Source: Hyaloraphidium curvatum (taxonomy: Eukaryota > Monoblepharomycota > Hyaloraphidiomycetes > Hyaloraphidiales > Hyaloraphidiaceae). From it: DNA of 64,000 nt. Below the pieces are notes generated by a model. That model worked only from the letters and a program-made list of their open reading frames with translations, was not told the DNA's origin and searched no databases. The position numbers were made by a program, and so were the translations under genes. The DNA lies in NCBI GenBank assembly GCA_025558095.1, contig JAIVFI010000039.1:1-64000 (forward strand), read 5' to 3'. Within the stretch, counting starts at the first letter, position 1, and every line of letters starts with the position of its first letter. This document shows, one piece after another, positions 1 to 64,000 of the stretch.

Positions 1-309
1 CGACGTCGGCAGCACCGGCGGCGGCCCGCTGGGCGTCCCGGTGAGGAGGTCCGCGACGTTGCCCGTCCACCGAACGCGCTCGTGCAGTGCCGGCAACCTG
101 CCCCCGGTCCGGGACGCGGCATGCGACCCGCCCCTGTCGGCCGCCGTCCACAGGCGGTCCGCGTTCAGTCCCGGCGCGGCGTAGCGCGGCAGCGCCCCGC
201 GTCCCTCCCCATCCGCCGGCGCCCCCCCGCCGGGTCCCGGCACCCGCGCGACGGCCGCGAACGCCGCCGTCCAGAGCAGCGCCCACGCGAGGCGCATGAG
301 GAGCCCCAT
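1..309 (-). CDS. Secreted or type II membrane protein, 5' end only
   Basis: The minus strand is open without a stop from an ATG at 309 to base 1 (103 codons), so the gene continues beyond the window. The first 25 residues (MGLLMRLAWALLWTAAFAAV and a short tail) form a good signal peptide or signal anchor, followed by a Gly/Pro/Ala-rich stretch and then less biased sequence. No domain is visible yet. A near copy of the promoter and signal-peptide codons lies at 2005-2160 (start at 2078), also antisense and next to a MYND relic, so promoter and 5' end were duplicated together. Function unknown. Confidence 0.55.
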   Translation of the reverse strand, partial: MGLLMRLAWALLWTAAFAAVARVPGPGGGAPADGEGRGALPRYAAPGLNADRLWTAADRGGSHAASRTGGRLPALHERVRWTGNVADLLTGTPSGPPPVLPTS

Positions 310-395
310 TCCGGCGGCCGGCGGCCGGACACGCGGATCCCCGGCAGGGCTTCCGACGTCACTAGGGGACGGCGGCTGGTGGGGGCGGATGGCAG
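260..395. repeat. Direct repeat copy 1: divergent promoter plus signal-peptide codons
   Basis: This stretch matches 2030-2165 with scattered differences. Shared landmarks are a run beginning CAGAGCAGCGCC and the block CTTCCGACGTCACTAGGG (copy 2 reads CTTCCGACCTCACTAGGG). Both copies sit between a minus-strand signal-peptide start and a plus-strand MYND-family sequence. Confidence 0.65.
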
Positions 396-1408
396 CCAAC
401 TGTATCCTTGCACGGCCGACGTTGCTTGGCGGGCTGGCTGCCTCCATCGCGTTAAGCGAAGAGGATTCTTGCGAGGCCGGCGTCCGGTCGGCGACCGTGT
501 TTGCGGAGGCCGTGGCATCGGGCCGGGTCAAGGCAGCCGACGAAATGCGGGCGCGTGCCGCACTCGACGTGTTCCGCGGGTCGTGGCCGACGCTTCGGCG
601 GGTTTTTTTCAGAGTTTGGCGGGTCGCGGTCGAACCAGTGCCGGTTCGCAGCCTGGGGAGCCGTGGATGCCGCCAAGGGCGAGCCATGGACGGGAGGCCG
701 AGTCGAACAGGAACGGCTCCAGCACACGCGTGAAATCAACGAAACCTTCCGCTTTGCCGCCTACACTGCGGCGTTGGTGCTCTCGGGGCTCGTGGAGAGC
801 TCGCGCGCCGCTGCCCACCGGCTGGGGGACGTCCGTGGCTTCCTCGACGACCTCGTGCTCTCGACGGTGAACATGTCGTGCCTCTGGAAGCTGATGGTCG
901 CGCCCCGCGGCACGTTGCCCGCCGAAGAAGTTCTGGAGCAAGCCAAGAGGGATGTATTGGCGGGATTTGCCTTTGTGCAGGCATCAGCGACGAAGCCGCG
1001 GCCACGGGCCAGGCATTGTCGATCCCGCATCCGGCGCGACGGCACCTTCCCCGCCTCGGTTTTGTTGGGCGCCGTTTCGCCCTCGATGACTGTCCTCGAC
1101 CCGGATCCCGACGATCTTGCATACTGGCAGTCTCCACTGGGCGAGCTCACGATGACCTTGGTCCGGCCCGCCAAGTGCCTGGAGGACGCGATCGGAAGCG
1201 GACCCTGGACGCCCCCAGAGGCTTACTTCATCGCGACCTGGAGGAGGAGGGCTGCGACGTTTGCGGGGGCAGGATCTTGCAGCGCTGTTCGGGCTGCAAG
1301 GTGGCGCGGTACTGTGGGGTCGACTGCCAGAGAGCGGCGCGGGCGGGGCACAGGGATGGAGTGGTCTGCGTGATTGCAGTACATCGTCATTGTCGGTTTA
1401 GGAAGTGA
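395..1408 (+). pseudogene. MYND zinc-finger family gene, frame-broken (copy A)
   Basis: The family layout, judged from the intact copy at 29756-30637, is a helical N-terminal region of about 200 residues followed by a C-terminal MYND finger. Here the N-terminal part (ARAALDVFRGSW near 555) is in one frame, the middle (GEPWTGGRVEQERLQ, then a helical stretch) in another from about 650, and the finger (CDVCGG, then CSGCKVARYCGVDCQ, near 1254-1370) returns to the first frame. The finger keeps the expected Cys/His ligands. Frame changes occur near a T7 run at 603-610 and again before the finger. Introns could explain part of this, because the T-run ends in CAG, but no clean donor fits. Probably a decaying copy. 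Confidence 0.55.
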
Positions 1409-1487
1409 TTGTGCGTTGGCAGCGAGCGGCATCGGCACCCGAATCGCCCCCGGACGGGCCCGGCTGGCGCCCAGAGACAGTTCACGT

Positions 1488-1695
1488 TCTCACGGAGAAT
1501 GCCAAGCTCCACGTGATGCAAGCCACCGAGGAGCTTGCTTCCAGATGGCGTGCCGGGGGACCGCTGCGACCATTGCGGGACCGAGGCGACCGCCCTGCTG
1601 CGCTGGCCGGGCTGAAATTGTCGCGGTACTGCGGGGCCGACTGCCTGCGAGCGGTCCGGGCGGAGCACAGAGCGATGTGGAGGGAGTGGTCGTGA
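1488..1695 (+). pseudogene. MYND finger relic (copy B)
   Basis: The first zinc pair is read as CDHCGTEATALLRW near 1567, but that frame stops at a TGA. The rest of the finger (LKLSRYCGADCLRA, then the typical end WREWS) is in the next frame. The middle Cys pair is lost (RWPGLK instead of RCGGCK). The finger cannot fold as written. It lies directly downstream of copy A and may be the tail of a tandem duplicate. Confidence 0.6.
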
Positions 1696-1768
1696 CCTCC
1701 GCGCAGCAGGCCAAGATGGAGAATCTTCAACTGAAGACAACGGATCTCATGTAGCAGCCCATTCACTC

Positions 1769-2010
1769 TTGCTTACCGATCAGTCCATCGACGTCTCTAT
1801 CCTGGTTTCCGTGCTGGTTGCGGACCGATCAAGTTTCCGCGCGGACACCAGTTTAGCAATGCAGGCGCTCGACGGGTCCGACTGGACACCCGAGCTGGTA
1901 TCCATGCTCCTGGACCGCGTCAACGCCGCCTCCCGAGAGGCCAACGCCGAGCTGGACGTGTTCTGCGCGGTTGCCGACGAGGTGCGGCGCCGAAGGGGAG
2001 TCCGGGGCCC
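1769..2010 (+). pseudogene. MYND-family N-terminal fragment (copy C)
   Basis: GSDWTPELVSMLLDRVN, followed by an alanine-rich helix, matches the N-terminus of the family (compare SSGWTTEMIDAVVARV at 31150). Homology ends near 2010, where the sequence runs into the second copy of the divergent promoter repeat. No finger follows, so this is a truncated copy. Confidence 0.5.
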
Positions 2011-2165
2011 GGCACGACAACGGCCGCGAACGCCGCGGCCCAGAGCAGCGCCGGCGCGAGGCGCAGGAGCAACCTCATCCCGGCGGGCCGCGGCCGACTC
2101 GGGCCGGAGCGATCGATCCCTTGGGAAGCTTCCGACCTCACTAGGGAATCGCGGCTGGTGACAGC
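2005..2165. repeat. Direct repeat copy 2, with truncated antisense signal-peptide start
   Basis: Partner of the repeat at 260-395. On the minus strand an ATG at 2078 encodes MRLLLRLAPALLWAAAFAAV, clearly related to the signal peptide at 309, but the reading then runs into antisense MYND sequence. It is a promoter and 5'-end duplication without a body. Confidence 0.6.
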
Positions 2166-2253
2166 CATCTCGTCCGGGCCTCCACGGCTTCTCTTCCGCC
2201 GCCGGCGACGAGTCAGCAGCCGCATCGGCGTCGATCCCGTCGGGCGGCCGCGG

Positions 2254-4980
2254 CTACCGTCCCTCCCCTTCCACGCGCCCGCGGGAAAAGCGCGCCGCAC
2301 ACCTCCCCGCCCTATCCAGGTCCACGAACCGCTCCCACACCTCCCGCCACCCCGCATCCGCCCTCCCGTTCGTCCCCTCCCGCACTGTGCCGCGGCTCCA
2401 CGGCTTGCGCCCTTTGGTCGCCCAGTGCAGCACCTTGGCGCCCATGACCGCCGCCGCCGCAGCAGCGGGCGTCCCCGGCGTTGCCGCGCGGATCTCGTTC
2501 CACGCCGCCGCATGCAAGTGGATACCCTCCCTGCCCAGGGTGAGAGACCATTCGGGCTGCAGCGGGGGCCGGAACGCCGCGGATATGGAGTTGGCGCGCA
2601 CCAGCGCGTCCGCGCTGTCCTCGAACCGCAGCGCCCGGAGCATGCACAGGTTCGCAACCAGCATGCCTGCGTTGACCGCCGGCAGCCCGCCGATCGCCGC
2701 GCCGGCGGGCAGCCCCAGCCGTCGGGAGAGGTGCCCCGCGCGCGCGAGGTCCGCGGGCGGCCACCAGTCCCCGTACGTCTTCCCCGGATCGGCGAATCCG
2801 GCCGCCTTGCCGGTCCGAAGCAGCTCCCCCACCGGCCCCGCTCGCCTCTCCGCCGCGGCGGCGCGGCGCGCCTCGGCCCTGGGACCCGACGCGTCCCGCG
2901 GGTCGGGCCACGGCCGGAGCATCCCGCGATCCTCCCCCGGGTCGGCCAGGAACACGGCGTCCAGGTCCGCCACGATCACGAGCTCGCAGCCCAGCTCGGG
3001 CCACAGGGATGGGAGGAACAGGCGCGCGGCGTTCTCGGGCCCGTTGAGGTACGCGTGCGAAGGGCTCGAGACGGGTGGCAGCAGGTCCGCGGGGATGCGG
3101 CGGAGGTGCATGCCAGGGTGGGAGAGGGTGGGCATGGCGAGGGGGATGCCCGAATGGGGGGAGAAGGCAGTGGCGTTTGCGCGCGCCGGGGGCGTGGAGG
3201 GCGCGAGGCCCATGCAGGCCAGGAAGGAGAGCACCGGAGCTGGATCGCCGGCTGTGAGTATGTAGAATGAGGGATGCAGGGGCGGGGCGCCGGCAAACGC
3301 GGTGCGCGCGGCCGCTCGGCGGAGCGAGGTGATCACGGCCGCCAGGCCAGAGAGGTAATCGCCGCCGTCCGCGCCGACGGCCAGCACCACCTTGAGCGGC
3401 CGGTCGTAGGCACTGCGGGTGCCCAGGAAGCCCGGGTCGGCGGCGCAGTCGGACGCCAACACTGGGCCAGGCGCGGCGGTGGAGCAGTTGGGCAGGTACG
3501 GGTTGGCTTCGCCGAGAACGGCCTCGGCGGGCAGACTCGGCTTGCGGTCGGCGATCGGGCGGGCAAACAGCTCCTCCAATGCGCGGGTCTGATCGGCCGT
3601 GAAGAGCGCGCCCTCCGCCGCCCGTCGCTCGAGCTGTGCGATCTCGGCGAGCTGCTGCGCCCTACTGCGTTCGTGTTCCTGCCGGGTGATGGCCGGGCGC
3701 AGGTGGGGCGCGTCGATCATGTGGGCATGCAGCGCGACGCGGCCGGCCAGCACCGTCAGGGCTTCGCGGCACGAGTCGGTCGGGGTAAACCAGTCGCAGC
3801 CGTCCAGCGAGAAGCGTGGGCGGGTCCAGAATGCCGCGACGGCGACCACGGACGAAGCGGCCGCGAGGAGCCTCAGCCAGCCCCGAGGCGGACGCGGTCC
3901 GCGGGGCAGCATCCTCGCCGTCGACGCCAACATGTCTTCCAGCGCGGGTTCCGCGGCAGCGCAGAGCACAGCTGTGGTCGTGACGGTGGCGCCGAGCGCC
4001 TCCCGGGGGCCGGGCACCCTTTCCGTCACAAAGGCGTCGAAAGCATAAGAGAGCAGAACGCCCAGGGTTCCGATGGTGATGATACGCGGCGCCGGAACGT
4101 GCTTGGACGCCCAGGCCCTCATGGTGGTGCTGACGGCGCCCGTGGCGGCCACCACGGCGATGCAAAGCAGGTCAGGGAGGTCGACGCACGCGGCGCGGAC
4201 GACTGCAGGGATGCGGCCGGCTGCGAGGTCCGTCCCATGCGCCCGGAGCCACGCCGGCAGGGCGACGCAGAACTGGCCCGCGGTGCCCGCCATGGCCAAG
4301 TGCTGGGCAGAGAGCGGTGCCAGCGGGCCGCGCAGCAGGACCGCCCGGCCGTGCACCGACTGCAACGCAAAGAGCGCGGCAGCGGCGAGGGCGAGCAGCA
4401 CGAACGGCAGCTCGAGCGCCCCGCCGGTCGCGGTGCCGAGGAGGGCCACGCCGAGCACGGCCAGCAGGGCGCCCAGGGCTGCGGCGGGCGACACGGGCTC
4501 GCCAAGCCAGATCGACGACATCGGAACGGCCCACAGCGCAGACGTCGCGCTCAGCGCCGCTGCGGGGCCGGCCCCAAGCGTCCGCGCGGCAGCGAGGTGC
4601 GCCGAGAACCCGATGCCCGTGACGGCGGCGCGGAACAGCAGGTGCGGCAGCGCACCCGGCGGTACCACGGCGGAGAGGCCGCCGGCGCACCACAGCTGGA
4701 TGGCGATCAGCGGCGCACCCGCCGAGCGCACGAGGAGCGCATCGGCGAGCGGGCGCTTTCCACCCGGGAAACCCCGCTCGACGTAGAGGCGCGCCGCAAC
4801 CAGGGAAAGCGCGCTGTACGCCGGTGCCGCAACCGCCGCCAGGAGCGCACGCCCCTCGGGCCCCGCCATCGCCCCCGCCCGTCCTTCGGGAGGACCGGCC
4901 GCAGCTGCCAGCCACACGGCCATCCGCTTCCCGCGCCCCGCAACTTCCGCATCCCGCCTCCGTAACAACCTCCGCAGCAA
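2254..4980 (-). CDS. EamA/DMT-type transporter fused to GT8-like glycosyltransferase
   Basis: One uninterrupted 908-codon reading frame. Residues about 40-340 carry roughly ten hydrophobic segments in two halves (for example GALLAVLGVALLGTATGG), typical of drug/metabolite or nucleotide-sugar carriers. A further membrane segment near 370-390 is followed by a soluble domain. That domain has GT8 hallmarks in order: VIVADLDAVFLADPG near 665 (the DxD that binds Mn and nucleotide sugar), PAVNAGMLVANL near 767 and HWATKGRKPW near 852 (family form HxxGxxKPW). Inference: a Golgi or ER protein in which one chain imports a sugar donor and uses it. The start at 4980 is the first Met; Met 20 or 38 are alternatives. 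A missed intron is unlikely, since the frame is open and coding throughout. Confidence 0.8.
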   Translation of the reverse strand: MLRRLLRRRDAEVAGRGKRMAVWLAAAAGPPEGRAGAMAGPEGRALLAAVAAPAYSALSLVAARLYVERGFPGGKRPLADALLVRSAGAPLIAIQLWCAGGLSAVVPPGALPHLLFRAAVTGIGFSAHLAAARTLGAGPAAALSATSALWAVPMSSIWLGEPVSPAAALGALLAVLGVALLGTATGGALELPFVLLALAAAALFALQSVHGRAVLLRGPLAPLSAQHLAMAGTAGQFCVALPAWLRAHGTDLAAGRIPAVVRAACVDLPDLLCIAVVAATGAVSTTMRAWASKHVPAPRIITIGTLGVLLSYAFDAFVTERVPGPREALGATVTTTAVLCAAAEPALEDMLASTARMLPRGPRPPRGWLRLLAAASSVVAVAAFWTRPRFSLDGCDWFTPTDSCREALTVLAGRVALHAHMIDAPHLRPAITRQEHERSRAQQLAEIAQLERRAAEGALFTADQTRALEELFARPIADRKPSLPAEAVLGEANPYLPNCSTAAPGPVLASDCAADPGFLGTRSAYDRPLKVVLAVGADGGDYLSGLAAVITSLRRAAARTAFAGAPPLHPSFYILTAGDPAPVLSFLACMGLAPSTPPARANATAFSPHSGIPLAMPTLSHPGMHLRRIPADLLPPVSSPSHAYLNGPENAARLFLPSLWPELGCELVIVADLDAVFLADPGEDRGMLRPWPDPRDASGPRAEARRAAAAERRAGPVGELLRTGKAAGFADPGKTYGDWWPPADLARAGHLSRRLGLPAGAAIGGLPAVNAGMLVANLCMLRALRFEDSADALVRANSISAAFRPPLQPEWSLTLGREGIHLHAAAWNEIRAATPGTPAAAAAAVMGAKVLHWATKGRKPWSRGTVREGTNGRADAGWREVWERFVDLDRAGRCAARFSRGRVEGEGR

Positions 4981-5297
4981 AGCCCCGGGACAAAATGCCT
5001 CAGCACACGTGGCTACGAGGATTGGCGGCGAACGTACTGCCGACTCGTGAACCGAATCGCGAGACCCTCCGACAGCGGCCCCCGAAGGAACGCGTAAACC
5101 TCTGATTTCGCGATCTGCGTCCTCGAAACTGTCAATGCGTTACAGAAGCAAGCACCCGAACGCCCTTACAATGCGGGGGATGCATCTGCGATGCCTTCCG
5201 GAGCGGCCGTCGGTTCCCGCTTCCCAGCCGACTGGGCTGGCCGGCTGCGGCGCCGGCGGCTTCCATCAACACAATCTCCCGCCCACCGAACCCCTCG
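4981..5297. other. Intergenic, shared divergent promoter region
   Basis: About 317 bp between the divergent fusion gene and the MFS gene. No gene or clear motif was seen; short overlapping frames here look like chance. Confidence 0.5.
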
Positions 5298-7047
5298 ATG
5301 GAGCCCGTCGGCCGCACATTCGGTGTTGGCGAGTCCTTCGTCCCCGCGCCTCACTGGCCCGCCGACGGGGAGCGCGCCGTCGTGCGCCGGCTCGATTGGC
5401 GGGTCGTGCCCGTGGCGTGGTGCCTCTATTTCTGCGCCAACCTCGACCGCGGGGCGCTCGGGAACGCAAAGGTGCTCAACAGCGGGACGGACGGGTCGAT
5501 TGAGGTGGGTCGTGGCGGCGCCGGCGCGGTGGCGGGACGGCAGCTGACTTCCCAGTTCCGCCGCCACGCTCCTACGTCCGCAGGCGGTCTGGGGTCTCGA
5601 GGGCGTGCAGTACAACTGGATCATCTCCATATGCTCCATCGGCATCGCGGTGTGCGAACCCTGGTCCAATGTCGTGCTGCGCTACCTCGGCCCCCGCAAG
5701 TGGTTCGCCAGGATCATGCTCACCTGCACGTCTTCCCCGTTCTGTTCCTCCGCGGGCCCTCCTGATACGTCGTTTTCTCCAGGGGGCATCATCGCCGCGT
5801 GCCAGGCCGCCGTCACCAACTTTGCCGGCGCCATGGTCGCCCGCTTCTTCCTCGGCTGCGCCGAGGCCGGCGTCTTCTCCGGCGTCCCGTTCTACCTCGC
5901 GGTGTGGTTCACCCAGGCCGAGCGCACCCGTAGGCTGGCCTACTCGTACACGGGACACCAGCTTGCGTCGGCCGTCGGCGGGTTCATCGCCATCGGAGTC
6001 CAGTACATGGACGGCATGGGCGGGCTCTATTCGTGGCAGTGGCGGGTGGTCGTCTCGCGGTCGGTACGTCGTCGGGCTCTGACCTCCTTCCCGCGCAGGC
6101 TCTTCATTCTCGAGGGCATCGTACCCATCATCGCCTCGGTCTTCTTCTTCTTCTTCGTGCCCGAGAACCCGGACGACGCCCCGTTCCTCTCCGAGGAGCA
6201 GCGCCGCATTGCTGTGGACCGCCTGCCCCCCACCGCCCCGCGGCGCGACGAGCCGCTCTCCTGGGCCGAGGCCCGGCGGGAGCTGGCCGACCCCGTGCTG
6301 TGGATGTTCACCGCCGTCGTCACCCTCTTTGCGACCGCGGCCACCGGCCAGTCCTCCCTGCAGCCCTCAATCGTGCAGGGTATCGGCGTCGGCGGCGGGA
6401 AGAACTCGGTGGCGGCCAACGGCTACTCGGCCATGATCAACCTGTGCCAGGCCGCAGCGGCGATCATCGTGTCGTGGTCGTGCGACAGGACCGGGGACAG
6501 GTACTGGCACGGACTTGCGGCATTCTGGTCCTGTGTCCTGGTGGGGTACCTCCCCCTGGCCATCACCTCGCTGCGGCCGTCGTCGGTGCCCCCGCAGCTG
6601 CGGCTCTTCTTCCTGGTCGTCCTCAACTGCTGCTCCACGGCCACCTTTATCACCAAAGTGTTCGTTCGCCCGCCGCCTTCACAAGCGCTCACTTGCTGAC
6701 ACCGATCCGCCCCGCCCCGCAGGACGTACCGGGTCAATACCGGCCGCGGCGCCACCAGCACCGCCGTCGGCACCGCCGCCATCTTCACCGGCCAGGCCGT
6801 CGCTCAGGTCATCGGCCCCTTCCTGTACCCCAACTCGGCGGCGCCGACCTACACGTGGGGCCTGTTCGCGGGGATGGGGCTGGCGGCGTCGGCGGGGACT
6901 GTGTGGGCGTTCATCCCGTTCGCCATCAGGAGGAGGGACGCGAGGGGGGGGTCGGCGGTGTTGGTCGAGAGCGCCGAGGAGGAGGCGGCGGTGGTGGCGG
7001 AGAAGGCCGCCGACCCAGCAAAGGTGGACGTCGATGTGAAGGCCTAA
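5298..7047 (+). CDS. MFS transporter, allantoate permease (Dal5-like) family
   Basis: Exons rebuilt as 5298-5504, 5584-5725, 5783-6038, 6099-6659 and 6723-7047. The product is a twelve-helix major facilitator. Landmarks: VPVAWCLYFCANLDRGALGN (helix 1, LDR motif), FARFFLGCAEAG-like helix 4 (seen as VARFFLGCAEAG), SWQ joined to LFILEGIVPII, and AQVIGPFLYP near the end, all typical of the anion:cation symporter group that takes up organic anions, allantoate or vitamins. The second junction reads best (LT then WGII) with a GC-AG intron at 5726-5782; this 57-nt stretch keeps the frame, so it could also be translated. The tail (EEEAAVVAEKAADPAK) is cytosolic. Substrate cannot be told. Confidence 0.85.
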
Positions 7048-7118
7048 GTCTGATTTACGTTTGTATGTATGTTATTGGTTTGTACGAACTGTGTCCGCGT
7101 AGGCAAGAGTGGGAAGAG

Positions 7119-7172
7119 GTAGTGGGAAGAGGAAGGCTTACGCCTAGCAGGTAGTGGGAAGAGGAAGGCTTA
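7119..7172. repeat. Short tandem direct repeat
   Basis: GTAGTGGGAAGAGGAAGGCT occurs twice, 32 bp apart, in the 3' flank of the MFS gene. A third partial copy (GTGGGAAGAGGTAG) precedes them. Confidence 0.7.
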
Positions 7173-7287
7173 GGTCTCGGGTCAGACCCCTTGAGCAAAT
7201 TCCGTTAGGCGTGCAGCTTCCGGCCGGCTGCGACGTGTCCATGACCACGACCTACCCGCCACACGACCAAGCCCGTCCGCAAAGCCG

Positions 7288-7990
7288 TCACGCAGCCGGC
7301 ACATCCACGCGGCAGACCTCGATGCGCCCCGGCTTCTCCCCCTCGCCCCGGGAAAAGTCGGACGGCGCGGTCGCGATCACCAGAGTCCCCCCGTCCTCGC
7401 CCGCCAGCGCGACTGAGAAGGACGGCAGCGACGTGGTCACGGTGCGGGTGGCGCCACCTCCTTGGGCGATGCGGGGGAGCGTGGTGCCGATGGCGTTGGC
7501 GACCCAGACTGCGTACGATACGTTGGCCCGCGATCGCATGGCGGACGGCGGCTCCTACCTCCCCCTTCCTTGTCCATGCAGATCCCGTCCGGCATGCATC
7601 CCGGCGTTTCCGCCCACACCGCACGGTCCGAGAGGCGCCCCGTGTCGGGATCGACGGCGAACGACGTCAGGCGGAAGCCGAAGGTCTCGGCGATGATGAG
7701 CGCCCGGCCGTCGGGGCGGAGGGCGATGCCGTTGCAGAAGCTGGCGGGCGACGGGTGAACAGGGGTTGGCCCGAGGGGAGGAAGCCCATGCCATTTGTGC
7801 TCTCGTCGAAGGAGCGCAGGGTTTCCACCGCGCCTGTCGACGGGTCGAACTTCATGAGCGTCCGGTCGAGGACGTCGGCAAAGAGGACGGCGCGCGCCGC
7901 GCGGCTCCACCGGAGCCCCTCGCCGAAGTTGATGCCGGAGAAGGCGACGGTGGCGGTCGATGTCGGCGGGGGAATCGCGTCGGGCGGCAT
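7288..7990 (-). pseudogene. SMP-30/gluconolactonase-like beta-propeller, internally damaged
   Basis: Reading from 7990: GINFGEGLRWS, VLFADVLDRTLMKFDP and TNGMGFLPSGQPL are an SMP-30 N-terminus. The product then shifts frame near 7755 into FCNGIALRPDGRALIIAETF, and a clean 50-nt intron (7509-7558) joins DKEGG to VWVANAIG. The conserved middle (the region giving a second metal-binding Asn and the VxDxxG blade) of roughly 60-100 residues is absent, and the frame change cannot be an intron (only about 20 nt available). Likely a recently damaged lactonase-like gene. An upstream ATG at 8125 would add a basic leader. Confidence 0.55.
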
Positions 7991-8280
7991 CTTGGGCGGC
8001 GGGGTCCTCGCGGGGGGGGCGAACGCGCGCGAGGGAGACAGTTGCTTCCCCTTAGCACGTTGAGGCACTTTGACGAAAAGGACTAAACAACGCGCTCTGG
8101 CTATCCAAATGATCACCGCGCGCAACTAAAGCACGGAGACGCGCGAGTGACGAGCGAAGCGCGAGGCGCCTGGGTCGGCAACCGGCGCTCATGGTCCGCT
8201 GCGCACCCTACACGTCATCGGTTTTCGGACTGCATGCGCATGGTGCCATGCGTGCGTTTCTCGAGTCGCCAATGGTGGAC

Positions 8281-8413
8281 GGTTGCAACCTGTGCGGCTC
8301 GGAAGTGGAGTCGCTGCGCCGGTGCGGGGGCTACAAGTTCGCCCCGGAGCGGGGAGGAATGCCAGCGCGAGGCGTGTGTGGATCACAAGGCGGCGTGCAA
8401 GGAGTGCTCATGA
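8281..8413 (+). pseudogene. MYND finger relic (copy D)
   Basis: CNLCGSEVESLRRCGGYKF is the first half of a MYND finger with Tyr replacing the fourth Cys. The second half, EECQREACVDHKAACKECS, is in another frame and has lost the RYC motif. No family N-terminal region is visible upstream. An isolated, non-functional finger. Confidence 0.5.
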
Positions 8414-8469
8414 GCCAATCCCAATGTATTCTCCGTTCAGCTCAGTATCACGCCCTGAAGCACACTGCT

Positions 8470-9195
8470 CTACTCGTCACCCTCCTTCTTGTCCAGCACC
8501 TCCTCCCTTATGGCCTTGGCGGCAAACAACGTCCAGCAGACCGTCTTGACGGCGAAGCTGAGGAACATGAGGCGGCGGTACAGGGGGTGGCCGTATGCGT
8601 GTCGGGGCTTCTCCGCTGCCGGCCGGCGTGGGGATGGTGAGCCAGCGACAGCGGGAAATCGCGCGACGGCGACACGGTACCCATTGCGCCGGGCAAGAAG
8701 AGCTGCAAAGCGTGGTGTCAGCGATCGTATCGCGTCCCGAACAAGAACGGGGACGAACCGCAGCGTTGGTCCAGCAGGCCACGATGAATGGCCACAGAAT
8801 CCTCCGGTCGATGGTCTTCCAGAACCTCGTCCCGCTCATGGCAATTTGGATCGCGCCCATGATGATAAAATCAATGTGCGCTGCAGGAGACGCGTCCGTG
8901 GGAGCGGGGGACATCCGCGTTCCGGTTCGTGTCCCGGGTCAGTGCCCCCTCGTCCACCCACGCGCCACCGGCGCCCACCCACCCTGCAACACGATGCTCC
9001 GATGCTTGAACGGCCCCACGTGGGCGCCGCCGGTCATCCCCTGGATCACCCAGCCGAAGTAGACCGCGAGCGTGATCTCCGACACCCTTTTCCTGCGCGT
9101 CAGCGCTGCGGATCCCGGCGCGCGCGACGGGGGAACGGGTACCCCGAGACGAGGAGCGGGTTGCGGACCGCGGGAGGGGAGGAGGAGGCGGGCAT
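8470..9195 (-). CDS. Small four-helix membrane protein, five exons
   Basis: Exons on the minus strand: 9195-9143, 9092-8983, 8880-8759, 8702-8681 and 8615-8470, giving about 150 residues with all phases consistent. It predicts four membrane helices: EITLAVYFGWVIQGMTGG, AHIDFIIMGAIQIAMSG, RILWPFIVACWTNAALFLPG and LMFLSFAVKTVCWTLFAAKA, then a charged tail (EEVLDKKEGDE). The pattern of an His starting helix 2 and an Asn in helix 3 recalls the hydroxylaminobenzene mutase/styrene-oxide isomerase fold, but this is only a resemblance. Exon 4 is a 22-nt microexon. Function unknown. Confidence 0.6.
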
Positions 9196-9630
9196 CGCGG
9201 CGGGAGTGGGGAAGGAGTGCGGTGCGGAGCGGCCGGGAAAATCCCTCCGATCGTCGATCGGCGGGCCAGACGGGCCAGGCGGGCGTTGCGGCGGGTGCCC
9301 AGAGAATCCGGGCGGGATTGAAAACAAAGGGCATTAGTGATGGCGATGGAAAATTGAGTCGGATCCCGAGGAGATGCTTTGCCCGAAGAGGGTGCGGATC
9401 AGATGGCCGTGTCCGGTGCAGGCCGACGGCAGAGTTTTCCGGGGTGCCAGGTGGCACCAGGTGACGGTGATTCCACTGACCACTGATAGATGAATCCGGG
9501 TAGCTTCTCGTGGATGTTACTGCCCCGCCTTTTGTCGATTCTGTCTTGAACGGCTGGCCGTTGGCGGGGCAAGCGGGACGGCGGGCCCGCGTCGCCAACC
9601 GTCGACTCTGCCCCGGATCCGCCCGCCCCC
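9196..9630. other. Intergenic region between divergent genes
   Basis: 435 bp between the membrane-protein gene and the SET gene. The frames here are GC-driven and show no family signal; presumably shared promoters. Confidence 0.5.
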
Positions 9631-11923
9631 ATGGCGTCCCCCGGCGTGCGCGCCACGCGGCGGTCGCTCGCGCTCGCGGGCAAGGAGAACGCCGAGGCCA
9701 ACGCCGTGCCGGGCGGCGCGCCGCCGCCGGCGGAGGGCAAGCCGGCCGCGCCGGCGCCCGCGCCGTTGCCGGCGGATCCCGCGGCGGATTCCACGCAGGA
9801 CACGGCCGGCAGCGCAGAGACGGCCGTGGAGATGCTGTTCGAACCCGCGGACGCGGAGGGCGCCGCGGCGGACGGGGAGATCCCACGTGGGTGGGCAAAC
9901 CGCCGCCCGCCCGCCGGCACCGATACGCTCCCCGCAGCCCCGCCGCCGGCCAAGCGCCCCACGACCCTCTTCGACTCGGGATCGGACTCGGAGCTCTCGG
10001 TGCACACGGACTCGGACGACGAGCGCGAGGCGCGCGCAAAGAGGCACGCCGAGAAGCGCCGCCGCGCCGACAGCCCGCCGCCCAAGCCGCGCGAGGACGT
10101 GTGGAAGATGTGCACGCCGAGCCCGCTGATGCTCAAGAAGGAGGAGGCAGGGGGGTACGTCCGCGCGGGGCTGTACTCGGCGGACTTCAAGGCCGGGAAC
10201 GGCGTGCAGCCCGCGCAGAAGGAGGAGGAGCCGGCGACGCGGTCGGGCAGGCCTCGCGCCGCCCCCGCCCCCGTTCGGTCGTGCCCCTCGGAGCCGTTCA
10301 AGTTCGGCCTGCCCGTGCACTGGGGCCTCGTGCTGCTCGAGACGGAGCGCGAGTTCGAGCTGGCGTACGACCTGCTGGACATGAACGAGCAAGTGGGGAT
10401 CAACGGGACCACGGGCATCGACGAGGTGGGCCGCCACCCCCGAACGTCCTCCTCGCTCTGATCCCCTCCTTGCCCCCCACCGCAGATCCGGATAGCGGTC
10501 AACTACGTCCCGCCGTCGCGCTACGAAAAGATCCGGCGCAGTAGGCCTCCCCTAACCACCCGCTCTCCCCGACTCACCCCCATCACCCCAGACATCTTCC
10601 TCGAGCGCAAGCCCAACAACGAGGCCTGGCCGCCCTGCATGTGCACGCCGCCCGACGACGGCTCGCCCGGGTGCCTGGACGACTGCATCAACCGGTGGGC
10701 CGCGCGCCGCCCGTCCCCGTCGCGTGCGCTGACCTGCCCCCCGACGGCAGTGCGACCTGGGTCGAGTGCAACCCCAAGACGTGCCCGTGCGGGAGCAGGT
10801 GCTCGAACCAGCGGTTCCAGCGCGGGGAGAGGGTGAAGGAGCTCGAGGTGTGCTACGTGGGTTGCCCCAACGCGTCGCCCCCGCCGTCCCTAACCCCCGG
10901 TTTCCACCCCGGTTCTGCAGACCCTCGACCGCGGCCACGGCCTCAAGACGCTCGTTCCCCTCTCCCCGGGCCAGCTGATCGTCGAGTACCGCGGCGAGGT
11001 GATCAGCGAGGACACGATGCTGGACCGGATGGCCTCGGACCCGCGCGCGATCTACTTCCTCGCGTACGAGGAGGGCGAGGTGATCGACGCGTGCAGGAGG
11101 GGGAGCGAGGCGCGGTTCGTGAACCATTCGTGCGAGCCCAACACGCACATCGAGAAGTGGTGGGTCGCCGCTGCCACCCCTCCTTCCTGCTGCGGCAGCT
11201 GACGGCCCCGCCCCCGCCCCGCCCGGCAGGAGGGTCAACGGCGAGTTCTGCGTCGGCGTGTTCGCCTCCCGCGCCATCCCCGCCGGCGCCGAGCTCACGT
11301 ACGACTACAAGTTCGAGAGCGTGGGGGAGATGCTGCAGTGCCGGTGCGGCGCGGCCAGGTGCAGGGGGTTCATCGGGGAGAACTCGCGGGCCGAGGGGGA
11401 GGATCCCCGGCGCGGGAAGAGGGGGGGCAAGGCGGCCGAGGCGGGGAAGCCCAAGAAGAAGGTTGGTCGGCGCCGGCGCGGAGGAGGGCGGCGGTGCTGA
11501 TCGCCGGCGTCGGAAGGTCGTGGACCACGAGCGGATCTGGTGGCTGCGCAAGCAGAAGCGCGACGCGTTCGCGGCGGCGCTCAAGGAGGTCTCGCGCAAC
11601 GCGGCCTACTACCGCGCCGCGGGGATCTTCCTGCTGCGCAACATGCGGGCCATGGAGCAGGTGGGTCCCTTCCTCGTTGCGGTGCAGTCCGGGGAGGCGG
11701 TCCCGCTGACGACGCCTCCCGGACGCAGGTCCTCATGGTCCCCCTCCCCGGCGAACCCAAGTTCTCCGCATCCAAGCCCGCCCCCCCGCCTGGCCCCCCG
11801 CGCGTGCGCCGCCCGCTGCGCGAGGTGTTCCCGGGGAAGCACGGCCGCGGGGTGCTTGCGGGGCTGTTCCCGGCGCCGGAGGGGTACGTCGCGCCGAGGA
11901 AGGGGAAGGGGGCGAGGAGGTGA
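9631..11923 (+). CDS. AWS-SET-postSET histone lysine methyltransferase (ASH1/SET2 type)
   Basis: Eight exons (9631-10425, 10486-10540, 10592-10694, 10751-10847, 10921-11159, 11230-11461, 11517-11660, 11729-11923) give 619 residues. Residues 1-240 are disordered with acidic and Pro-rich patches. An AWS Cys cluster (CMCTPPDDG, CLDDC, CNPKTCPCGSRC) spans about 299-340. The SET core follows with RGHGLKT (S-adenosylmethionine loop), EYRGEVI, RFVNHSCEPN near 415 and ELTYDYKF with the catalytic Tyr. CRCGAARCRGFIG near 467 is the post-SET zinc site. AWS plus KW-x-VNG points to H3K36-type ASH1 or SET2 enzymes acting on nucleosomes. A helical module (ERIWWLRKQKRDAF) follows. The WW domain and SRI of true SET2 were not seen, so ASH1-like is preferred. 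Confidence 0.85.
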
Positions 11924-12083
11924 TACCCTGCTTGCGGAGGAACGAAGGGGAATACCAGAGACATACCCGGAAGTACGAATGGAGGAAGCACTGAAAGTGA
12001 TCGATTCGGCGGCGGGACGTGGGTCCCCGGAGCGAAATTCGGCCCCGTTTGAGAGGCCTCCACAACACCCTTGCACGCCGCCC

Positions 12084-14633
12084 ATGGCCCCCGCCGCGCC
12101 GCGCTCCAGCCCTCCGCGGACGCCCCGCGGCGTCAAGCGCGCGTGGGACGCGTCGCCGTCGCCGGGCCGGGCGGCGAGACCCCTGCCGGACCCGGCGTCC
12201 GAGCTCATCGACTGGGGTTCCGAGGGGCGGAGGTCCGACTCGGGCGTCGGGGGGGAGGTCGATGGGGCGGAGGGGGGCGGGCTGGGGCTGCTCGCTGCGG
12301 CGGCGGACGGGCGGGCCGTCGAGTCGGACGGGGACGAGCGGGCGGCGCCGCGGGGGAGGCCGGCCCCAGCTCGCCCGGCTGGCCCGGCTGCCACGCCTCC
12401 GCAGCCCTCGCGGGTCTCGCAGGCGATGCAGGCAACGCCTGTCCCCGCTGCTCTGCCGGGGAACGCCTTCTCGCCCGCCCGGACCCCCCTGCTCCCCCCT
12501 CCGCCCCCCTCCATCCCGCCGCCCGAGGACCGCGTGCCCCCCGGCCTCTTCGGCCCCCTCCACCCCCAACTCATTGCCGGCCACCCCGCCGACCGGCTCG
12601 AACGCCCCGGCGCCACACACGCCCTCGCCCTCGCCAACTGGCGCGACCTGCGCGCGAAGCTCGGCACCGCAGCCAGCTTCCCCTGGCTCGAGCGCCAGCT
12701 CGCCTCCCCGCCGCCCAAATTCGAGCTCCTTGCCGTGCGGTACGCGCCATGGGACCACCCCCGCCGCCCGACGGACGGCTCGGGGAGCACCGCCGCCGCG
12801 TGCGCCGAAGTGCTGGCCTCGGCGGCCTTCCGCGCCGCCCTCTCCGCCGACCCCTCCTCCTGCCGCAACGGGATCTACCCCCTCCCGGTCTCGCTGAACA
12901 CCAGCGGCAGGGCGCTGAACGGGATCAAGGCCGTCTTCAAGGACCCCGGGGCGGGCGCGCTGCTGTCCCTTGCCGAGGTCCCTTTCGACCCCGCGTCGGC
13001 GCCCGAGGAGGGGGCGGGGACGGGGAGGGTGGTCAGCGGACGGAGGGAGTTGCCGGCCGAGATGCGGATCGCGGCGGCGCTGCTTGTGCCCGTGTCGGAG
13101 GTGGGTTCCCCGCTCCACTTTTCCTTGGTCCGCTGATCTCCGCGACCGATCCCTTTCCTTTACAGCGCCTGACCCTCTCGGACGGAAGCAACACCATGTT
13201 CCGCTACTGGGCCGGCGTCGCCGACGCCCGCGCCGTCTCCGTGTCCTCGCGGGAGTGGGCGGCGGCGGCGGACAGGCTGCCGCACATGGAGCCCAAGAAG
13301 ATGCCCAAGCCGGTCAGAGAGGTGCTTTTCCCCGAGCCGGAGGAGGATGAGGACGGGGCCGGCGAGGGGGAGGGGGACGAGGCGATGGGGGAGGGCAAGG
13401 AGGGCGGAGAGGCGGGCGGGGTTGGACGGGGAGGGCCGTCTTCGCCTGCCGGGCCGACGGCGTCCCCCGGAGCGCGCCCGGGCAACCCCGTCGGCCGGCC
13501 GCAGGAGGGCTGCCCGCACCTGGCCGCCGCGATCGGCTTCCTGCGGAGCAACGAGAGCCGTGGGTCCCTCCCCTCACGCACCATCCGCGCCGCTCACGCT
13601 ACCTCCCGATGCAGTCAGCGCCCCCAACCTCGACGAGTCGACCTTCGACACCCCCGTCGCCCCCGGCGTGCGGAGCAACGCCAACGCCCGGAACCTCCCC
13701 CTCCGGGTGCTGAAGCTGCTGGCCGGGGTCAAGGTCGCCGGCGGCCGCACCGCGCACGTGAACGCCAAGGAAGCATGCCTGCACCTGCTGGCGCAGCGGA
13801 ACGGGGTGCCCGGGATCGGACGGCTGTGCTCCGTCCTGTTCGACCCGCCCGGCGGGGAGGTGTGCGGGTTGGTGCTGGAGGGCTATCCGGGGGGCAACGT
13901 GCGCGACTTCCTGAACGGCTACGCTGCGCGCGACCGCAGGCTGCCCCCGCCCGCGGAGGGGGAACACCCCACCTTCCCCGGCTGGGCCGTGCGCGAGGTC
14001 GCCGCCGGCCTGCGCTCCCTCCTTTCCGCGCTCTCGGCTTTGCACGCGCTCAACATCTACCACCTGGACGTGGACGAAGCCAACCTCGTCCGCGGCGCCC
14101 CGCTGGCGGGCAGGGAGGTGACAGAGTGGCGCTTGATCGATTTCGGCGGGGCAAGGACGACGCGGGGGGGACACGGGGTGCATCTCTCGAACCACCCGCA
14201 CGAGGCCGCGGCGGAGGACGAGGTCGGCGGGCACGTTCTGCGGACGAGGGTGAGGATCGGGCACCAGGACAAGACGCCGCACGAGGCGTGGGGTACGGAG
14301 AAGCAGGCAAGGGAGGCCAAGGTGGTGCTGGCGGACGGGAGGAAGCTGGATGCGTACATGGCGGGGGCGACGGCGTACAATTGCCTCTTCCCTGGTGTGC
14401 GGTACGATCGGGGGAAGGGGGCGCGGGACAATCTTGAGCGCGGGATCGAGGGGATGCACGGGGCGGCGGGGAGGGGGAGGACGGAGGGGGTGCTGAAGGA
14501 GAACGGGTGGTGCGCGCTGCTGTGGAGGATGCTCGAGAAGGAGCCGGGGAAGAGGTGCACGGTCGACGAGGCGAGGGAGGTGCTGGAGGGGTGGGCGGAC
14601 GGGGAGATGGAGGTGTGGATGCTTTTCCGTTGA
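12084..14633 (+). CDS. Atypical protein kinase-like protein with long disordered N-terminus
   Basis: Exons 12084-13100, 13166-13559 and 13615-14633 encode 809 residues. The first 170 or so are Pro/Ala/Ser-rich and disordered. NGIKAVFKDPGAGALLSLAE and a Glu-rich linker follow. From about residue 480 there is a kinase-like lobe: LVLEGYPGGNVRDFL (hinge), LHALNIYHLDVDEANLV near 615 (catalytic loop with HLD replacing HRD but keeping Asp and Asn) and WRLIDFGGART near 643 (DFG). A C-terminal segment with CALLWRMLEKEPGKRCTVDE matches the end of the large lobe. The glycine loop and VAIK lysine are not obvious (AHVNAKEACLHLLAQ could replace them), so activity is uncertain. Similar expanded families occur in fungi; substrates unknown. 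Confidence 0.65.
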
Positions 14634-15163
14634 TTGGTCGTCTCTGTCTTTCCTCATGCTTTTGGTTATTTCGATCGGTGAATCTACGTCTGGAGTCTCT
14701 GACTTCGCCCGTTGCCGCGGCGGTATGTCCCACTTGCTCGCTCGGTCGCCGAGGCGTTGAGCTTCTGTCCTTCCGCCGTCCACCCCGCCTCCCGTTCGTT
14801 GCCTAGCACCTGCTCCGCGAAATCGAACGACGAAGGGGTGCCTGATCCGAACCGCCCGCTGCCGCTCTGCTGCCCGCGGACACAACCCTCCTCTTGCCGC
14901 TCCTGCCGCCCAAACACCTCGAGAGGCCCGGTATATCCCGCCCGCCGACATCGCCCGCCTATTCGCACCTGCCCGGCGGCCCGCGGCCCGGCACGAGTTG
15001 CGCCGCTTGCCGGGCTGGTGCACCGTCCCCCGTCATCGGCCCAGGCGGGAGGGGCCTGGATCCCCAACCGCCCGGCGGCACGATTCGTCCAGTCACCCGC
15101 GCCCTCCGCCCCGCCCGCACCGTGGCCGCCCTCCGCCCCCTCGCGCGCCGCTTCGCCTCCGCG
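14634..15163. other. Intergenic region, presumed 5' flank of the nucleotidase gene
   Basis: 530 bp. An ATG at 14894 in the nucleotidase frame would add 90 low-complexity Pro/Arg residues. I treat this as leader because it lacks conserved sequence. No other feature seen. Confidence 0.4.
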
Positions 15164-17404
15164 ATGCCGTCCGGCTCGTCCGCCGCGGCGAGGAGCCACC
15201 TCCGCGTGGTCGCCATCAACGACATCTAGTGCGCCCCTCGTTGGGGTGCCGGGGCACCGCTGACCCCTCCCCGCTCGCAGCGAATTTCGCAACCTGCCCT
15301 CGCTCGCAACCTTTATAAAGGATGTCAAGGCCAACAAGGTGCCCGGCCTGGGCGACGCCGAGCCCGACGCCGTGATTGCCACGCTCGCCGGGGACTTCGT
15401 GGCGCCGAGCTCACTCGCCGCGCTGGACCGCGGGATCGGCATGGTCGACGTGCTGTCCAAGGCGGGCATCGACTACGTCTGCATCGGGAGTGGGTGCCCC
15501 CGCGGGCGCCGCCGCCCGCCCGCCTGACCCGCCCGGCCCCGTCCCGGAGACCACGAGAGCGACATCCCCAACGACGCCCTCGTCAAGCGCATCGCGACCT
15601 CCAAGTTCATCTGGCTCAACTCGAACCTGCCCGGCCTGATCCCCGACCGCACCGGCAAGGACGCCGACGGCGACGCCGAGAAGGACGTGGCGACGGGCAA
15701 CATGCCCGAGCACGAGGTGATCGAGGTCGGCGGGGTCAAGGTGGCGCTGGCGGGCATGTGCGGGTTCACGAGCGGGATGGAGAAGAACCCCGGGTTCACC
15801 AAGCGCGCGCTGGACGGCCTGGTGCCGCCGCTCGACGCCGCCAGGGCGATCCACAAGAAGCTCGTGGAGGAGGAGAAGAAGGCCAACATCGTCGTCCCAA
15901 TCACCCACCAGGACCTCGCCAAGGACATCGAGATCCTCGAGGCAGACGGGGGGAAGTTCCCGCTGGTGTTGGCGGGCCACGAGCACGAGTTGATCGCGGC
16001 CGAGGGGATCCCGGCCGTGATCGTGGCCGACCTCCGCTCCGGGGAGGGGAAGGAGAAGAAGGATCTCCCGGCTGGGGAGGCCCGCACCGCCAAGAACGTG
16101 ATGGTGAAGGCCGGCGCCGACGCCGAAACCGCGGTTCGTCTCTCCTCCCCAAACCCCACCATCGCCACCTGATCCCTCCATCCCGCCCTCACAGATGATC
16201 GTCGACGTCGTCTGGGACACCACGGGCGACGGCTTCCTCCCCCCGGCCTCCATCACCTACCGCCGCGTCGACGTACCCACCTACCCCCCCAACGAGAAGA
16301 TCGCCGCGGCCTGCAAGCGGCACTACGCCAAGGTCGTCGCGCTTAGCAAGATGACCCTGGCCTTCTACATCCCCGACGAGTTCCTCCCGCTGACCTCTAA
16401 GGGCTGCCGCAACGGGCCGACGACGCTGTCGACGCTGCTGCTGAGTATGATCAGGGACATGATGGGCGCCGAGATCGCGATCCTGCCGGGGGGTTCGTTC
16501 AAGCAGAAGGAGTACGCGGCGGACGTGGCCGGGGGGGAGAAGGACACGCTGACGATCCCCGCGCACAACCGCGTCACGGTGGGCCTACCAAGGTGCCGCC
16601 CCGCCAATTCCTGACCCGCCCCCGCAGTTCTCGCACTCGGACCTCTCGGCCGTCATGCCCTACCCCAGCCTCCTGCAGCCGGTCCCCATGACCGGCGCCG
16701 ACATCCTCGCCGCGCTGCGGTTCTCCCGAAATGGCATGAAGCCCGGGGAGGAGCACAACCCGTTCCTGCAGGTCGACGACGGCGTGGCCTTCGTCCCCGG
16801 CACCGTCCTCACGGAGCAGGTGGACATCGCGACCGTCGGCGGGGAGCCGTTCGACGCCGCGCGGACGTACCACGTGGCCATCCTGGACCTGATGCTGACG
16901 GGGATGGACAAGAACGAGGTGCTGATCAAGTGGGCCGAGGACCACAAGAAGGAGTTCGACGAGTCTTTCGACGACAGGAGGCAGGCCAAGCACCTGATCA
17001 TCGAGTTTTTCGGCCAGTTCTGGTGGCATTGCCTGCCGACCTTTGACGGGATCGATACTAACAAGGACGGTTCCATCTCGGTGGAGGAACTCAAACAAGT
17101 GTACGTGGACATATTGTGCGGACAGTACCACCCCGAGGCGTCGAAAATCGAGAAGGACTGGGAGCCCGAGCAGGCCATCGCCATCTCCGGTGTGGTGGAT
17201 TCGCTGTTCGGGTACGTGGACGGGAACAGGGACGGCAAGATCACGCGGGAGGAGTACCAGCGGGTCGTGGGGAAGGTCAAGGGCCCGAGGGCGAGGACGA
17301 TGAACAAGGTTCGTGGCGTCAGGGGGGTGGCGGGGGGAGGGACGACTGACGGTGTTTCGCACCAGTTCCTCAAGCTCGTCAAGCCGTCCGCCGTCACCGA
17401 GTAA
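15164..17404 (+). CDS. 5'-nucleotidase/metallophosphatase with C-terminal EF-hand pair
   Basis: Six exons (15164-15228, 15281-15489, 15550-16133, 16195-16578, 16628-17308, 17366-17404) give 653 residues. N-terminal calcineurin-like phosphoesterase motifs appear in order: VVAINDIYEF, ATLAGDFVAPS, CIGNHESD (formed across a splice), PITHQDL and LAGHEHE, together making the di-metal site. The C-terminal nucleotidase domain has RNGPTT and the substrate-cleft segment NPFLQVDDGVAF. Two EF-hand loops follow, DTNKDGSISVEE near 556 and DGNRDGKITREE near 611, both with canonical Ca2+ ligands. There is no convincing signal peptide, unlike classical ecto-nucleotidases. Inference: a Ca2+-responsive nucleotide or sugar-nucleotide phosphatase. 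Confidence 0.82.
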
Positions 17405-17943
17405 TGGACCGGAGCAGTGCGGAAAGACGAATCATTGGTCTTTGGTGAGCGAATGACGATGGCACTGGTGGGATAATCAAGAACATGTAGAACTATGTCA
17501 AGAGCACTCCTTGCATCGCCTTGTGCTTTTTCCGCTCGCCGCACGCTCGCACTCGAACGCAACATCGCGAAGCCGTCGTGGAAAGCGGCCGACGAAGGCC
17601 GGTCCTCAACCGGGTCCGAGAAGCCACCCCACCGCCGGCAGAGACCTTCGGGCCCCGCAGCGTGCCCCAGCTCCCCTCCCCGGGCACACAGGCAACCCGC
17701 CAGCTGCGGGACACCTGCAGCAATTGAGCCACGGGGACGGCCGTGAAAGCGATGTGGCGAACTTCCTCCAGGTTGGGGAACATAAGGACCCTGCGGCCGA
17801 TCGGGGTCCAACATAACATTTGGGGATTCCGTCCGCGGGTACTGCCATCGGATCTCCCCCGCGAAAAAGGCCCGACGGACACCCAGCGACCGGCTTTGTC
17901 GCAGAACAATCGCAGCCTGCCGACTCAAAGCCGCTGCGCCGCG
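17405..17943. other. Intergenic region
   Basis: 539 bp between the nucleotidase and the transcription factor. The transcription-factor frame is open upstream to an ATG at 17743, but those 67 residues are unlike the family, so they are probably leader. Nothing else recognised. Confidence 0.45.
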
Positions 17944-20045
17944 ATGCCGGCCATTCCCAGCGAACGCAGCACGTCGGCGGGCGGCCCCACAGCGGCGGTG
18001 CAGCGAGCGGCCGGCCTGATCCGTGGCGTTGCGTGCCAACGATGCTGCGATAGCAAAAAGCGCTGCGAGCGCCCCCCGGCCGGGGCGTGCGAGAGATGCG
18101 CCAGGGGCGGGCACGAGTGCCTCCCGCAGGACGGCCCCGAGGGGCGCCGGGCCCGCTGGATGCGGCGGCATGGGCGAATCGCCGCCCCGGCGTTCCCGAC
18201 CGTCGTGCGGCTGGGTGGCTTCGGTGGTCTTCCCTCCCCGGCCGCGAGGCCGCCGTCTCTGCCCCTTGTTGCGCCCGTCGCGCCAACGGTGTCCCCCCTT
18301 CTGCCCTCGCCCGCCTCAAAACCTGAGCCCCCCCCGATCCCCATCCTTCTTCCGTCGCCCGGCCTTCCAGTGGAGCTCGAGGTGCCGCCCGACGCCGCTC
18401 TGGCCGCCGTTACCGCCTTCTGGGAGTTCGAACACGCCGCTCTGCCCACCGTGCACCGCGCCACCTTCGAAAACGCCTGGCTCGAGCCCTCCGGCCTTTA
18501 CGGCTGCCGTCGTCCCGTAGCGCTGCTCCACGCCCTGGCCGCGTCGGGCATGCGCCACGCGGAGCTGCTCGGCGTCTCGGACGGCCTGCGCCTCCGTTAT
18601 GCCGTCGCCTGTTGGGAGCGATGCAAGGCCCTGCTGCTGGCCGGGTGGGGCACCCCTGGAAGCCCGACAGCGATCGAGGCTCTGCAGGCCCTCTCGCACG
18701 CCACGCTGTTCCTGACCGTGATGGGCGTGTCCTACGAGGCCCGGAGGCCAATGAACGAGTTCTACCGGGACCTCGCCGCGGCCACTTGCCTCGAAACCGA
18801 GGGGGTTGGCGCTGGCGTCACGCGCAGGCCGCGCGACGCGGGCGAATGGGTTGAGCTCGAGGTGCTGCAGCGCCTATTCCTTATGGTGGCTTGGAACCGC
18901 GCGGGCGAGTGGTATTACTGCTCAGGCCGCGATCAAAAGTCCATCGAGTGGCTTTGCACTGCGGTCGCCCTCCCGGCGCCGGATACTTACTTCGAGATGA
19001 CTTCGGCCGAGAATGCTTTTGCCTTGCTGCAATGCGGCCCTACGCCGTTCGAGCCGGCCGTCGTGGACCTCACCCCTGTCGTTCGCGGATCTGCGGACTC
19101 GGCCGCGGTGTCTCTCGCCGTGCACCGCACAGTCCGCCCGCTCTTCGAGGGCCGCGCGAGCTACCTCGGCATCGGCTACGTTCACAGCGCGCTGCGCCAC
19201 CTCCGCGGCACCATCCGCGACTTCGCGGAGGCGCACTCGATCGACGTCTTTTCCCTGGCTTCAACCGATCCCGGCGCCCCAACCGCGCGCGAGGCGGCAC
19301 GCTACTTGTCGCTGGTCGGCGTCGCAGACACTGCCTGCGAGGCTGTGCTCGCAGCCATGCCCGAACACGTCGGTGATGCGCTGCGGCAGGGCGACCCGCG
19401 GCCCCTGCTCAACCCCGAACTCGGTTGCTTCCCCGACGCCCGCTTCGGCCATGCCTTTCTCGGTCTCACGGTGGCCGTGCGCGCCATCGCCATCGAGAAC
19501 TGGTTCCACCCCAACGCCGACCCTCCGCCGGACTTTTTCGCCTCGGCGCCCTTCGCCGCCGCCTTGGAATCCGGCGCCGCCATCGTTCGCGCGGTTGGTG
19601 CGCAGGCCGAACTCGGCGGCGCACCGCATGCCCCAGCCCCGGCCTTTGTCGCAGCCCTCCGCGCGGGGTCGCTCGCGCTGGCGGCGGCGATCGCCCTGCG
19701 CGGGTCCCACACCGAGGCGGGCGGCGCCTTGGAGTCGGCGTTCAACGAGGCGCGCACTGTGCGGGGATATCTGGAGCTAATGGCTGCCGGATCTCCCAGC
19801 TTGAGTGGGTTCCACGTCTGCCGTCGGCTCGCGACGTCTGACCTCCCCTTTTTGCGGCAGTTATCAGCGCCGTCTCCCTCTTCAGCGGGCTCATGGCCCG
19901 CGCCCGGGTGCCTGGGTCGCCGTCGCCGCCTGCGGATCGTTTGTCCCCGAGGACGGATGTGGGCCCGAGGAGCGAGTTCGCGGACGTGGTCATGACACTC
20001 GAGTCGGTGATGACGCCCATGTACGTGGAGGTCGGGTCGGGCTAA
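17944..20045 (+). CDS. Zn(II)2Cys6 fungal transcription factor
   Basis: Two exons, 17944-19804 and 19861-20045, encode 681 residues. A binuclear zinc cluster near residues 31-57 (ACQRCCDSKKRCER, then CERCARGGHEC) has the canonical C-x2-C-x6-C-x6-C-x2-C-x6-C spacing. A Pro-rich linker follows and then a fungal-specific transcription factor domain from about 140 (FWEFEHAALPTVHRATF, ALLHALAASGMRH). The 56-nt intron near the 3' end restores ISAVSLFSGLMARARVP, a helix common at the end of these proteins. It should act in the nucleus on CGG-type half sites. The target pathway is not given by context. The start is the first Met near the cluster. Confidence 0.85.
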
Positions 20046-20143
20046 CACGGCGGAGAAATCACGTGTCGGATCGTGTCTAGGTGGCCGGTGTGGATTGCTC
20101 TTCTGTACAAAGTTGCGTTCGGACGGCAGTGGCACTTCTTGGT

Positions 20144-20758
20144 CTAGTAGCCGCACCACTGACCCTCGCCGTCGGGGCAGCGGGTGTTGTCCGGCCTCAC
20201 CCCGCGGAATTCTTTGGCTCCGGTGGGGCACTTTGCGCCGCTCGGGACGGCCTTCTTCCCCGCCGCTACCGCCGTGCAGCCCACGAACCTCCACGCAGCG
20301 CCCTCGTCGGTGGCCGAGGACGGGTCCGAGCCGGGGTAGAAGCCCTTCCCGGGGTCAAGGAAGGTGCCGCACCAGATCCCCTCCCTGCCGTGCTCGCAGG
20401 GCACCCCGTCCGGCTGGTCGCCCTGGGCGACGTGGCCGGAGAAGTGCCTCGCGGCGATGGCGCACTGCAGGTTGGGGTTCGTGCCATTGGGGAGGCAGCC
20501 GCCAAAGACCCAGTGCACGTTCGGCGGGGGCGACGACGGGGGAAGGTAGATCCCGGAGGAGCGGCGCATGGGCGGCTGGTCGCCCGTGAGGGCCCCGAAG
20601 GGGTGGCCGGTTGCAGGGCGGGGCGCGACGGACGGGACAGCAGCGGTGGGCATGACGGCGGGCGACGACGGGTCGGCGACAGTGGTGGCGAGGGGAGCGG
20701 CAGAGGCAGAGCCGAGGGCAGCGGCGACGAGCAGTGCCAAGAAGGCGGCGGTCTTCAT
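20144..20758 (-). CDS. Small secreted Cys-containing protein
   Basis: 204 residues. Residues 1-20 (MKTAAFLALLVAAALGSASA) are a strong signal peptide with AxA cleavage. A Pro/Ala/Thr-rich spacer follows. The C-terminal half carries about eight Cys (GGCLPNG, LQCAIAA, VPCEHG, IWCGTF, VGCTAV, AKCPTG, TRCPDG, QWCGY), probably a disulfide-stabilised fold, and ends in WCGY. Unbroken single exon. No family recognised. It is divergent to the secreted-protein relic at 21266 and next to other small secreted genes. Confidence 0.65.
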   Translation of the reverse strand: MKTAAFLALLVAAALGSASAAPLATTVADPSSPAVMPTAAVPSVAPRPATGHPFGALTGDQPPMRRSSGIYLPPSSPPPNVHWVFGGCLPNGTNPNLQCAIAARHFSGHVAQGDQPDGVPCEHGREGIWCGTFLDPGKGFYPGSDPSSATDEGAAWRFVGCTAVAAGKKAVPSGAKCPTGAKEFRGVRPDNTRCPDGEGQWCGY

Positions 20759-20849
20759 GTCGGTGCTTGGGCTGGTTCGGTTTCGAGTTGTCGGTTGAGG
20801 TCGATGCCGTGACGTGCCGATGTACCGCATTATGTAGCCCTGCGGTGCA

Positions 20850-21262
20850 GTGCTCGAGATTTCGGCCGGACGGGGGGCGGAGCGACGGGGCGCAGCGTTC
20901 CCGCCGAAGCGTCCTTGGCAGGATCTGGACCCCAGCAAAACCCCCTCGAATCGGTCCCTACCGGACCCCTGAACTTTTGCGACTGCACTTGCAGGCTGAG
21001 TTGCAACCGAAATGGTTTTGGAAAGACACCATCGATCCAGCGATGGTGTGGCAGCGTGCCCCGGCCGGTTTGCGGCTGGCTGGGCGTGCGGCACTTGACG
21101 GGGCGGCCGCCGCTTGCCGCCGGCTTCGGAAGCCGAGAAGCGCGGCGGAGCACAGCTTGTGTGATTTCCGTGCTCCGCCGCAGACACAGCTACAGCTCCA
21201 TAAAAGCGTCCGGTGGCCGCCTCTCTCCGCCAGCGCACTTCCAACGAGCCGCACGTCCGAGA
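20850..21262. repeat. Duplicated promoter region, copy 1
   Basis: The block around 20850-21000 (GATTTCGGCCGGACGGGGG-type sequence, then GAAGCGTCCT, GGATCTGGACC and CGGACCCCTG) recurs with changes at 23790-23935. Each copy lies upstream of a gene starting with a signal peptide and the motif CFYNG, so promoter and gene were duplicated together. It also serves as intergenic space for the divergent gene at 20758. Confidence 0.6.
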
Positions 21263-21265
21263 ACA

Positions 21266-21520
21266 TGATCCGCCGAGCAGTCCTGGTGGCCCTCGCCTCC
21301 CTCCTGGCCATCGCTTCCCACGCCCAGGCTTGCTGCTTCTATAACGGCGACAGCCAGCGCATCCTGGTCGTTGATATTGTCCGAACCGCCGTAAACAACA
21401 ACATCTACCCGCCGCCGCCGTTTGCGCCCAACGTGCACCACCTGGATCTACAACAACGGCGGAGGCGGGGCGGACTGCAACAGGGTCGCTCTTAAAAGTA
21501 ACCGATTGGCGTATTGAGCG
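21266..21520 (+). pseudogene. CFYNG-family small secreted protein, frameshifted copy
   Basis: MIRRAVLVALASLLAIASHA is a signal peptide, followed by QACCFYNGDSQRILVVD, nearly the same as the paralog at 24192. After about 40 residues the frame turns to Pro/Arg-rich sequence. In the next frame TCTTWIYNNGGGGADCNRVA matches the paralog segment CWFQGGTGGFCNPQSF and ends at a TGA at about 21520. A single frameshift near 21400 therefore separates the halves. Confidence 0.55.
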
Positions 21521-21992
21521 CGCGAATACAGCGCTTGATCCGACGTGCGGCGTCCGCGGGTACCCAAAAATCCCTCGCGTCCGTGGCGGAACGTCCCCTT
21601 TTGCCTCGTCCTCTCGGTCCGATCAGATGAGGTCGGCGCGACAGCCCAGATTTCGCGCGACTGGGTTGCCGCAGGGGTACCCGCACGGCGGCGGGTCGGC
21701 GGCCGTCAGCGGCATCCCGACGCCGCCCGCTGCACAGCATCGCCGCTCTTGGCCCTCCCTTCCCGGCTCCCTCTCGCACGCTCCCCGAGGTGGCACAATG
21801 CGAATTGGTAGGCAAGTCATGACCGACCACCTCTCCCGAGATTCGGCCCGCTGTCGGCCCCGCAGCGCGGCCCGCGGCGGATCGCGCCAGAACCGCCTGC
21901 GGCAGGTGGCAAGTGTCCGCCCTGCCGCCCATCCCGACCCGACCTGCCGCACAAAATCGCCGCCGCAATCGTCTCCCCCGAACACCGACAAG
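21521..21992. other. Intergenic region
   Basis: About 470 bp with no supported gene. A CTCC/GC-rich leader precedes the start at 21993. Confidence 0.4.
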
Positions 21993-22771
21993 ATGCGTCT
22001 GCCCGCGATCCTGCTCGCCGCCGCGCTGCTCGCCGCGCTCGCGCTCCTGCGCGGCACAGCTGCGGCGCCGTTCGCGATGGCGCCGGCGGAGAAGTCGGGG
22101 CTGCTGCCGAGGAGGGAGGGCGAGTCGGGCGGCGGACGTGGAGGTGGCGGCGGTGGGGGCCGCGGTGGCGGCGATGGCGTGACCGAGACGGTGCGTTCTC
22201 CTTGAGCGGGGCTCACTCGTGCGCGTCGTGACGTGCAGCCCCGTCGCCAGAGGTCCGAGGCGACCGAGACCAGGTTCGAAGCCACCGAGACCAGGGGCAG
22301 TGAAGCCACCGAAACAAGGGGCCACGAGGCCAGCGAGACCCGGGGGCCCGAGAGCGAGACCAGGGGCCGCGAGAGCGGGACGAGGGGCCCCGAGGCCACC
22401 GAGACCAGGCACGGCGAGCCCACCGAGACCCAGGGCCGCGGGGCTGCGCCCACGGAGACCGAGATCCACAGGACAGGCAGGACGAGCAGGAGCGGCCGCA
22501 CGAGCCGCACCTCGTCCAAGAGCAAGAGCAAGAGCAAGACGGTGGGCTGCCATCGTCTTAACCGGCTCGTTGCCCGACCTGACCGTTCCGATGGCAGACC
22601 AAGACGTCGTCCAAGTCGGCCAGTAAGGGCGAAGGAGCCAAGACGAGCAGGACGAGCTCGCGCTCCAGGACGACGAGGACCACGAGGACCTCGAGGACCT
22701 CGAGAACCTCGAGTTCACGCACGGTGACCGCCACGGCGCGCGCCCGCGCCGCCAGGTGGTGGTTCTTCTGA
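21993..22771 (+). CDS. Secreted low-complexity protein with Glu-Ala-Thr-Glu-Thr-Arg repeats
   Basis: Exons 21993-22190, 22251-22541 and 22598-22771 (phase 0 throughout) give 220 residues. The first 27 (MRLPAILLAAALLAALALL onward) are a signal peptide, then a Gly-rich segment. Exon 2 encodes about ten imperfect repeats of the type SEATETRG/FEATETRG. Exon 3 encodes Ser/Arg/Thr repeats (TSRTSSRSRTTRT) and ends in ARWWFF. It resembles a cell-surface or secreted repeat protein; no domain recognised. The alternative acceptor at 22238 is less likely because it would disturb the repeat phase. The last exon is duplicated at about 22915-23098. Confidence 0.55.
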
Positions 22772-22839
22772 GCCGAAAGGCCGGACATTCGCCTTCGCTC
22801 GAATTATTGTATTTCCCTTGGGCCATAGAAGGAGCAGAT

Positions 22840-23720
22840 GCCTCACTGTGACCACTCCCTGCACGCTTCCTTGTGCCCAGGCCACGCCGCCCTCTGGCAC
22901 GCGGCCGAGCAGTACCTCGCCGCCAAGGGCGAAGGGGCCAAGACCAGCCGGACGAGCTCGCGCTCCAGGACTACGAGGACCTCGAGGACCTCCAGGACTA
23001 CGAGGACCTCGGGGACCTCCAGGACTACGAGGACCTCGAGGTCCAGGACGGCGACCGCCACGGCGCGCACCCGCGCCGCCAGGTGGTGGTTCTTCTGAGC
23101 CGAAAGGCCGCAGATTCTCGTTCGCTGCATGGTAATCGGGGGTGTATAGAAGAAGTCTCCCTTCTTCACGACCGTTCTCTGCAGGTCGCCTTGTGACCCG
23201 CCCAGTCCGCCCGCTGGCATCCTTTGCCGCAGTACAGCGTGACTTGCACCACAACCAGCGCAGGAGCTCCCCCCCCCTCCGCGTCGCACCTGTCGCACGA
23301 GTCCGCGACGCGCCCGGCCGGTCTCTAAGATATCCTTGGACCCTCTAGCTCCATGGGCCCGGACTTGCTGCCGCGGGTCGTGCGTACGAGTGACGGCGGT
23401 GGTCAGGAACCGCACGTCCGGGGCCACTATGCCGAGGATGGTGCCGACGGAGGGGTCCAGCCGCGCGACCTGGGCATGCAGCCACGTGACCATGTCGCCG
23501 ACGGCTTGCTCGTAGGTCGCGGTCATCGGGGTGCCGTCATTGGCGAGCACCGCGAGCGCGTGGGGGGCCCACGGGCGGGGGTTCTCGACCGTCGCGATCA
23601 TGAGCGCGCGGCTGGGCTGCACGAACATCTCCACGCACAGCTTGGCGGCTTCGGCAATCTTCTCGTCCACCTCGGCGCCCCCTGCACCACCGCACATTTT
23701 CGGACGGTCCGGCGGTCCGG
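22840..23720 (-). pseudogene. MYND-family gene remnants (copy E)
   Basis: On the minus strand ALMIATVENPRPWAPHALAV, near 23600, matches LLLAALENPVPWATHTRGL of the intact copy. A finger follows near 23290-23170: CDRCDAEGGELLRW in one frame and LYCGKGCQRADWAGHK in another, with the middle Cys pair degraded. A second, separate finger half, ARYCSAACQRAAWPGHKEAC then REWSQ and a stop, lies at about 22915-22843. The Thr/Arg exon duplicate on the opposite strand is sandwiched between them. Frameshifts and the missing first half make this non-functional. Confidence 0.55.
22915..23120 (+). repeat. Duplicate of the last exon of the Thr/Arg-repeat gene
   Basis: Compared with 22625-22790, this block repeats GGCGAAGG-GCCAAGAC-AGC, the (Ser/Arg/Thr) codon array and the same ending ARWWFF-stop plus the following GCCGAAAGGCC. 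The array is longer and in the same frame (KTSRTSSRSRTTRTSRTS). No promoter or signal peptide lies in front, so it is either an alternative last exon or a dead duplicate. Confidence 0.6.
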
Positions 23721-23789
23721 CGCGATTTTTCCAAGATGCTCCCTCGAACGACGCCAGCGCTCCTCGCTCGCAATCCCGGACTCTCCCCG

Positions 23790-24185
23790 GCGCTGTGCAA
23801 GTGCGCGGGATTTCGGGCGGACGGGGGCGGAGCTGAGCAGCTCTTCTGACGAAGCGTCCTCGCCGGATCTGGACCGATCCCTCTGCTAAAGGGACCCCTG
23901 GCACTTTCCGACGCACTCTCAGCCAGATCAGGAGCAGGAACGGATATCCACGGTCACCATGTGACCCGTTCCGTCGCAACAGCGTGGTCGGGGTTGGTGC
24001 GGGGCCGGGCGAGCGCCTTCCGTGGGGCGGCCGCCCGGTCTCCGAAGCCGGAAGCTCGGCGGAGCACAGCTCCCCGGTTTCCCTGCTCCGCCACTGCCAC
24101 AGCGGTGCGCTATAAGAGCGAGAGCTGCCATCCCTCCCAGTCCACATCCGCACCTGCAAGGAGAACAGTCTCAGTCGCCCACCAT
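23790..24185. repeat. Duplicated promoter region, copy 2
   Basis: Partner of 20850-21262. It keeps GAAGCGTCCT, GGATCTGGACC and GGGACCCCTGGCACTTT in the same order, ahead of the CFYNG-family gene at 24192. Confidence 0.6.
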
Positions 24186-24191
24186 CGAACC

Positions 24192-24602
24192 ATGCGCCGG
24201 GCATCCCTCGTCGTCACAGCCGTCCTTCTCCACGCCCAGGCCTACTGCTTCTACAACGGCGGGACCCAGACGATACTGGTCGTAGACCCGAACCGCAAGA
24301 ACGATCTGTCCCTGTTCGAGGCGACGCTCGCCCCCGGACAGAAGCAATGCTGGTTCCAGGGCGGCACGGGCGGGTTCTGCAACCCGCAGTCGTTCGACGT
24401 CGCCCCCGTTCTCGCCGTGAACGGCGACGAGGTTACGTACGAGCCGGACCGGGCCGTCTAGATCTCCATCCTCTCCGGGGACGGGGTATTCGTGGATCTC
24501 GATGCCGGGTGGATTTCGCTGAACCCCAACGCGGCGTGCGGCGTGCCGGTGCACTACGCCCAGATGGTCCCGAGCGCCTCACGATTGGGTGCCAAGATGT
24601 AG
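24192..24602 (+). pseudogene. CFYNG-family small secreted protein interrupted by an in-frame TAG
   Basis: MRRASLVVTAVLLHAQAYCF is a short signal peptide running into CFYNGGTQTILVVDPN. The frame continues (QKQCWFQGGTGGFCNPQSF) to a TAG at 24459-24461 and then carries on sensibly in the same frame (ISILSGDGVFVDLDAGWISL, ACGVPVHYAQMV) to a second TAG at 24600-24602. Total 136 codons plus the internal stop. Either a single nonsense change or readthrough; I favour the nonsense change. The fold could be a small beta-sandwich secreted protein; family unknown. Confidence 0.55.
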
Positions 24603-24739
24603 TGCACTGCCATAGCAAAGTCGTTTGCGCCCGTTCAGACCCGCCGCCCCCGGGATGTCCACGCGGCGGCGAGGCGCGGCCCCAACCGCACTGTCCCCCG
24701 CCTCACTCTGGTGCTCTTCTCTCCGGCCCCTTTCCCACG

Positions 24740-26495
24740 ATGTCCCTCGCCGTCACCCTCGTTCTTTCGGCGGCGGTGCTGCTCCTCCTCGCGGAGCTGT
24801 ACCGCCGCGTCTTCCTCTCGCAGGGCGACTCGGACGCCGTCGCGACCGTCTTTGCGCTGCCCTTCGTCAACCGCCCCGACTTGAAGCGCGTCGACCAAGT
24901 CTTCCTCGTCGACGAGGAGTTCCTCCGCCGCACGGGCAAGAAGATCGTGCGGTTCGTCGACCCGTTCAAGCCGTGGAAGCGGATGCTCCTGGTGGCGGAC
25001 CCCGTCGTGCTGCGGGACGTGTTCGTGGGCCCCAAGTGGGAGGCGTGGAACCGCGGCGCGCCGGCGTTCGCGCCGCACGATCCCTACGCCGGCGGCCTCA
25101 TCTTCATGCCGTTCGTGGTACTCCCGCCGGGGTGCCGGCCCGCTGACACGCTCCCCCAGGAACGGGCAGGAATGGCGCGACGCCCGCGCAATCTTCGACC
25201 GCACCTTCACCACCCCCGCCGTCCGCGGCTACGTCCCCATCCTCAACGATCTGCGCGACACCTTCATGGGCGAGATCGCCAGGGCGCAGAAGGAGTCCTC
25301 GGACGGCTTCTTCGACGTGCAGCCGTACCTCATGCGGTTCACCTTCGAGTGCGGGTGCCCGCAGCCCCGCTCGCACTCGGCCGCTGATCCTTCCGTCCCG
25401 CCTGCAGCACCATCTGCCGTCTCTCCTTCGGCGAGGACCTCAAGGCCCAGACCACGCGCGACGGCCGCGCCCTCCTCACCGCCTGGGAAAAGTGGTTCCA
25501 GGCCTCCAACGTCCTCGTCCTCCTCAACCTGCTCTTCTGGGACTCGGCCTGGGAGAAGCTGGGCGGGCCGCTGCTGAAGCAGTGGAAGGCCGGGCGGGAC
25601 GTGATCTACGGGCTCATCGAGCGCGGGCTCGAAAGGAGGAGGAGGGGCGAGGATCTGGACAGGGTGTCGATCATGGACAATGCGCTGCGGAACGAGAAGC
25701 TGCCGGGGTTCATGAAGGACGATGCGTCTTTCAAGAAGCACATCGCGACGATGCTGTGGGTGCCCATAGCCCGCCCGATCCCGGAACCGCGGCCGACCGC
25801 CGCCCGCCTTCGCGCAGCTTCGCCGGCCACGACACCACCGCCGGCACCCTCGCCCTCGCCATCCACTTCCTCGGGCAGAACCCCGCATGGCAGCAATCCA
25901 TCCGCGAGGAGGTGCTCGCCGCCTGCGGCCCCTCGGCGCCGATATCCCTGGAGCAGCTCGAGAACCTCCCCGCGCTCGCGGCCGTGGTCAAGGAGACCCT
26001 GCGCATGTTCCCCATCGCGCCGAGCGGCGGCGGCCGGTACATGACCGAGGACCTCGAGTACACCTACACCGACGGGGTCGACGGGCGGGAGAAGCGCGTC
26101 TCGTTCCAGAGGGGCGACATCGTGCTGCCCTTTGTGTTTGGCGCGCAGCGGCACCCCGATTTCTGGAAGCAGGATCCGCGGGTGTGGAACCCGCAGCGCT
26201 GGATCGACGATGCCAACGGCGGCGCTAGGAACCTGTACGCCTACGCGCCGTTCGGCAACGGCGCGCGGCGGTGCGTCGGGGAACGGCTGTGGGTACCCCC
26301 TCCTGCGCGGCGCCAGGGGTCGTTGGCTGACGCGTTCACCGGTCCCGCAGGGCCCTGGGCGAGACCAAGCTCATCCTCGCGTCGATGCTGCGCCGGGGCA
26401 GGATCGTCCCGGGGGACTACGTGTTCGAGCCAAAGTCGGACGCGACCATCTCCGCAAAGTACGGCGTGGTTATCAGGCTGGAGCCGCTCGCGTAG
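24740..26495 (+). CDS. Cytochrome P450 monooxygenase
   Basis: Start at 24740 gives a membrane anchor (MSLAVTLVLSAAVLLLLAEL). Exons about 24740-25115, 25160-25348, 25408-25755, 25818-26288 and 26351-26495. Landmarks: FAGHDTTAG (I-helix oxygen-activation motif, created by the 62-nt intron at 25756-25817), KETLRMFP (ExxR), QRWIDD region and FGNGARRCVGERLA (haem-binding Cys, interrupted by the last intron). The motif set fits CYP4-like/fungal fatty-acid or alkane hydroxylases, but the substrate is unknown. The exon 1-2 junction is uncertain: FMNGQEWRDAR would need a GC-AG intron, while GT donors at this place break the frame. Confidence 0.83.
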
Positions 26496-26697
26496 CGGGG
26501 GCGGGGACGGATGGCGGAGGGGCTTCCGCTGCTCGAACCGCCGCCACGGGCCCAGAGGCACATGTACGCCCCTGCGCCGACGCGGGAAAGACTGGGCCGG
26601 CGAGGGGAGGAAAAGGAAGGGATGGATTACCCTGACGCGTTGCATTACGTCCGTTACGTCCTATAGACACAGCTAGGCGTCCGTCCGTCCGGGGAGG
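26496..26697. other. Short 3' flank between convergent genes
   Basis: About 200 bp between the ends of the P450 and the Thr-rich gene; nothing recognised. Confidence 0.4.
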
Positions 26698-28208
26698 TCA
26701 GACGGTGGTGGTTGCAGAGGTCGAGGAGGTGATGGATGTCGAAGAGGTCGCCGTGAGCGACGTCGAAGTGAGGGTCTGGGAGGTCGAGCTCGGGGTGAAG
26801 GAGGTGGAAGTCTGGGTCTGGGATGTCGAGCTCGGTGTGCGCGAGGTCGACGAGGTCTGGGAGAGGGTGGTCGAGGAGGTCAAGGAAAGGGAGGTGGAGG
26901 AGGTGAGCGGGGTGGTGGATGTGCCGGACGTCGTGCCCGAGGTCGTCCGGGACGTGGTGCCCGAGGTGGTCCCAGAGGTGGTGCTGGACGTCGTGGTGAG
27001 CTGTGGGAGCGAGCGGAACGGGTCAGCGCGGATCCGGATCGGGCGCCGGGAGGGGCGGCCAACCGTTGTCGTCGTCACGGTCTCCGTAGCCTGCCGAGGG
27101 GAGTCAGATTGCGCAAAAGGGACGCCAGACCGGTGCAACGCACCGTGGTGGTCGTCGACGGTGTCAACGTCGTCGTCGTCCTGGTGAAAGTGATCGTAAT
27201 TGTTGTGGTTTCTTCCGTCGTCTGCCCGAGGAGTCAGACCCATCGATTGGAGGGGGCGCTCGCACGGCCCCGCAGCGAAAGCAACCCACCACCGTCTCCG
27301 TCTCCGTCTCGGTCGGAACCTCCGTCACCACGGCCGTGCTCGTCGTCACCGCCGTCGTGCGCGTCGGGCAGCACGCCCTGTTCTCGTCCCCCGTGCTGTC
27401 CCTCGGCTGGATGAAGTTGTCGTCGGGGCAGTCCGTGCACAGGTGCCGCCTGAACAGCCTCGCGTGGCGGTCGCCCTCGGCGTCGGCAAACGGGTCGTCC
27501 TCCGCCGCGCGGCGCCGGTTCGGGAGCACGATGAGCGTCTTGAGCGCCCACACGGGGCGGGTAGTCGGCGGCCGGCGCGTGGCCGCCGGGGCGCCGGCGG
27601 CTCCCGGCGCCGGCTCCAGGGCCGCGTTGACGTTGCCGATCCGCAGCCCGGCGGTGGTCCGCGGGATCCGGCGCGTGGTGCGCTTCTTCAGGCCGATGCG
27701 GGGCTGCACGAGCGGGTCGCGGAACTCGGTGACGGTGACCGTGGCGGTTACTTCGGTCTCGGTGACGGTCTCGGTTACGGGATCCGCCGTCTCGGTCGTC
27801 GTGGTGACGGTGGTCCGGGTGAAGAGCGTCCGGCGGGAAGCGCAGCTGCGAGCGGGGCGGTCAGGTCAGGCTGCGCCCCGACGCCGCACAGTGTCCGCCA
27901 GCTCACCAGCAATTCAGCGGGTTGCTGTACTTGCAGCCCGGGCAGCTGTACGGGGGCGAGAAGGGCGGGTCAGACCGTGCGCGGGAGAGGCACGGCCCCG
28001 CCCGAATCGCGGCCGCCGGGCCCCGCCGCCTTCGGCACACCCACCAAGTCTCCCCCTTAATCCACGCCCCCGTCCAGCCGGCCCCGATGTCGGTCTCGCC
28101 GTCGTTCGTGCGCCGGCCGAGCGCGGCGCCGCCGGCCGCGCCGGCCACCGCGGCGGCCAGCGGCGCGCCCATCCCGGCCCACACCGCAACGATCGTCGCG
28201 ATGCGCAT
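26698..28208 (-). CDS. Secreted Thr/Ser-rich mucin-like protein, six exons
   Basis: Minus-strand exons 28208-28045, 27945-27907, 27845-27290, 27221-27144, 27090-27064 and 27000-26698 give 388 residues. The N-terminus (MRIATIVAVWAGMGAPLAAA) is a signal sequence. A short Cys-rich part follows (TCCPGCKYSNPLNCCCASRR, built over two splices). Then come TRTTVTTTTTETADPVTETV, a basic central part (IGLKKRTTRR) and LFRRHLCTDCPDDN. The last exons are almost pure Thr/Ser (ATETVTTTT, then SSTTSGTTSGTTSRTTSG). All splice sites are GT-AG; introns 3 to 5 are phase 0. Probably a heavily O-mannosylated cell-surface or wall protein; no GPI signal was seen at the C-terminus. Confidence 0.65.
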
Positions 28209-28514
28209 ATCGCCGGTGTGTGTGCGGCCTCGCGGCCCGCAGGGAAGGCGGCGGGGTGGTCGGGAGGGGGTGGGGGATCGTCTCGCGAGTCACCTTTGCG
28301 GAAGGGCGCCAAATTGGGACGAGCCTCGCTTCCCGCGGATTCCGCGCACACTATTGGCCCCAAAATCGGGCCCGTGTACCACAAAGTGGTGCTTCGCTAG
28401 ACGATGCTGCTCCGGGGATTCCAGGCGGTATCCCAAGTGGCCCTCGCGGATGCCAACTTCAAACACGGTACCACACCGCGGCGCAGTCTCCCTCCGCACC
28501 GCACAGCGCCCCGG

Positions 28515-29639
28515 CTAGATCTCGAACCCGACCTGCACCCTCGCCCTCCCCCCACCCCCGTCCCAGTTCCTCTCCGCCTCGGTCCCGACCAGCATCCCCG
28601 ACTCCCAATCCTCCACCGTCCCCCCCTGCCCCTCGAACGGCCGTCCCTCCGGCGCCAGCGCCCAGTACGCCTCGCCCAGCGACCCGGGCCGCATCGGCCT
28701 GTCCAAGGCGAGCTCGAGCGGGGTGGGGCGGCTGCCGAACGCCGCGGCCTGCTGGTCGGGCGGGGGGACGGCGAGGTACGGCCGGGGATCGCGGGTGCGC
28801 GGGGGGGAGGGGGTGCGGGTGCGGGAGGAGGAGGCGGGGGGAGGGAAGATGCGCCGGAAGAAGGGGGCGCCGCCGCGGGGGCGGGGTGCGCCGCGGGGGG
28901 CGGGCGCGGAGGGGGAAGGGTGGGAGGGGGGGCGGATTTGGGAGGAGCGCGGGGGCCGCGCGGGGCGGTCCGCGTTGCGAGGGGGACGGGGAGGGCGGGG
29001 GGCGGGGGGGGAGGTGGAGGAGGGGTAGGTGGTTGGGTTCGATGGCTGGAGGGTAGGAGGGCGGGGTTGGGGAGAAGAGGCGCGGAGGGAGGGGGATTGG
29101 GCCGCCTGTGGCGCGGCGATCTTTGCGGGGACGTCCTTCGGTTCCGGTTCGATGGGAGTCGAGTCCACCGGCGGGTTGTCCGGATCCAGGGCGGGCGTGC
29201 CTGGTGTCCCAGGCGTGCCCGGTCCCGCCTGGGGCTGCAGGGCCGGCTGCGGGGTGCCCGACCTCTCGGGTGCCGGCGACCCGCGCGACGACGACGGGCT
29301 GCCGGCCCTGCCCCGCGCGTCCGCCCGCAGCAGCGCGTCCATTGTCGCCAGCAGCTCCCTCTCCGTGTGCCCGTCGCTCTTTGCAAAGTGCCCGCGGATC
29401 TGCTCCCACACGGCCGAGTAGCGCTGCGTGCCTGCGGGCTGCCTGCGTTCCTGCGCGACCAGCTGCGCGAGCACCGACGCGGCGCCCTTTGCAGCGGCCA
29501 GGCGGGCGTCCTTTGGTTGGGCGAGGAACGACGCGACGTCGCCGAACGCGGGCGCCGCCAAAGTGCGCTGCGCCGCGTCGCCGTAGAGCTGCGCCAATAG
29601 CGGCATGATGGCCGCCTGAACGTTGGCGACGGGCGCCAT
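28515..29639 (-). CDS. Pro/Ser/Ala-rich protein with helical N-terminal region
   Basis: 374 residues from ATG 29639. Residues 1-110 are helical (MAPVANVQAAIMPLLAQLYG, DAALRADA-type segments); 110-290 are Pro/Ser/Arg-rich disorder; the C-terminal part (PLELALDRPMRPGSLGEAYW, GGTVEDWESGML) is more ordered. The reading frame is open far upstream of 29639, but that extension is antisense to the MYND gene and should be ignored. No family recognised. Confidence 0.5.
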   Translation of the reverse strand: MAPVANVQAAIMPLLAQLYGDAAQRTLAAPAFGDVASFLAQPKDARLAAAKGAASVLAQLVAQERRQPAGTQRYSAVWEQIRGHFAKSDGHTERELLATMDALLRADARGRAGSPSSSRGSPAPERSGTPQPALQPQAGPGTPGTPGTPALDPDNPPVDSTPIEPEPKDVPAKIAAPQAAQSPSLRASSPQPRPPTLQPSNPTTYPSSTSPPAPRPPRPPRNADRPARPPRSSQIRPPSHPSPSAPAPRGAPRPRGGAPFFRRIFPPPASSSRTRTPSPPRTRDPRPYLAVPPPDQQAAAFGSRPTPLELALDRPMRPGSLGEAYWALAPEGRPFEGQGGTVEDWESGMLVGTEAERNWDGGGGRARVQVGFEI

Positions 29640-29755
29640 TCCGGGCGTGCGTTGGCAGGCCGGGCAAGGGATTGGTCTCAACACGGAGGCAATAAGCAAA
29701 CAGTAGCCCGGTCGGCCGACGGAGCTTCGGCAGCGGGAAACTGGACATCCGGAAT

Positions 29756-30637
29756 GTGCGACGCCGTGGCCCGTCGGGCGTGCAAGGCGCTGCCGCGGCT
29801 GCCGCTGCACACGCTTTCGGGACGGACGACTCGGCCGGGCTATCCCCGGCAGTCGACGCCCTGCTGGCGGCCCTCGACGAGCTGCGTGCGCTGGACCCGC
29901 GCAGGGACCGCCACATGCCCCAGGATGTCGCCGCCCGCACCGCTCTGGCCGTGTTCGTGCGTGCCCTGCTCGCGGTCCTCGCGCGCGCCCCCGGCCTGGA
30001 CGGTCACGTCGTCCTGGCCGCCAGTGTCCTCGGCGCCCTGGCTTCGCCGTCCCGCCCGGCGCGCCGCCGCCTCTCCGACGCCCCGGCACTTCTCGACCGC
30101 CTCGCGCAGCTCGCTCTGGGCCTGCCCGACACCTGGGGCGCCGCGGACGACGCCTCGGCTCCCGATCGGCTGCAGATCCGCGCCCGCATGCTGATGGAGG
30201 CCACAACCGCGCTGCTTCTGGCGGCTCTCGAGAACCCGGTGCCGTGGGCCACCCACACGCGCGGCCTCCTCGCCAGCGGCTCCCAAGCCCCTGCCGAGGC
30301 CCTCTCGCTGAACCTCCCTCGCCTCGCCCACCTCCCCGAAGACCCGGATGCCCCGGCCGGACCCGACTCCGACCCGCGCGGACTCCTGGCCCGTGCCGCC
30401 GGCGTCCTGGGGCGCACCGTGCTGGGCTCGCGGTCCGGCTTCGCCGCGATGGTGGACAAAGGGGACCTGAAGCGCATGCTGCATGGGGGCGGTGTTCCGG
30501 ACGGTTGCGACAGGTGCGGAGCCGAGGGCGGGGAGCTGCTGAGGTGCGGAGGATGCAAGCTGACGCGCTACTGCGGGGTCGCTTGCCAACGGGCAGACTG
30601 GGCGGGGCACAAGAGAATTTGCTGGGAGTGGTTTTGA
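29756..30637 (+). CDS. MYND zinc-finger protein, intact family member (copy F)
   Basis: 293 residues. The N-terminal two thirds are Ala/Leu-rich helices (AVDALLAALDELRALD, ARTALAVFVRALLAVLARAP, MLMEATTALLLAALENP). The C-terminus is a complete MYND finger: CDRCGAEGGELLRCGGCK then LTRYCGVACQRADWAGHKRIC, spacing C-x2-C-x8-C-x2-C-x5-C-x3-C-x7-H-x3-C, ending in WEWF. MYND fingers usually bind proline-containing partner peptides. A family N-terminal motif (GNWTSGMCDAVARRA) lies in another frame just upstream (29735-29780), so the true start may have been lost by a one-base change. Seven copies or remnants exist in this window. Confidence 0.7.
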   Translation: MRRRGPSGVQGAAAAAAAHAFGTDDSAGLSPAVDALLAALDELRALDPRRDRHMPQDVAARTALAVFVRALLAVLARAPGLDGHVVLAASVLGALASPSRPARRRLSDAPALLDRLAQLALGLPDTWGAADDASAPDRLQIRARMLMEATTALLLAALENPVPWATHTRGLLASGSQAPAEALSLNLPRLAHLPEDPDAPAGPDSDPRGLLARAAGVLGRTVLGSRSGFAAMVDKGDLKRMLHGGGVPDGCDRCGAEGGELLRCGGCKLTRYCGVACQRADWAGHKRICWEWF

Positions 30638-30689
30638 TGGTCGCCGGCCCCTTCGAATTGGATTTGCAGGGCGCATAGATTGGATTCTG

Positions 30690-31180
30690 ATGTTGTAGAG
30701 CCTGGTGCAGACCAGCAAGCTCTGGGGAGGCCGTTCGTCGAGGGTCCATGGTTCGCCCGACCAAGCGTCGAGCGAGCCGAACGCCACCCGGCGCTCAACC
30801 GAGGCCCGTCCGACAAACGGGCCGGCCAGGGCGAGGAACAGCGGCCAAACGGCGCGGAAAATGACCAGGGCCGCGCGGGCGGCGGCGTCTTCGGGTGCCG
30901 GGCCCGACGGCACGGGCCACCCGGCCGAACGGAAGAACTCGGCGGGCCCGGCCGCCGGCAGCCTGAAGACCTGCTGCAGATGGAACGCGGCCTGCAGCAG
31001 CTCCAACAGCGGTTCGCGCATTGCGGCGGCCGGGTCCGCGGCGCCGGTGTTGTCGGCCGTGCGCAGGAACGAGTCCACCGCGGCGCGGGCTTCGGCAACA
31101 AGGCCCAAAACCCGGGCGACCACGGCGTCGATCATTTCCGTCGTCCACCCGGACGACGTTGTCGCTTCCGCGGCGGCCAT
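30690..31180 (-). pseudogene. MYND-family gene without a finger (copy G)
   Basis: From ATG 31180 the family N-terminus reads well: MAAAEATTSSGWTTEMIDAV, ARAALVIFRAVWPLFLALAG, FGSLDAWSGEPWTLDERPPQ. After about 165 residues homology ends near 30690, where the 3' end of copy F begins on the opposite strand; the finger half is absent. Its upstream side abuts the 3' end of the retroelement at 31262. Confidence 0.55.
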
Positions 31181-31261
31181 CGCGCGATACTCGTCGACGC
31201 GATCGCGGCCGGTTGTGTGTAATGAGGAGCTAGCAATCCCACCGTACACTTAGAAATCCCC

Positions 31262-32392
31262 CTACGCCCCAAGAATCAGCTCCTCATCTACATTCAAACC
31301 AAATGCGACCGGCGCGGGGGCCGGAGCGTTGACAGCGGCGGCTTCGGTGCACAGCTGAAGCCAGTGTTGGAGTTGGGCCGCGACGCCAAGAGCCCAGGCC
31401 ACCGCGATCCGTTCGCGGAAGCGCCGCACAAAACGAGAGTAAAGGCCATCGAGGTCCACGGGCTGCCCATCGCGGCCGACGATCCCGGGATACTGGATGC
31501 GCCCCATCTCCGAGGAGAAGCGCGAGAAAGTGGCAGAGACAGCGCTGTACGAATCAAAAGCAAGCACGATCAGAGGGTAGAAGTTGGCGTTGAAGACGAA
31601 ACGGGAGTAGTCCTTCCTGGCGGCCTCGACCCGCCGTTCGACTGCGTGGCCCGGGACCGAGAAGACCAGGCCCGTGTGCAAATGGGCCATAGAGGTGAGG
31701 GTCTTGATCTTGAGCAACCACCGTTTCCGGGTTTCGCGGTGCGTGATGAGAACGTCGCCAAGGCGGCCAGCATCCGCAGGCGTGGGCGGGGTGACAGTCT
31801 CGTAGCCATGCGCAAGGAGGTTTGGCGGCATGGGGTGCACGCGGAGGAGCGGGATGGAGCGAAGCGCCGCGCGGATGGCCGCGCAAATGTCGTCGTGACC
31901 AGGACTGAAGAGATCCCGGCCATAGCAGCCCGAGAACGCGTGCTCCCCCGTCAGCGACATGGCCGATCGCTTGCAGCCCCGCCGGCAGGGCAAGGAAAGA
32001 CCAGGGTAGTCGGCCTCGTGCAGGAGCGGGAGGCAAAGCCGGAAGCGTACAAGTAAGCGGAAAAAGTTGTTGCGAATGTGGTTGGCAAGCAGCGCGGGAG
32101 AGGCAGTCAGGAAAGCCGACAGGCCGTCCTGCGCCTGGACGAGCCGCTTGCGGCGCTCCAGACCAGCGGAAGTGGTGGGTTGCAAGGCAATCAGAGCCGC
32201 GAGGCGGCGCTGGTCCTCGAGACGCGTAAGGTCGCTCTGCAGGCCGTGCCAAACCGGCTGGGCGAAGAAACTGGCGTCCGCAGGGAGCGTACGGCGGGCG
32301 GGCGCGGCGCCCACCGGTTGCCCAGCACGCGCAGCCTCGGCGTACGCTGCGGCCGTGTCATCCTCGACACGCTCAAAGGCGGGGCGGAGGGC
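31262..32392 (-). pseudogene. Retroelement ORF3, C-terminal CCHC/restriction-like endonuclease portion
   Basis: Same frame as the RT, immediately after the TAG. LPCRRGCKRS, then GEHAFSGC, gives C-x3-C-x9-H-x4-C, the CCHC motif typical of R2-like elements. The following GHDDICAAIRAAL, RLGDVLI (R-x2-D) and LLKIKTLTS fit a PD-(D/E)XK-like nuclease core, though the last catalytic Asp of the usual DVxVT is replaced (KIKTL), so activity is doubtful. Ends with TAG at 31262. An ATG at 32314 lies in this part but is probably not a natural start. Confidence 0.65.
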
Positions 32393-32395
32393 CTA

Positions 32396-34915
32396 GATGA
32401 CGGGAACCAGTTCCCGCACGTGCTCCACGCCCACACCCCGGGCCGAGGTTCGAAGACCAAGCATGGCGTCCAAGGGGCCCGCCGTGAGGTTGAGTGAAGA
32501 CAGGTAAGCCGCCGAGGCCACCTTCTCCGATGACAGAAGCCCCATCCCCGAGTAGTGCAGACCCAAGAATACCTGCTCCCGCACAGTCCGACCCTCCACC
32601 GACAGCGGATCCAGATCCTCGGCCCGATCTCCCAGCAAGCGCAAGAAGGTGGTGAAAAGCGCGTTGTCAAGACGTCGAGCAAAGGGTTGGGTAACCGAGG
32701 GGGGGAGAATGCGGAGCCAAAACGAGAAGAGCTGGGTCACACAGAGACGGAGGAGGGAGTACAGGCCCTGGAGGGAGGGGATGTCGGCCGGCATGGCGTA
32801 GCCGAGCGCAGCGCGCTCGATTTCATCGAGAAGAGCGGCAATGGAGTCGATCTTGGCCGCGAGGAACGACTCCACATAGGCAGGGGTGCCGACCGGGGCA
32901 CCTACCACCTTGAGGCCGCACGAGCGAGCGAAGTCAGGCGAGCCCGGGGCCGACGCCGTGGCATGCACCTCGGGGTCGGCCTCGTGAGGCGGGAAGCCAG
33001 CGACGCGGATGTTGTGGGCCGCACCGGCCGCGCGCACCCGCTCCAGCACGGCCGGGTTCGTCGAGAGCGAAAGCAGGTAGCTCTTGTCCGGGCGGTGGGT
33101 CATGCCGAGGGAAGCAAGGCCGTCACGCACCTCTCCCAGGACGGCCATGACCGAGTCCAGCGGCCCGACCACGGTGAGGTCGTCGAGGTACCCAAGGATG
33201 AGGCAGTCGGGGTGCCCAGAGCGGATGGGCCGCAGCATGTGGCTCATGGCGCAGGAGAAGATGGCAGACGACAGCGGGTCGCCCTGGATGTTGCCCTCGT
33301 ACATGGTGATCCGGAAAAGGAGCTCCGCCGAGCGCCGGTCGCGGAAGTAGGCGTGGGAAGGGCGCGAGTAAACGAGGTTGTAGTACGGGATAAGCTGGGG
33401 CACCTGGCGGACCACCTCGCGCGCGAAGAGGCGGCGCAGCGTATTTAAGGCGTTCCTAGAGTCGACCTTCATGACGACGTGGTCGGGGAAGGCCGCCAGC
33501 CACGCGTTCACCGCGTGGGCGGTCGCCTCCGCGCCCCCGTCCACCCCGTGACCCAGGTCCTCCTGCTGTTGGAGCTTCCGCAGAAGAGCCTTGTGCCGCA
33601 CGGCCAGGTACGAGCCTGCTAGCCGCGTGATGCCCTCCATAATGCCAATCGGCCGGAGGCCCCCCACCGGCTTGAGCAGAGGGACGAGGATTTGATCCGT
33701 GAGGAGCGGCCGGAGCATGGGGGTGTCGAGTCGGCCAGTGCACACGCCGTGCACCATGGCCGCCAGCGGGCGGAGCTTCCGCCGCGTCGCGTCGTTCTCG
33801 CAGTTGTGCACGATGAAAAGTTTGGCCATGCTGAAACCCGACATGCCGGCCCCCACGCCGTCCTTCTTCCGGCGCAACCGGGCCCAGATGTCCTCCAGGA
33901 AAGCCGCGTCCGTGTAGGCAGGGCAGGGCGCGGGCGCGTTGGGGGGCAGAGACAGCCGACACAGCGGCTCTCCCTCCCGCGGCCCCGGGTACAGCTCCTC
34001 CAGTTCCGCCTGCAGCGTGGGCGTGAAGCCAGCCGGAACGGCCTCCCCCGAGAGCGCCGCGGACGCAGCACCAGGAGCGCCCTTCAAGGCGGCAAGCACG
34101 ATGGCCTTGAAGAGCTGGTAGTTGAGCGGCCGCAGCCCGTCCCGCCGCGCGCCCCGGTTGACCTGACGGGCGGCGAAGTAGTTCTGCTCGTACATGTAGT
34201 CCCCCGACATGACGTAGCCGCCAAACGCAAGGTAGGCGGTGAGAGTGCGGTGCAGGTCGGTTTCCGGTGCCGCCGGGTCCTCGTAGGCCCGTTGGAAAGA
34301 CTCGCTGGCCCGGAAGGCGAGCGTGCTCCAGGTGGTGGTCCGGTAGCGGTGCTTCAGCGGCTCCGGCGGCGGCGCCCCCGCGCCCCCGCCCGGCGGCGGA
34401 TCAGGCCCGGGACCCCCGGGTGGACCACCGTCGCCTGGGTCGCCCGGATCACCGCCGTTGCCGTGCCCGCCAGCCGCGGCGTTGCCGCCCGGCGCGCCGT
34501 CGCCGCCTGGGGGATCACCGCCGTCCGGGGCGGCACGCGCCGCCGCCGCCGCCGCCGCCAGCGCCGCCCGTTGCGCCTGGACGTCCTGCGGGGCGTCGGC
34601 CGCAACCCGGGCGGCCGCAAGGGCCGCCATCAGCGCGGGCGCGGGTGGCAAAGCACGGGGAGATGCCGACGATGCCGCCGGTGACGCCGGTCCCTCCGCG
34701 CGTCCCGTGGCAGCCGCCCGCTCGGCACGCACGCGGTCGAGGAACTCGACGAGATCGGGTGGAAGCGAAGCTAAAGAGACGCCGAGTGGCGGGTTAGCTG
34801 CGTCCGGGTTGCACGAGGTGTGCTGTCCAGAAACACCGGCACCAGAGCCGTTTGCGGCGTAGGGACGCCGGCAACCCCCGCACCGCGCGAGCCCCATGGC
34901 GCGCAACGCATCGGC
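32396..34915 (-). pseudogene. Retroelement ORF3, reverse transcriptase portion
   Basis: Continues ORF3 after the insertion (ALRAMGLARCGGCRRPYAA). Ala/Gly/Pro-rich linker, then RT motifs in order: LLKPVGGLRPIGIMEGITRL (block 2), HVVMKVDSRNALNTLRR (motif A, catalytic Asp), EGNIQGDPLSSAIFS (motif B) and LGYLDDLTVVG near 33190 (motif C, YxDD). The thumb region runs to ELVPVI and an in-frame TAG at 32393-32395. RT catalytic residues are all present, so the RT was active until the insertion and the stop. The frame continues past the TAG into the endonuclease. Confidence 0.82.
34911..34915. repeat. Target-site duplication, left copy (TCGGC)
   Basis: TCGGC abuts the left terminus. The matching copy is at 40544-40548. 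Removing one copy plus the element joins the retroelement codons SAD and ALRAMG in frame. Confidence 0.8.
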
Positions 34916-35688
34916 TGGGAGAGCGGTAGTGGGAGAGAGAGAGACCACGGCAGGCTTACGCCAGCCGGCCCGCTGTGGTCCAGCGGGCTCGGAAAGATGG
35001 TCTTGTGGCTGGCCTTGTCGACGTGGACCTCGTCTTCCCCGTCTTTGTACCCTCTCCCGCAACTTGCTAAGCAAAGTGCTTAGCATCTTGCTTAGCTCTT
35101 TGTTTCTTTCTTTTCTTGTTCTTCTTTTCTCTTCTTTTTCTTCTTTCCTTATCACTAAATGCTCTTGGTTGGCTATTGGTTGGGTTATTGGTTGGGTTGT
35201 ATATAAGAATTGGTCGGGTTGGCTGGGTTGGTCGGGTTTTTCTACCTTTGGCTCTGTTACAAACTTTTTTGGCCTTTCATACCCTACTCCCTCTTTATTC
35301 CCACTCTAACTCTGAATAACCCAGCCAACCCAGCCAACTCAACCAACTGCTTTTTCTTCCCTTTTCTTGCTTCTTTTGTTCTTGCCTCTCTACTCCTTCT
35401 AGCTTTCCTTTTACTACCCTCTTTTGACCCAACCTTTACCCATCCAACCCAACCAATTCACTTCCTTGCCGAGTGTGCTGCTTTTACTCCCATAGCGCTT
35501 CGCCCAACCACCTAGCCTTTTCTCCCTTTCCCCGCCACTCTTTCCCCGCCACCCTTTCCCCGCCACCCAACGGAACTTCGTTCCTACCACATGACTCAGC
35601 GAAGCTGTTACACCCAACCACGTGGTTTGGCGTAGCCATTTCTCCCTTTCCCCACCACCCTTTCTCCCCCTACCCACCCCGCCTCCCA
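34916..35688. repeat. Left terminal inverted repeat
   Basis: Starts TGGGAGAGCGGTAGTGGGAG. Contains a palindromic CTTGCTAAGCAAAGTGCTTAGC-type cluster near 35065-35090, and a run of GGTTGGGTTGGCTGGGTTGG-like pentamer repeats. Homology to the right end stops after CCTCCCA at 35688. Confidence 0.9.
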
Positions 35689-35844
35689 TATGGCTTCGCC
35701 AAGTCACCTTTGTTTTGACGTAGTCATTTACTTCGTGAATGTTTGTGCTTGATGAATCTAGAAGGGATACACCAGAAGATACTTGGAGTGAAGGATTTGA
35801 AGATTCAGACACTGAAATCTAAAATAGAAAGTTTCTTCGCCAAT

Positions 35845-37444
35845 TCACGTAGTCGTTTCGTCGTTTTGCTTAGCAATCCCCCTCTCTTTTTCTTTTTCAA
35901 GTTGCCTTTGTTTTTTCATGCTCGCTTCTTTCTCCTGCTTTATTAGGTCTGCAATCAAAACATACTCTGAGAGCACGAGTCAAATCTGATGACACCACTT
36001 GAATTGCAACCAAGTTGCTTACCTTGAATCTTTGGTGGGTTTGGTTTTGCTCGTGCAGAAACTTTATACTTGTTCCACTTATAGCTGTACATGTCCAAAA
36101 TCAAACTGAAATGTCCTTTGTAGTTTCCTTCTTCGTCTTGTCTTGGGCAAATGTCTTTGTAAAATCGTCCAGTTTCTTGGGGAGAACAGGACATCCAGTC
36201 TGGAGTTGAAGATCTTGCCGTACATGGTCCAAAACATAGAACAAGATCGTGGAATCCACGGTGAAGTAAGCCCGTTTCCAGTCGTACAAAGGACACAGTG
36301 TGAATTTTCGATCTTGGTTGGTTTCTTGGTCACGAAGCTGAGCAAGAAAATGAATCCAAGCGAAGTGATTCGAAAACCAAAGGTAATCGTCGTTTGCTCC
36401 TCCAGTCATGATTCCACCTTGGTCTTTGCGATGAGGGTCCACCCTCCCGAATCGATGTCGCAGATCTTCAATGAACACCAGAGCGGCTTCCAAACATCCG
36501 TCCGGCCAGGACGTTTTCTTGAGTGCCGGAAGGGAGAACATGGACGCTTTTGGTGCGTCCTCATTGGCTGGGGGGGCAGGATGTTCCATGTCCTCCGCTT
36601 TGCGCTTCTTGGTCTTCTTGCGCTTCATCACGTCCAAGCCATCGATTTCACCTACAGTGACAAAGGTGTAAATGGCCCATGCAAGCTTGCTCTGTTGCCA
36701 TGAAGGCATGGAAGTCCAAGTCTTGCCAAGCTCGATAGAAAGCATGGTCTTGAGCCAAGACACAGTCCACTTGCCAATATTGTAAAGAATATGCCGTTTC
36801 CAAGCAGCAGAGTATTGCCTGCGGACAGACTGTGTGACTCTGAAGACAATTTGATTCGACAACTGTTGACAAGACTCAGAATCCCCAGGCCAAGAAGCCC
36901 TTTCATGGGTAGGAAGGTAATGCTGAGAGAAAACCACAGGAGCAAAAGGATGAAATTGAGCAAGAACCTGTTTTGGTTCTGCAAAATCATTGGTGGAAGG
37001 CTTGTAAAAGGCTTTGAAGAGGTTGTCCATGCACGAGTCTTTGACAGGGCGAGCAGCGAGATGCGCAGGAGTGATGCGCGACAGAAAGAGTTGAAGGAAT
37101 CGTGTAGCTTCGAACCGCGCGCGTGAAGTTGCATGCATGATGCAACGCAGGAGGTGGGAAACAGGGATATTTTTGGAAAAGCGATGGAAGTTGCATTTCC
37201 AAACAAAGGTTCGGTAGTCAAAAAACCCATTTTCAGAATCTCCATAGTCACGGCCCCTGGCTTTGAGGCTCCTTGACTGAGGACAGTATGAAGAGTAAAA
37301 AGTGGCATGGCCAGCGTGTCCACAGGTAGAACAGGATTTTTTGAGGTCAGGTCCAAAGAAAGTGGTTGGACCAGAACTGGACCCAGACCCAGACCCAGGA
37401 GAATGGGAGGCCATGGCAGGAAGAGGTGAAAGCAGAGAGGTCAA
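35845..37444 (-). CDS. TIR-element gene 1, putative zinc-binding nuclease or transposase candidate
   Basis: A 447-codon frame from 37444 to 36101 opens with a Ser/Gly-rich leader and a possible zinc site (CSTCGHAGHATF, YCPQS), then WKCNFHRFSKNIPVSHLLRC, a long helical region (AWKRHILYNIGKWTVSWLKT), a nuclear-localisation-like KRKKTKKRKAED, and KFTLCPLYDWKRAYFTVDST near the end. The last 25 codons overlap a second frame that is equally good (FSLILDMYSYKWNKYKVSA) and leads to a textbook intron (36022-35949, GTAAGC to TTGCAG) and a Lys-rich last exon to a TGA at 35845. How the two frames are joined is unclear. The combination of size, zinc site and position makes it the best candidate for the mobility protein. 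Confidence 0.5.
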
Positions 37445-37563
37445 GCTGTTTTTATGTCAAAATGTGGGCAGAGAAAAGAGGATTTGGGAAAGTGAACCGA
37501 AATTCGAAGAAATCGGGCTTCTTTTCTTTGCTGATCACTATTTTTCCGGATTCCTAGTATTAA

Positions 37564-38769
37564 ATGGCATATGTGCCTTCATATACAGACTTTGTCAGGG
37601 GAAAACTGATACCCAGAACCAATGACTTAAGTGCAATCTATCACAAAGGACCAAAGGCTTTTGTTGACTCACACCTTGATGCCGATCTAATGTTTCATCG
37701 CAAAGAAAACGAAACAAAAGAAGAGGAAAGAGAAAGAAAGTTGGCTTTTACGGTGGGCTATTCACGCGCTGCTCTGAATGCCGCCAGAACGATGGGTTCC
37801 GAAATGATTGGCAAGTATGTAAAAAGACATCCCGAACCCACCTCTGAACCACATGAGCTTACTCCAGAAGCCAAGGACTTCCGAAAAGGACGGCCTGGGT
37901 TGATTTTAGTGAAAAACTACGAAACAAACACAAATGAGAAAACGGAAGGTTATGTTTTCCGGCATAAACTTCTCTCTGGAGATTGGATTACCAAAAGTAC
38001 AACCGTAGGTCACAGCCTCGTATACTTGGCACCCGTCCCTTCCTCCAAAAACACGTTTTCCATCCTGGATTGCAATATTGAGCCTGGGTGCCAATATCAA
38101 CAAAAAACCACTCCATTCTTACATAACTTCACAATTGTCAGGTATGTTGGACCCGGGTTTGAAAAGGTGCGCACCTGCCTCAGAGCTGTTGGATTACATG
38201 CCACATTGGATCCTAGGAAGGGTCTGCCCCCTGAGTTTAAGCAGCAATTAAGCCACGAAGAATCCCCCACCATTCCTTATCTTCTCTCTGCATGTCAATT
38301 GCTTGACCAACATTTCGCACCCTATGCTTGTGAGGTCGCTTACACAAGGGAAACAAAACAGATCCAAGATCTCTTTGACGTAAATGCTACCGTTGCTGAG
38401 TTTTTTGAAATGATTCGGGCTTGCTTTGTGTTTTTCCTTGATGTTTATGTGCATAACAAACTGTCAGACCCAGCTTTTGCAAGTGCATTTGTCAAAACTG
38501 GCTTCCATGAGTTCAAAAAAAGGAACCAAATGATAGCAAAGTCGGCGTCTTGTGCCCAGTTTGTCATTCTTTTATATCAAATAGCCATAGGATTCTACCT
38601 CTACGAAGAAAATGGGGAAAACTTTCGGGTCTCCCAAATTTTGGACATTTTGCCGTTCAATGCTAAATACTGCTCACCCAAATATGTCAATGCATTTTTT
38701 GAAAAATATAGAGGCCCCAATTGGTTATTTTTCAAGGGGGATGTAGATGTTTCCAAATCACTAACATAG
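37564..38769 (+). CDS. TIR-element gene 2, unknown 401-residue protein
   Basis: Unbroken frame with balanced, AT-rich codon use unlike the host genes. Features: a charged N-terminal helix (ENETKEEERERKLAF), KGRPGLILVKNYETNTNEK-like basic segment, TIVRYVGPGFEKVRTCLRAV, YLLSACQLLDQHFAPYAC and a hydrophobic stretch FFEMIRACFVFFLDVYV. No catalytic motif or known family recognised. Divergent to gene 1 across about 120 bp, suggesting a shared promoter inside the element. Confidence 0.6.
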   Translation: MAYVPSYTDFVRGKLIPRTNDLSAIYHKGPKAFVDSHLDADLMFHRKENETKEEERERKLAFTVGYSRAALNAARTMGSEMIGKYVKRHPEPTSEPHELTPEAKDFRKGRPGLILVKNYETNTNEKTEGYVFRHKLLSGDWITKSTTVGHSLVYLAPVPSSKNTFSILDCNIEPGCQYQQKTTPFLHNFTIVRYVGPGFEKVRTCLRAVGLHATLDPRKGLPPEFKQQLSHEESPTIPYLLSACQLLDQHFAPYACEVAYTRETKQIQDLFDVNATVAEFFEMIRACFVFFLDVYVHNKLSDPAFASAFVKTGFHEFKKRNQMIAKSASCAQFVILLYQIAIGFYLYEENGENFRVSQILDILPFNAKYCSPKYVNAFFEKYRGPNWLFFKGDVDVSKSLT

Positions 38770-38940
38770 GGCTTACGCCATATATTGCTTCGCAAAACCA
38801 TATGACTTCGTCAAAACACAAATTGCTCCGCAAAATCACAAATATTGCTTCGCAAAAGCACGTGGTAGCACGAAGTGCGATGTGGGAAATGGCTACGCCA
38901 AAGCACGTGGTTGGGCGATCATACAAGAGGCATTCCATGT
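38770..38940. repeat. Subterminal short repeats in the TIR element
   Basis: Several copies of TGCTTCGCAAAA-like and CACGTGGTTGGGCG/CACGTGGTAGC-like units occur here, and related units (CACGTGGTTTGGCGTAGCC) in the inverted repeats near 35620 and 39830. Such repeats often bind the element's own recombinase. Confidence 0.6.
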
Positions 38941-39641
38941 TTCTTGCTACCTAGAAACTGGACCAATCGTTTCGCTGCATCCCGGTTGTCCCGATCCATG
39001 ATGCTTTCGAAGATAGCCAACAAGTCCTGTTCTTCTAAAGTTGCTGCTCCTTCAGGATGTGCATCGGGTTTTCTCAAATTCTTCAAAGCTGTAAGCGTGC
39101 CTTTAGTGATGTCCGTTGATAGCCCAAAATCTTTCAGTTCCTTTAGAATTCTGTTCAGTTCCTCACGTTGAACAGATGAAAGATCCTTTTTGGAACGCAG
39201 AATCTTATGGAACGACCATTCATCACCCAGTCCCAGCTGTCCAGCAATCCAATCATCGAACTTAAAAGCGACTTCACCCATGAAAAGTCGATTGGTCTGT
39301 CGTTCTTTGCTCTCCTCTAACCGTGCAACTCTTGCCGATAATTTAACCACATCTGCTTTTGCACTGGCAGCTTCGGCTGTAGCAGTGACAACAGCACCTC
39401 GCAGTTGCTTTCCAACACTGACTGCAGTTTCAACAGCACTCGCAAGTTCACTGATCCCTCCCCTCAGCTCATTGAGCGCTGGCCGCAGTTCGTGAGACGG
39501 TGGGATGTGTGCAACCCGAATGTGACCATCGTTTCCTTCACCGGCTGGGAACATGTTACTACCCTGAGCGAATTTAAACCGGAGATGTCGAGCGATCCGC
39601 AAAGCCTGGTCCAATGTATCCGCGTTGTCACTCGACGTCAT
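38919..39641 (-). CDS. TIR-element gene 3, coiled-coil protein
   Basis: 241 residues from ATG 39641; the longer upstream frame reaches into the inverted repeat and is not needed. SELASAVETAVSVGKQLRGA and AKADVVKLSARVARLEESKE form a coiled coil, followed by helical SVQREELNRILKELKDFGLS and ENLRKPDAHPEGA-like sequence, ending QFLGSKKHGMPLV. It could be an accessory DNA-binding or assembly protein; no family recognised. Confidence 0.55.
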   Translation of the reverse strand: MTSSDNADTLDQALRIARHLRFKFAQGSNMFPAGEGNDGHIRVAHIPPSHELRPALNELRGGISELASAVETAVSVGKQLRGAVVTATAEAASAKADVVKLSARVARLEESKERQTNRLFMGEVAFKFDDWIAGQLGLGDEWSFHKILRSKKDLSSVQREELNRILKELKDFGLSTDITKGTLTALKNLRKPDAHPEGAATLEEQDLLAIFESIMDRDNRDAAKRLVQFLGSKKHGMPLV

Positions 39642-39770
39642 CAAAAACGTTCGCAACAGCCACGGTAGCAGTGTCCGATAGGTGGAAACAATCCCTTCCA
39701 AACTTCGTTGCTTCGCAAAACAAATGTGGTTAGGACGAAGTCCTATGGTGGTAGCACCGAAGGTGCTCTG

Positions 39771-40543
39771 TGGGAGGCGGGGTGGGTAGGGGGAGAAAGG
39801 GTGGTGGGGAAAGGGAGAAATGGCTACGCCAAACCACGTGGTTGGGCGTAACAGCTTCGCTGAGTCATGTGGTAGGAACGAAGTTCCGTTGGGTGGCGGG
39901 GAAAGGGTGGCGGGGAAAGAGTGGCGGGGAAAGGGAGAAAAGGCTAGGTGGTTGGGCGAAGCGCTATGGGAGTAAAAGCAGCACACTCGGCAAGGAAGTG
40001 AATTGGTTGGGTTGGATGGGTAAAGGTTGGGTCAAAAGAGGGTAGTAAAAGGAAAGCTAGAAGGAGTAGAGAGGCAAGAACAAAAGAAGCAAGAAAAGGG
40101 AAGAAAAAGCAGTTGGTTGAGTTGGCTGGGTTGGCTGGGTTATTCAGAGTTAGAGTGGGAATAAAGAGGGAGTAGGGTATGAAAGGCCAAAAAAGTTTGT
40201 AACAGAGCCAAAGGTAGAAAAACCCGACCAACCCAGCCAACCCGACCAATTCTTATATACAACCCAACCAATAACCCAACCAATAGCCAACCAAGAGCAT
40301 TTAGTGATAAGGAAAGAAGAAAAAGAAGAGAAAAGAAGAACAAGAAAAGAAAGAAACAAAGAGCTAAGCAAGATGCTAAGCACTTTGCTTAGCAAGTTGC
40401 GGGAGAGGGTACAAAGACGGGGAAGACGAGGTCCACGTCGACAAGGCCAGCCACAAGACCATCTTTCCGAGCCCGCTGGACCACAGCGGGCCGGCTGGCG
40501 TAAGCCTGCCGTGGTCTCTCTCTCTCCCACTACCGCTCTCCCA
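39771..40543. repeat. Right terminal inverted repeat
   Basis: Inverted copy of 34916-35688, beginning TGGGAGGCGG and ending CCGCTCTCCCA. Open frames of 67 and 101 codons inside it are mirror copies of those in the left repeat and are not separate genes. Confidence 0.9.
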
Positions 40544-40548
40544 TCGGC
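40544..40548. repeat. Target-site duplication, right copy (TCGGC)
   Basis: Pairs with 34911-34915. The base before it in each flank differs, so 5 bp is the best length; 6 bp would need one mismatch. Confidence 0.8.
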
Positions 40549-40806
40549 AGACAGGCGCTGCATCGCCAACCAGTGCTCCGGGCTCCGTGTGACCCGAAGA
40601 TGACCGTCCCGTTTGTTTTTGTTTGGAGTTGGCTGGAAGCGGCAACCATCAACCGGGCACGCATGGAGGCCGGGTTCAGCAGGCGCCTCCGCCATCGGCA
40701 CATCGCCGTCGATGCAAGATTGGTGATGAAGAGATAGAGCTCCGATTTTGGCGAAAGCTGCCGCGCAGCGGTGGCAGCTGTAAGGCAGGAGCGGCGTGCG
40801 GCTCAT
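40544..40806 (-). pseudogene. Retroelement ORF3, N-terminal fragment with C2H2 fingers
   Basis: From ATG 40806: YSCHRCAAAFAKIGALSLHH then C is a C2H2-type finger, and HACPVDGCRFQP then H-rich sequence a second. Such fingers bind target DNA in R2-like elements. The frame runs into the inverted-repeat terminus at 40543. The rest of ORF3 resumes beyond the insertion at 34915. Confidence 0.75.
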
Positions 40807-41654
40807 GGCGAATACGGTGGCGGCGGCGATGCCGGTGTCCCGCCGCCAGGATCAGCTACCGCGGACGGTGCTTTGTCCGACGAGATATCCCAATCGTCGA
40901 GCGCATGTGTCCGCATCCAAACCTCCTGTGACTCGGTCAGGTCGCCCCCCGCCCTGTGCCAGGCCGCAAGCGCCGACCACGCGTCACCGATAGCATCACG
41001 GCCGCCGTCATCGAGGAGCTCGGAACCTGGCCATTCGAGGTGCGCCGGCGAACCGGGCTCCGTGTGAGCATACCAAGGAGGCAAGGTGCGCGTCGGAGTG
41101 GATACTTCCGAGGAGCTCTGCCCCCCCCCGGCCGTTGGTGCCGGCGGCGTGCCGGGGGTTGTGCGGGGCGGCGCAGGCGGCAGCTGCAAGCTCGGCACGG
41201 CGGTTGCAGCTGGGGTTTCCCACGGAGGATGGCCTGGGTGCGCCGGGAGCATGGAAGCGGCCGAAGCCGGGGCATCAGCGATCAAGATCGGCGATGACGA
41301 GGAGGGAGATACTTCCGAGCGTGCCGCCCCTTTCCCCCCCGCTGGTGCCGGCAAGCGGGAGGAGCCGCGGGGCGGCGTGGGCAGAGTGTGACCCTCGGCC
41401 AAGCTAGGCACGGCATTTGGCCGAGGGGCCCCGGGGGACGCGGGGTCAATGTCGGAAGTCTCCCCTGCTGCCGCGAACGGCCTCGGAACTCGGTGAGACG
41501 TTGTAGATAGTGGTAGTTGGCGTACCGGTGAAGACTGCAAAACAGCAAAAGATGGAGGGGCTGACCGCGCCCGGGAGGTATCCGGACGAGCTCGGCGCCG
41601 AGAAGAGCAGCCCACTACTCGGCGTTGCCACTTGCTTGGTGGTGTTTTAGGCAT
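40803..41654 (-). CDS. Retroelement ORF2, Pro/Ser-rich linker protein
   Basis: 283 residues from an ATG that overlaps the ORF1 stop by 8 nt (ATGCCTAA) and ending in a TGA that overlaps the ORF3 start by 4 nt (ATGA). Mostly Pro/Ser/Ala disorder; the C-terminal part has GGRDAIGDAWSALAAWHRAG and an acidic end (DDWDISSDKA). No domain recognised. The tight overlaps suggest translation by termination-reinitiation from a polycistronic RNA. Confidence 0.6.
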   Translation of the reverse strand: MPKTPPSKWQRRVVGCSSRRRARPDTSRARSAPPSFAVLQSSPVRQLPLSTTSHRVPRPFAAAGETSDIDPASPGAPRPNAVPSLAEGHTLPTPPRGSSRLPAPAGGKGAARSEVSPSSSSPILIADAPASAASMLPAHPGHPPWETPAATAVPSLQLPPAPPRTTPGTPPAPTAGGGQSSSEVSTPTRTLPPWYAHTEPGSPAHLEWPGSELLDDGGRDAIGDAWSALAAWHRAGGDLTESQEVWMRTHALDDWDISSDKAPSAVADPGGGTPASPPPPYSP

Positions 41655-43791
41655 TCAAGGACGGTGAGCCAGGAGCCGGCAGCAGGGATCCGGTTGACAT
41701 GGAGGCGGCCTTGGCCTGGGGGGAGCCGGGCTTGCGAGCGGCCGCCTTGGCCTTCCGTTCCGCTTTGGCGGATTTGACGTCGATTTGCTGCAGCTGATAC
41801 GGCTTGGCAACCTTGTCCGGGTTTGTCCCTGCCACATCCTCCACGGGACGGCCCTTGCCTGCGTGCTTGGGGCCTGGGGCCATCGTAGGATCACCAACCG
41901 CGGATGCCCCAGCGGCCTCATCGGCCGTGTGCATGTCTTCGCTTGGTGCCTCCGAGTTCGAACCATCGCCCTCAGCAGAGGCTTCGGAGGCAGCGTCGTT
42001 TCCACCCGAGGCCTCAGAGCCGGTGGCATCCTCCTCCATCGCAGATTCCGTGCCCTCCATTGCGGGAGCAGCAAGCTCCAGATCCTCCAGCGCGGTATTG
42101 GCTGCAACCTGCTGTGCAGCACTGCTGATGGCGTTCTCAGCGGCCAGCTGGTCGGCACCACCCATGTCCTCGTCCCCATCCTTGTCAGCCGGCTCCAAAA
42201 TGGGAAGACCATGGAAATCCATCTTTTCGGCGGCGTCAGACTCCCCCCAATCGACCGAAGCACCGGCACTACCACCACCAAGTGCCGAAAACCGGTTGTG
42301 GGACGCCTTGGCCACTGGCTGGGCAAGAGCTGGGGGCGCAGAGCCTGCGCGCTTGCCGGACGGCCCAGCTGTAAGCCACTCGTCGGCCGCAGGGGCGGTG
42401 GGGGAAGCCAGATGCGGAGGAACGACCTCTTCCCTCAGGGGGGGCAGCCGTGGGGTCGTGGCGGGCTCCACCGTTGGGGGAGAGAGCCGTACGTTGGCCG
42501 GGTTGTGAATGCAGTCCGCCTCGTGTGCACGGCGTGCTTGCGGGCTGGCAAAGGCGCCGGGATTCATGCGGTTGAGACCGTCTGGGCAGTAAGCACAGTT
42601 GGTGCACGTGGCATCGTCACCGACGTGGCCGCCCGTGCGCTTGCAGTGGCCGCACTGTCCGTTGCTACTGTCATAGCGGACAGCTGGGCGAAGGAGCTTG
42701 TGCTGCAGGAGCGTCCCCCACGAGTCAAGGAAGCAGTACGAGGGTGGGCCAATGCGTGCTGCGCGGTCAAAGAAGGCATCAACCCCGCACTGCGAGACGT
42801 CGAAAGTGACCCGCCAGAAGGCGTTGCTGTCGGTGCCCGAGATGGGAGCCGCTTCAATGACTTGGCAAGGGGCCCCATAGTGGTTCTGGAAAGTCGCGTA
42901 GAGGCGGGCCCACCAGTCCGGGCACTCGTGCACCGAACCAGGGACGATCATGGGCCCGATCTTGAGCTCGGCGTGCGTGTCCTTGAAGACAGGGTGGATG
43001 CGCAGCCGACGCGTCGGTCCGTTTGGGAACTTGACCTCCAGCACCCCCTGCTCCACCAAGGCGTTGATAGCGTCTGCCCCGTCGACAGCACCAACAACAC
43101 AGAAGAGGTCCAGTCGCGAGTAACGCGGGTTGTAGCCTCGCGTCTCGGTCGTGAAGACGGTGGTGGGGAAGGTCGCCTTCGCCACGGCTTCGGCGACGAC
43201 GCGCCGTCGGTCCTTTGGCACACCGTTGAGGTCGATGAGGCAGTGGGGGACAGGCCCAATGAAGGCCGGCGTGTAGCCCCGACCGTTGGCGTGCGGTTGC
43301 ACCCGATCGATGAGCTTGGCGTAGTTGGTGGGCGCCGAGAAAGGCATGGCAGAAGCCAGATGCTCCGCCATCGCGCCGTCCGTGACACGAACAATCGGGC
43401 GGTCGGGCGAGGTGCGCGACGTTGCTGCGGCGAAAGAGCGAGACCCCAGGCGCGTGGCGGGGGCGGTTGCTTTCGGGAGACGATTGTGCTGAGCCGGCTC
43501 CTCCCGGGCGCCGCCGTTGGCGGACGCGGGGCGGATTTCAGTGGTCGATTCAGCAGCGTCCTCCTTAGAACCTGTCAGCTGAGCCGTAGCACCAGCGGGG
43601 GCCGGCGCGGGCTCCTCTGCAGCGCCAGGGAGGCGAGGAGAGGCAGCGACGCCGGGAGCGTGGGAAGAGTGGACGGGATTCGCAAGCGCCTCCGAGGAGG
43701 CCGCGGCGAGCGCAGGGGAGACCTTGCCATCAGGCAGGACCACGGGAGCGGCCGCATCATTGGGCCCCTGCCCTGTGTCAGGGGGGTCCAT
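41647..43791 (-). CDS. Retroelement ORF1, gag-like RNA-binding protein
   Basis: 714 residues. Residues 1-130 are disordered. About 140-350 form an ordered domain (VPHCLIDLNGVPKDRRRVVA, FPTTVFTTETRGYNPRYSRL, PDWWARLYATFQNHYG), compatible with the RRM-like folds seen in ORF1 proteins. CGHCKRTGGHVGDDATC and TNCAYC near 380-400 look like a zinc knuckle pair. The C-terminal third is acidic and disordered and ends KAERKAKAAARKPGSPQAK. Its TAA stop overlaps the start of ORF2. The frame is intact, so the insertion was probably recent. Confidence 0.72.
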   Translation of the reverse strand: MDPPDTGQGPNDAAAPVVLPDGKVSPALAAASSEALANPVHSSHAPGVAASPRLPGAAEEPAPAPAGATAQLTGSKEDAAESTTEIRPASANGGAREEPAQHNRLPKATAPATRLGSRSFAAATSRTSPDRPIVRVTDGAMAEHLASAMPFSAPTNYAKLIDRVQPHANGRGYTPAFIGPVPHCLIDLNGVPKDRRRVVAEAVAKATFPTTVFTTETRGYNPRYSRLDLFCVVGAVDGADAINALVEQGVLEVKFPNGPTRRLRIHPVFKDTHAELKIGPMIVPGSVHECPDWWARLYATFQNHYGAPCQVIEAAPISGTDSNAFWRVTFDVSQCGVDAFFDRAARIGPPSYCFLDSWGTLLQHKLLRPAVRYDSSNGQCGHCKRTGGHVGDDATCTNCAYCPDGLNRMNPGAFASPQARRAHEADCIHNPANVRLSPPTVEPATTPRLPPLREEVVPPHLASPTAPAADEWLTAGPSGKRAGSAPPALAQPVAKASHNRFSALGGGSAGASVDWGESDAAEKMDFHGLPILEPADKDGDEDMGGADQLAAENAISSAAQQVAANTALEDLELAAPAMEGTESAMEEDATGSEASGGNDAASEASAEGDGSNSEAPSEDMHTADEAAGASAVGDPTMAPGPKHAGKGRPVEDVAGTNPDKVAKPYQLQQIDVKSAKAERKAKAAARKPGSPQAKAASMSTGSLLPAPGSPSLNA

Positions 43792-43880
43792 ACTCTCGGG
43801 GCGGGGTTTGTAGTGGTTGTTTATGTGCGGCCGGTTGTTTATCTCTCTCAGGCCCTGCCGATTCGACGACCTAGAGCGAG

Positions 43881-45181
43881 ATGGCGCCCTCGTTCGTGCC
43901 CCACGCCGCGAGCACCGGCAAGCGCATGGTCAACCCGTCGTCCGGCCTCGGCCGGGTTTGCCTCGTCACGGGCGCCGGCTCGAAGAAGGGGTTCGGCAGG
44001 ATGGCCTCCGTCTTGTTCGCGCGGCACGGAGCACGCGTCATCGTTACCGATCTGCCGGCGTTCGAAGAGGGCGGGAGGAAGGTGGTGAGCGAGATTGAGG
44101 CAGAGGGGGAGGGAAAGGCCGCGTGGTGGGCGGCGGCCAGGGGTGGGAGACATCTGGACGGGATTGACACGCGTCGGCACATGCAGGTTCCCGCTCGACG
44201 TGACCGACGAGAGGCAGTGGAAGGAGGCTATCGCATTGTGGGTTCTATTCGCGTTGCCGTGGCGAAATGTTGTTCTTTGACGAGCTACGGCCCTTGCAGC
44301 GCGGAGAGGACCTTCGGCCCCCTTGTGAGCCTAAGCGCACACCCTCCGGCTCACGAATCATCCTGATTGGCGATGCAGGACGTGCTCGTCAACAATGCCG
44401 GCATCGCCGCCGAGTTCTCGAACCACATGGCCGCCGAGGCCGGCCCCGCGAGCATCTCGAGCTACCCGACGGCCGACTGGCGCCGCATGGTGGCGGTCAA
44501 CATGGACGGCGTGTTCTTTGGGATCCGGGAGGGGGCGGGGAGCATGGAACGTAATCCGGCGCCCGAGGTTGGTGGCTCCCACTTGGCGTGAACGGGGCGC
44601 TGACGATGTTGGCAAGCCGAAATCGATCATCAACGTGTCCTCGGGCGCCGCCTTCATAGGCCTGACCGGCTTCGGCTACACCGCCACCAAGTGGGCCCCC
44701 TGCTGGGGTCGGTCGGAAGCGGGCTGACCCTACCACCCGCACCCAGATGGGCCGTACGCGGGATGACCAAGCACGCCGCGCTCTTCCTCGCGCACAAGGG
44801 CATCCGCTGCACCTCGATACACCCAGGCATGGTCCCGACCGACATCATCGAAGCCCCGCTGGAGAGCGACGAGTTCAGGCAAAAGTGGATCGCGGCGCAT
44901 CCCGTCGGGCGGGTGGGCCTGTTTTCTCGGGGCCGGGATGTTGCGCTCGCGCTGACGATATTGCCGTGCAGCTGGGCGATCCGATCGAGGTGGCGAACCT
45001 GATGCTCTACCTGGCGTCGACCGAGTCCTCCTTCACGTGGGTCCGAGAGAATCATCCGCTGCTTGAGCTGATTCCACAGAACCTAATCAGAACGGGTTCG
45101 GAGCACATCGTCGACGGCGGATTCTTCACAACCGCCGGGTTCCTGCCCAACCCGTTCGCGCCCAAGGCGCCAAAGATGTAG
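43881..45181 (+). CDS. Short-chain dehydrogenase/reductase
   Basis: Seven exons (43881-44125, 44187-44241, 44379-44567, 44617-44690, 44747-44912, 44972-45036, 45091-45181), all phases consistent. Classical SDR motifs in order: VCLVTGAGSKKGFGRMAS (TGxxxGxG cofactor loop), FPLDVTDERQW (Asp contacting adenine), DVLVNNAGIAAEF (NNAG), SIINVSSGAAF (catalytic Ser) and FGYTATKWAVRGMT (YxxxK; the Lys codon spans a splice). Ends EHIVDGGFF, typical of the family. About 294 residues. Asp at the end of strand 2 (VTDLP) suggests NAD(H) preference. Substrate unknown. Its 5' flank abuts the retroelement. Confidence 0.85.
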
Positions 45182-45251
45182 ACGAATGGACGGGATAGAC
45201 GGATGTGAAGGCAGCACTGTTCGGCCCTTACTTGCTTGTCATGGCCCAACC

Positions 45252-46017
45252 TCATGACGACGCCGGGCACACCATGTCCATGGTCAGCACCACCCCCAGC
45301 GCCCTGAGCACCGTCCACGCGGCAAACACCGCCGTCAGCGCCGCCGCCGCGACCTTCCTCGCCAGGCTTCCCGTCACCCTCGCGCCAAACAGCCGCACCC
45401 CCGCATCTTCCACGTGCACCTCCTCCAGGTCGCGCAGCACGCGGCCGTGCGCGGCGATCCGGCGCGCGAGGGGCTGATGCGCCAGTGTGTATGCGGGGAT
45501 GCAGTTGCCCGTCGTCTGGTGCGTGGAAGCGGGGGTCAGTAGCTGCGGATCGCGGGGAGACGCGGGGGATACAGACGACGTAGACGACGATGGCGACCGC
45601 CTCGATGCCGTAGAAGACCGCCGCCAGCGCCGCCATCTGAGGCAGGATGGCGTCCTGCCGCCAGCGGGTTGCGAGGAGGGGGACCAGCGTCGCGTACCAC
45701 GTCTCGCGATCCGGCAGGTCGTCCTCGGCGGCAGTTCCCGCCGCCGTGTCGCGCAGCCGTCCCACGAGCGCCTCGAGCGAATTCCGAACGGCGCGGACGG
45801 TGAGCCGCCTCTCGAGCTCCCTCGCAGCGACGTTGTCCGTGAACCCCGCCCCCCCGCAGATGCTCGGTAGCTCGTTCTGCAACCTCACCAGCACCCACAG
45901 CACCCCCGCGGCGGCCCAGGCCGAGGACCATATTGTCCCGCCGAGGTGACAAGCGGCGTCCAGGCAGAAGGTCGCGAGGTAGCGGAAGGCGACGGCGAGG
46001 AGCAGCACGGACATCAC
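45252..46017 (-). pseudogene. Truncated paralog of the 49072 membrane protein
   Basis: FRYLATFCLDAACHLGGTIW, NELPSICGGAGFTDNVAARE, RWRQDAILPQMAALAAVFYG and, after an intron with donor GTCTGTATCC, TTGNCIPAYTL and ARVTGSLARKVAAAALTAVF match the full gene at 49072-50519 closely. The first 160 or so residues are missing, and about 40-50 residues present in the paralog between PAYTLA and PLARR are deleted (AYTLA joins QPLARR). Probably non-functional, although the retained frame is open. Confidence 0.6.
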
Positions 46018-46209
46018 CGCGGCACGCGCGAGGCCGGCTCGCCGGGGGATGGAGCCGGCGCACGACTAGCTGGACTTCGGAAAATCCCAATGTGCTCCGA
46101 ATAGACTCATGCACGTCTCCACGGCCCGGAGCTTTAAACAGCCGGTTCTTATGCCGTAGAGGATATCCAATCGCGCCCGTCTCTCCGGAACCGGGGCCGA
46201 TTCAGGCGC

Positions 46210-47136
46210 ATGAGGCTGCCCAAGGGCCCGGCGCCGCTCGGAGTCACGCTCGCCGCCTGCACGCTGCTGCTCCTCCTTTCCGTGCCGAATCGCGGCCCGC
46301 CGCCGCCGCAAGCGGGCAAGCTCGCCATCGTCGCCCTGCTCCGGCCGGCCCTCGAACCCCGGGACAACCTCACGGCCTTCTTCCGCGGGCTGGAGGAGCA
46401 CGTCCTGCCGCGGAACCCGGGGGACATACTGCTGTTCCACACCGGCGAGTACGCCGCGCGGCATGCCCAGGACGTCGTCAGGCGGCACACGAGGCTGCCC
46501 GTCAGGTTCGAACGCGTCCCCGAGGCCGAATGGGCGGTCCCCGCGCACCTCGAGGACCGGGCCGCGTGGAAGACGCCTTTCGGGGATGGATACCGGCTCA
46601 TGTGCCGCTGGAACCTCCTCCTCCCGCGCCTGCTCGGGCGACGGGGCTACGCGTGGATGCTCCGGCTCGACACCGACTCGGCGGTGCTGTCGCCCGTCGG
46701 AGACCTGGTCCGTCGGATGGAACGCGACGGCAAACAACATGCCTTCAGGCTTTGCGCGGGGGAGGCAACGTCTACGACGGAGATGCTCCCCGAGCTCGTT
46801 CGGCTGTGGGCCTCCCTGCGCGGCCTCTCCCCCGCGTTCTTCTGCTCCCTGTTCGAGCCCCCCTGCCGCGGCAAATGGCGGCCCGCGATGTTCTACAACA
46901 ACTTCTACCTCGGCGCCACGTCCTTCTGGCTCCGGCCCGACGTCGCTGCCTTCGTGGACTTTGTCGGCGCCTCGGGGGGCGTGGTTTCGCACCGGTGGGG
47001 GGACGCGCCGGTGGCGACCTTTGCGCTGGCGCTGTACGCGGCGCGGGACGAGATCCTGGAGCTGGAGTTTGGGTACAGGCACGGCGAGACGTTTGCGGAA
47101 GGGCGGACGACGTGCAGGGAGCACGGTTTGCTGTGA
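46210..47136 (+). CDS. GT15-type alpha-1,2-mannosyltransferase (KRE2/MNT1-like)
   Basis: 308 residues, single exon. Residues 9-26 (PLGVTLAACTLLLLLSV) are a type II signal anchor for the Golgi. GT15 landmarks: YAWMLRLDTDSAVLSPV near 152 (equivalent of the YYWRVEPD block), MFYNNFYLGATSFWL near 227 and VVSHRWGDAPVATFALALYA near 258 (the HRWGDAP signature). Function by family: adds alpha-1,2-mannose from GDP-mannose to protein- or lipid-linked glycans for wall mannoproteins. Shorter than yeast Kre2 (about 440), with a reduced stem. Such enzymes suit the Thr-rich secreted proteins in this window. Confidence 0.82.
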   Translation: MRLPKGPAPLGVTLAACTLLLLLSVPNRGPPPPQAGKLAIVALLRPALEPRDNLTAFFRGLEEHVLPRNPGDILLFHTGEYAARHAQDVVRRHTRLPVRFERVPEAEWAVPAHLEDRAAWKTPFGDGYRLMCRWNLLLPRLLGRRGYAWMLRLDTDSAVLSPVGDLVRRMERDGKQHAFRLCAGEATSTTEMLPELVRLWASLRGLSPAFFCSLFEPPCRGKWRPAMFYNNFYLGATSFWLRPDVAAFVDFVGASGGVVSHRWGDAPVATFALALYAARDEILELEFGYRHGETFAEGRTTCREHGLL

Positions 47137-47380
47137 GGGCTCAGCGGCGGCGTATCCCGAGCAAAACCCCGTCGACCTGCCTCGAAAAGGTGGAGGGTAA
47201 CCCATTGCAGATCTTCAGCCGCTCCTCTCGTTCCGAGCGACCGCGGATGGCTTCGTGAAGTTGGGGCCTACGTCATCGTCCCCTGCTTCGCCACACGGGT
47301 GTGACTCCCCAGGCTCCAACCAACAGTTCACGGCCCGAATGCCCCGCCCGCACGCCCGACCGCCTCTCTCGGCCGCGTGC

Positions 47381-48100
47381 ATGATCCTCCCGCCTGTCCT
47401 CGTGCTCCTCGCGGCCGCGCTGGCGGACGGTGCCCCCGCGCCGTGGGTCCCGAATCCGGCTCGCCGGGCGAGTCACATCGCTGAAAGCGCCCGTCGCCCC
47501 GGCCCTTCCGCCCGCAGACACGTCCTGATCCGCCGCTCGTGCGCGGACTGTTCCTCGGAATTCTATTGGTGGGCTCGGACCGGGATGTCGTCCTCTTTCC
47601 GCGCGGACTCGCTGACATGTCCATTCCTCCCTCGCGCCGTGTGCAGCGAATACTCCCACCCCGACGCACCCCCCGACACCGTCGCCTGCGTGCGCTACCC
47701 CGAAGAGGGCGGCCACCGCCTGCTGTACCGGTCCTACGGCGACCCGTGCGGCTCCTCGCCGTGCCTCCACGGGGGCACGTGCGTCCTGAGCGGCGCGCCG
47801 TCGGGGTACACCTGCATCTGCACGGAGCAGTATGCCGGGACCAACTGCGAGGTAGGCGGCCTTTCCCTGCCCGCCGTCGCGCTGCTGATGGCCTCTGCCC
47901 GCACCCGGCGCCGCAGCTTGCGAGCTGCAGCGGGGGATCGCAGATATGCTCCAACGGCGGCACCTGCGTCGGCAAGCTGTGCGTGTGCGCGTCGGGCTTC
48001 TCGGGACCTTATTGCCAGGTTGGTCTTTTGCGGTATCCGGGACGTGCGGGTGCTGACCCAGCTCATCCCGTCCCAGACGTACACTCCTCCGAGCAAATAA
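47381..48100 (+). CDS. Secreted protein with two EGF-like modules
   Basis: Exons 47381-47851, 47917-48018 and 48077-48100 give 198 residues. MILPPVLVLLAAALADGAPA is a signal peptide. A middle part with CADCSSEFYWW and CPFLPRAVC follows, then EGF-like module 1 (DPCGSSPCLHGGTC, then CICTEQYAGTNC) and module 2, on its own exon (CSNGGTCVGKLCVC, then GFSGPYC). Both keep six Cys, though module 2 has a short first loop. Possibly an adhesion or extracellular signalling protein. Upstream in-frame ATG at 47339 gives a longer leader and is not preferred. Confidence 0.65.
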   Translation: MILPPVLVLLAAALADGAPAPWVPNPARRASHIAESARRPGPSARRHVLIRRSCADCSSEFYWWARTGMSSSFRADSLTCPFLPRAVCSEYSHPDAPPDTVACVRYPEEGGHRLLYRSYGDPCGSSPCLHGGTCVLSGAPSGYTCICTEQYAGTNCEVGGLSLPAVALLMASARTRRRSLRAAAGDRRYAPTAAPASASCACARRASRDLIARLVFCGIRDVRVLTQLIPSQTYTPPSK

Positions 48101-48173
48101 GGACGACGCTGCCAAGCCGAACTGCTCGCCAGGTACCCTGCTTGTCTTTGTAGATGGAACGCGCAACATGGGG

Positions 48174-48962
48174 CTACCGCCCCGATCCCGGCGTCGCCCT
48201 CGCCCGGTTCCTCCTCGCCGACAATACCGTCGAGGTCGCCGCCTTCCTCGTCGTCAGACCGCTCCCCAGGATCGGCCTGAACCCCACGTAGTCCAGCACG
48301 GGGCAGTTCTTGGCGTCCTTGATTGCCAGGCTGCCCCGCTCCCCGAGCCGGCCGGTCACGTTGACGTAGTTGCCGTACGTGCTCACGAAGAGGTCCAACC
48401 AGCACCGGTACACCCCGATCCCCGTGTCATCCACCCGCCAGCACCCGTTGTGCCTCTTGGTCGTCCCGGGCACCCGCAGCCCCTTTGTCGGGGCCACGAA
48501 CACCACCGTCCCGAACGGGAGATCGTCCGACGCCGCCGACACCCACGGCACCAGCGGGTTCTCCCTCGACCCCTTGCCGTACGGGAACTTCTTCGGGTCC
48601 ATGACGCGGTAGCACTTTTTGTGCGGGTCGCCGTCCACCCAGCCGTCCACGTTGACGAGGCGCCCGTCGGCGAGGCGGCAGGTCCCCTCGAGCGAGCATT
48701 TCCGCGAGGTTTCGTTGGCCACCCGCGCGATGACGTTCGCGGGACGATCTGGGCGGGCGCACGTTTTCAGAGGGACGATACGGGGGCCGGAGAGGGGGCC
48801 GGAGTCGTCCAGGGTGCCCTCGACCGGGACCCAATAGGAAGTGAGGCGGACGGCGCCGGCTCGGCCAGAATAGCAGGCCGCGGGGGCCGCATCGCCTGGG
48901 GGCGCTGACACCGCGACGCCGAGCGCCAGGAAGAGCAGCAGAGAGGCCGGCGGAGGTCGCAT
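48174..48962 (-). CDS. Secreted 3D-domain (double-psi beta-barrel) protein
   Basis: 262 residues from ATG 48962 (a longer frame starts at 49082 but lacks a leader). MRPPPASLLLFLALGVAVSA is a signal peptide. VRLTSYWVP opens the fold; LPFGTVVFVAPTKGL, then NGCWRVDDTGIGVYRCWLDL match the 3D domain hallmark (three Asp near the barrel, DDTG and WLDL). This domain is common in bacterial cell-wall hydrolases (MltA/Rpf-like) and related to barwin and expansin barrels. Two N-glycosylation sites (NETS, NVTG). Role inferred: polysaccharide binding or cleavage outside the cell. Confidence 0.68.
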   Translation of the reverse strand: MRPPPASLLLFLALGVAVSAPPGDAAPAACYSGRAGAVRLTSYWVPVEGTLDDSGPLSGPRIVPLKTCARPDRPANVIARVANETSRKCSLEGTCRLADGRLVNVDGWVDGDPHKKCYRVMDPKKFPYGKGSRENPLVPWVSAASDDLPFGTVVFVAPTKGLRVPGTTKRHNGCWRVDDTGIGVYRCWLDLFVSTYGNYVNVTGRLGERGSLAIKDAKNCPVLDYVGFRPILGSGLTTRKAATSTVLSARRNRARATPGSGR

Positions 48963-49071
48963 CGGCGGCAGGGATGCGGCGCAGCGCGAACCGTCGCCAA
49001 CCGTCGATCCCTTGGTCCGCGACCCCGCCGTCTCCCAAGGCAACTCGCTCCACTCCTCGGAATCGCGCCCC

Positions 49072-50519
49072 ATGGAGGACACGCGCCCTGCGGAATATGC
49101 TCCTTACCCGGACATCGACGAGCGCGGCGGCGGAGCCCCCGTGAAGCCCCCCTTCGCGTTCCTTTCGGGCGACGAGCTACTGTGCCTGCTGCCCGCCCCC
49201 GTGGCGCCCGCGGCCGGAATCGGCGAGCCCGCAATCCGGGACCCGGCCGCACAGGCGCGGAATGCGCGGCCTCTCACCGCCAGCGCTGTCAAGGACGCGG
49301 TCGGCGCCACGGGGGACTCGCTGCTAGACGGCCTGACGCGCATATCCCTCGCCCTGGCCCCGTACTCCGCTCTGGCCCGCTTCCGCATCGGTCTGAGCAA
49401 TCTATACACCGTCGTCGTCATCGTTCCCTTCCTGTGGATTGCGGGGCTCCCTCACGGCTTCGGACGGCGCCAGCTGGCCGCGACGACCGCGGTGCAGATC
49501 CTGGAGTTCCTGTCCTACTCTTTCGTCCTCACCAGTATACGCTCGCTCTTCGGACGTGCCCCGGTCCCTCCTGCGCCGGCTCCATCACACACCGCGCCGG
49601 CCTCGCCCGCACCGCAGTCATCGTCACCCTCCTCCTGATCACAGCTTTCCGCTACCTCGCCTCGTTCTGGACCCCCTTCGTCACCCTCGGCGGGACCATG
49701 TGGTCCTCTGCCTGGGCCGTCGCGGGGGTGTTCTTCGTGCTGGCGCGGGTGCAGAACGAGGTGCCGTCCATCTGCGGGGGGGCGGGGTTCACGGACAATG
49801 TGGCGGCGAGGGAGCTCGAGAGGAGGCTGACGTTCCGAGCCGTCCGGAGGTCCGTAGAGGCGCTCGTGGGGCGGCTGCGGAGCATGGTGGCGGAAGAGGG
49901 CGTCGAGGAAGGCGACGCGAAGGGTTGCGAATCGTGGTACGCGACGTTGATGCCCCTGCTCGCAAGCCGATGGAGGCAGGACGCCATGCTGCCCCAGCTG
50001 GCGGCCCTGACGGGTGTCTACTTCGGCACCGAGGCCGTCGCCATCATCATCTTCATCGTCGGTATTCTTTTCCCAGCCTGCCCATTGCGCATTCGCTGAC
50101 GGTCCCCGCCCCAGACGACCGGCAACTGCGTCCCGGCCTATACCCTTGCCCTCCTCCTCACAGGCTGCGGCGTGTTCGCGAGCCCCCTCCTCAACGCGGC
50201 CTTCGGCAACGCCCGGATCACCCAGACCGCCACGCTCCTCCGCCAGGCATCTCTCTCCCTCGGCCGCCTTGAGCTATGTTGCACCGAAGCCCAGCAGCCC
50301 CTCGCGCGCCGGATCGCCGCGCACAGCCGCGTGCTGCGCGACCTCGAGGAGGTGCACCTCGACGGCGCGGGGGTGCGGCTGTTTGGCGCGCGGGTGACGG
50401 GCAGCCTGGCTAGGAGGATCGCGGCGGCGGCGCTGACGGTGATGTTTGCCGCTTGGACGGTGCTTAGGGCGATGGGGGTGGTGCTGACGATGGACATGGT
50501 GTGCCCGGCATCGGCGTGA
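49072..50519 (+). CDS. Multi-pass membrane protein of unknown family, full copy
   Basis: Exons 49072-49534, 49618-50057 and 50115-50519 (phases checked) give 435 residues. About six membrane segments: VVVIVPFLWIAGL, FLSYSFVLTSIIVTLLLITA (formed by splicing), MWSSAWAVAGVFFVLARV, MLPQLAALTGVYFGTEAVAIIIFI, ALLLTGCGVFASPLLNAAF and AAALTVMFAAWTVLRAM. Conserved loop SICGGAGFTDNVAARELERR is shared with the truncated minus-strand paralog at 45252-46017. An upstream ATG at 49012 is in frame but overlaps the promoter of the divergent 3D-domain gene. Function unknown. Confidence 0.65.
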
Positions 50520-50701
50520 GGGGTCACCGGGCGCGGATGCAGCGGACGGCTCCTAACGAGCAGAAGACACACGTGCATGTGCTCGGTGGAATGGCCATTT
50601 GCTATTCTGCATGTGCCCAGTTCGTGGATTGAGCCATGAAGTCCCGCCGGGCGCACCCCTACGGTTCCTGTTCCGTGCTGCCCACGACCTCGTCCCGGCC
50701 T

Positions 50702-53575
50702 TCACTCGTGCACGTATCGCAGCACCTCTCCCTGCACGATCCCCCCGATCTCGACCCTGTCGCCCGGCCTGGGCCAGTGCTCCGCTTCCCGGGACCACAT
50801 CGCCAGCTCCGCAGTCCTGGCCTCGAGCACCCTCGCGAGGTTCCCCCTGTCGTCCGCGCGGCGGAACACCAGCTCGGCCGTGTGGCACCGTCCTGCGACG
50901 TCCTCGGGGTCGAACCGGGTGTCGAGGCCCGCGGCCTGCGAGACGGCGATCTCGGAAAAGGCGGCATCGGCGCGGGAGAGGGCGGCGGAGGAGAGGGGTG
51001 CCGGGCCCAGGGCGCGGCCGAGGGCGGCGAGGTACGTGCGGGAGAGGATGCCGGGGTTGTTCAAGGGCTGCGTGGGGGCGGGGCGTCGTCAGTACGCAGC
51101 GCGCCGGCACGGCTGCGAGCGACGGGTGCCCACCGCATGACGGGTCCGAGGCGGATCCGCGCCAACCTCCAGGGGCACCGCGGCCCCGATCTTGCGGAAC
51201 CGTGCCCAGACCAAGTAGGCGAGAAGCAGGTTGCCTTCGACGTCGGTACCCCCCGCGTTGACGACGTACGACCTGTCCTGTCCGACGTGCATCCTGTCCC
51301 TGCGCACAGGCCCCGCAACGGCGCGGACGACGACGTCGCCGGTACGATCGGGCCCAGGCCCCCTTTCCGCCCGCAGGTCCCCACGCAGCCGCTCCAGCAT
51401 CCTGCGGTACCCGGCCTCGTAGTGCCTCCTGCGGCGCTCGCGCTCCTCGATCTCGCCCAGCACCCCTCCGCCCACGCCGAGCGCCCGCTCCAGCGCCGCG
51501 GCGGGCTGGCACGTAGCGAGGAAGTTCCAGACATCCTCCTCGTCGCCGAAGTGCGGCACCGTCAGCCCGCCGCGGCGCAGGAACGAGAGGAACGCAGCGC
51601 GATCGGCGGGCACGTCCGGCATGCCGGCGAGCTGCGGTACGATCTCCCTGACGCCGGGGGCCTCGCTCGACCGCGCCGCCCGCGCGGCGTAGGCGAGCAG
51701 CTCCCGCCAATCGCGCTCCGAGTCGACGTGCAGGTCCGCGAGCTGCAGCGGCGCCCGCATGTCGGAATGGGCAGCCAGCTCGCCGACGATCGGCTCCGCC
51801 ATCCGGTCGGGCCCCCTGAGCCATTTGAACCGGGTCGCCTCGGAATCGCACAGGGCGATCCCAAAGGCGTAGATTTCGTAGAACGACCCGCGCGGGCAGA
51901 CGAGGGAGACCACGTCCCCGTTGCGGAACTCGCCCTCCGAGAACATGAAGTCGCCGAACCTGATCGGCGAGCCCGTGCGGAGCGCGTCCCGGAGGACGTC
52001 CGCGCGGACGGTCACGGAGGCGCGCTTGGCGGCGTCGACGGCGCTGCGCGAGGCCCGGGGCGGAGGGTCTGCAGGGCCGGCGGCGGCTTGGCCCGCGGGC
52101 TCCCCGTCCGCGGCGGGAGCTTCTGCTGGCGGCGCAGGTCGGGGCGGGGGTTGTGCGGGCAGGGCGGCATCCACGGCCGCCCTTGCCTGCCGGATGGCAT
52201 CCCTCAGACCCCGCAGGGCCGGTCGCCCCGTTGACTCCCACACCGCCGGGTCAGCCAGCGACGCCCTGACGAGCCCGGCGAGGTCGGCCTGCGCACCCGC
52301 GGCATCCGCGAGCAGCCCCTCGGCTTCCGCCGCCCCAGCGTTTTCCGCCACCAGGTCCGCCACGCGGTCGGGCACGTGCATCCGCAGCGCCGGGTGCGCG
52401 GCCATCCGCACGGCCTGCCTGCGGGCCTCGACGCCGTGCACCTCGCGGAGCCGCCGCTGCGCCAGCACCCGCGCGCGGTCGCGGTCGAGCTCCGCCTCGT
52501 TCCGCAGCCTGCGCTCCTCGAGGCGCCGGGCGATCCGCTCGCGGCGCTCCGCCCGCAGCCTCTCCAGGTCTTCCGGCCCCGGCCCGTTCACGTCCTCGTC
52601 ATCCAGCATCACGACGTCGGCTTCCACGGGGCCGGCCCGACCCGCGGGCGGGTCCGCCGGCCCGACTTCCTGGTCCCTCAGCCGCCGCCTCCACCGCGGC
52701 ATGTCGAACGGGTCGGGGCCGGGGAGCTCCACGAGCTCCCTCCTGCGCGGCAGCTGGGCGGGCTCGATGCCGAGGTCGATGCGGCCGCGGACGAAAGCCC
52801 AGTCCACGGCGACCTCGCGCTCGAAGTGGGCCCGCAGGTCGTCCACCACGGCTCGCTTGAACTCCTCGTCGCGGTCCAGCCCCATGAGGAAAGCGATGAG
52901 GGCGCGCTCGATGGTGCGCCGGCGCGACTCGCGGAACTCGGCCGAGTGGAAGTAGGATCCGCCGTGCTCCCGCAGCACGTGCTCGTGGCCGTTGGCGACG
53001 ACGGCAAGGCACAGCGAGCAGTACGACCGCATGCAGGCGGGGCAGTGCATGGCCTCGCAGCCGCCGACCTTGAAGTGCGCGTGGCCGCAGCCGCCGGGGC
53101 ACGGGTAAGAGAGAATGTTGAGCTGCGGGGGGTGGCGTTAAAGGGCTCGTTGAGAGAGCTGGAAACAGGCCTCGCCTACCTGCACGTGGTCCCGGACGGC
53201 TTCCAGCGGGGCGTCCAAAGCTAAAGCGGCTGCGGCATTTGCGCCCCCCGCGGCCCCGGCCTGCCCGGCCCTCGCAGTGCGCTCGCGGAACGCGCTGAGA
53301 GTGGCGGCGAGCAGCGTGCCGAGCACGTCGGCGGGCAGCAGCGCCGCCGCCCGCCCCGCATCGTACGCGCCGCCGCACGACAGGTCGCAGCATGGCATGG
53401 CGCCGGGGTCCCGCGAGAGCACGCCGGGCGTGCGCGCGAGCAGCTCCATCGCGGATGCGAAGCACACCGCGCACGCAAAGTGGCCGCGGTCGCACGCGAT
53501 GCCCCCGTCGGCCGGCACGCGCAGAAGGCAGATCGGGCACTCGCGGACCACGGCGGGCTCCGGGACGGCCTCCAT
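50702..53575 (-). CDS. RING/IBR-type ubiquitin-ligase-like protein with long coiled C-terminal part
   Basis: Exons (minus) 53575-53180, 53122-51167 and 51067-50702; 905 residues. CPICLLRVPADGG, ACDRGHFACAVCF and PCCDLSCGG form a RING-like module at residues 14-70. PCPGGCGHAHFKVGGCEAM and CPACMRSYCSLC near 140-170, completed over the first splice, form an IBR/RING2-like Cys cluster. Residues 270-420 are coiled or Ala-rich; the C-terminal third contains ordered segments (RFGDFMFSEGEFRNGDVVSL, YVVNAGGTDVEGNLLLAYLV) of unknown fold. Predicted E3 ligase of the RBR group. The start at 53575 is the first Met before the RING; the frame is open further upstream to 53710. Confidence 0.65.
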
Positions 53576-53989
53576 TTCGTGGATGGCGTGCGATGACGCT
53601 GAACGAACAGCGAACAGCGCGAGGGATTGTTGACTTCCCGAACTTTGACACGCCTGATGCTGTGCCGACCATGCGCAGGTACTCCTGGTAGATGACGCCC
53701 GATATGCCATTGGGTTGTTCCGTTGAGGCTGTTGAGCATGGGAACATCGTGGCGGGTCGCCCTCGGAGGACCGGACCTGTCCAGGTGCGACTCCTCAATA
53801 AAAGTCCTGAGCTCATCCATCTAATCATCTAATGGATAGATTAAGCCCTTCACAAAGTCCATCTCCACATCGTCTTTCCTTGTTCTGAGTTCGCCGGACG
53901 GCACAGCCAAATGGGGGGCAGGGGCAGTTCGCGGGTCCGGCGCTTGCGCCACGGAACCGTCGCCTTCCGACGCGTACACCTCGCCCGCC
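53576..53989. other. Intergenic region between divergent genes
   Basis: 414 bp between the RING gene and the peptidase gene. Contains ATCTAATCATCTAATGG, a short direct repeat at about 53820. Open frames here lack family signal. Confidence 0.45.
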
Positions 53990-55436
53990 ATGCCGCTCTC
54001 CCGCTGCCAGGGCTACCGGCCGTGCCACGCGGCCCCTTCGGCGCGCGATTCGCGGCCGCGGCACGGGCGCGACCGCCGCGGCCGCCCGCTGCCGCCCGTC
54101 GTCGACCTCCGCAAATGGTGCTCGCCCGTCGAGGACCAGGGCGAGGTGTCGAGCTGCACCGCCAACGCGTGCGTGTCGCTGTACGAGTACACTTCGAGGC
54201 GGCTGTCGGGCAAATACGTCGACCTGTCGCGGCTGTTTGTGTACTACAACGCGCGGCTGCGCGTCGGCGACCAGCGGGACGACGCGGGGAGCGTGATCCA
54301 GTACGCCATGGAGTCGCTGGTCAAGCTCGGCGCGTGCGAGGAGCGGCGGTGGCCGTGTGAGCCGTATCGGACGCGATTCGGAGACAGGAGACGCTAATCG
54401 ACGACTGTTCCCGAAGATGACGAGGAGCGCGTGAACCACAAGCCGGACGCCAACTCCTACGAGGCCGCGCACCGCTTCAAGCTCTCCAAGCGCGACATCC
54501 GCAAGGTCAAGTTCGACCTCGACACCTGGTGGGCCGCTCTTTGCCCTTGCCGCCCTCGACCCCGAGCTCACGCCCACCGACCCCTCCTCCAGGCGCGAGG
54601 TCCTCGCCGACGGCTTCCCCATCGTCTTCGGGACCACCTGCTTCGACTCGTTCGACGACTGCTGCCTCCCCGAGCGGCACGGCGTCGTCCCCATGCCCGA
54701 CCCCGGCGAGGTTGTCCGCGCCGAGCACGGCGGGCACGCGATGGCCTGCGTGGGGTACTCGGACCCCGACGGCGTGTTCATCGTGCGCAACTCCTGGGGC
54801 CCCGAGTGGGGCATCGACGGTGCGCCTCGCTGCCTCCCCCGCCTTTGTGATCTCACTCCTCCCGCGACGACAGGCTACTGCTACATGCCCTACAACTACC
54901 TCATGTCCCCCACCTTCGGCGCCGACGACGCCTGGACGCTGCAGTCCGTCGTCGTCCGCACGCACCTCCCCGACGGCGGGGAACGCCTCCGCCGGCACAG
55001 GGCGGCCCCCTCGGCGGCCAAGAAGCTGCCGCCGGCGTCGATACTGAACGGCGGGCGGGGCGTGGAATTCGAGACCAACCCCGTCGCCGCGGAAGCTTAT
55101 GCGGGGTTCCGGGGGCTGGAGAAGGAGGAGTACGTCGAGGACGGGGATGCGGAGTGGGACGAGACGGTGGGGGAATATGCGGAGGACGAGGACGAGGAAG
55201 GGGAGGGGGAGGAGGGGTGGTGGGACGAGGACGAGCCGTACTGGGACGACGAGGAGGAGGAGGGGTGGGACGAGGGGGAAGAAGGAGAGGAGGGCGAAGA
55301 GGGCGAGGAGGGTGAAGAGGGCGAGGAGGGCGAAGACGGCGTAGAAGAAGAAGGCGACGAGGAAGGAGGCGATGAAGAGGGAGAGGAAGAGGGCGAAGGT
55401 GGGTTTCGGCATGGTAGTTGCGATCGGGATTTCTGA
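53990..55436 (+). CDS. Papain-family (C1A) cysteine peptidase with acidic tail
   Basis: Exons 53990-54356, 54417-54528, 54593-54819 and 54874-55436; 422 residues. VVDLRKWCSPVEDQGEVSS opens the mature fold; SSCTANA near 55 holds the catalytic Cys (the SCTANA subgroup, not GSCWAF); GGHAMACVGYS near 207 the His; VRNSWGPEWG near 226 the Asn. WPYDEERVNHKPD is formed exactly by the first splice. There is no signal peptide and no classical propeptide. Residues 330-410 are almost only Glu/Asp/Gly (EDEDEEGEGEEGW), possibly an inhibitory or targeting tail. SCTANA peptidases are commoner in bacteria and giant viruses, so transfer is possible. Confidence 0.78.
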
Positions 55437-55682
55437 CGCACGAAACGTCCCGCCAGGCGAGGAGGAGAACAGTGAATGATTCAAGCGCATGTTCCATTGT
55501 ACTTTATTGACAAAATTGCGGGAGAGAGAGGGAAGATCGGCCTATCTGCGGATGTCTCCCGCGATCGCGATCCGGATGCAGCTGGCCGCCTGCTCCACCG
55601 CTGTCCAACTCTCCGTGCCATACACACCCATCCCACCCCTCCGCCGCGTCTCCGACCCCCGCACGGCGAATCAAAAATCTCG

Positions 55683-57074
55683 ATGTCGTTTTCCGCGGGC
55701 TGCGACGCGCCCCCGCTCGAATGCGAGCCCGGCAAGGCGCCCGCGTCCCCTTTCCGCGGAAACGGCGCGCGCCCCGAATCGGAGCCGCCTTCGTCGCCGC
55801 GCACCCTGGTCGACGACGGCGAGCACAACGGAGGAGCTGATGTGCACGTCAAGGCCGAGCCTGAGGACGAGGACGACGATGTGATCATCGTTTCGGTCAA
55901 GCGGGCGCTGAAGAGAGTCGCGCCGTCCCCCGAGCCGGTACTTGACCATGCGGGCGCCTGCTTCATCTGCCTTTTGGACACTCCCCATGCCGAGGCGTCG
56001 TTCTGCTACGCTGGACACGTGTGCCACACCGGTTCGTGATCACCCGCGGCGGCGCGGCCCGACCAGCGTTGCCCTAACGCCTTGCAGCATGTCTCGGACG
56101 CTATGTCAAGGTCGTTTCCAAGCGCGGTGTAGACGGTACGCTCACCGTCCTGGCCTGCGATCATGGCAAGGCGGAGGGCACGCCGTGCGGCAAAGGGTTC
56201 CCTGAACGGGAAGTCATCGTCGCCATGCCTGACCCGAAGGTGCATGAGCGTGTAGATGAAAGCCAGACGCGGACCCTTATGCGCGCTCATTCAGATTAGG
56301 GAGGAAGTGGCAAAGCTCGAAACGGAGAAGGCGGTTCTGAACTCGACCGGTCCCGAGGTGGTGCACCAGACAGTTTGCTGCGGGGCGCTTGGCCTCGCCG
56401 GGAAGCAGCAATGGAAAGCCAAGTGCCCGGATTGCGGGTAAGGATCCCTCCGCATCCACCATCATTCTCGTAGCTGACACATTCACAGGAAGGAGCATTG
56501 CATCAAGTGTGGGATTCCCTGGGTCTCCAATCACCACCGGCTCAAGGGCGGCTGCACAGACCAGGCTGAAGAGGACGGAAGCACGTTGGGCGAACCACCC
56601 GCCGACCCTGCAGACCCGGAAGCCCAGGAACAGGCTGTCGTGAACGCGGTGGAAAGGATCCTGACCAATGCCGTAACGACTATCTGCCCGAGGCCTGCTT
56701 GCAGGAAACCTGTCATGCGCGAATCCGGCTGCAGCCACATTACGTGCAGCATTTGCGACATACACTTCTGCTTCACGTGCCGCATGTCATCAGCTACGAA
56801 AACCGCCATCTACAACCACTTCTGCGAGAAGCCCGATTGCGACCATTCCGCTTGCTGCCTCCGGAGCAATATCCTCACAAACAAGGCCAAAGCTCTCGCT
56901 AGATCTTCGGCCCTGCTTGCCGAGAACGAGGCGCAGCTCGGACGGATGCTGCCCAGGGTGAGGGAAATCATGGACGATTTCAAGCACGGCTCGACTGCAT
57001 CGCCCAAGAGAGTCCATGGAGAGGTTCAGGGGCCCGGAGCCAGAGGAGTGGGGGGGCCGGCGAAGAAGAGGTAG
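55683..57074 (+). CDS. RING-between-RING E3 ubiquitin ligase
   Basis: Exons 55683-56031, 56088-56251, 56295-56437 and 56489-57074; 413 residues. An acidic N-terminus (KAEPEDEDDDVIIV) is followed by RING1 (ACFICLLDTPHAEASF, HVCHTACL), an IBR region (VCCGALGLAGKQQWKAKCPD, CGKEHCIKCGIPW) and RING2 (CPRPACRKPVMRESGCSHIT, CSICDIHFCFTC). In RBR ligases ubiquitin passes to a RING2 Cys; the second Cys of GCSHITC is the candidate. A basic C-terminus follows. The intron at 56252-56294 (43 nt) is among the shortest seen here. Confidence 0.8.
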
Positions 57075-57213
57075 TCCCGAGTCGGATGACTTCATGTTGC
57101 CTCTGCTGACGCTTCATATAGGGCTCGCAAGTGAAGCATTTGGATCTATTCGCCGTAGTAGAGTGTGCAAGGAAGTGTGGGCGTCGTGTTGACATCGAAA
57201 GACATTCGTATGC

Positions 57214-58216
57214 TCATAGCTTTCCCGACTGATCCCCGTCGAGCCTGTCCTCCTTGACGGCCAGCAGCACGCTCGCCCAGTCCAGCTCCCCGGCCCCGCT
57301 GGTGACCCTCGACTCGAAGTGCTTCTTGACGACCTCCCCGACGGCAAGCCTCTGCCCTGCGCGGGCGGCGACCCCCAGCGCGAGGCTGACGTCCTTTATC
57401 CCGCCCCTAACCGGGAATCCGGGGTGCTCGGGCGAGTTCTGGAAGTTCTCCTGGGCGATGTTGGTCGCGTATGCCTTCAAAGCAGGCGACGGCATAAAGA
57501 GCCCGACAAAATCCAGCAGCTTCTCCCTCGGCAGCCCTCCCGCGTCCGCGATGGCCATGGCCTCCGAGATCACCTCGAGCGTGGACGCAAGCATGAAGTT
57601 GCCCGCGACCTTCATCACGTTGGCGAGTTCGGCGCGGTCCCCTTGGTCCCACACCGCGCGCGTGAACCCGTCCACGAAAGGTCGTACGGCGGCCTTGGCG
57701 GCCGGCGGCCCGGCGAGCACCCCCACGAGAAGCTTGTTCCGGGCCGCGTCCGGGCGACCAAAGACAGGGCAGGCGACGAGGGTCGCGCCGACGGAGGAGA
57801 GGATCGCGGAGGCCTTGGCCATGGTTTCCGGATCTACCGTCGCGCACGACACGTAGATGAGCGAAGGGGTGCGCGTCGAAAGATCTGCCGGGCGTACAGC
57901 ACACGTGAGTACACGTGAGTGGCAGCAATGGCGACGTGCCGAGGGAAGAATGCGTACCGGCAACGCGCTTCGCCACTTCCAAGAGCGCCGCGTCGTCAAA
58001 GACCATGCTGAACACGATGCTGCAGTTCGAAAAGACCTCGTCCACATCTTTGGCCTCCGTACCGCCGGCGGCGACGATCTCTGTGGCCTTGCCCGGCGAC
58101 CTATTGTGGACCATGAGGGATTGGCCTGCTGCCGCGAGGTGCTTCTGCAGGTTCAGCGCCATGGCGGCGCCCATCGCGCCGAGGCCGTGGAAGCCGACGC
58201 GCGGAGAGCTCGACAT
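57214..58216 (-). CDS. Beta-hydroxyacid dehydrogenase (3-hydroxyisobutyrate dehydrogenase-like)
   Basis: Exons 58216-57958 and 57884-57214; 309 residues. VGFHGLGAMGAAMALNLQKH is the GxGxMG dinucleotide fold, then NRSPGKATEI, DVDEVFSNCSIVFSMVFDD, SCATVDPET near 105 and the substrate-binding CPVFGRPDAARN. KVAGNFMLASTLEVISEAMA holds the catalytic Lys region (family form KLxxN). Closest to the glyoxylate/succinic-semialdehyde reductase or HIBADH group; NADP preference is suggested by NRSPGK. The 73-nt intron contains a duplicated ACACGTGAGT. Confidence 0.83.
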
Positions 58217-58553
58217 TGCAGGGAGGCGAACGGAGCGGCCGGCGAGCTGGTGTGGGGTCGACGCTGTCGCTCGTTTACGCTGAATCGTCGAGCGAGCCGT
58301 TTGGAGCGGCGGACGGTCCTCCCGCGATCCGAGACCGGAATCGCTGCAATTTTCGTTCCTGCAAATGTCTAGATTCGGCAATCCATCCACTACTGGTGAG
58401 ATCCTCCCGACACGGAAACGGAACCACAGCAGCCGATCTACTCCGATCGCACGCACTGACGTGGCAGGACGCCAACAAGCAAACTCGCAACAACGAGCTG
58501 GCACCCCGTCTCCACACTTCGAAACTTCACTTCTCCCTCGACTGTCCTTGGCA

Positions 58554-59029
58554 ATGTCTTCTGTGGTCTCAAATCTCGAGACGCGGCAGTATTGCGGCGG
58601 CGGCTACTACTGTAAGCTGCCCAGGCCTCCAATTCGGCTCTCTGACGTGGCCCCGGGACGCAGATCGCCCGAACTTCTGGTACCTTTGGCTGCTCTCCCG
58701 TACGTGACTCTTCACTCTCGCTCAAGCGCAGAATCTGACGTTCTCGTCCGGCGATAGTGTTGTTCCTCCTCATCCCCTGCTGCCTCATCATGCGGCGCCG
58801 CCGGCAAGCACGCTTGGCAACGTCTTTCCAGCCCCAAGAAGCGGTCAACATTTACGCCGTGCCGATGAACCAGCCGTACCCCGGGCCCTCGCACAACTCG
58901 ATCTACAACGCTCCCATCGCTGCCCCTGCGCCTGCCGCTCTCTATGGAAACCCGCCTCCCTACGGATCTGGCTATCCGTTGAAGAACGCCTACGATGAGG
59001 AATGGAAGAACGGACAGAGGGGATTCTAG
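58554..59029 (+). CDS. Short single-pass membrane protein
   Basis: Exons 58554-58611, 58664-58699 and 58758-59029; 121 residues. The 36-nt middle exon completes a Tyr/Trp-rich membrane segment (GGGYYYRPNFWYLWLLSLLF, then LLIPCCLIMRRRR). The cytosolic tail is Pro/Tyr-rich (AVPMNQPYPGPS, YGNPPPYGSGYP), with possible PPxY ligands for WW-domain E3 ligases. No signal peptide. Architecture resembles small NEDD4-adaptor membrane proteins, but that is inference. Confidence 0.6.
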
Positions 59030-59111
59030 GCCGGGGAAGAGCGAGGGAAAAGGGACGGAGACAGACATGTAGACCAGATCTTTCAAGCTCCTACAGCATA
59101 GACATGCAGCT

Positions 59112-60506
59112 TCAAATCCTTCCCTGCTGAGGTGCCAGCGACGCCGACACTCCCATGAGCTCCGGCGCCATCTCGATCACAAACCTCGCCTGGAACTTGC
59201 CGCTCCGCAGCCGGTCCCACGCGGCCGGGATACCGTCGATGGAAACCTTCTCGACGATGGGCTCGACCTTCCCGTGGCTGAGGAGACGGTACGCCTCGCC
59301 GAGCTCGGCGCGGCTGCCCGCAGCGGAACCAATGACCCGGACCGCCTTCAAGACGACGAGCTTGGGGTCGAGGTTGATGCCGCTGGAGACCGAGGTTCAA
59401 GGGTTAGATTCTTGGCTGGCGTGGTGAGGCGTGTTCCATACCCAGGAGGCAGGGCAATCCAGACAGCCGTTCCCCCGGGGCGCGCCATGCGGACGCTGTC
59501 CAAGAAGGCGGCTTCGGCTGTGGCGGTCACTACCACGCCCTGGCAGCCTCCGTCCGTGTACCGCATCACGTTGCTAACGAGCTTCTTGTCGCGGGCGTCG
59601 AACGTGGCCACTGCGCCGAGCTTCTTGGCGAGCTCGAGGCGCTCCTCGGAGACATCGACAGCAATCACGTGGAAGCCCTTGGCAGAGAGGCGTCAGCAAG
59701 TCGAAACGTCCACTGGAAGCCTCCCACTGACCACCGACGCCGCATACTGGATCGCAAGGTGCCCAAGCCCGCCGACTCCCACGATCGCGACCCACGACCC
59801 GGGGCGCACCCCGGCCCTGATGAGCTCCTTCACGCCCGAGTAGACAGTGTGGCCGGCGCACGCGATCGGCGCGGCCGAGAGGAACGGCACGCCGTCGGGG
59901 ATCTTGATGGCGCAGCGGGAATGGATGGTGGCGTACTCGCCGTAGGCTCCGTTCACGGCGGCACCCGACTGCTTGTACTGCCGGCGGGGATGCCGGCGGG
60001 GATAAATCAGCTCAGGATCCGAGGACCGAAGATGGAATACGCACGCCTTTGCAGTGGCTCTCCCTCCCTTCGCGGCACTCGATGCAGTGCTCGCAGCACG
60101 AGTTGATGTTCCCCACGGCAACGCGGTCGCCGACGCGAACATTGCCGGACGCCCGACTTCCGACCTTGACCACGATGCCCGCGCCTTCATGACCAAGTAC
60201 AAGTGGCATCCTCTGGCCGGGCAGGCCAACTTCGCCGTCCGCGAGGTGCAGGTCGCTGTGACAGATCCCGCTCGCGACGATTCGCACCAAGACCTCGTCG
60301 TCGCCAATCTGCGGCACCGGGATCTTCTTGAGGACCGTGTTCGACTGTGGGAAGTGGTGGTCTCCCGTTGATGTAATGGACGTAGATGGTGCAGGGTGAT
60401 CAGCGGAGGAGGGTTGTGTAGCCCCGGGAGATGGGAGACGTTTAGTCGAGACGCCGCCGGGGGGGCCACCGCGAACCTTGAGCTTCTCCAGCACCGCGGC
60501 AGTCAC
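59112..60506 (-). CDS. Zinc-dependent alcohol dehydrogenase (MDR family)
   Basis: Exons 60506-60477 (30 nt), 60344-60045, 59977-59732, 59677-59442 and 59382-59112; 360 residues. IVASGICHSDLHLADGE (catalytic zinc Cys), GHEGAGIVV (second ligand), SCCEHCIECREGRESHCKG (structural zinc Cys cluster), VAIVGVGGLGHLAIQYA (GxGxxG) and FHVIAVDVSEERLELAKKLG (Asp for NAD). Close to fungal Adh1-type enzymes oxidising or reducing ethanol and other alcohols. The 30-nt first exon followed by a 132-nt intron is supported by KSNTVLKKIPVPQIG; the unspliced frame would add a Pro-rich insert. Confidence 0.85.
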
Positions 60507-61001
60507 TAAACGCGTGCCGATGGTTACTGCCAGGGCAGATAGGAGCGTGGCATCGGGCGGAACCCACTGGTTTCAGGCACGGCGGTGAGCTGCGCCAAGA
60601 GCGCGGATGAGTCGTTCGCCGTCATAGCAAAGCGAGCGACGCGTCTCCAATGGGAATGCTCGGTGTTAGGCGCGGGAGCGAGTCCAGCAGAGCAGGACCG
60701 ACGCAAGGGCGTGGGACCGTTGGCACCGGAACTGGACGCTTCTCAAGTGATCGCTTGGCAGTCCGCCACCGAAGGACTCGCACGCGAAGATCACGATGGA
60801 ATTGATAGAAGACGACCAATACAGTCCAATTAGCTAGACGATTTCTTCTCTATTGGAGATCGAAACCCCGCCAGATGGATGAGTAGGAGCAACGCCAGGT
60901 GTGTGGCAAGTCCTCGAAGCACCAGCCCCTTCCCCGGAAACTTCGTCCTGGACCCCAACGCTCGCTCCGGCCGCTCCGCGCTCGAGTGTCCGGTGTACGA
61001 G
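60507..61001. other. Intergenic region between divergent genes
   Basis: 495 bp between the alcohol dehydrogenase and hydroxylase genes; short frames only, no recognised motif. Confidence 0.45.
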
Positions 61002-62435
61002 ATGGCCGTGGAACGAGCACCCGACGGGGCGGCGAAGCCGGTCGAACGCGCGGGCGACGACGTGACCCCGGCGAAGCACCCATGGATCGCTGACTGGAAG
61101 GAGCTCGTCGCCCCCGCGGCCTGCGTGGCTGCCGTCGTCGCTTTCAACAAGTCCTCGTACGGGCGTCGGTGGTACGAAGGCCTCGCGGCCGTGAGTCCAG
61201 GAGGAGCTGCCGGGGTCGGCTTGCCTGACGCGCCGTTGCGTCCAGCGCCAGCCCAACAAGGAGCGCCTCGCAAAGAAGCTCTTCTTCGGTATCACGGCTA
61301 CCGTCAACGATGTTGCGTTCTGGGGTGGGCGCTCCCGTTCCTGCACTTGTTGCTCTCTCTAAGCCGTCGGTTCCTCGCAGTTCCAACTCTGGCATTCCTC
61401 GCCCTCGACGCCCTTCAGCCCAAGTGGCTAACCCGCTACCGGCTCCAGAAGGACAAGCCGCCGCCGGGCGCAGTGCATCTCTTGAAGACCTTCGCTGTGT
61501 CCTATGTGATGCAGTACTATGTCGGAGCGATCATGCAGGTCAAGGCTATGTACCCGCTGTGGAGGCGGAACGTCAAGGACGTCGACTTGGTCGTGCGTCT
61601 CTCGGCTTTGTTTCTGAAGCTTCGTGACCGCACTGACGTCGGTGTGCCCCGCAGAAAATGCCGTCGGCCGTGCGCACCGTGCTCGAGTTCCTCTTCTCGG
61701 AAATCCTGGCCGAGATCATCTTCTACGTCACGCACCTGCTCTTCCACACCAAGTACCTTTACCAATGGGTGCACAAGGTTCGTCTGTCGCTCTGTTACGC
61801 TGCGAGACTGGCTCTGAGCCTCTCCCCTCAGCGACACCACGAGAACCGCACCCCGTTCACCCTTGCGACCCTCTACACCGATCCCATTGACATCCTCTTT
61901 AACAACGTCCCCACGGGGTCCCTCCCCACTGCCATCATCGGCGCGCACCCCACGACCCTTTGGGCCTTCAACATCTGTCGGTTCTTCCCGTCGACACTCG
62001 CATTCCAGAATCTGACCGCACATTGTCGCCAGGGCGGAATCTCCATGGCGTCATGGTCCACTGCGGGTACGACCTGCCCGGCATCACCGACGTGCGGCAC
62101 CACGATTGGCACCGTGAGTCCCGACGCCTGATAGAGCTTTCCGGGCGAGCTGACTTCCATCCCCATCTGTCCAGACCGCAAGTTTGACGGCAACTGTGAG
62201 TCTCTGGCGGCTGGCCCTCCTCGCTCGCCGTTTCGCTGACGGCCTCAACCCAGACGGCATCTATGCCGGCATCATCACCCTGGACCGCATCTTCGGCACC
62301 ACGTCGCCGTCGTACCTCAAGTGGCTGACGGAATGGAACAGGAAGCGGGATCCCCTGACGCACCTGGAGCTCAAGGAGGAGCCTGCGGTCGGAAGGAAGG
62401 AGGCGGACGCGGATGGAAAGGCGGTCGTCGCGTAG
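61002..62435 (+). CDS. Fatty acid hydroxylase/sterol desaturase family membrane enzyme
   Basis: Eight exons (61002-61190, 61246-61324, 61381-61589, 61655-61777, 61832-61976, 62033-62113, 62175-62195, 62254-62435) give 342 residues. The di-iron His clusters are complete only after splicing: THLLFHTKYLYQWVHKRHHE (HxxxH and HxxHH) and VMVHCGYDLPG with VRHHDWHHRKFDG (HxxHH). Membrane segments include WKELVAPAACVAAVVAF and WVPTLAFLALDALQ. Closest to C-4 methylsterol oxidase-like or related hydroxylases of the ER. Exon 7 is a 21-nt microexon. The C-terminal tail is charged and has no clear KKxx signal. Confidence 0.83.
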
Positions 62436-62479
62436 CGAGGCCAAACAATTGTCGTTTCGTGATGATTAGTCATCTTGTG

Positions 62480-63412
62480 TCACATCTTTGCTTTGGCGTC
62501 GTTGCCCTGGGAGTTCATGGCCTCGAGCCTCCTCCCCATCTCCTCGTGCGCATTGAGCAGTCCGGTCAGCCACTCGTTGTCCTCTTCCCCCGTGATTACC
62601 CCGCCGTCCAGCAGCTCCTTCCTCAGGCGCACGCAGATCTCCTTGATTGCCTCGCCGCGGACCGCGAGGTCCCCGTCCGCCGCGACGATCTTCAGCCGCT
62701 CCTCGTACCAAGCCGACTCCGGCAGTTTGGAGAACTCGCGCGGGAGCCACTTCCAGTACGGCGCAAAGTCCCCGCCGAGGAGGAACAGCAGCCTCATCGT
62801 CCCGGCGACGAACTCGCCGACCGCGATTGCTACCGCCAGGGGATCCTCGCGGTGCACGAGTCTCCAGCAAAAGTTGTATTCTCCGTGGTGCCAGACGCGG
62901 AAGCACTCTTCTTTGAGCCTCGTGAGCCGCACGCGGGGAGGGTAACGCGACCACGCGGCGCGGAGTGCGGTGAGCTCGCCAGTGCCGTCGAACCAGACCG
63001 CGCCGCGCCGGAGAAAGTACAGGGATGATTCGAAGCGGGCGTCCCAATCAACGTCCGATGTCGGAGCCGACGGGCGGCCGATCATGGAGGCGAACCAGGC
63101 CGGCACCGACGTGACGATGACGGCCTTGTCTCCCCCGCCCGCCAGGCGGTAACCTTTCCAGGGATTCGGCGACGACGCGTTCAGCTTCTCTGACACCGCG
63201 TCGCCCATCGCCGCAAAGTCCTCCGAGCCCAGGAAGAGCCAGAACTGCGGACCCCACGAGTGGTCGCGCGAGAGCTCGTCGTCGTTCCGGAGGACATCCG
63301 AACCCTGCAGCCGCCCCGCCGCGAAGCGGTCCTCCAGCTCCGGGCAGAGCGAACGGATCGCGGGAAAGCCCCATTCGCGGAAGAAGGCCTCCGCCACGTC
63401 GAGTCCCTGCAT
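62480..63412 (-). CDS. DUF4037-like protein (nucleotidyltransferase-fold)
   Basis: 310 residues from ATG 63412, which begins MQGLDVAEAFFREWGFPAIR as in the family; the frame is open upstream to 63805 but that part is antisense to the next gene. GSDVLRNDDELSRDHSWGPQ and FWLFLGSED form the signature (Asp/Glu-rich metal-like site in the first 70 residues). The rest is helical (WWHHGEYNF-like WHHGEYNFCWRLV, PYWKWLPREFSKLP). DUF4037 proteins are thought to be nucleotidyltransferase-like; activity unproved. Confidence 0.75.
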   Translation of the reverse strand: MQGLDVAEAFFREWGFPAIRSLCPELEDRFAAGRLQGSDVLRNDDELSRDHSWGPQFWLFLGSEDFAAMGDAVSEKLNASSPNPWKGYRLAGGGDKAVIVTSVPAWFASMIGRPSAPTSDVDWDARFESSLYFLRRGAVWFDGTGELTALRAAWSRYPPRVRLTRLKEECFRVWHHGEYNFCWRLVHREDPLAVAIAVGEFVAGTMRLLFLLGGDFAPYWKWLPREFSKLPESAWYEERLKIVAADGDLAVRGEAIKEICVRLRKELLDGGVITGEEDNEWLTGLLNAHEEMGRRLEAMNSQGNDAKAKM

Positions 63413-63506
63413 TGTGTGACGGGGAGCAGAGGGAAGCTGCGGTTTACGCGTCGATCCGTAAACAAACGCGTCCCGCCCCATTGCCCGGAATACGTCGCTT
63501 CCTACG

Positions 63507-64000
63507 ATGTCGGGCGGCGGCGGAAAGAAAGGCGTGCCGGCCAAGATGCCGGCCGAGGCCCTGGCGCGGTTCCCGAACGCGGAGCCGATCGGCGCGCCCA
63601 CCGCCACGGGCATGGCGCTGAGCGCGGTCGCGAACGCAAAGTACACGAGCGCGTTGGAGCGGCTGTCAACTGCTCTGGTTGCCCTGCGGACGGCAGCGGA
63701 GGCGAAGGTCGCGGCCGGCGAGGATGCCAGGAGCGCCGGAGGCCGCGGATGCACCGTGCGCCCGGCCGCGGACGCCGTGTCGGACCTGGGCAGAAAGGCG
63801 ATCATGGGCGCGCAGCTCCTCGGACCTGGCGCCGCAGCTCCTGGCCGCGCGTCCGTCCGGACCCCTCGTGCAGATCTCTTTCATGGACGCCTTCAGGGAG
63901 GCCTTCCCGCACATCAGGCGAATCGTGCGGATGGCATCGGACAAGGCGCTGCTCAACTACTTCGTCGCTGGGCCTGCCAAGTTGGTCGGGCTGCCCGTCG
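63507..64000 (+). CDS. Unknown protein, 5' part only
   Basis: From ATG 63507: MSGGGKKGVPAKMPAEALAR, Ala-rich helix to SALERL, then best joined over an intron 63665-63815 to SSDLAPQLLAARPSGPLVQI and FREAFPHIRRIVRMASDKAL, open to the window end. Without that intron the frame stays open but reads as low-complexity. Divergent to the DUF4037 gene with only 94 bp between starts. Family unknown. Confidence 0.45.
   Translation, partial: MSGGGGKKGVPAKMPAEALARFPNAEPIGAPTATGMALSAVANAKYTSALERLSTALVALRTAAEAKVAAGEDARSAGGRGCTVRPAADAVSDLGRKAIMGAQLLGPGAAAPGRASVRTPRADLFHGRLQGGLPAHQANRADGIGQGAAQLLRRWACQVGRAAR

Follow-up and report, generated by a model that had tools for sequence, protein, structure and literature searches.

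Polinton-like viruses (PLVs) and virophages, such as the EMALEs of Cafeteria burkhardae and an integrated PLV reported from the chytrid Spizellomyces punctatus, are low-GC DNA elements of high-GC hosts that carry primase-helicases and terminal inverted repeats (TIRs) of hundreds of base pairs (excerpts of PMC8547959, PMC12220804, and PMC7805220). In the same excerpts, target duplications are mostly 3 to 5 bp for EMALEs and 5 to 6 bp for mavirus and Polintons. Mimivirus transpovirons are about 6 to 7 kb long and have TIRs, a helicase and, in the excerpt available, no capsid named among their genes (PMC8877843). The Fanzor1-carrying transposons named in the excerpted literature include Mariner, Sola2, and IS4, with TA, 4-bp, or 8-bp duplications, and no D5-type family is among them. 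In Mimivirus and Pithovirus, transcripts end at hairpins, palindromes that lie just after stop codons, the "hairpin rule" (excerpt of PMC4402537).

The window (the whole stretch of DNA analyzed, 64,000 nucleotides) from the chytrid-related fungus Hyaloraphidium curvatum contains a 5.6-kb element, E1. It probably belongs, as a non-autonomous member mobilized in trans, to a small family of capsidless, virus-like integrating elements of low GC content with D5 helicases and long TIRs. Features of E1 and its relatives (E2 to E5) are listed in Table 1. The TIRs, described as perfect-looking in the initial annotation, have the length given there, but they are not perfect: a single A/G mismatch lies at TIR position 697, and agreement ends exactly at position 773. 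The much lower GC content noted in that annotation was borne out (0.471, versus 0.684 across the remaining window); in 1-kb bins, GC was 0.44 to 0.51 over positions 35001 to 40000 and 0.60 to 0.77 in bins wholly outside E1. Third-position GC was 0.39 to 0.55 in nine element genes, 0.83 in the host reverse transcriptase gene, and 0.75 in the C31 homolog of gene 1.

Table 1 Features of E1 in the window and locations of related elements in the same assembly
Feature	Position	Strand	Remarks
Host target, 3' part: retrotransposon ORF with reverse transcriptase domain	32393..34910	-	Pfam RVT_1, 3.9e-08
TCGGC, left copy (5-bp target duplication)	34911..34915	.	Sequence
E1	34916-40543		5.6 kb
Left TIR, 773 bp	34916..35688	+	Terminal motif TGGGAGAGCGGTAGTGGGAG at 34916-34935
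31-bp subterminal box, left copy	35064..35094	+	TTGCTAAGCAAAGTGCTTAGCATCTTGCTTA; common to E1-E4
Three CTTCG/CGAAG mini-hairpins	35573..35701 (35573, 35597, 35691)	.	First two within left TIR
Gene relic (3' end) whose counterpart in E2 remains open (L007:5466-6068)	36018..36167	-	52% identical over query residues 130-182
Gene 1, 437 aa	36101-37414	-	Predicted N-terminal half of Fanzor-like (TnpB-type) protein, without RuvC half; homology
Gene 2, 401 aa	37564-38769	+	No known relative; searches below threshold
Four mini-hairpins	38785..38878	.	Between convergent 3' ends of genes 2 and 3
Gene 3, 240 aa	38919-39641	-	ORF; no relatives found in genome or viral contigs
Three mini-hairpins	39708..39765	.	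Between gene 3 and right TIR
Right TIR, 773 bp	39771..40543	-	772/773 to left TIR
31-bp subterminal box, right copy	40365..40395	-	Genome-wide pattern search
TCGGC, right copy (5-bp target duplication)	40544..40548	.	Sequence
Host target, 5' part of the same interrupted ORF	40549..40806	-	From first ATG of that frame
E2, 7.9 kb	C39:114562-122489		Arms 98.9% over 720 bp; duplication TAGAC
E3, truncated	C2 from 665986		Left end only; continues into sequence repeated on C31
E4, 17.9 kb	C23:59024-76936		Arms exact: 643 bp matched, 642 inside element; duplication CTCGG
E5, 4.7 kb	C9:753546-758216		Arms 121 bp at 88%, different ends; duplication TCCGT

E1 interrupts a retrotransposon ORF that, judged by gene order, is probably of the non-LTR type, and the frame runs open through the junction after removal of E1 and one TCGGC. 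This ORF had 35 matches in the genome, of which 26, the E1-bearing copy included, spanned the whole 468-aa query at 97 to 100%. The location of E1 within a near-identical repeat family therefore provides a clean unoccupied-site control. All five paralogous sites examined were 98.9 to 99.6% identical, aligned without gaps through the junction, and carried TCGGC once, in agreement with the duplication proposed initially; the exact junction string was seen in four of the five (L062 was missed by that string probe). Because near-identical copies are empty at this position in five of five cases, with a single TCGGC, the insertion of E1 was precise and recent.

The three genes recognized earlier were upheld, as none of 2,000 base shuffles stayed open for any of them. 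Gene 1 is, from homology, the N-terminal half of a Fanzor-like protein. It is 58% identical to a copy on C31 and 37% identical to one on C37, and it shares about 44 to 46% identity with P0057 and P0058 (44% over 351 and 46% over 323 residues), which extend into RuvC-type motifs (AIDPG and RDVNSARNI) and match Cas12f1-like_TNB at 3.8e-3 and 1.5e-4, under the curated cutoff. Sequence searches of the PDB gave nothing significant; in one of them the best match was a PWWP protein (E value of 0.5), followed by a Cas12m chain (0.56), whose sub-threshold match covers the RuvC-III/zinc-ribbon stretch. AlphaFold models had mean pLDDT values of 36.5 for P0057 (four-row alignment) and 34.2 for gene 2 alone, too low for use. 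The gene 1 product is probably cargo; since the RuvC catalytic half (zinc ribbon and RD motif) is absent from E1, it is not expected to cut DNA as Fanzor does. The end of gene 1 overlaps, in a different frame, the relic of an E2 gene, and this shared remnant indicates common ancestry of E1 and E2 beyond their ends. For gene 2, none of 1,620 candidates in a large protein database reached an E value of ≤0.1, no relative was found elsewhere in the genome, and neither PHROGs nor NCBIfam gave a match; the Pfam match was sub-threshold (DUF1652, 0.062). The genome search with gene 3 returned only itself, and its weak family matches (PHROG, 0.017; NCBIfam, 0.02; Pfam, 0.12 and 0.23) were disregarded as sub-threshold. 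Scans of viral contigs confirmed no relative of gene 1, 2, or 3.

The initial annotation had proposed a search for other copies with matching ends; such copies were found, with 5-bp duplications. The family comprises five copies in one assembly, and the duplication measures 5 bp in all four intact elements (E1, E2, E4, and E5). E1 to E4 share a terminal motif (TGGGA..GGTAGTGGGA) and the 31-bp subterminal palindromic box. The terminal pattern occurred at five genome sites, all of them ends of E1, E2, or E3 (reversed control, 0), the E4 end being a variant outside the search pattern; the box, with up to three mismatches, had eight matches genome-wide, all in E1 to E4 (reversed-pattern control, 0). 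E5 has the D5 gene, the HNH-like gene, and the duplication length in common with the others and lacks the end motif, box, and hairpins, so its membership rests on its genes. No frame was common to all members in an all-against-all comparison. Neither the identity of gene 1 nor the existence of larger relatives with a D5-type helicase figured in the initial annotation.

Related D5/SF3 helicases are encoded in E2 (Pfam D5_N, 4.3e-17; NCBIfam primase_Cterm, 2.9e-44), E5 (D5_N, 4.1e-19; 52% identical to the E2 copy), and E4 (48% identical to the E2 copy); none was found in E1 or E3. An HNH-like ORF is present in E3, E4, and E5 and as a relic in E2, and E1 has neither gene. For the D5 tree, 67 sequences were prepared; P0014, P0052, and C35 were removed because too little of their domains aligned, so that the tree had 64 rows. 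P0055 was left out, 7 of 16 viral loci were included, and E4 was represented by its part in L033 only. In this tree, E2, E4, and E5 grouped with 12 database proteins in a 15-member clade (support 100/99); 2 of the 12 are named from the chytrid Quaeritorhiza haematococci. The adjoining clade of 29 (98/87) contains 25 proteins annotated as AEP_C962R plus D5; one AEP_C962R protein is named from a viral metagenome (longest contig, 430 kb). Scanning viral contigs with the D5 alignment yielded the 16 distant loci, and a single-sequence scan with the E2 protein confirmed no relative. Because these viral relatives are only 22 to 27% identical, the viral character of the family rests on gene type and composition and not on a known virus. 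Prim-Pol was not matched in the D5 frames of E2, E5, or the examined part of that of E4, unlike in 11 of the 12 best relatives of the E5 protein, which makes the replication competence of E2, E4, and E5 on their own doubtful. Prim-Pol/D5 frames on C26 and C35 were considered as helpers and rejected: C26a/b lay outside the E clade, and 39.6 kb of C26 held no inverted end repeats.

The subterminal repeats reported earlier are real and more structured than claimed, with a constant CTTCG/CGAAG core and flanks that are variable yet complementary. The hairpins have stems of 4 to 6 bp and a constant TTC/GAA loop. With one TIR counted, 10 of 23 cores in E1 had flanks complementary at all three positions (about 0.4 expected); in five stretches elsewhere in the genome, the count was 6 of 243 cores, where about 3.8 would be expected. 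Among the relatives, cores with complementary flanks numbered 27 of 39 in E2, 9 of 14 in E3, 10 of 57 in E4 (a small excess), and 0 of 13 in E5. The hairpin nearest the stop codon of gene 2, and likewise of gene 3, reads C-TTC-G in the sense of that gene. A hairpin followed the stop within 100 bp in 7 of 23 genes examined, and the nearest one read C-TTC-G in sense in all 7; hairpins also occurred in places other than 3' ends, within 100 bp upstream of 4 of the 23 genes and inside 3 of them.

Searches for morphogenesis and integration genes covered 148 frames in E1 to E5, each 85 codons or longer, with the exception of the final 89 bp of E2 and of frames truncated at the joins between loci. No capsid was matched in any of the 148 (Pfam E value of ≤0.01 or PHROGs E value of ≤0.001), a screen that spliced or very divergent genes could escape. 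ATPase, PolB, RNA polymerase, integrase, recombinase, and transposase families were likewise unmatched in Pfam, as were capsid, ATPase, integrase, recombinase, and transposase families in PHROGs; in one frame, phrog_4210 (called DNA polymerase) matched in the 1.8e-6 range alongside primase families. The initial remark that no DDE transposase, polB, or integrase is recognizable thus holds for the frames scanned in all five elements (Pfam). Neither capsid PF04451 nor PolB PF03175 matched anything in the host genome, which therefore shows no sign of a helper, although 14 control genomes were equally silent.

Compared with PLVs and virophages, the family has TIRs of similar length in E1, E2, and E4 (only 121 bp in E5), and its 5-bp duplications agree with the roughly 5 to 6 bp expected. 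It differs by lacking a recognized capsid, ATPase, PolB, and integrase, by members as small as 4.7 to 7.9 kb, and by its conserved end motif and box and covarying mini-hairpins. Neither the protein-primed PolB nor the rve-type integrase of Maverick/Polinton elements was matched among the 148 frames. MULEs duplicate 8 to 11 bp, as opposed to 5 bp here, and no MULE transposase was matched. The transpoviron helicase is of the SF1 type; helicase type and other core proteins would set transpovirons apart from the E elements, which sit in the chromosomes of a fungus, have 5-bp duplications, and are known here without a giant virus. The ends and duplication length match none of the Fanzor1-carrying groups in the excerpted literature, and the E1 copy lacks RuvC. 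Unlike the palindromes of the hairpin rule as excerpted, the E hairpins, known here from sequence, have stems of only 4 to 6 bp and a constant loop.

We consider it rather unlikely that the elements are deleted PLVs or virophages whose capsid-bearing ancestors lost their morphogenesis and integrase genes, E1 having used the integrase of intact relatives outside this assembly. TIR length, duplications, low GC in a high-GC host, helicase kind, and the chytrid PLV would all fit (excerpts of PMC8547959, PMC12220804, and PMC7805220), but the same module (capsid, ATPase, PolB, and integrase) is missing from all four intact elements. Double-jelly-roll capsid proteins are usually about 450 to 600 aa long. 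E4, despite its exact arms and 17.9 kb, has no ATG frame other than D5 longer than 314 aa (354 codons stop to stop), too short for such a capsid if unspliced. Clean ends, TIRs, a constant duplication length, and precise insertion would also suit a new class of cut-and-paste transposon with a transposase too divergent to recognize, for which gene 2 is plausible in size and unlike anything known. That reading is improbable: genes 2 and 3 are confined to E1 and gene 1 encodes half of a Fanzor-like protein, which leaves none of the three as a family-wide transposase; there is no frame common to all members; and the copies are few and internally unlike, which is not expected of an amplifying transposon. 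Of the two possibilities raised in the initial annotation, the virus-like or non-autonomous element with accessory genes is supported, and the new superfamily is improbable.

It is very unlikely that these are endogenized fragments of a giant virus (Nucleocytoviricota), with the SET, DNA methylase, TspO, DUF2177, and D5 genes of E4 as genome pieces; the gene types and the D5 clade adjoining AEP_C962R proteins are compatible with it, but discrete ends, TIRs, and 5-bp duplications in intact elements are not expected of random fragments, and on either side of E4 the GC content is back at the host level. Fungi contain linear plasmids, and the long TIRs would suit such an origin; integration of a protein-primed mitochondrial or cytoplasmic one is nevertheless exceedingly improbable, as neither PolB nor RNA polymerase was matched in the frames or PF03175 in the genome (controls silent), and plasmids of this kind do not typically carry a D5 helicase.

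Under the favored explanation, a small family of capsidless D5 elements mobilized in trans, an extrachromosomal form would be replicated by the D5 protein together with polymerases of the host or of a co-infecting virus. A putative integrase supplied in trans, as hypothetical as any helper virus, would insert the element and leave the 5-bp duplications, and E1, with intact ends and no helicase or HNH gene, would be carried by the same machinery. The stop-adjacent hairpins may serve as 3'-end or terminator signals of element transcripts.

Tentatively, the elements could represent a new class of nuclear mobile DNA found in zoosporic fungi. Its members would be replicons with long TIRs that lack capsid and integrase genes and center on a D5-type helicase and an HNH-like nuclease; they would ride on a giant virus of the fungus, use its integrase and hairpin-directed mRNA 3'-end machinery, and spawn small derivatives such as E1 with half a Fanzor. 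Such machinery would account for hairpins with changing stems and a constant loop right after stops. No description of these elements appeared in the titles and abstract openings of the literature searched, which for the most part excluded subscription papers. If true, chytrid-type fungi would host a class of virus-like elements intermediate between transposons, transpovirons, and virophages, which travel although they encode no capsid. Hairpins by stop codons whose loop stays constant while the stem changes offer a sign, open to testing, of an unusual mechanism of transcript ending or of replication; the position of the D5 clade next to proteins with a giant-virus-type primase domain points to a DNA virus of Hyaloraphidium that could be searched for.

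E1, the 5.6-kb element at positions 34916 to 40543, lies in the reverse-transcriptase open reading frame (ORF) (RVT_1) of a retrotransposon with at least 35 genome matches, at least 26 of which, counting the interrupted copy, cover the whole 468-aa query at 97 to 100% identity (these counts are lower bounds). Among the matches listed, 13 have an open frame of 1,318 codons, and the family was apparently very recently active. All five of the unoccupied copies fetched run ungapped across the E1 site (98.9 to 99.6% identity over 524 to 535 bases) with a single TCGGC, and the retrotransposon frame stays open across the junction once E1 and one TCGGC are left out. The E1 insertion is real, precise, and recent; because the near-identical unoccupied copies carry one TCGGC, E1 arrived after the retrotransposon had spread. 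The inverted repeats, target duplication, GC drop, and three frames of E1 are each present where the initial annotation had placed them. Its "perfect-looking" terminal inverted repeats (TIRs) have the length of 773 bp but are not perfect, with arms that agree at 772 of 773 positions.

Using a pattern from the first 20 bases of E1-type ends, we found five sites in the 31.9-Mb assembly (55 contigs; the window is C39:1-64000): E1 and E2 each carry the pattern at both ends, and E3 carries it at its left end. The proposed check for further copies with such ends and duplications was thus positive: E2 and E3 share the end pattern, and E2 has its own duplication (see the table). Near its left end, E3 matches E2 in two blocks, one of 191 bp (95.8% identity) and one of 171 bp (94.7%); on the right, E3 continues into DNA also present on contig C31. 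E4 and E5 were reached through a genome search with the E2 helicase, which gave six matches in all; the remaining three are frames of great length and host-like character on C26 and C35. A 31-bp subterminal sequence with short palindromes (the box) is conserved in E1 to E4, 148 to 167 bp from the ends. At three or fewer mismatches, it occurs at eight genome sites, all within E1 to E4 and one internal to E2 (reversed control, 0); the internal copy may mean that E2 is a composite or that an end is nested within it. E5, with neither box nor end motif, is counted as a member by its genes and duplication length only. In E1, the space separating the left arm from gene 1 holds the tail of a gene that E2 keeps open, so the common ancestry of the two elements is not limited to their ends. 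The C23 segment of raised GC may be a later insertion into E4, and the C27 match may mark another decayed family member.

Positions of the elements and of associated features (C, contig; L, fetched genome stretch)
Feature	Position	Repeat arms	Ends	Duplication	Remarks
E2	C39:114562-122489	98.9% over 720 bp		TAGAC	
E3	C2 from 665986				Truncated
E4	C23:59024-76936	Exact, 642 bp inside element	TGGGAAAGGGTAGTGGGAAAG	CTCGG	
E5	C9:753546-758216	121 bp at 88%	AGGCAGAGGCAG	TCCGT	
Host retrotransposon	Window 32393-34910 + 40549-40806 (-)				Reverse transcriptase
Inverted duplication	Window 45250-50521	227-233 bp at 90% and about 500 bp at 78%			
Internal box copy in E2	L007:6757-6792 (C39:119257-119292)				
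E4 internal inverted repeat	L033:931-4212 (C23)	1,445 bp at 99.2%			Holds duplicated small ORFs; each arm contains an older duplication (79%)
Segment inside E4	C23:61001-64500				GC raised (0.53-0.61); CCHC zinc-knuckle ORF
Weak HNH-like match	C27:176012-176221				E 9.2e-4; one internal stop
Fuller Fanzor-like gene	L016:3882-7109 (C37)				RuvC-type half in same frame after stop (or intron)
Very long frames (1,413-1,923 aa)	L035:650-5641, L036:5662-9900, L038:3977-9745				D5_N matches, one below cutoff; two also match Prim-Pol

D5-type SF3 helicases are encoded by E2, E4, and E5. In a 64-row tree (midpoint-rooted for drawing, long branches flagged), these proteins fell into a clade of 15 (support, 100/99) whose other 12 members are database proteins; 11 of these have Prim-Pol, and 2 are named for Quaeritorhiza haematococci. 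In the adjoining clade of 29 (98/87), 25 are annotated AEP_C962R plus D5, one being named from a viral metagenome. The element D5 frames gave no Prim-Pol match. A small ORF common to E3, E4, and E5 (pattern C-x2-C...GHHxVP...C-x2-C) appears HNH-like on inspection, with weak agreement from Pfam (HNH_2 at E 0.15, below cutoff); E2 retains its last codons as a relic. E4 also encodes SET, N6/N4 DNA methylase, TspO, and DUF2177 proteins. A scan was made of every E1 to E5 frame that reached 85 codons in the fetched sequence, 148 in total; it covered unspliced frames contained in a single locus and all of E2 except its final 89 bp. Pfam yielded eleven families (D5 parts, methylase, TspO, DUF2177, SET, zinc knuckle, ankyrin repeats, and a single weak membrane domain); from PHROGs came only primase/helicase/polymerase-, methyltransferase-, and unknown-function families; neither matched a capsid, integrase, recombinase, or transposase in these frames. 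The C26 and C35 regions are 93 to 94% alike in DNA across kilobases, and this sharing seems to define a second replicon-like repeat family in the genome.

Gene 1 of E1 has genome relatives on C31 (58%; Hyaloraphidium curvatum protein DFJ74DRAFT_687620) and C37 (37%) and database relatives P0057 (804 aa) and P0058 (743 aa). Both database proteins extend beyond its region with AIDPG and RDVNSARNI motifs and a cysteine-rich stretch, and Cas12f1-like_TNB (Pfam) aligns to them at 3.8e-3 and 1.5e-4, respectively, both under the curated cutoff. Because these motifs follow the Fanzor/TnpB order given in PMC3627910 (D, C4 zinc finger, RD), gene 1 is called a putative N-terminal half of a Fanzor-like protein. 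Neither E1 nor the 9.9-kb stretch that was fetched for the C31 copy contains a RuvC half; one exists for the C37 copy, past a stop or intron. Genes 2 and 3 had no relatives in the searches made.

The TTCGCAAAA-type subterminal repeats of the initial annotation exist, but not as a single repeat. They are mini-hairpins with a constant core, CTTCG or CGAAG, and three flanking bases per side that vary yet remain complementary (TTG-CTTCG-CAA, TGA-CTTCG-TCA, GAA-CTTCG-TTC, GCA-CGAAG-TGC, and others). Counting one TIR per element, flanks are fully complementary at 10 of 23 cores in E1, 27 of 39 in E2 (part of them in a local duplication), 9 of 14 in E3, 10 of 57 in E4, and 0 of 13 in E5, with 8, 11, and 6 different stems in E1, E2, and E3 and 4 and 3 in two pieces of E4. 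Five other genome stretches gave 6 of 243 versus 3.8 expected; the expectation assumes equal bases, and the stretches are the better control. In 7 of 23 genes, a hairpin lies within 100 bases after the stop, the nearest one always reading C-TTC-G in gene sense (2 to 82 bases away); the E2 HNH relic is an eighth case by eye. Hairpins lie within 100 bases upstream of four of the 23 genes and inside three. After the HNH-like ORF stop, E3 has CAAC-TTC-GTTG versus TTGC-TTC-GCAA in E2, with both sides changed. Hairpins are transcript maturation sites in Mimiviridae and Pithovirus, according to PMC4402537; stems in E1 to E4 are shorter. The mini-hairpins may mark transcript ends or may just as well act at the DNA level, as cruciforms or as signals for replication.

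Integrated Polinton-like viruses and virophages, as published, resemble the E elements in TIR length, low GC, and duplications but differ in the capsid and integrase, which were not found in the E elements. Transpovirons have size, TIRs, and a helicase in common with them but are associated with giant viruses. Precise entry, the 5-bp duplication, shared ends, and the shared box are established observations. In the proposed mechanism, the elements would replicate with the D5 protein, the hairpins would serve as transcript-end signals, and E1 would be a passenger of the family. Because an all-against-all comparison found no frame common to all members and no integrase was recognized, integration would be carried out by an enzyme acting in trans. 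We rate the E elements as a new variant of virus-like integrating TIR elements and not as an established new superfamily. It is possible, though on balance rather unlikely, that they constitute a new class of capsidless, integrase-less D5/HNH-like long-TIR replicons in zoosporic fungi, which would ride on the integrase and the hairpin-directed 3'-end machinery of a giant virus.
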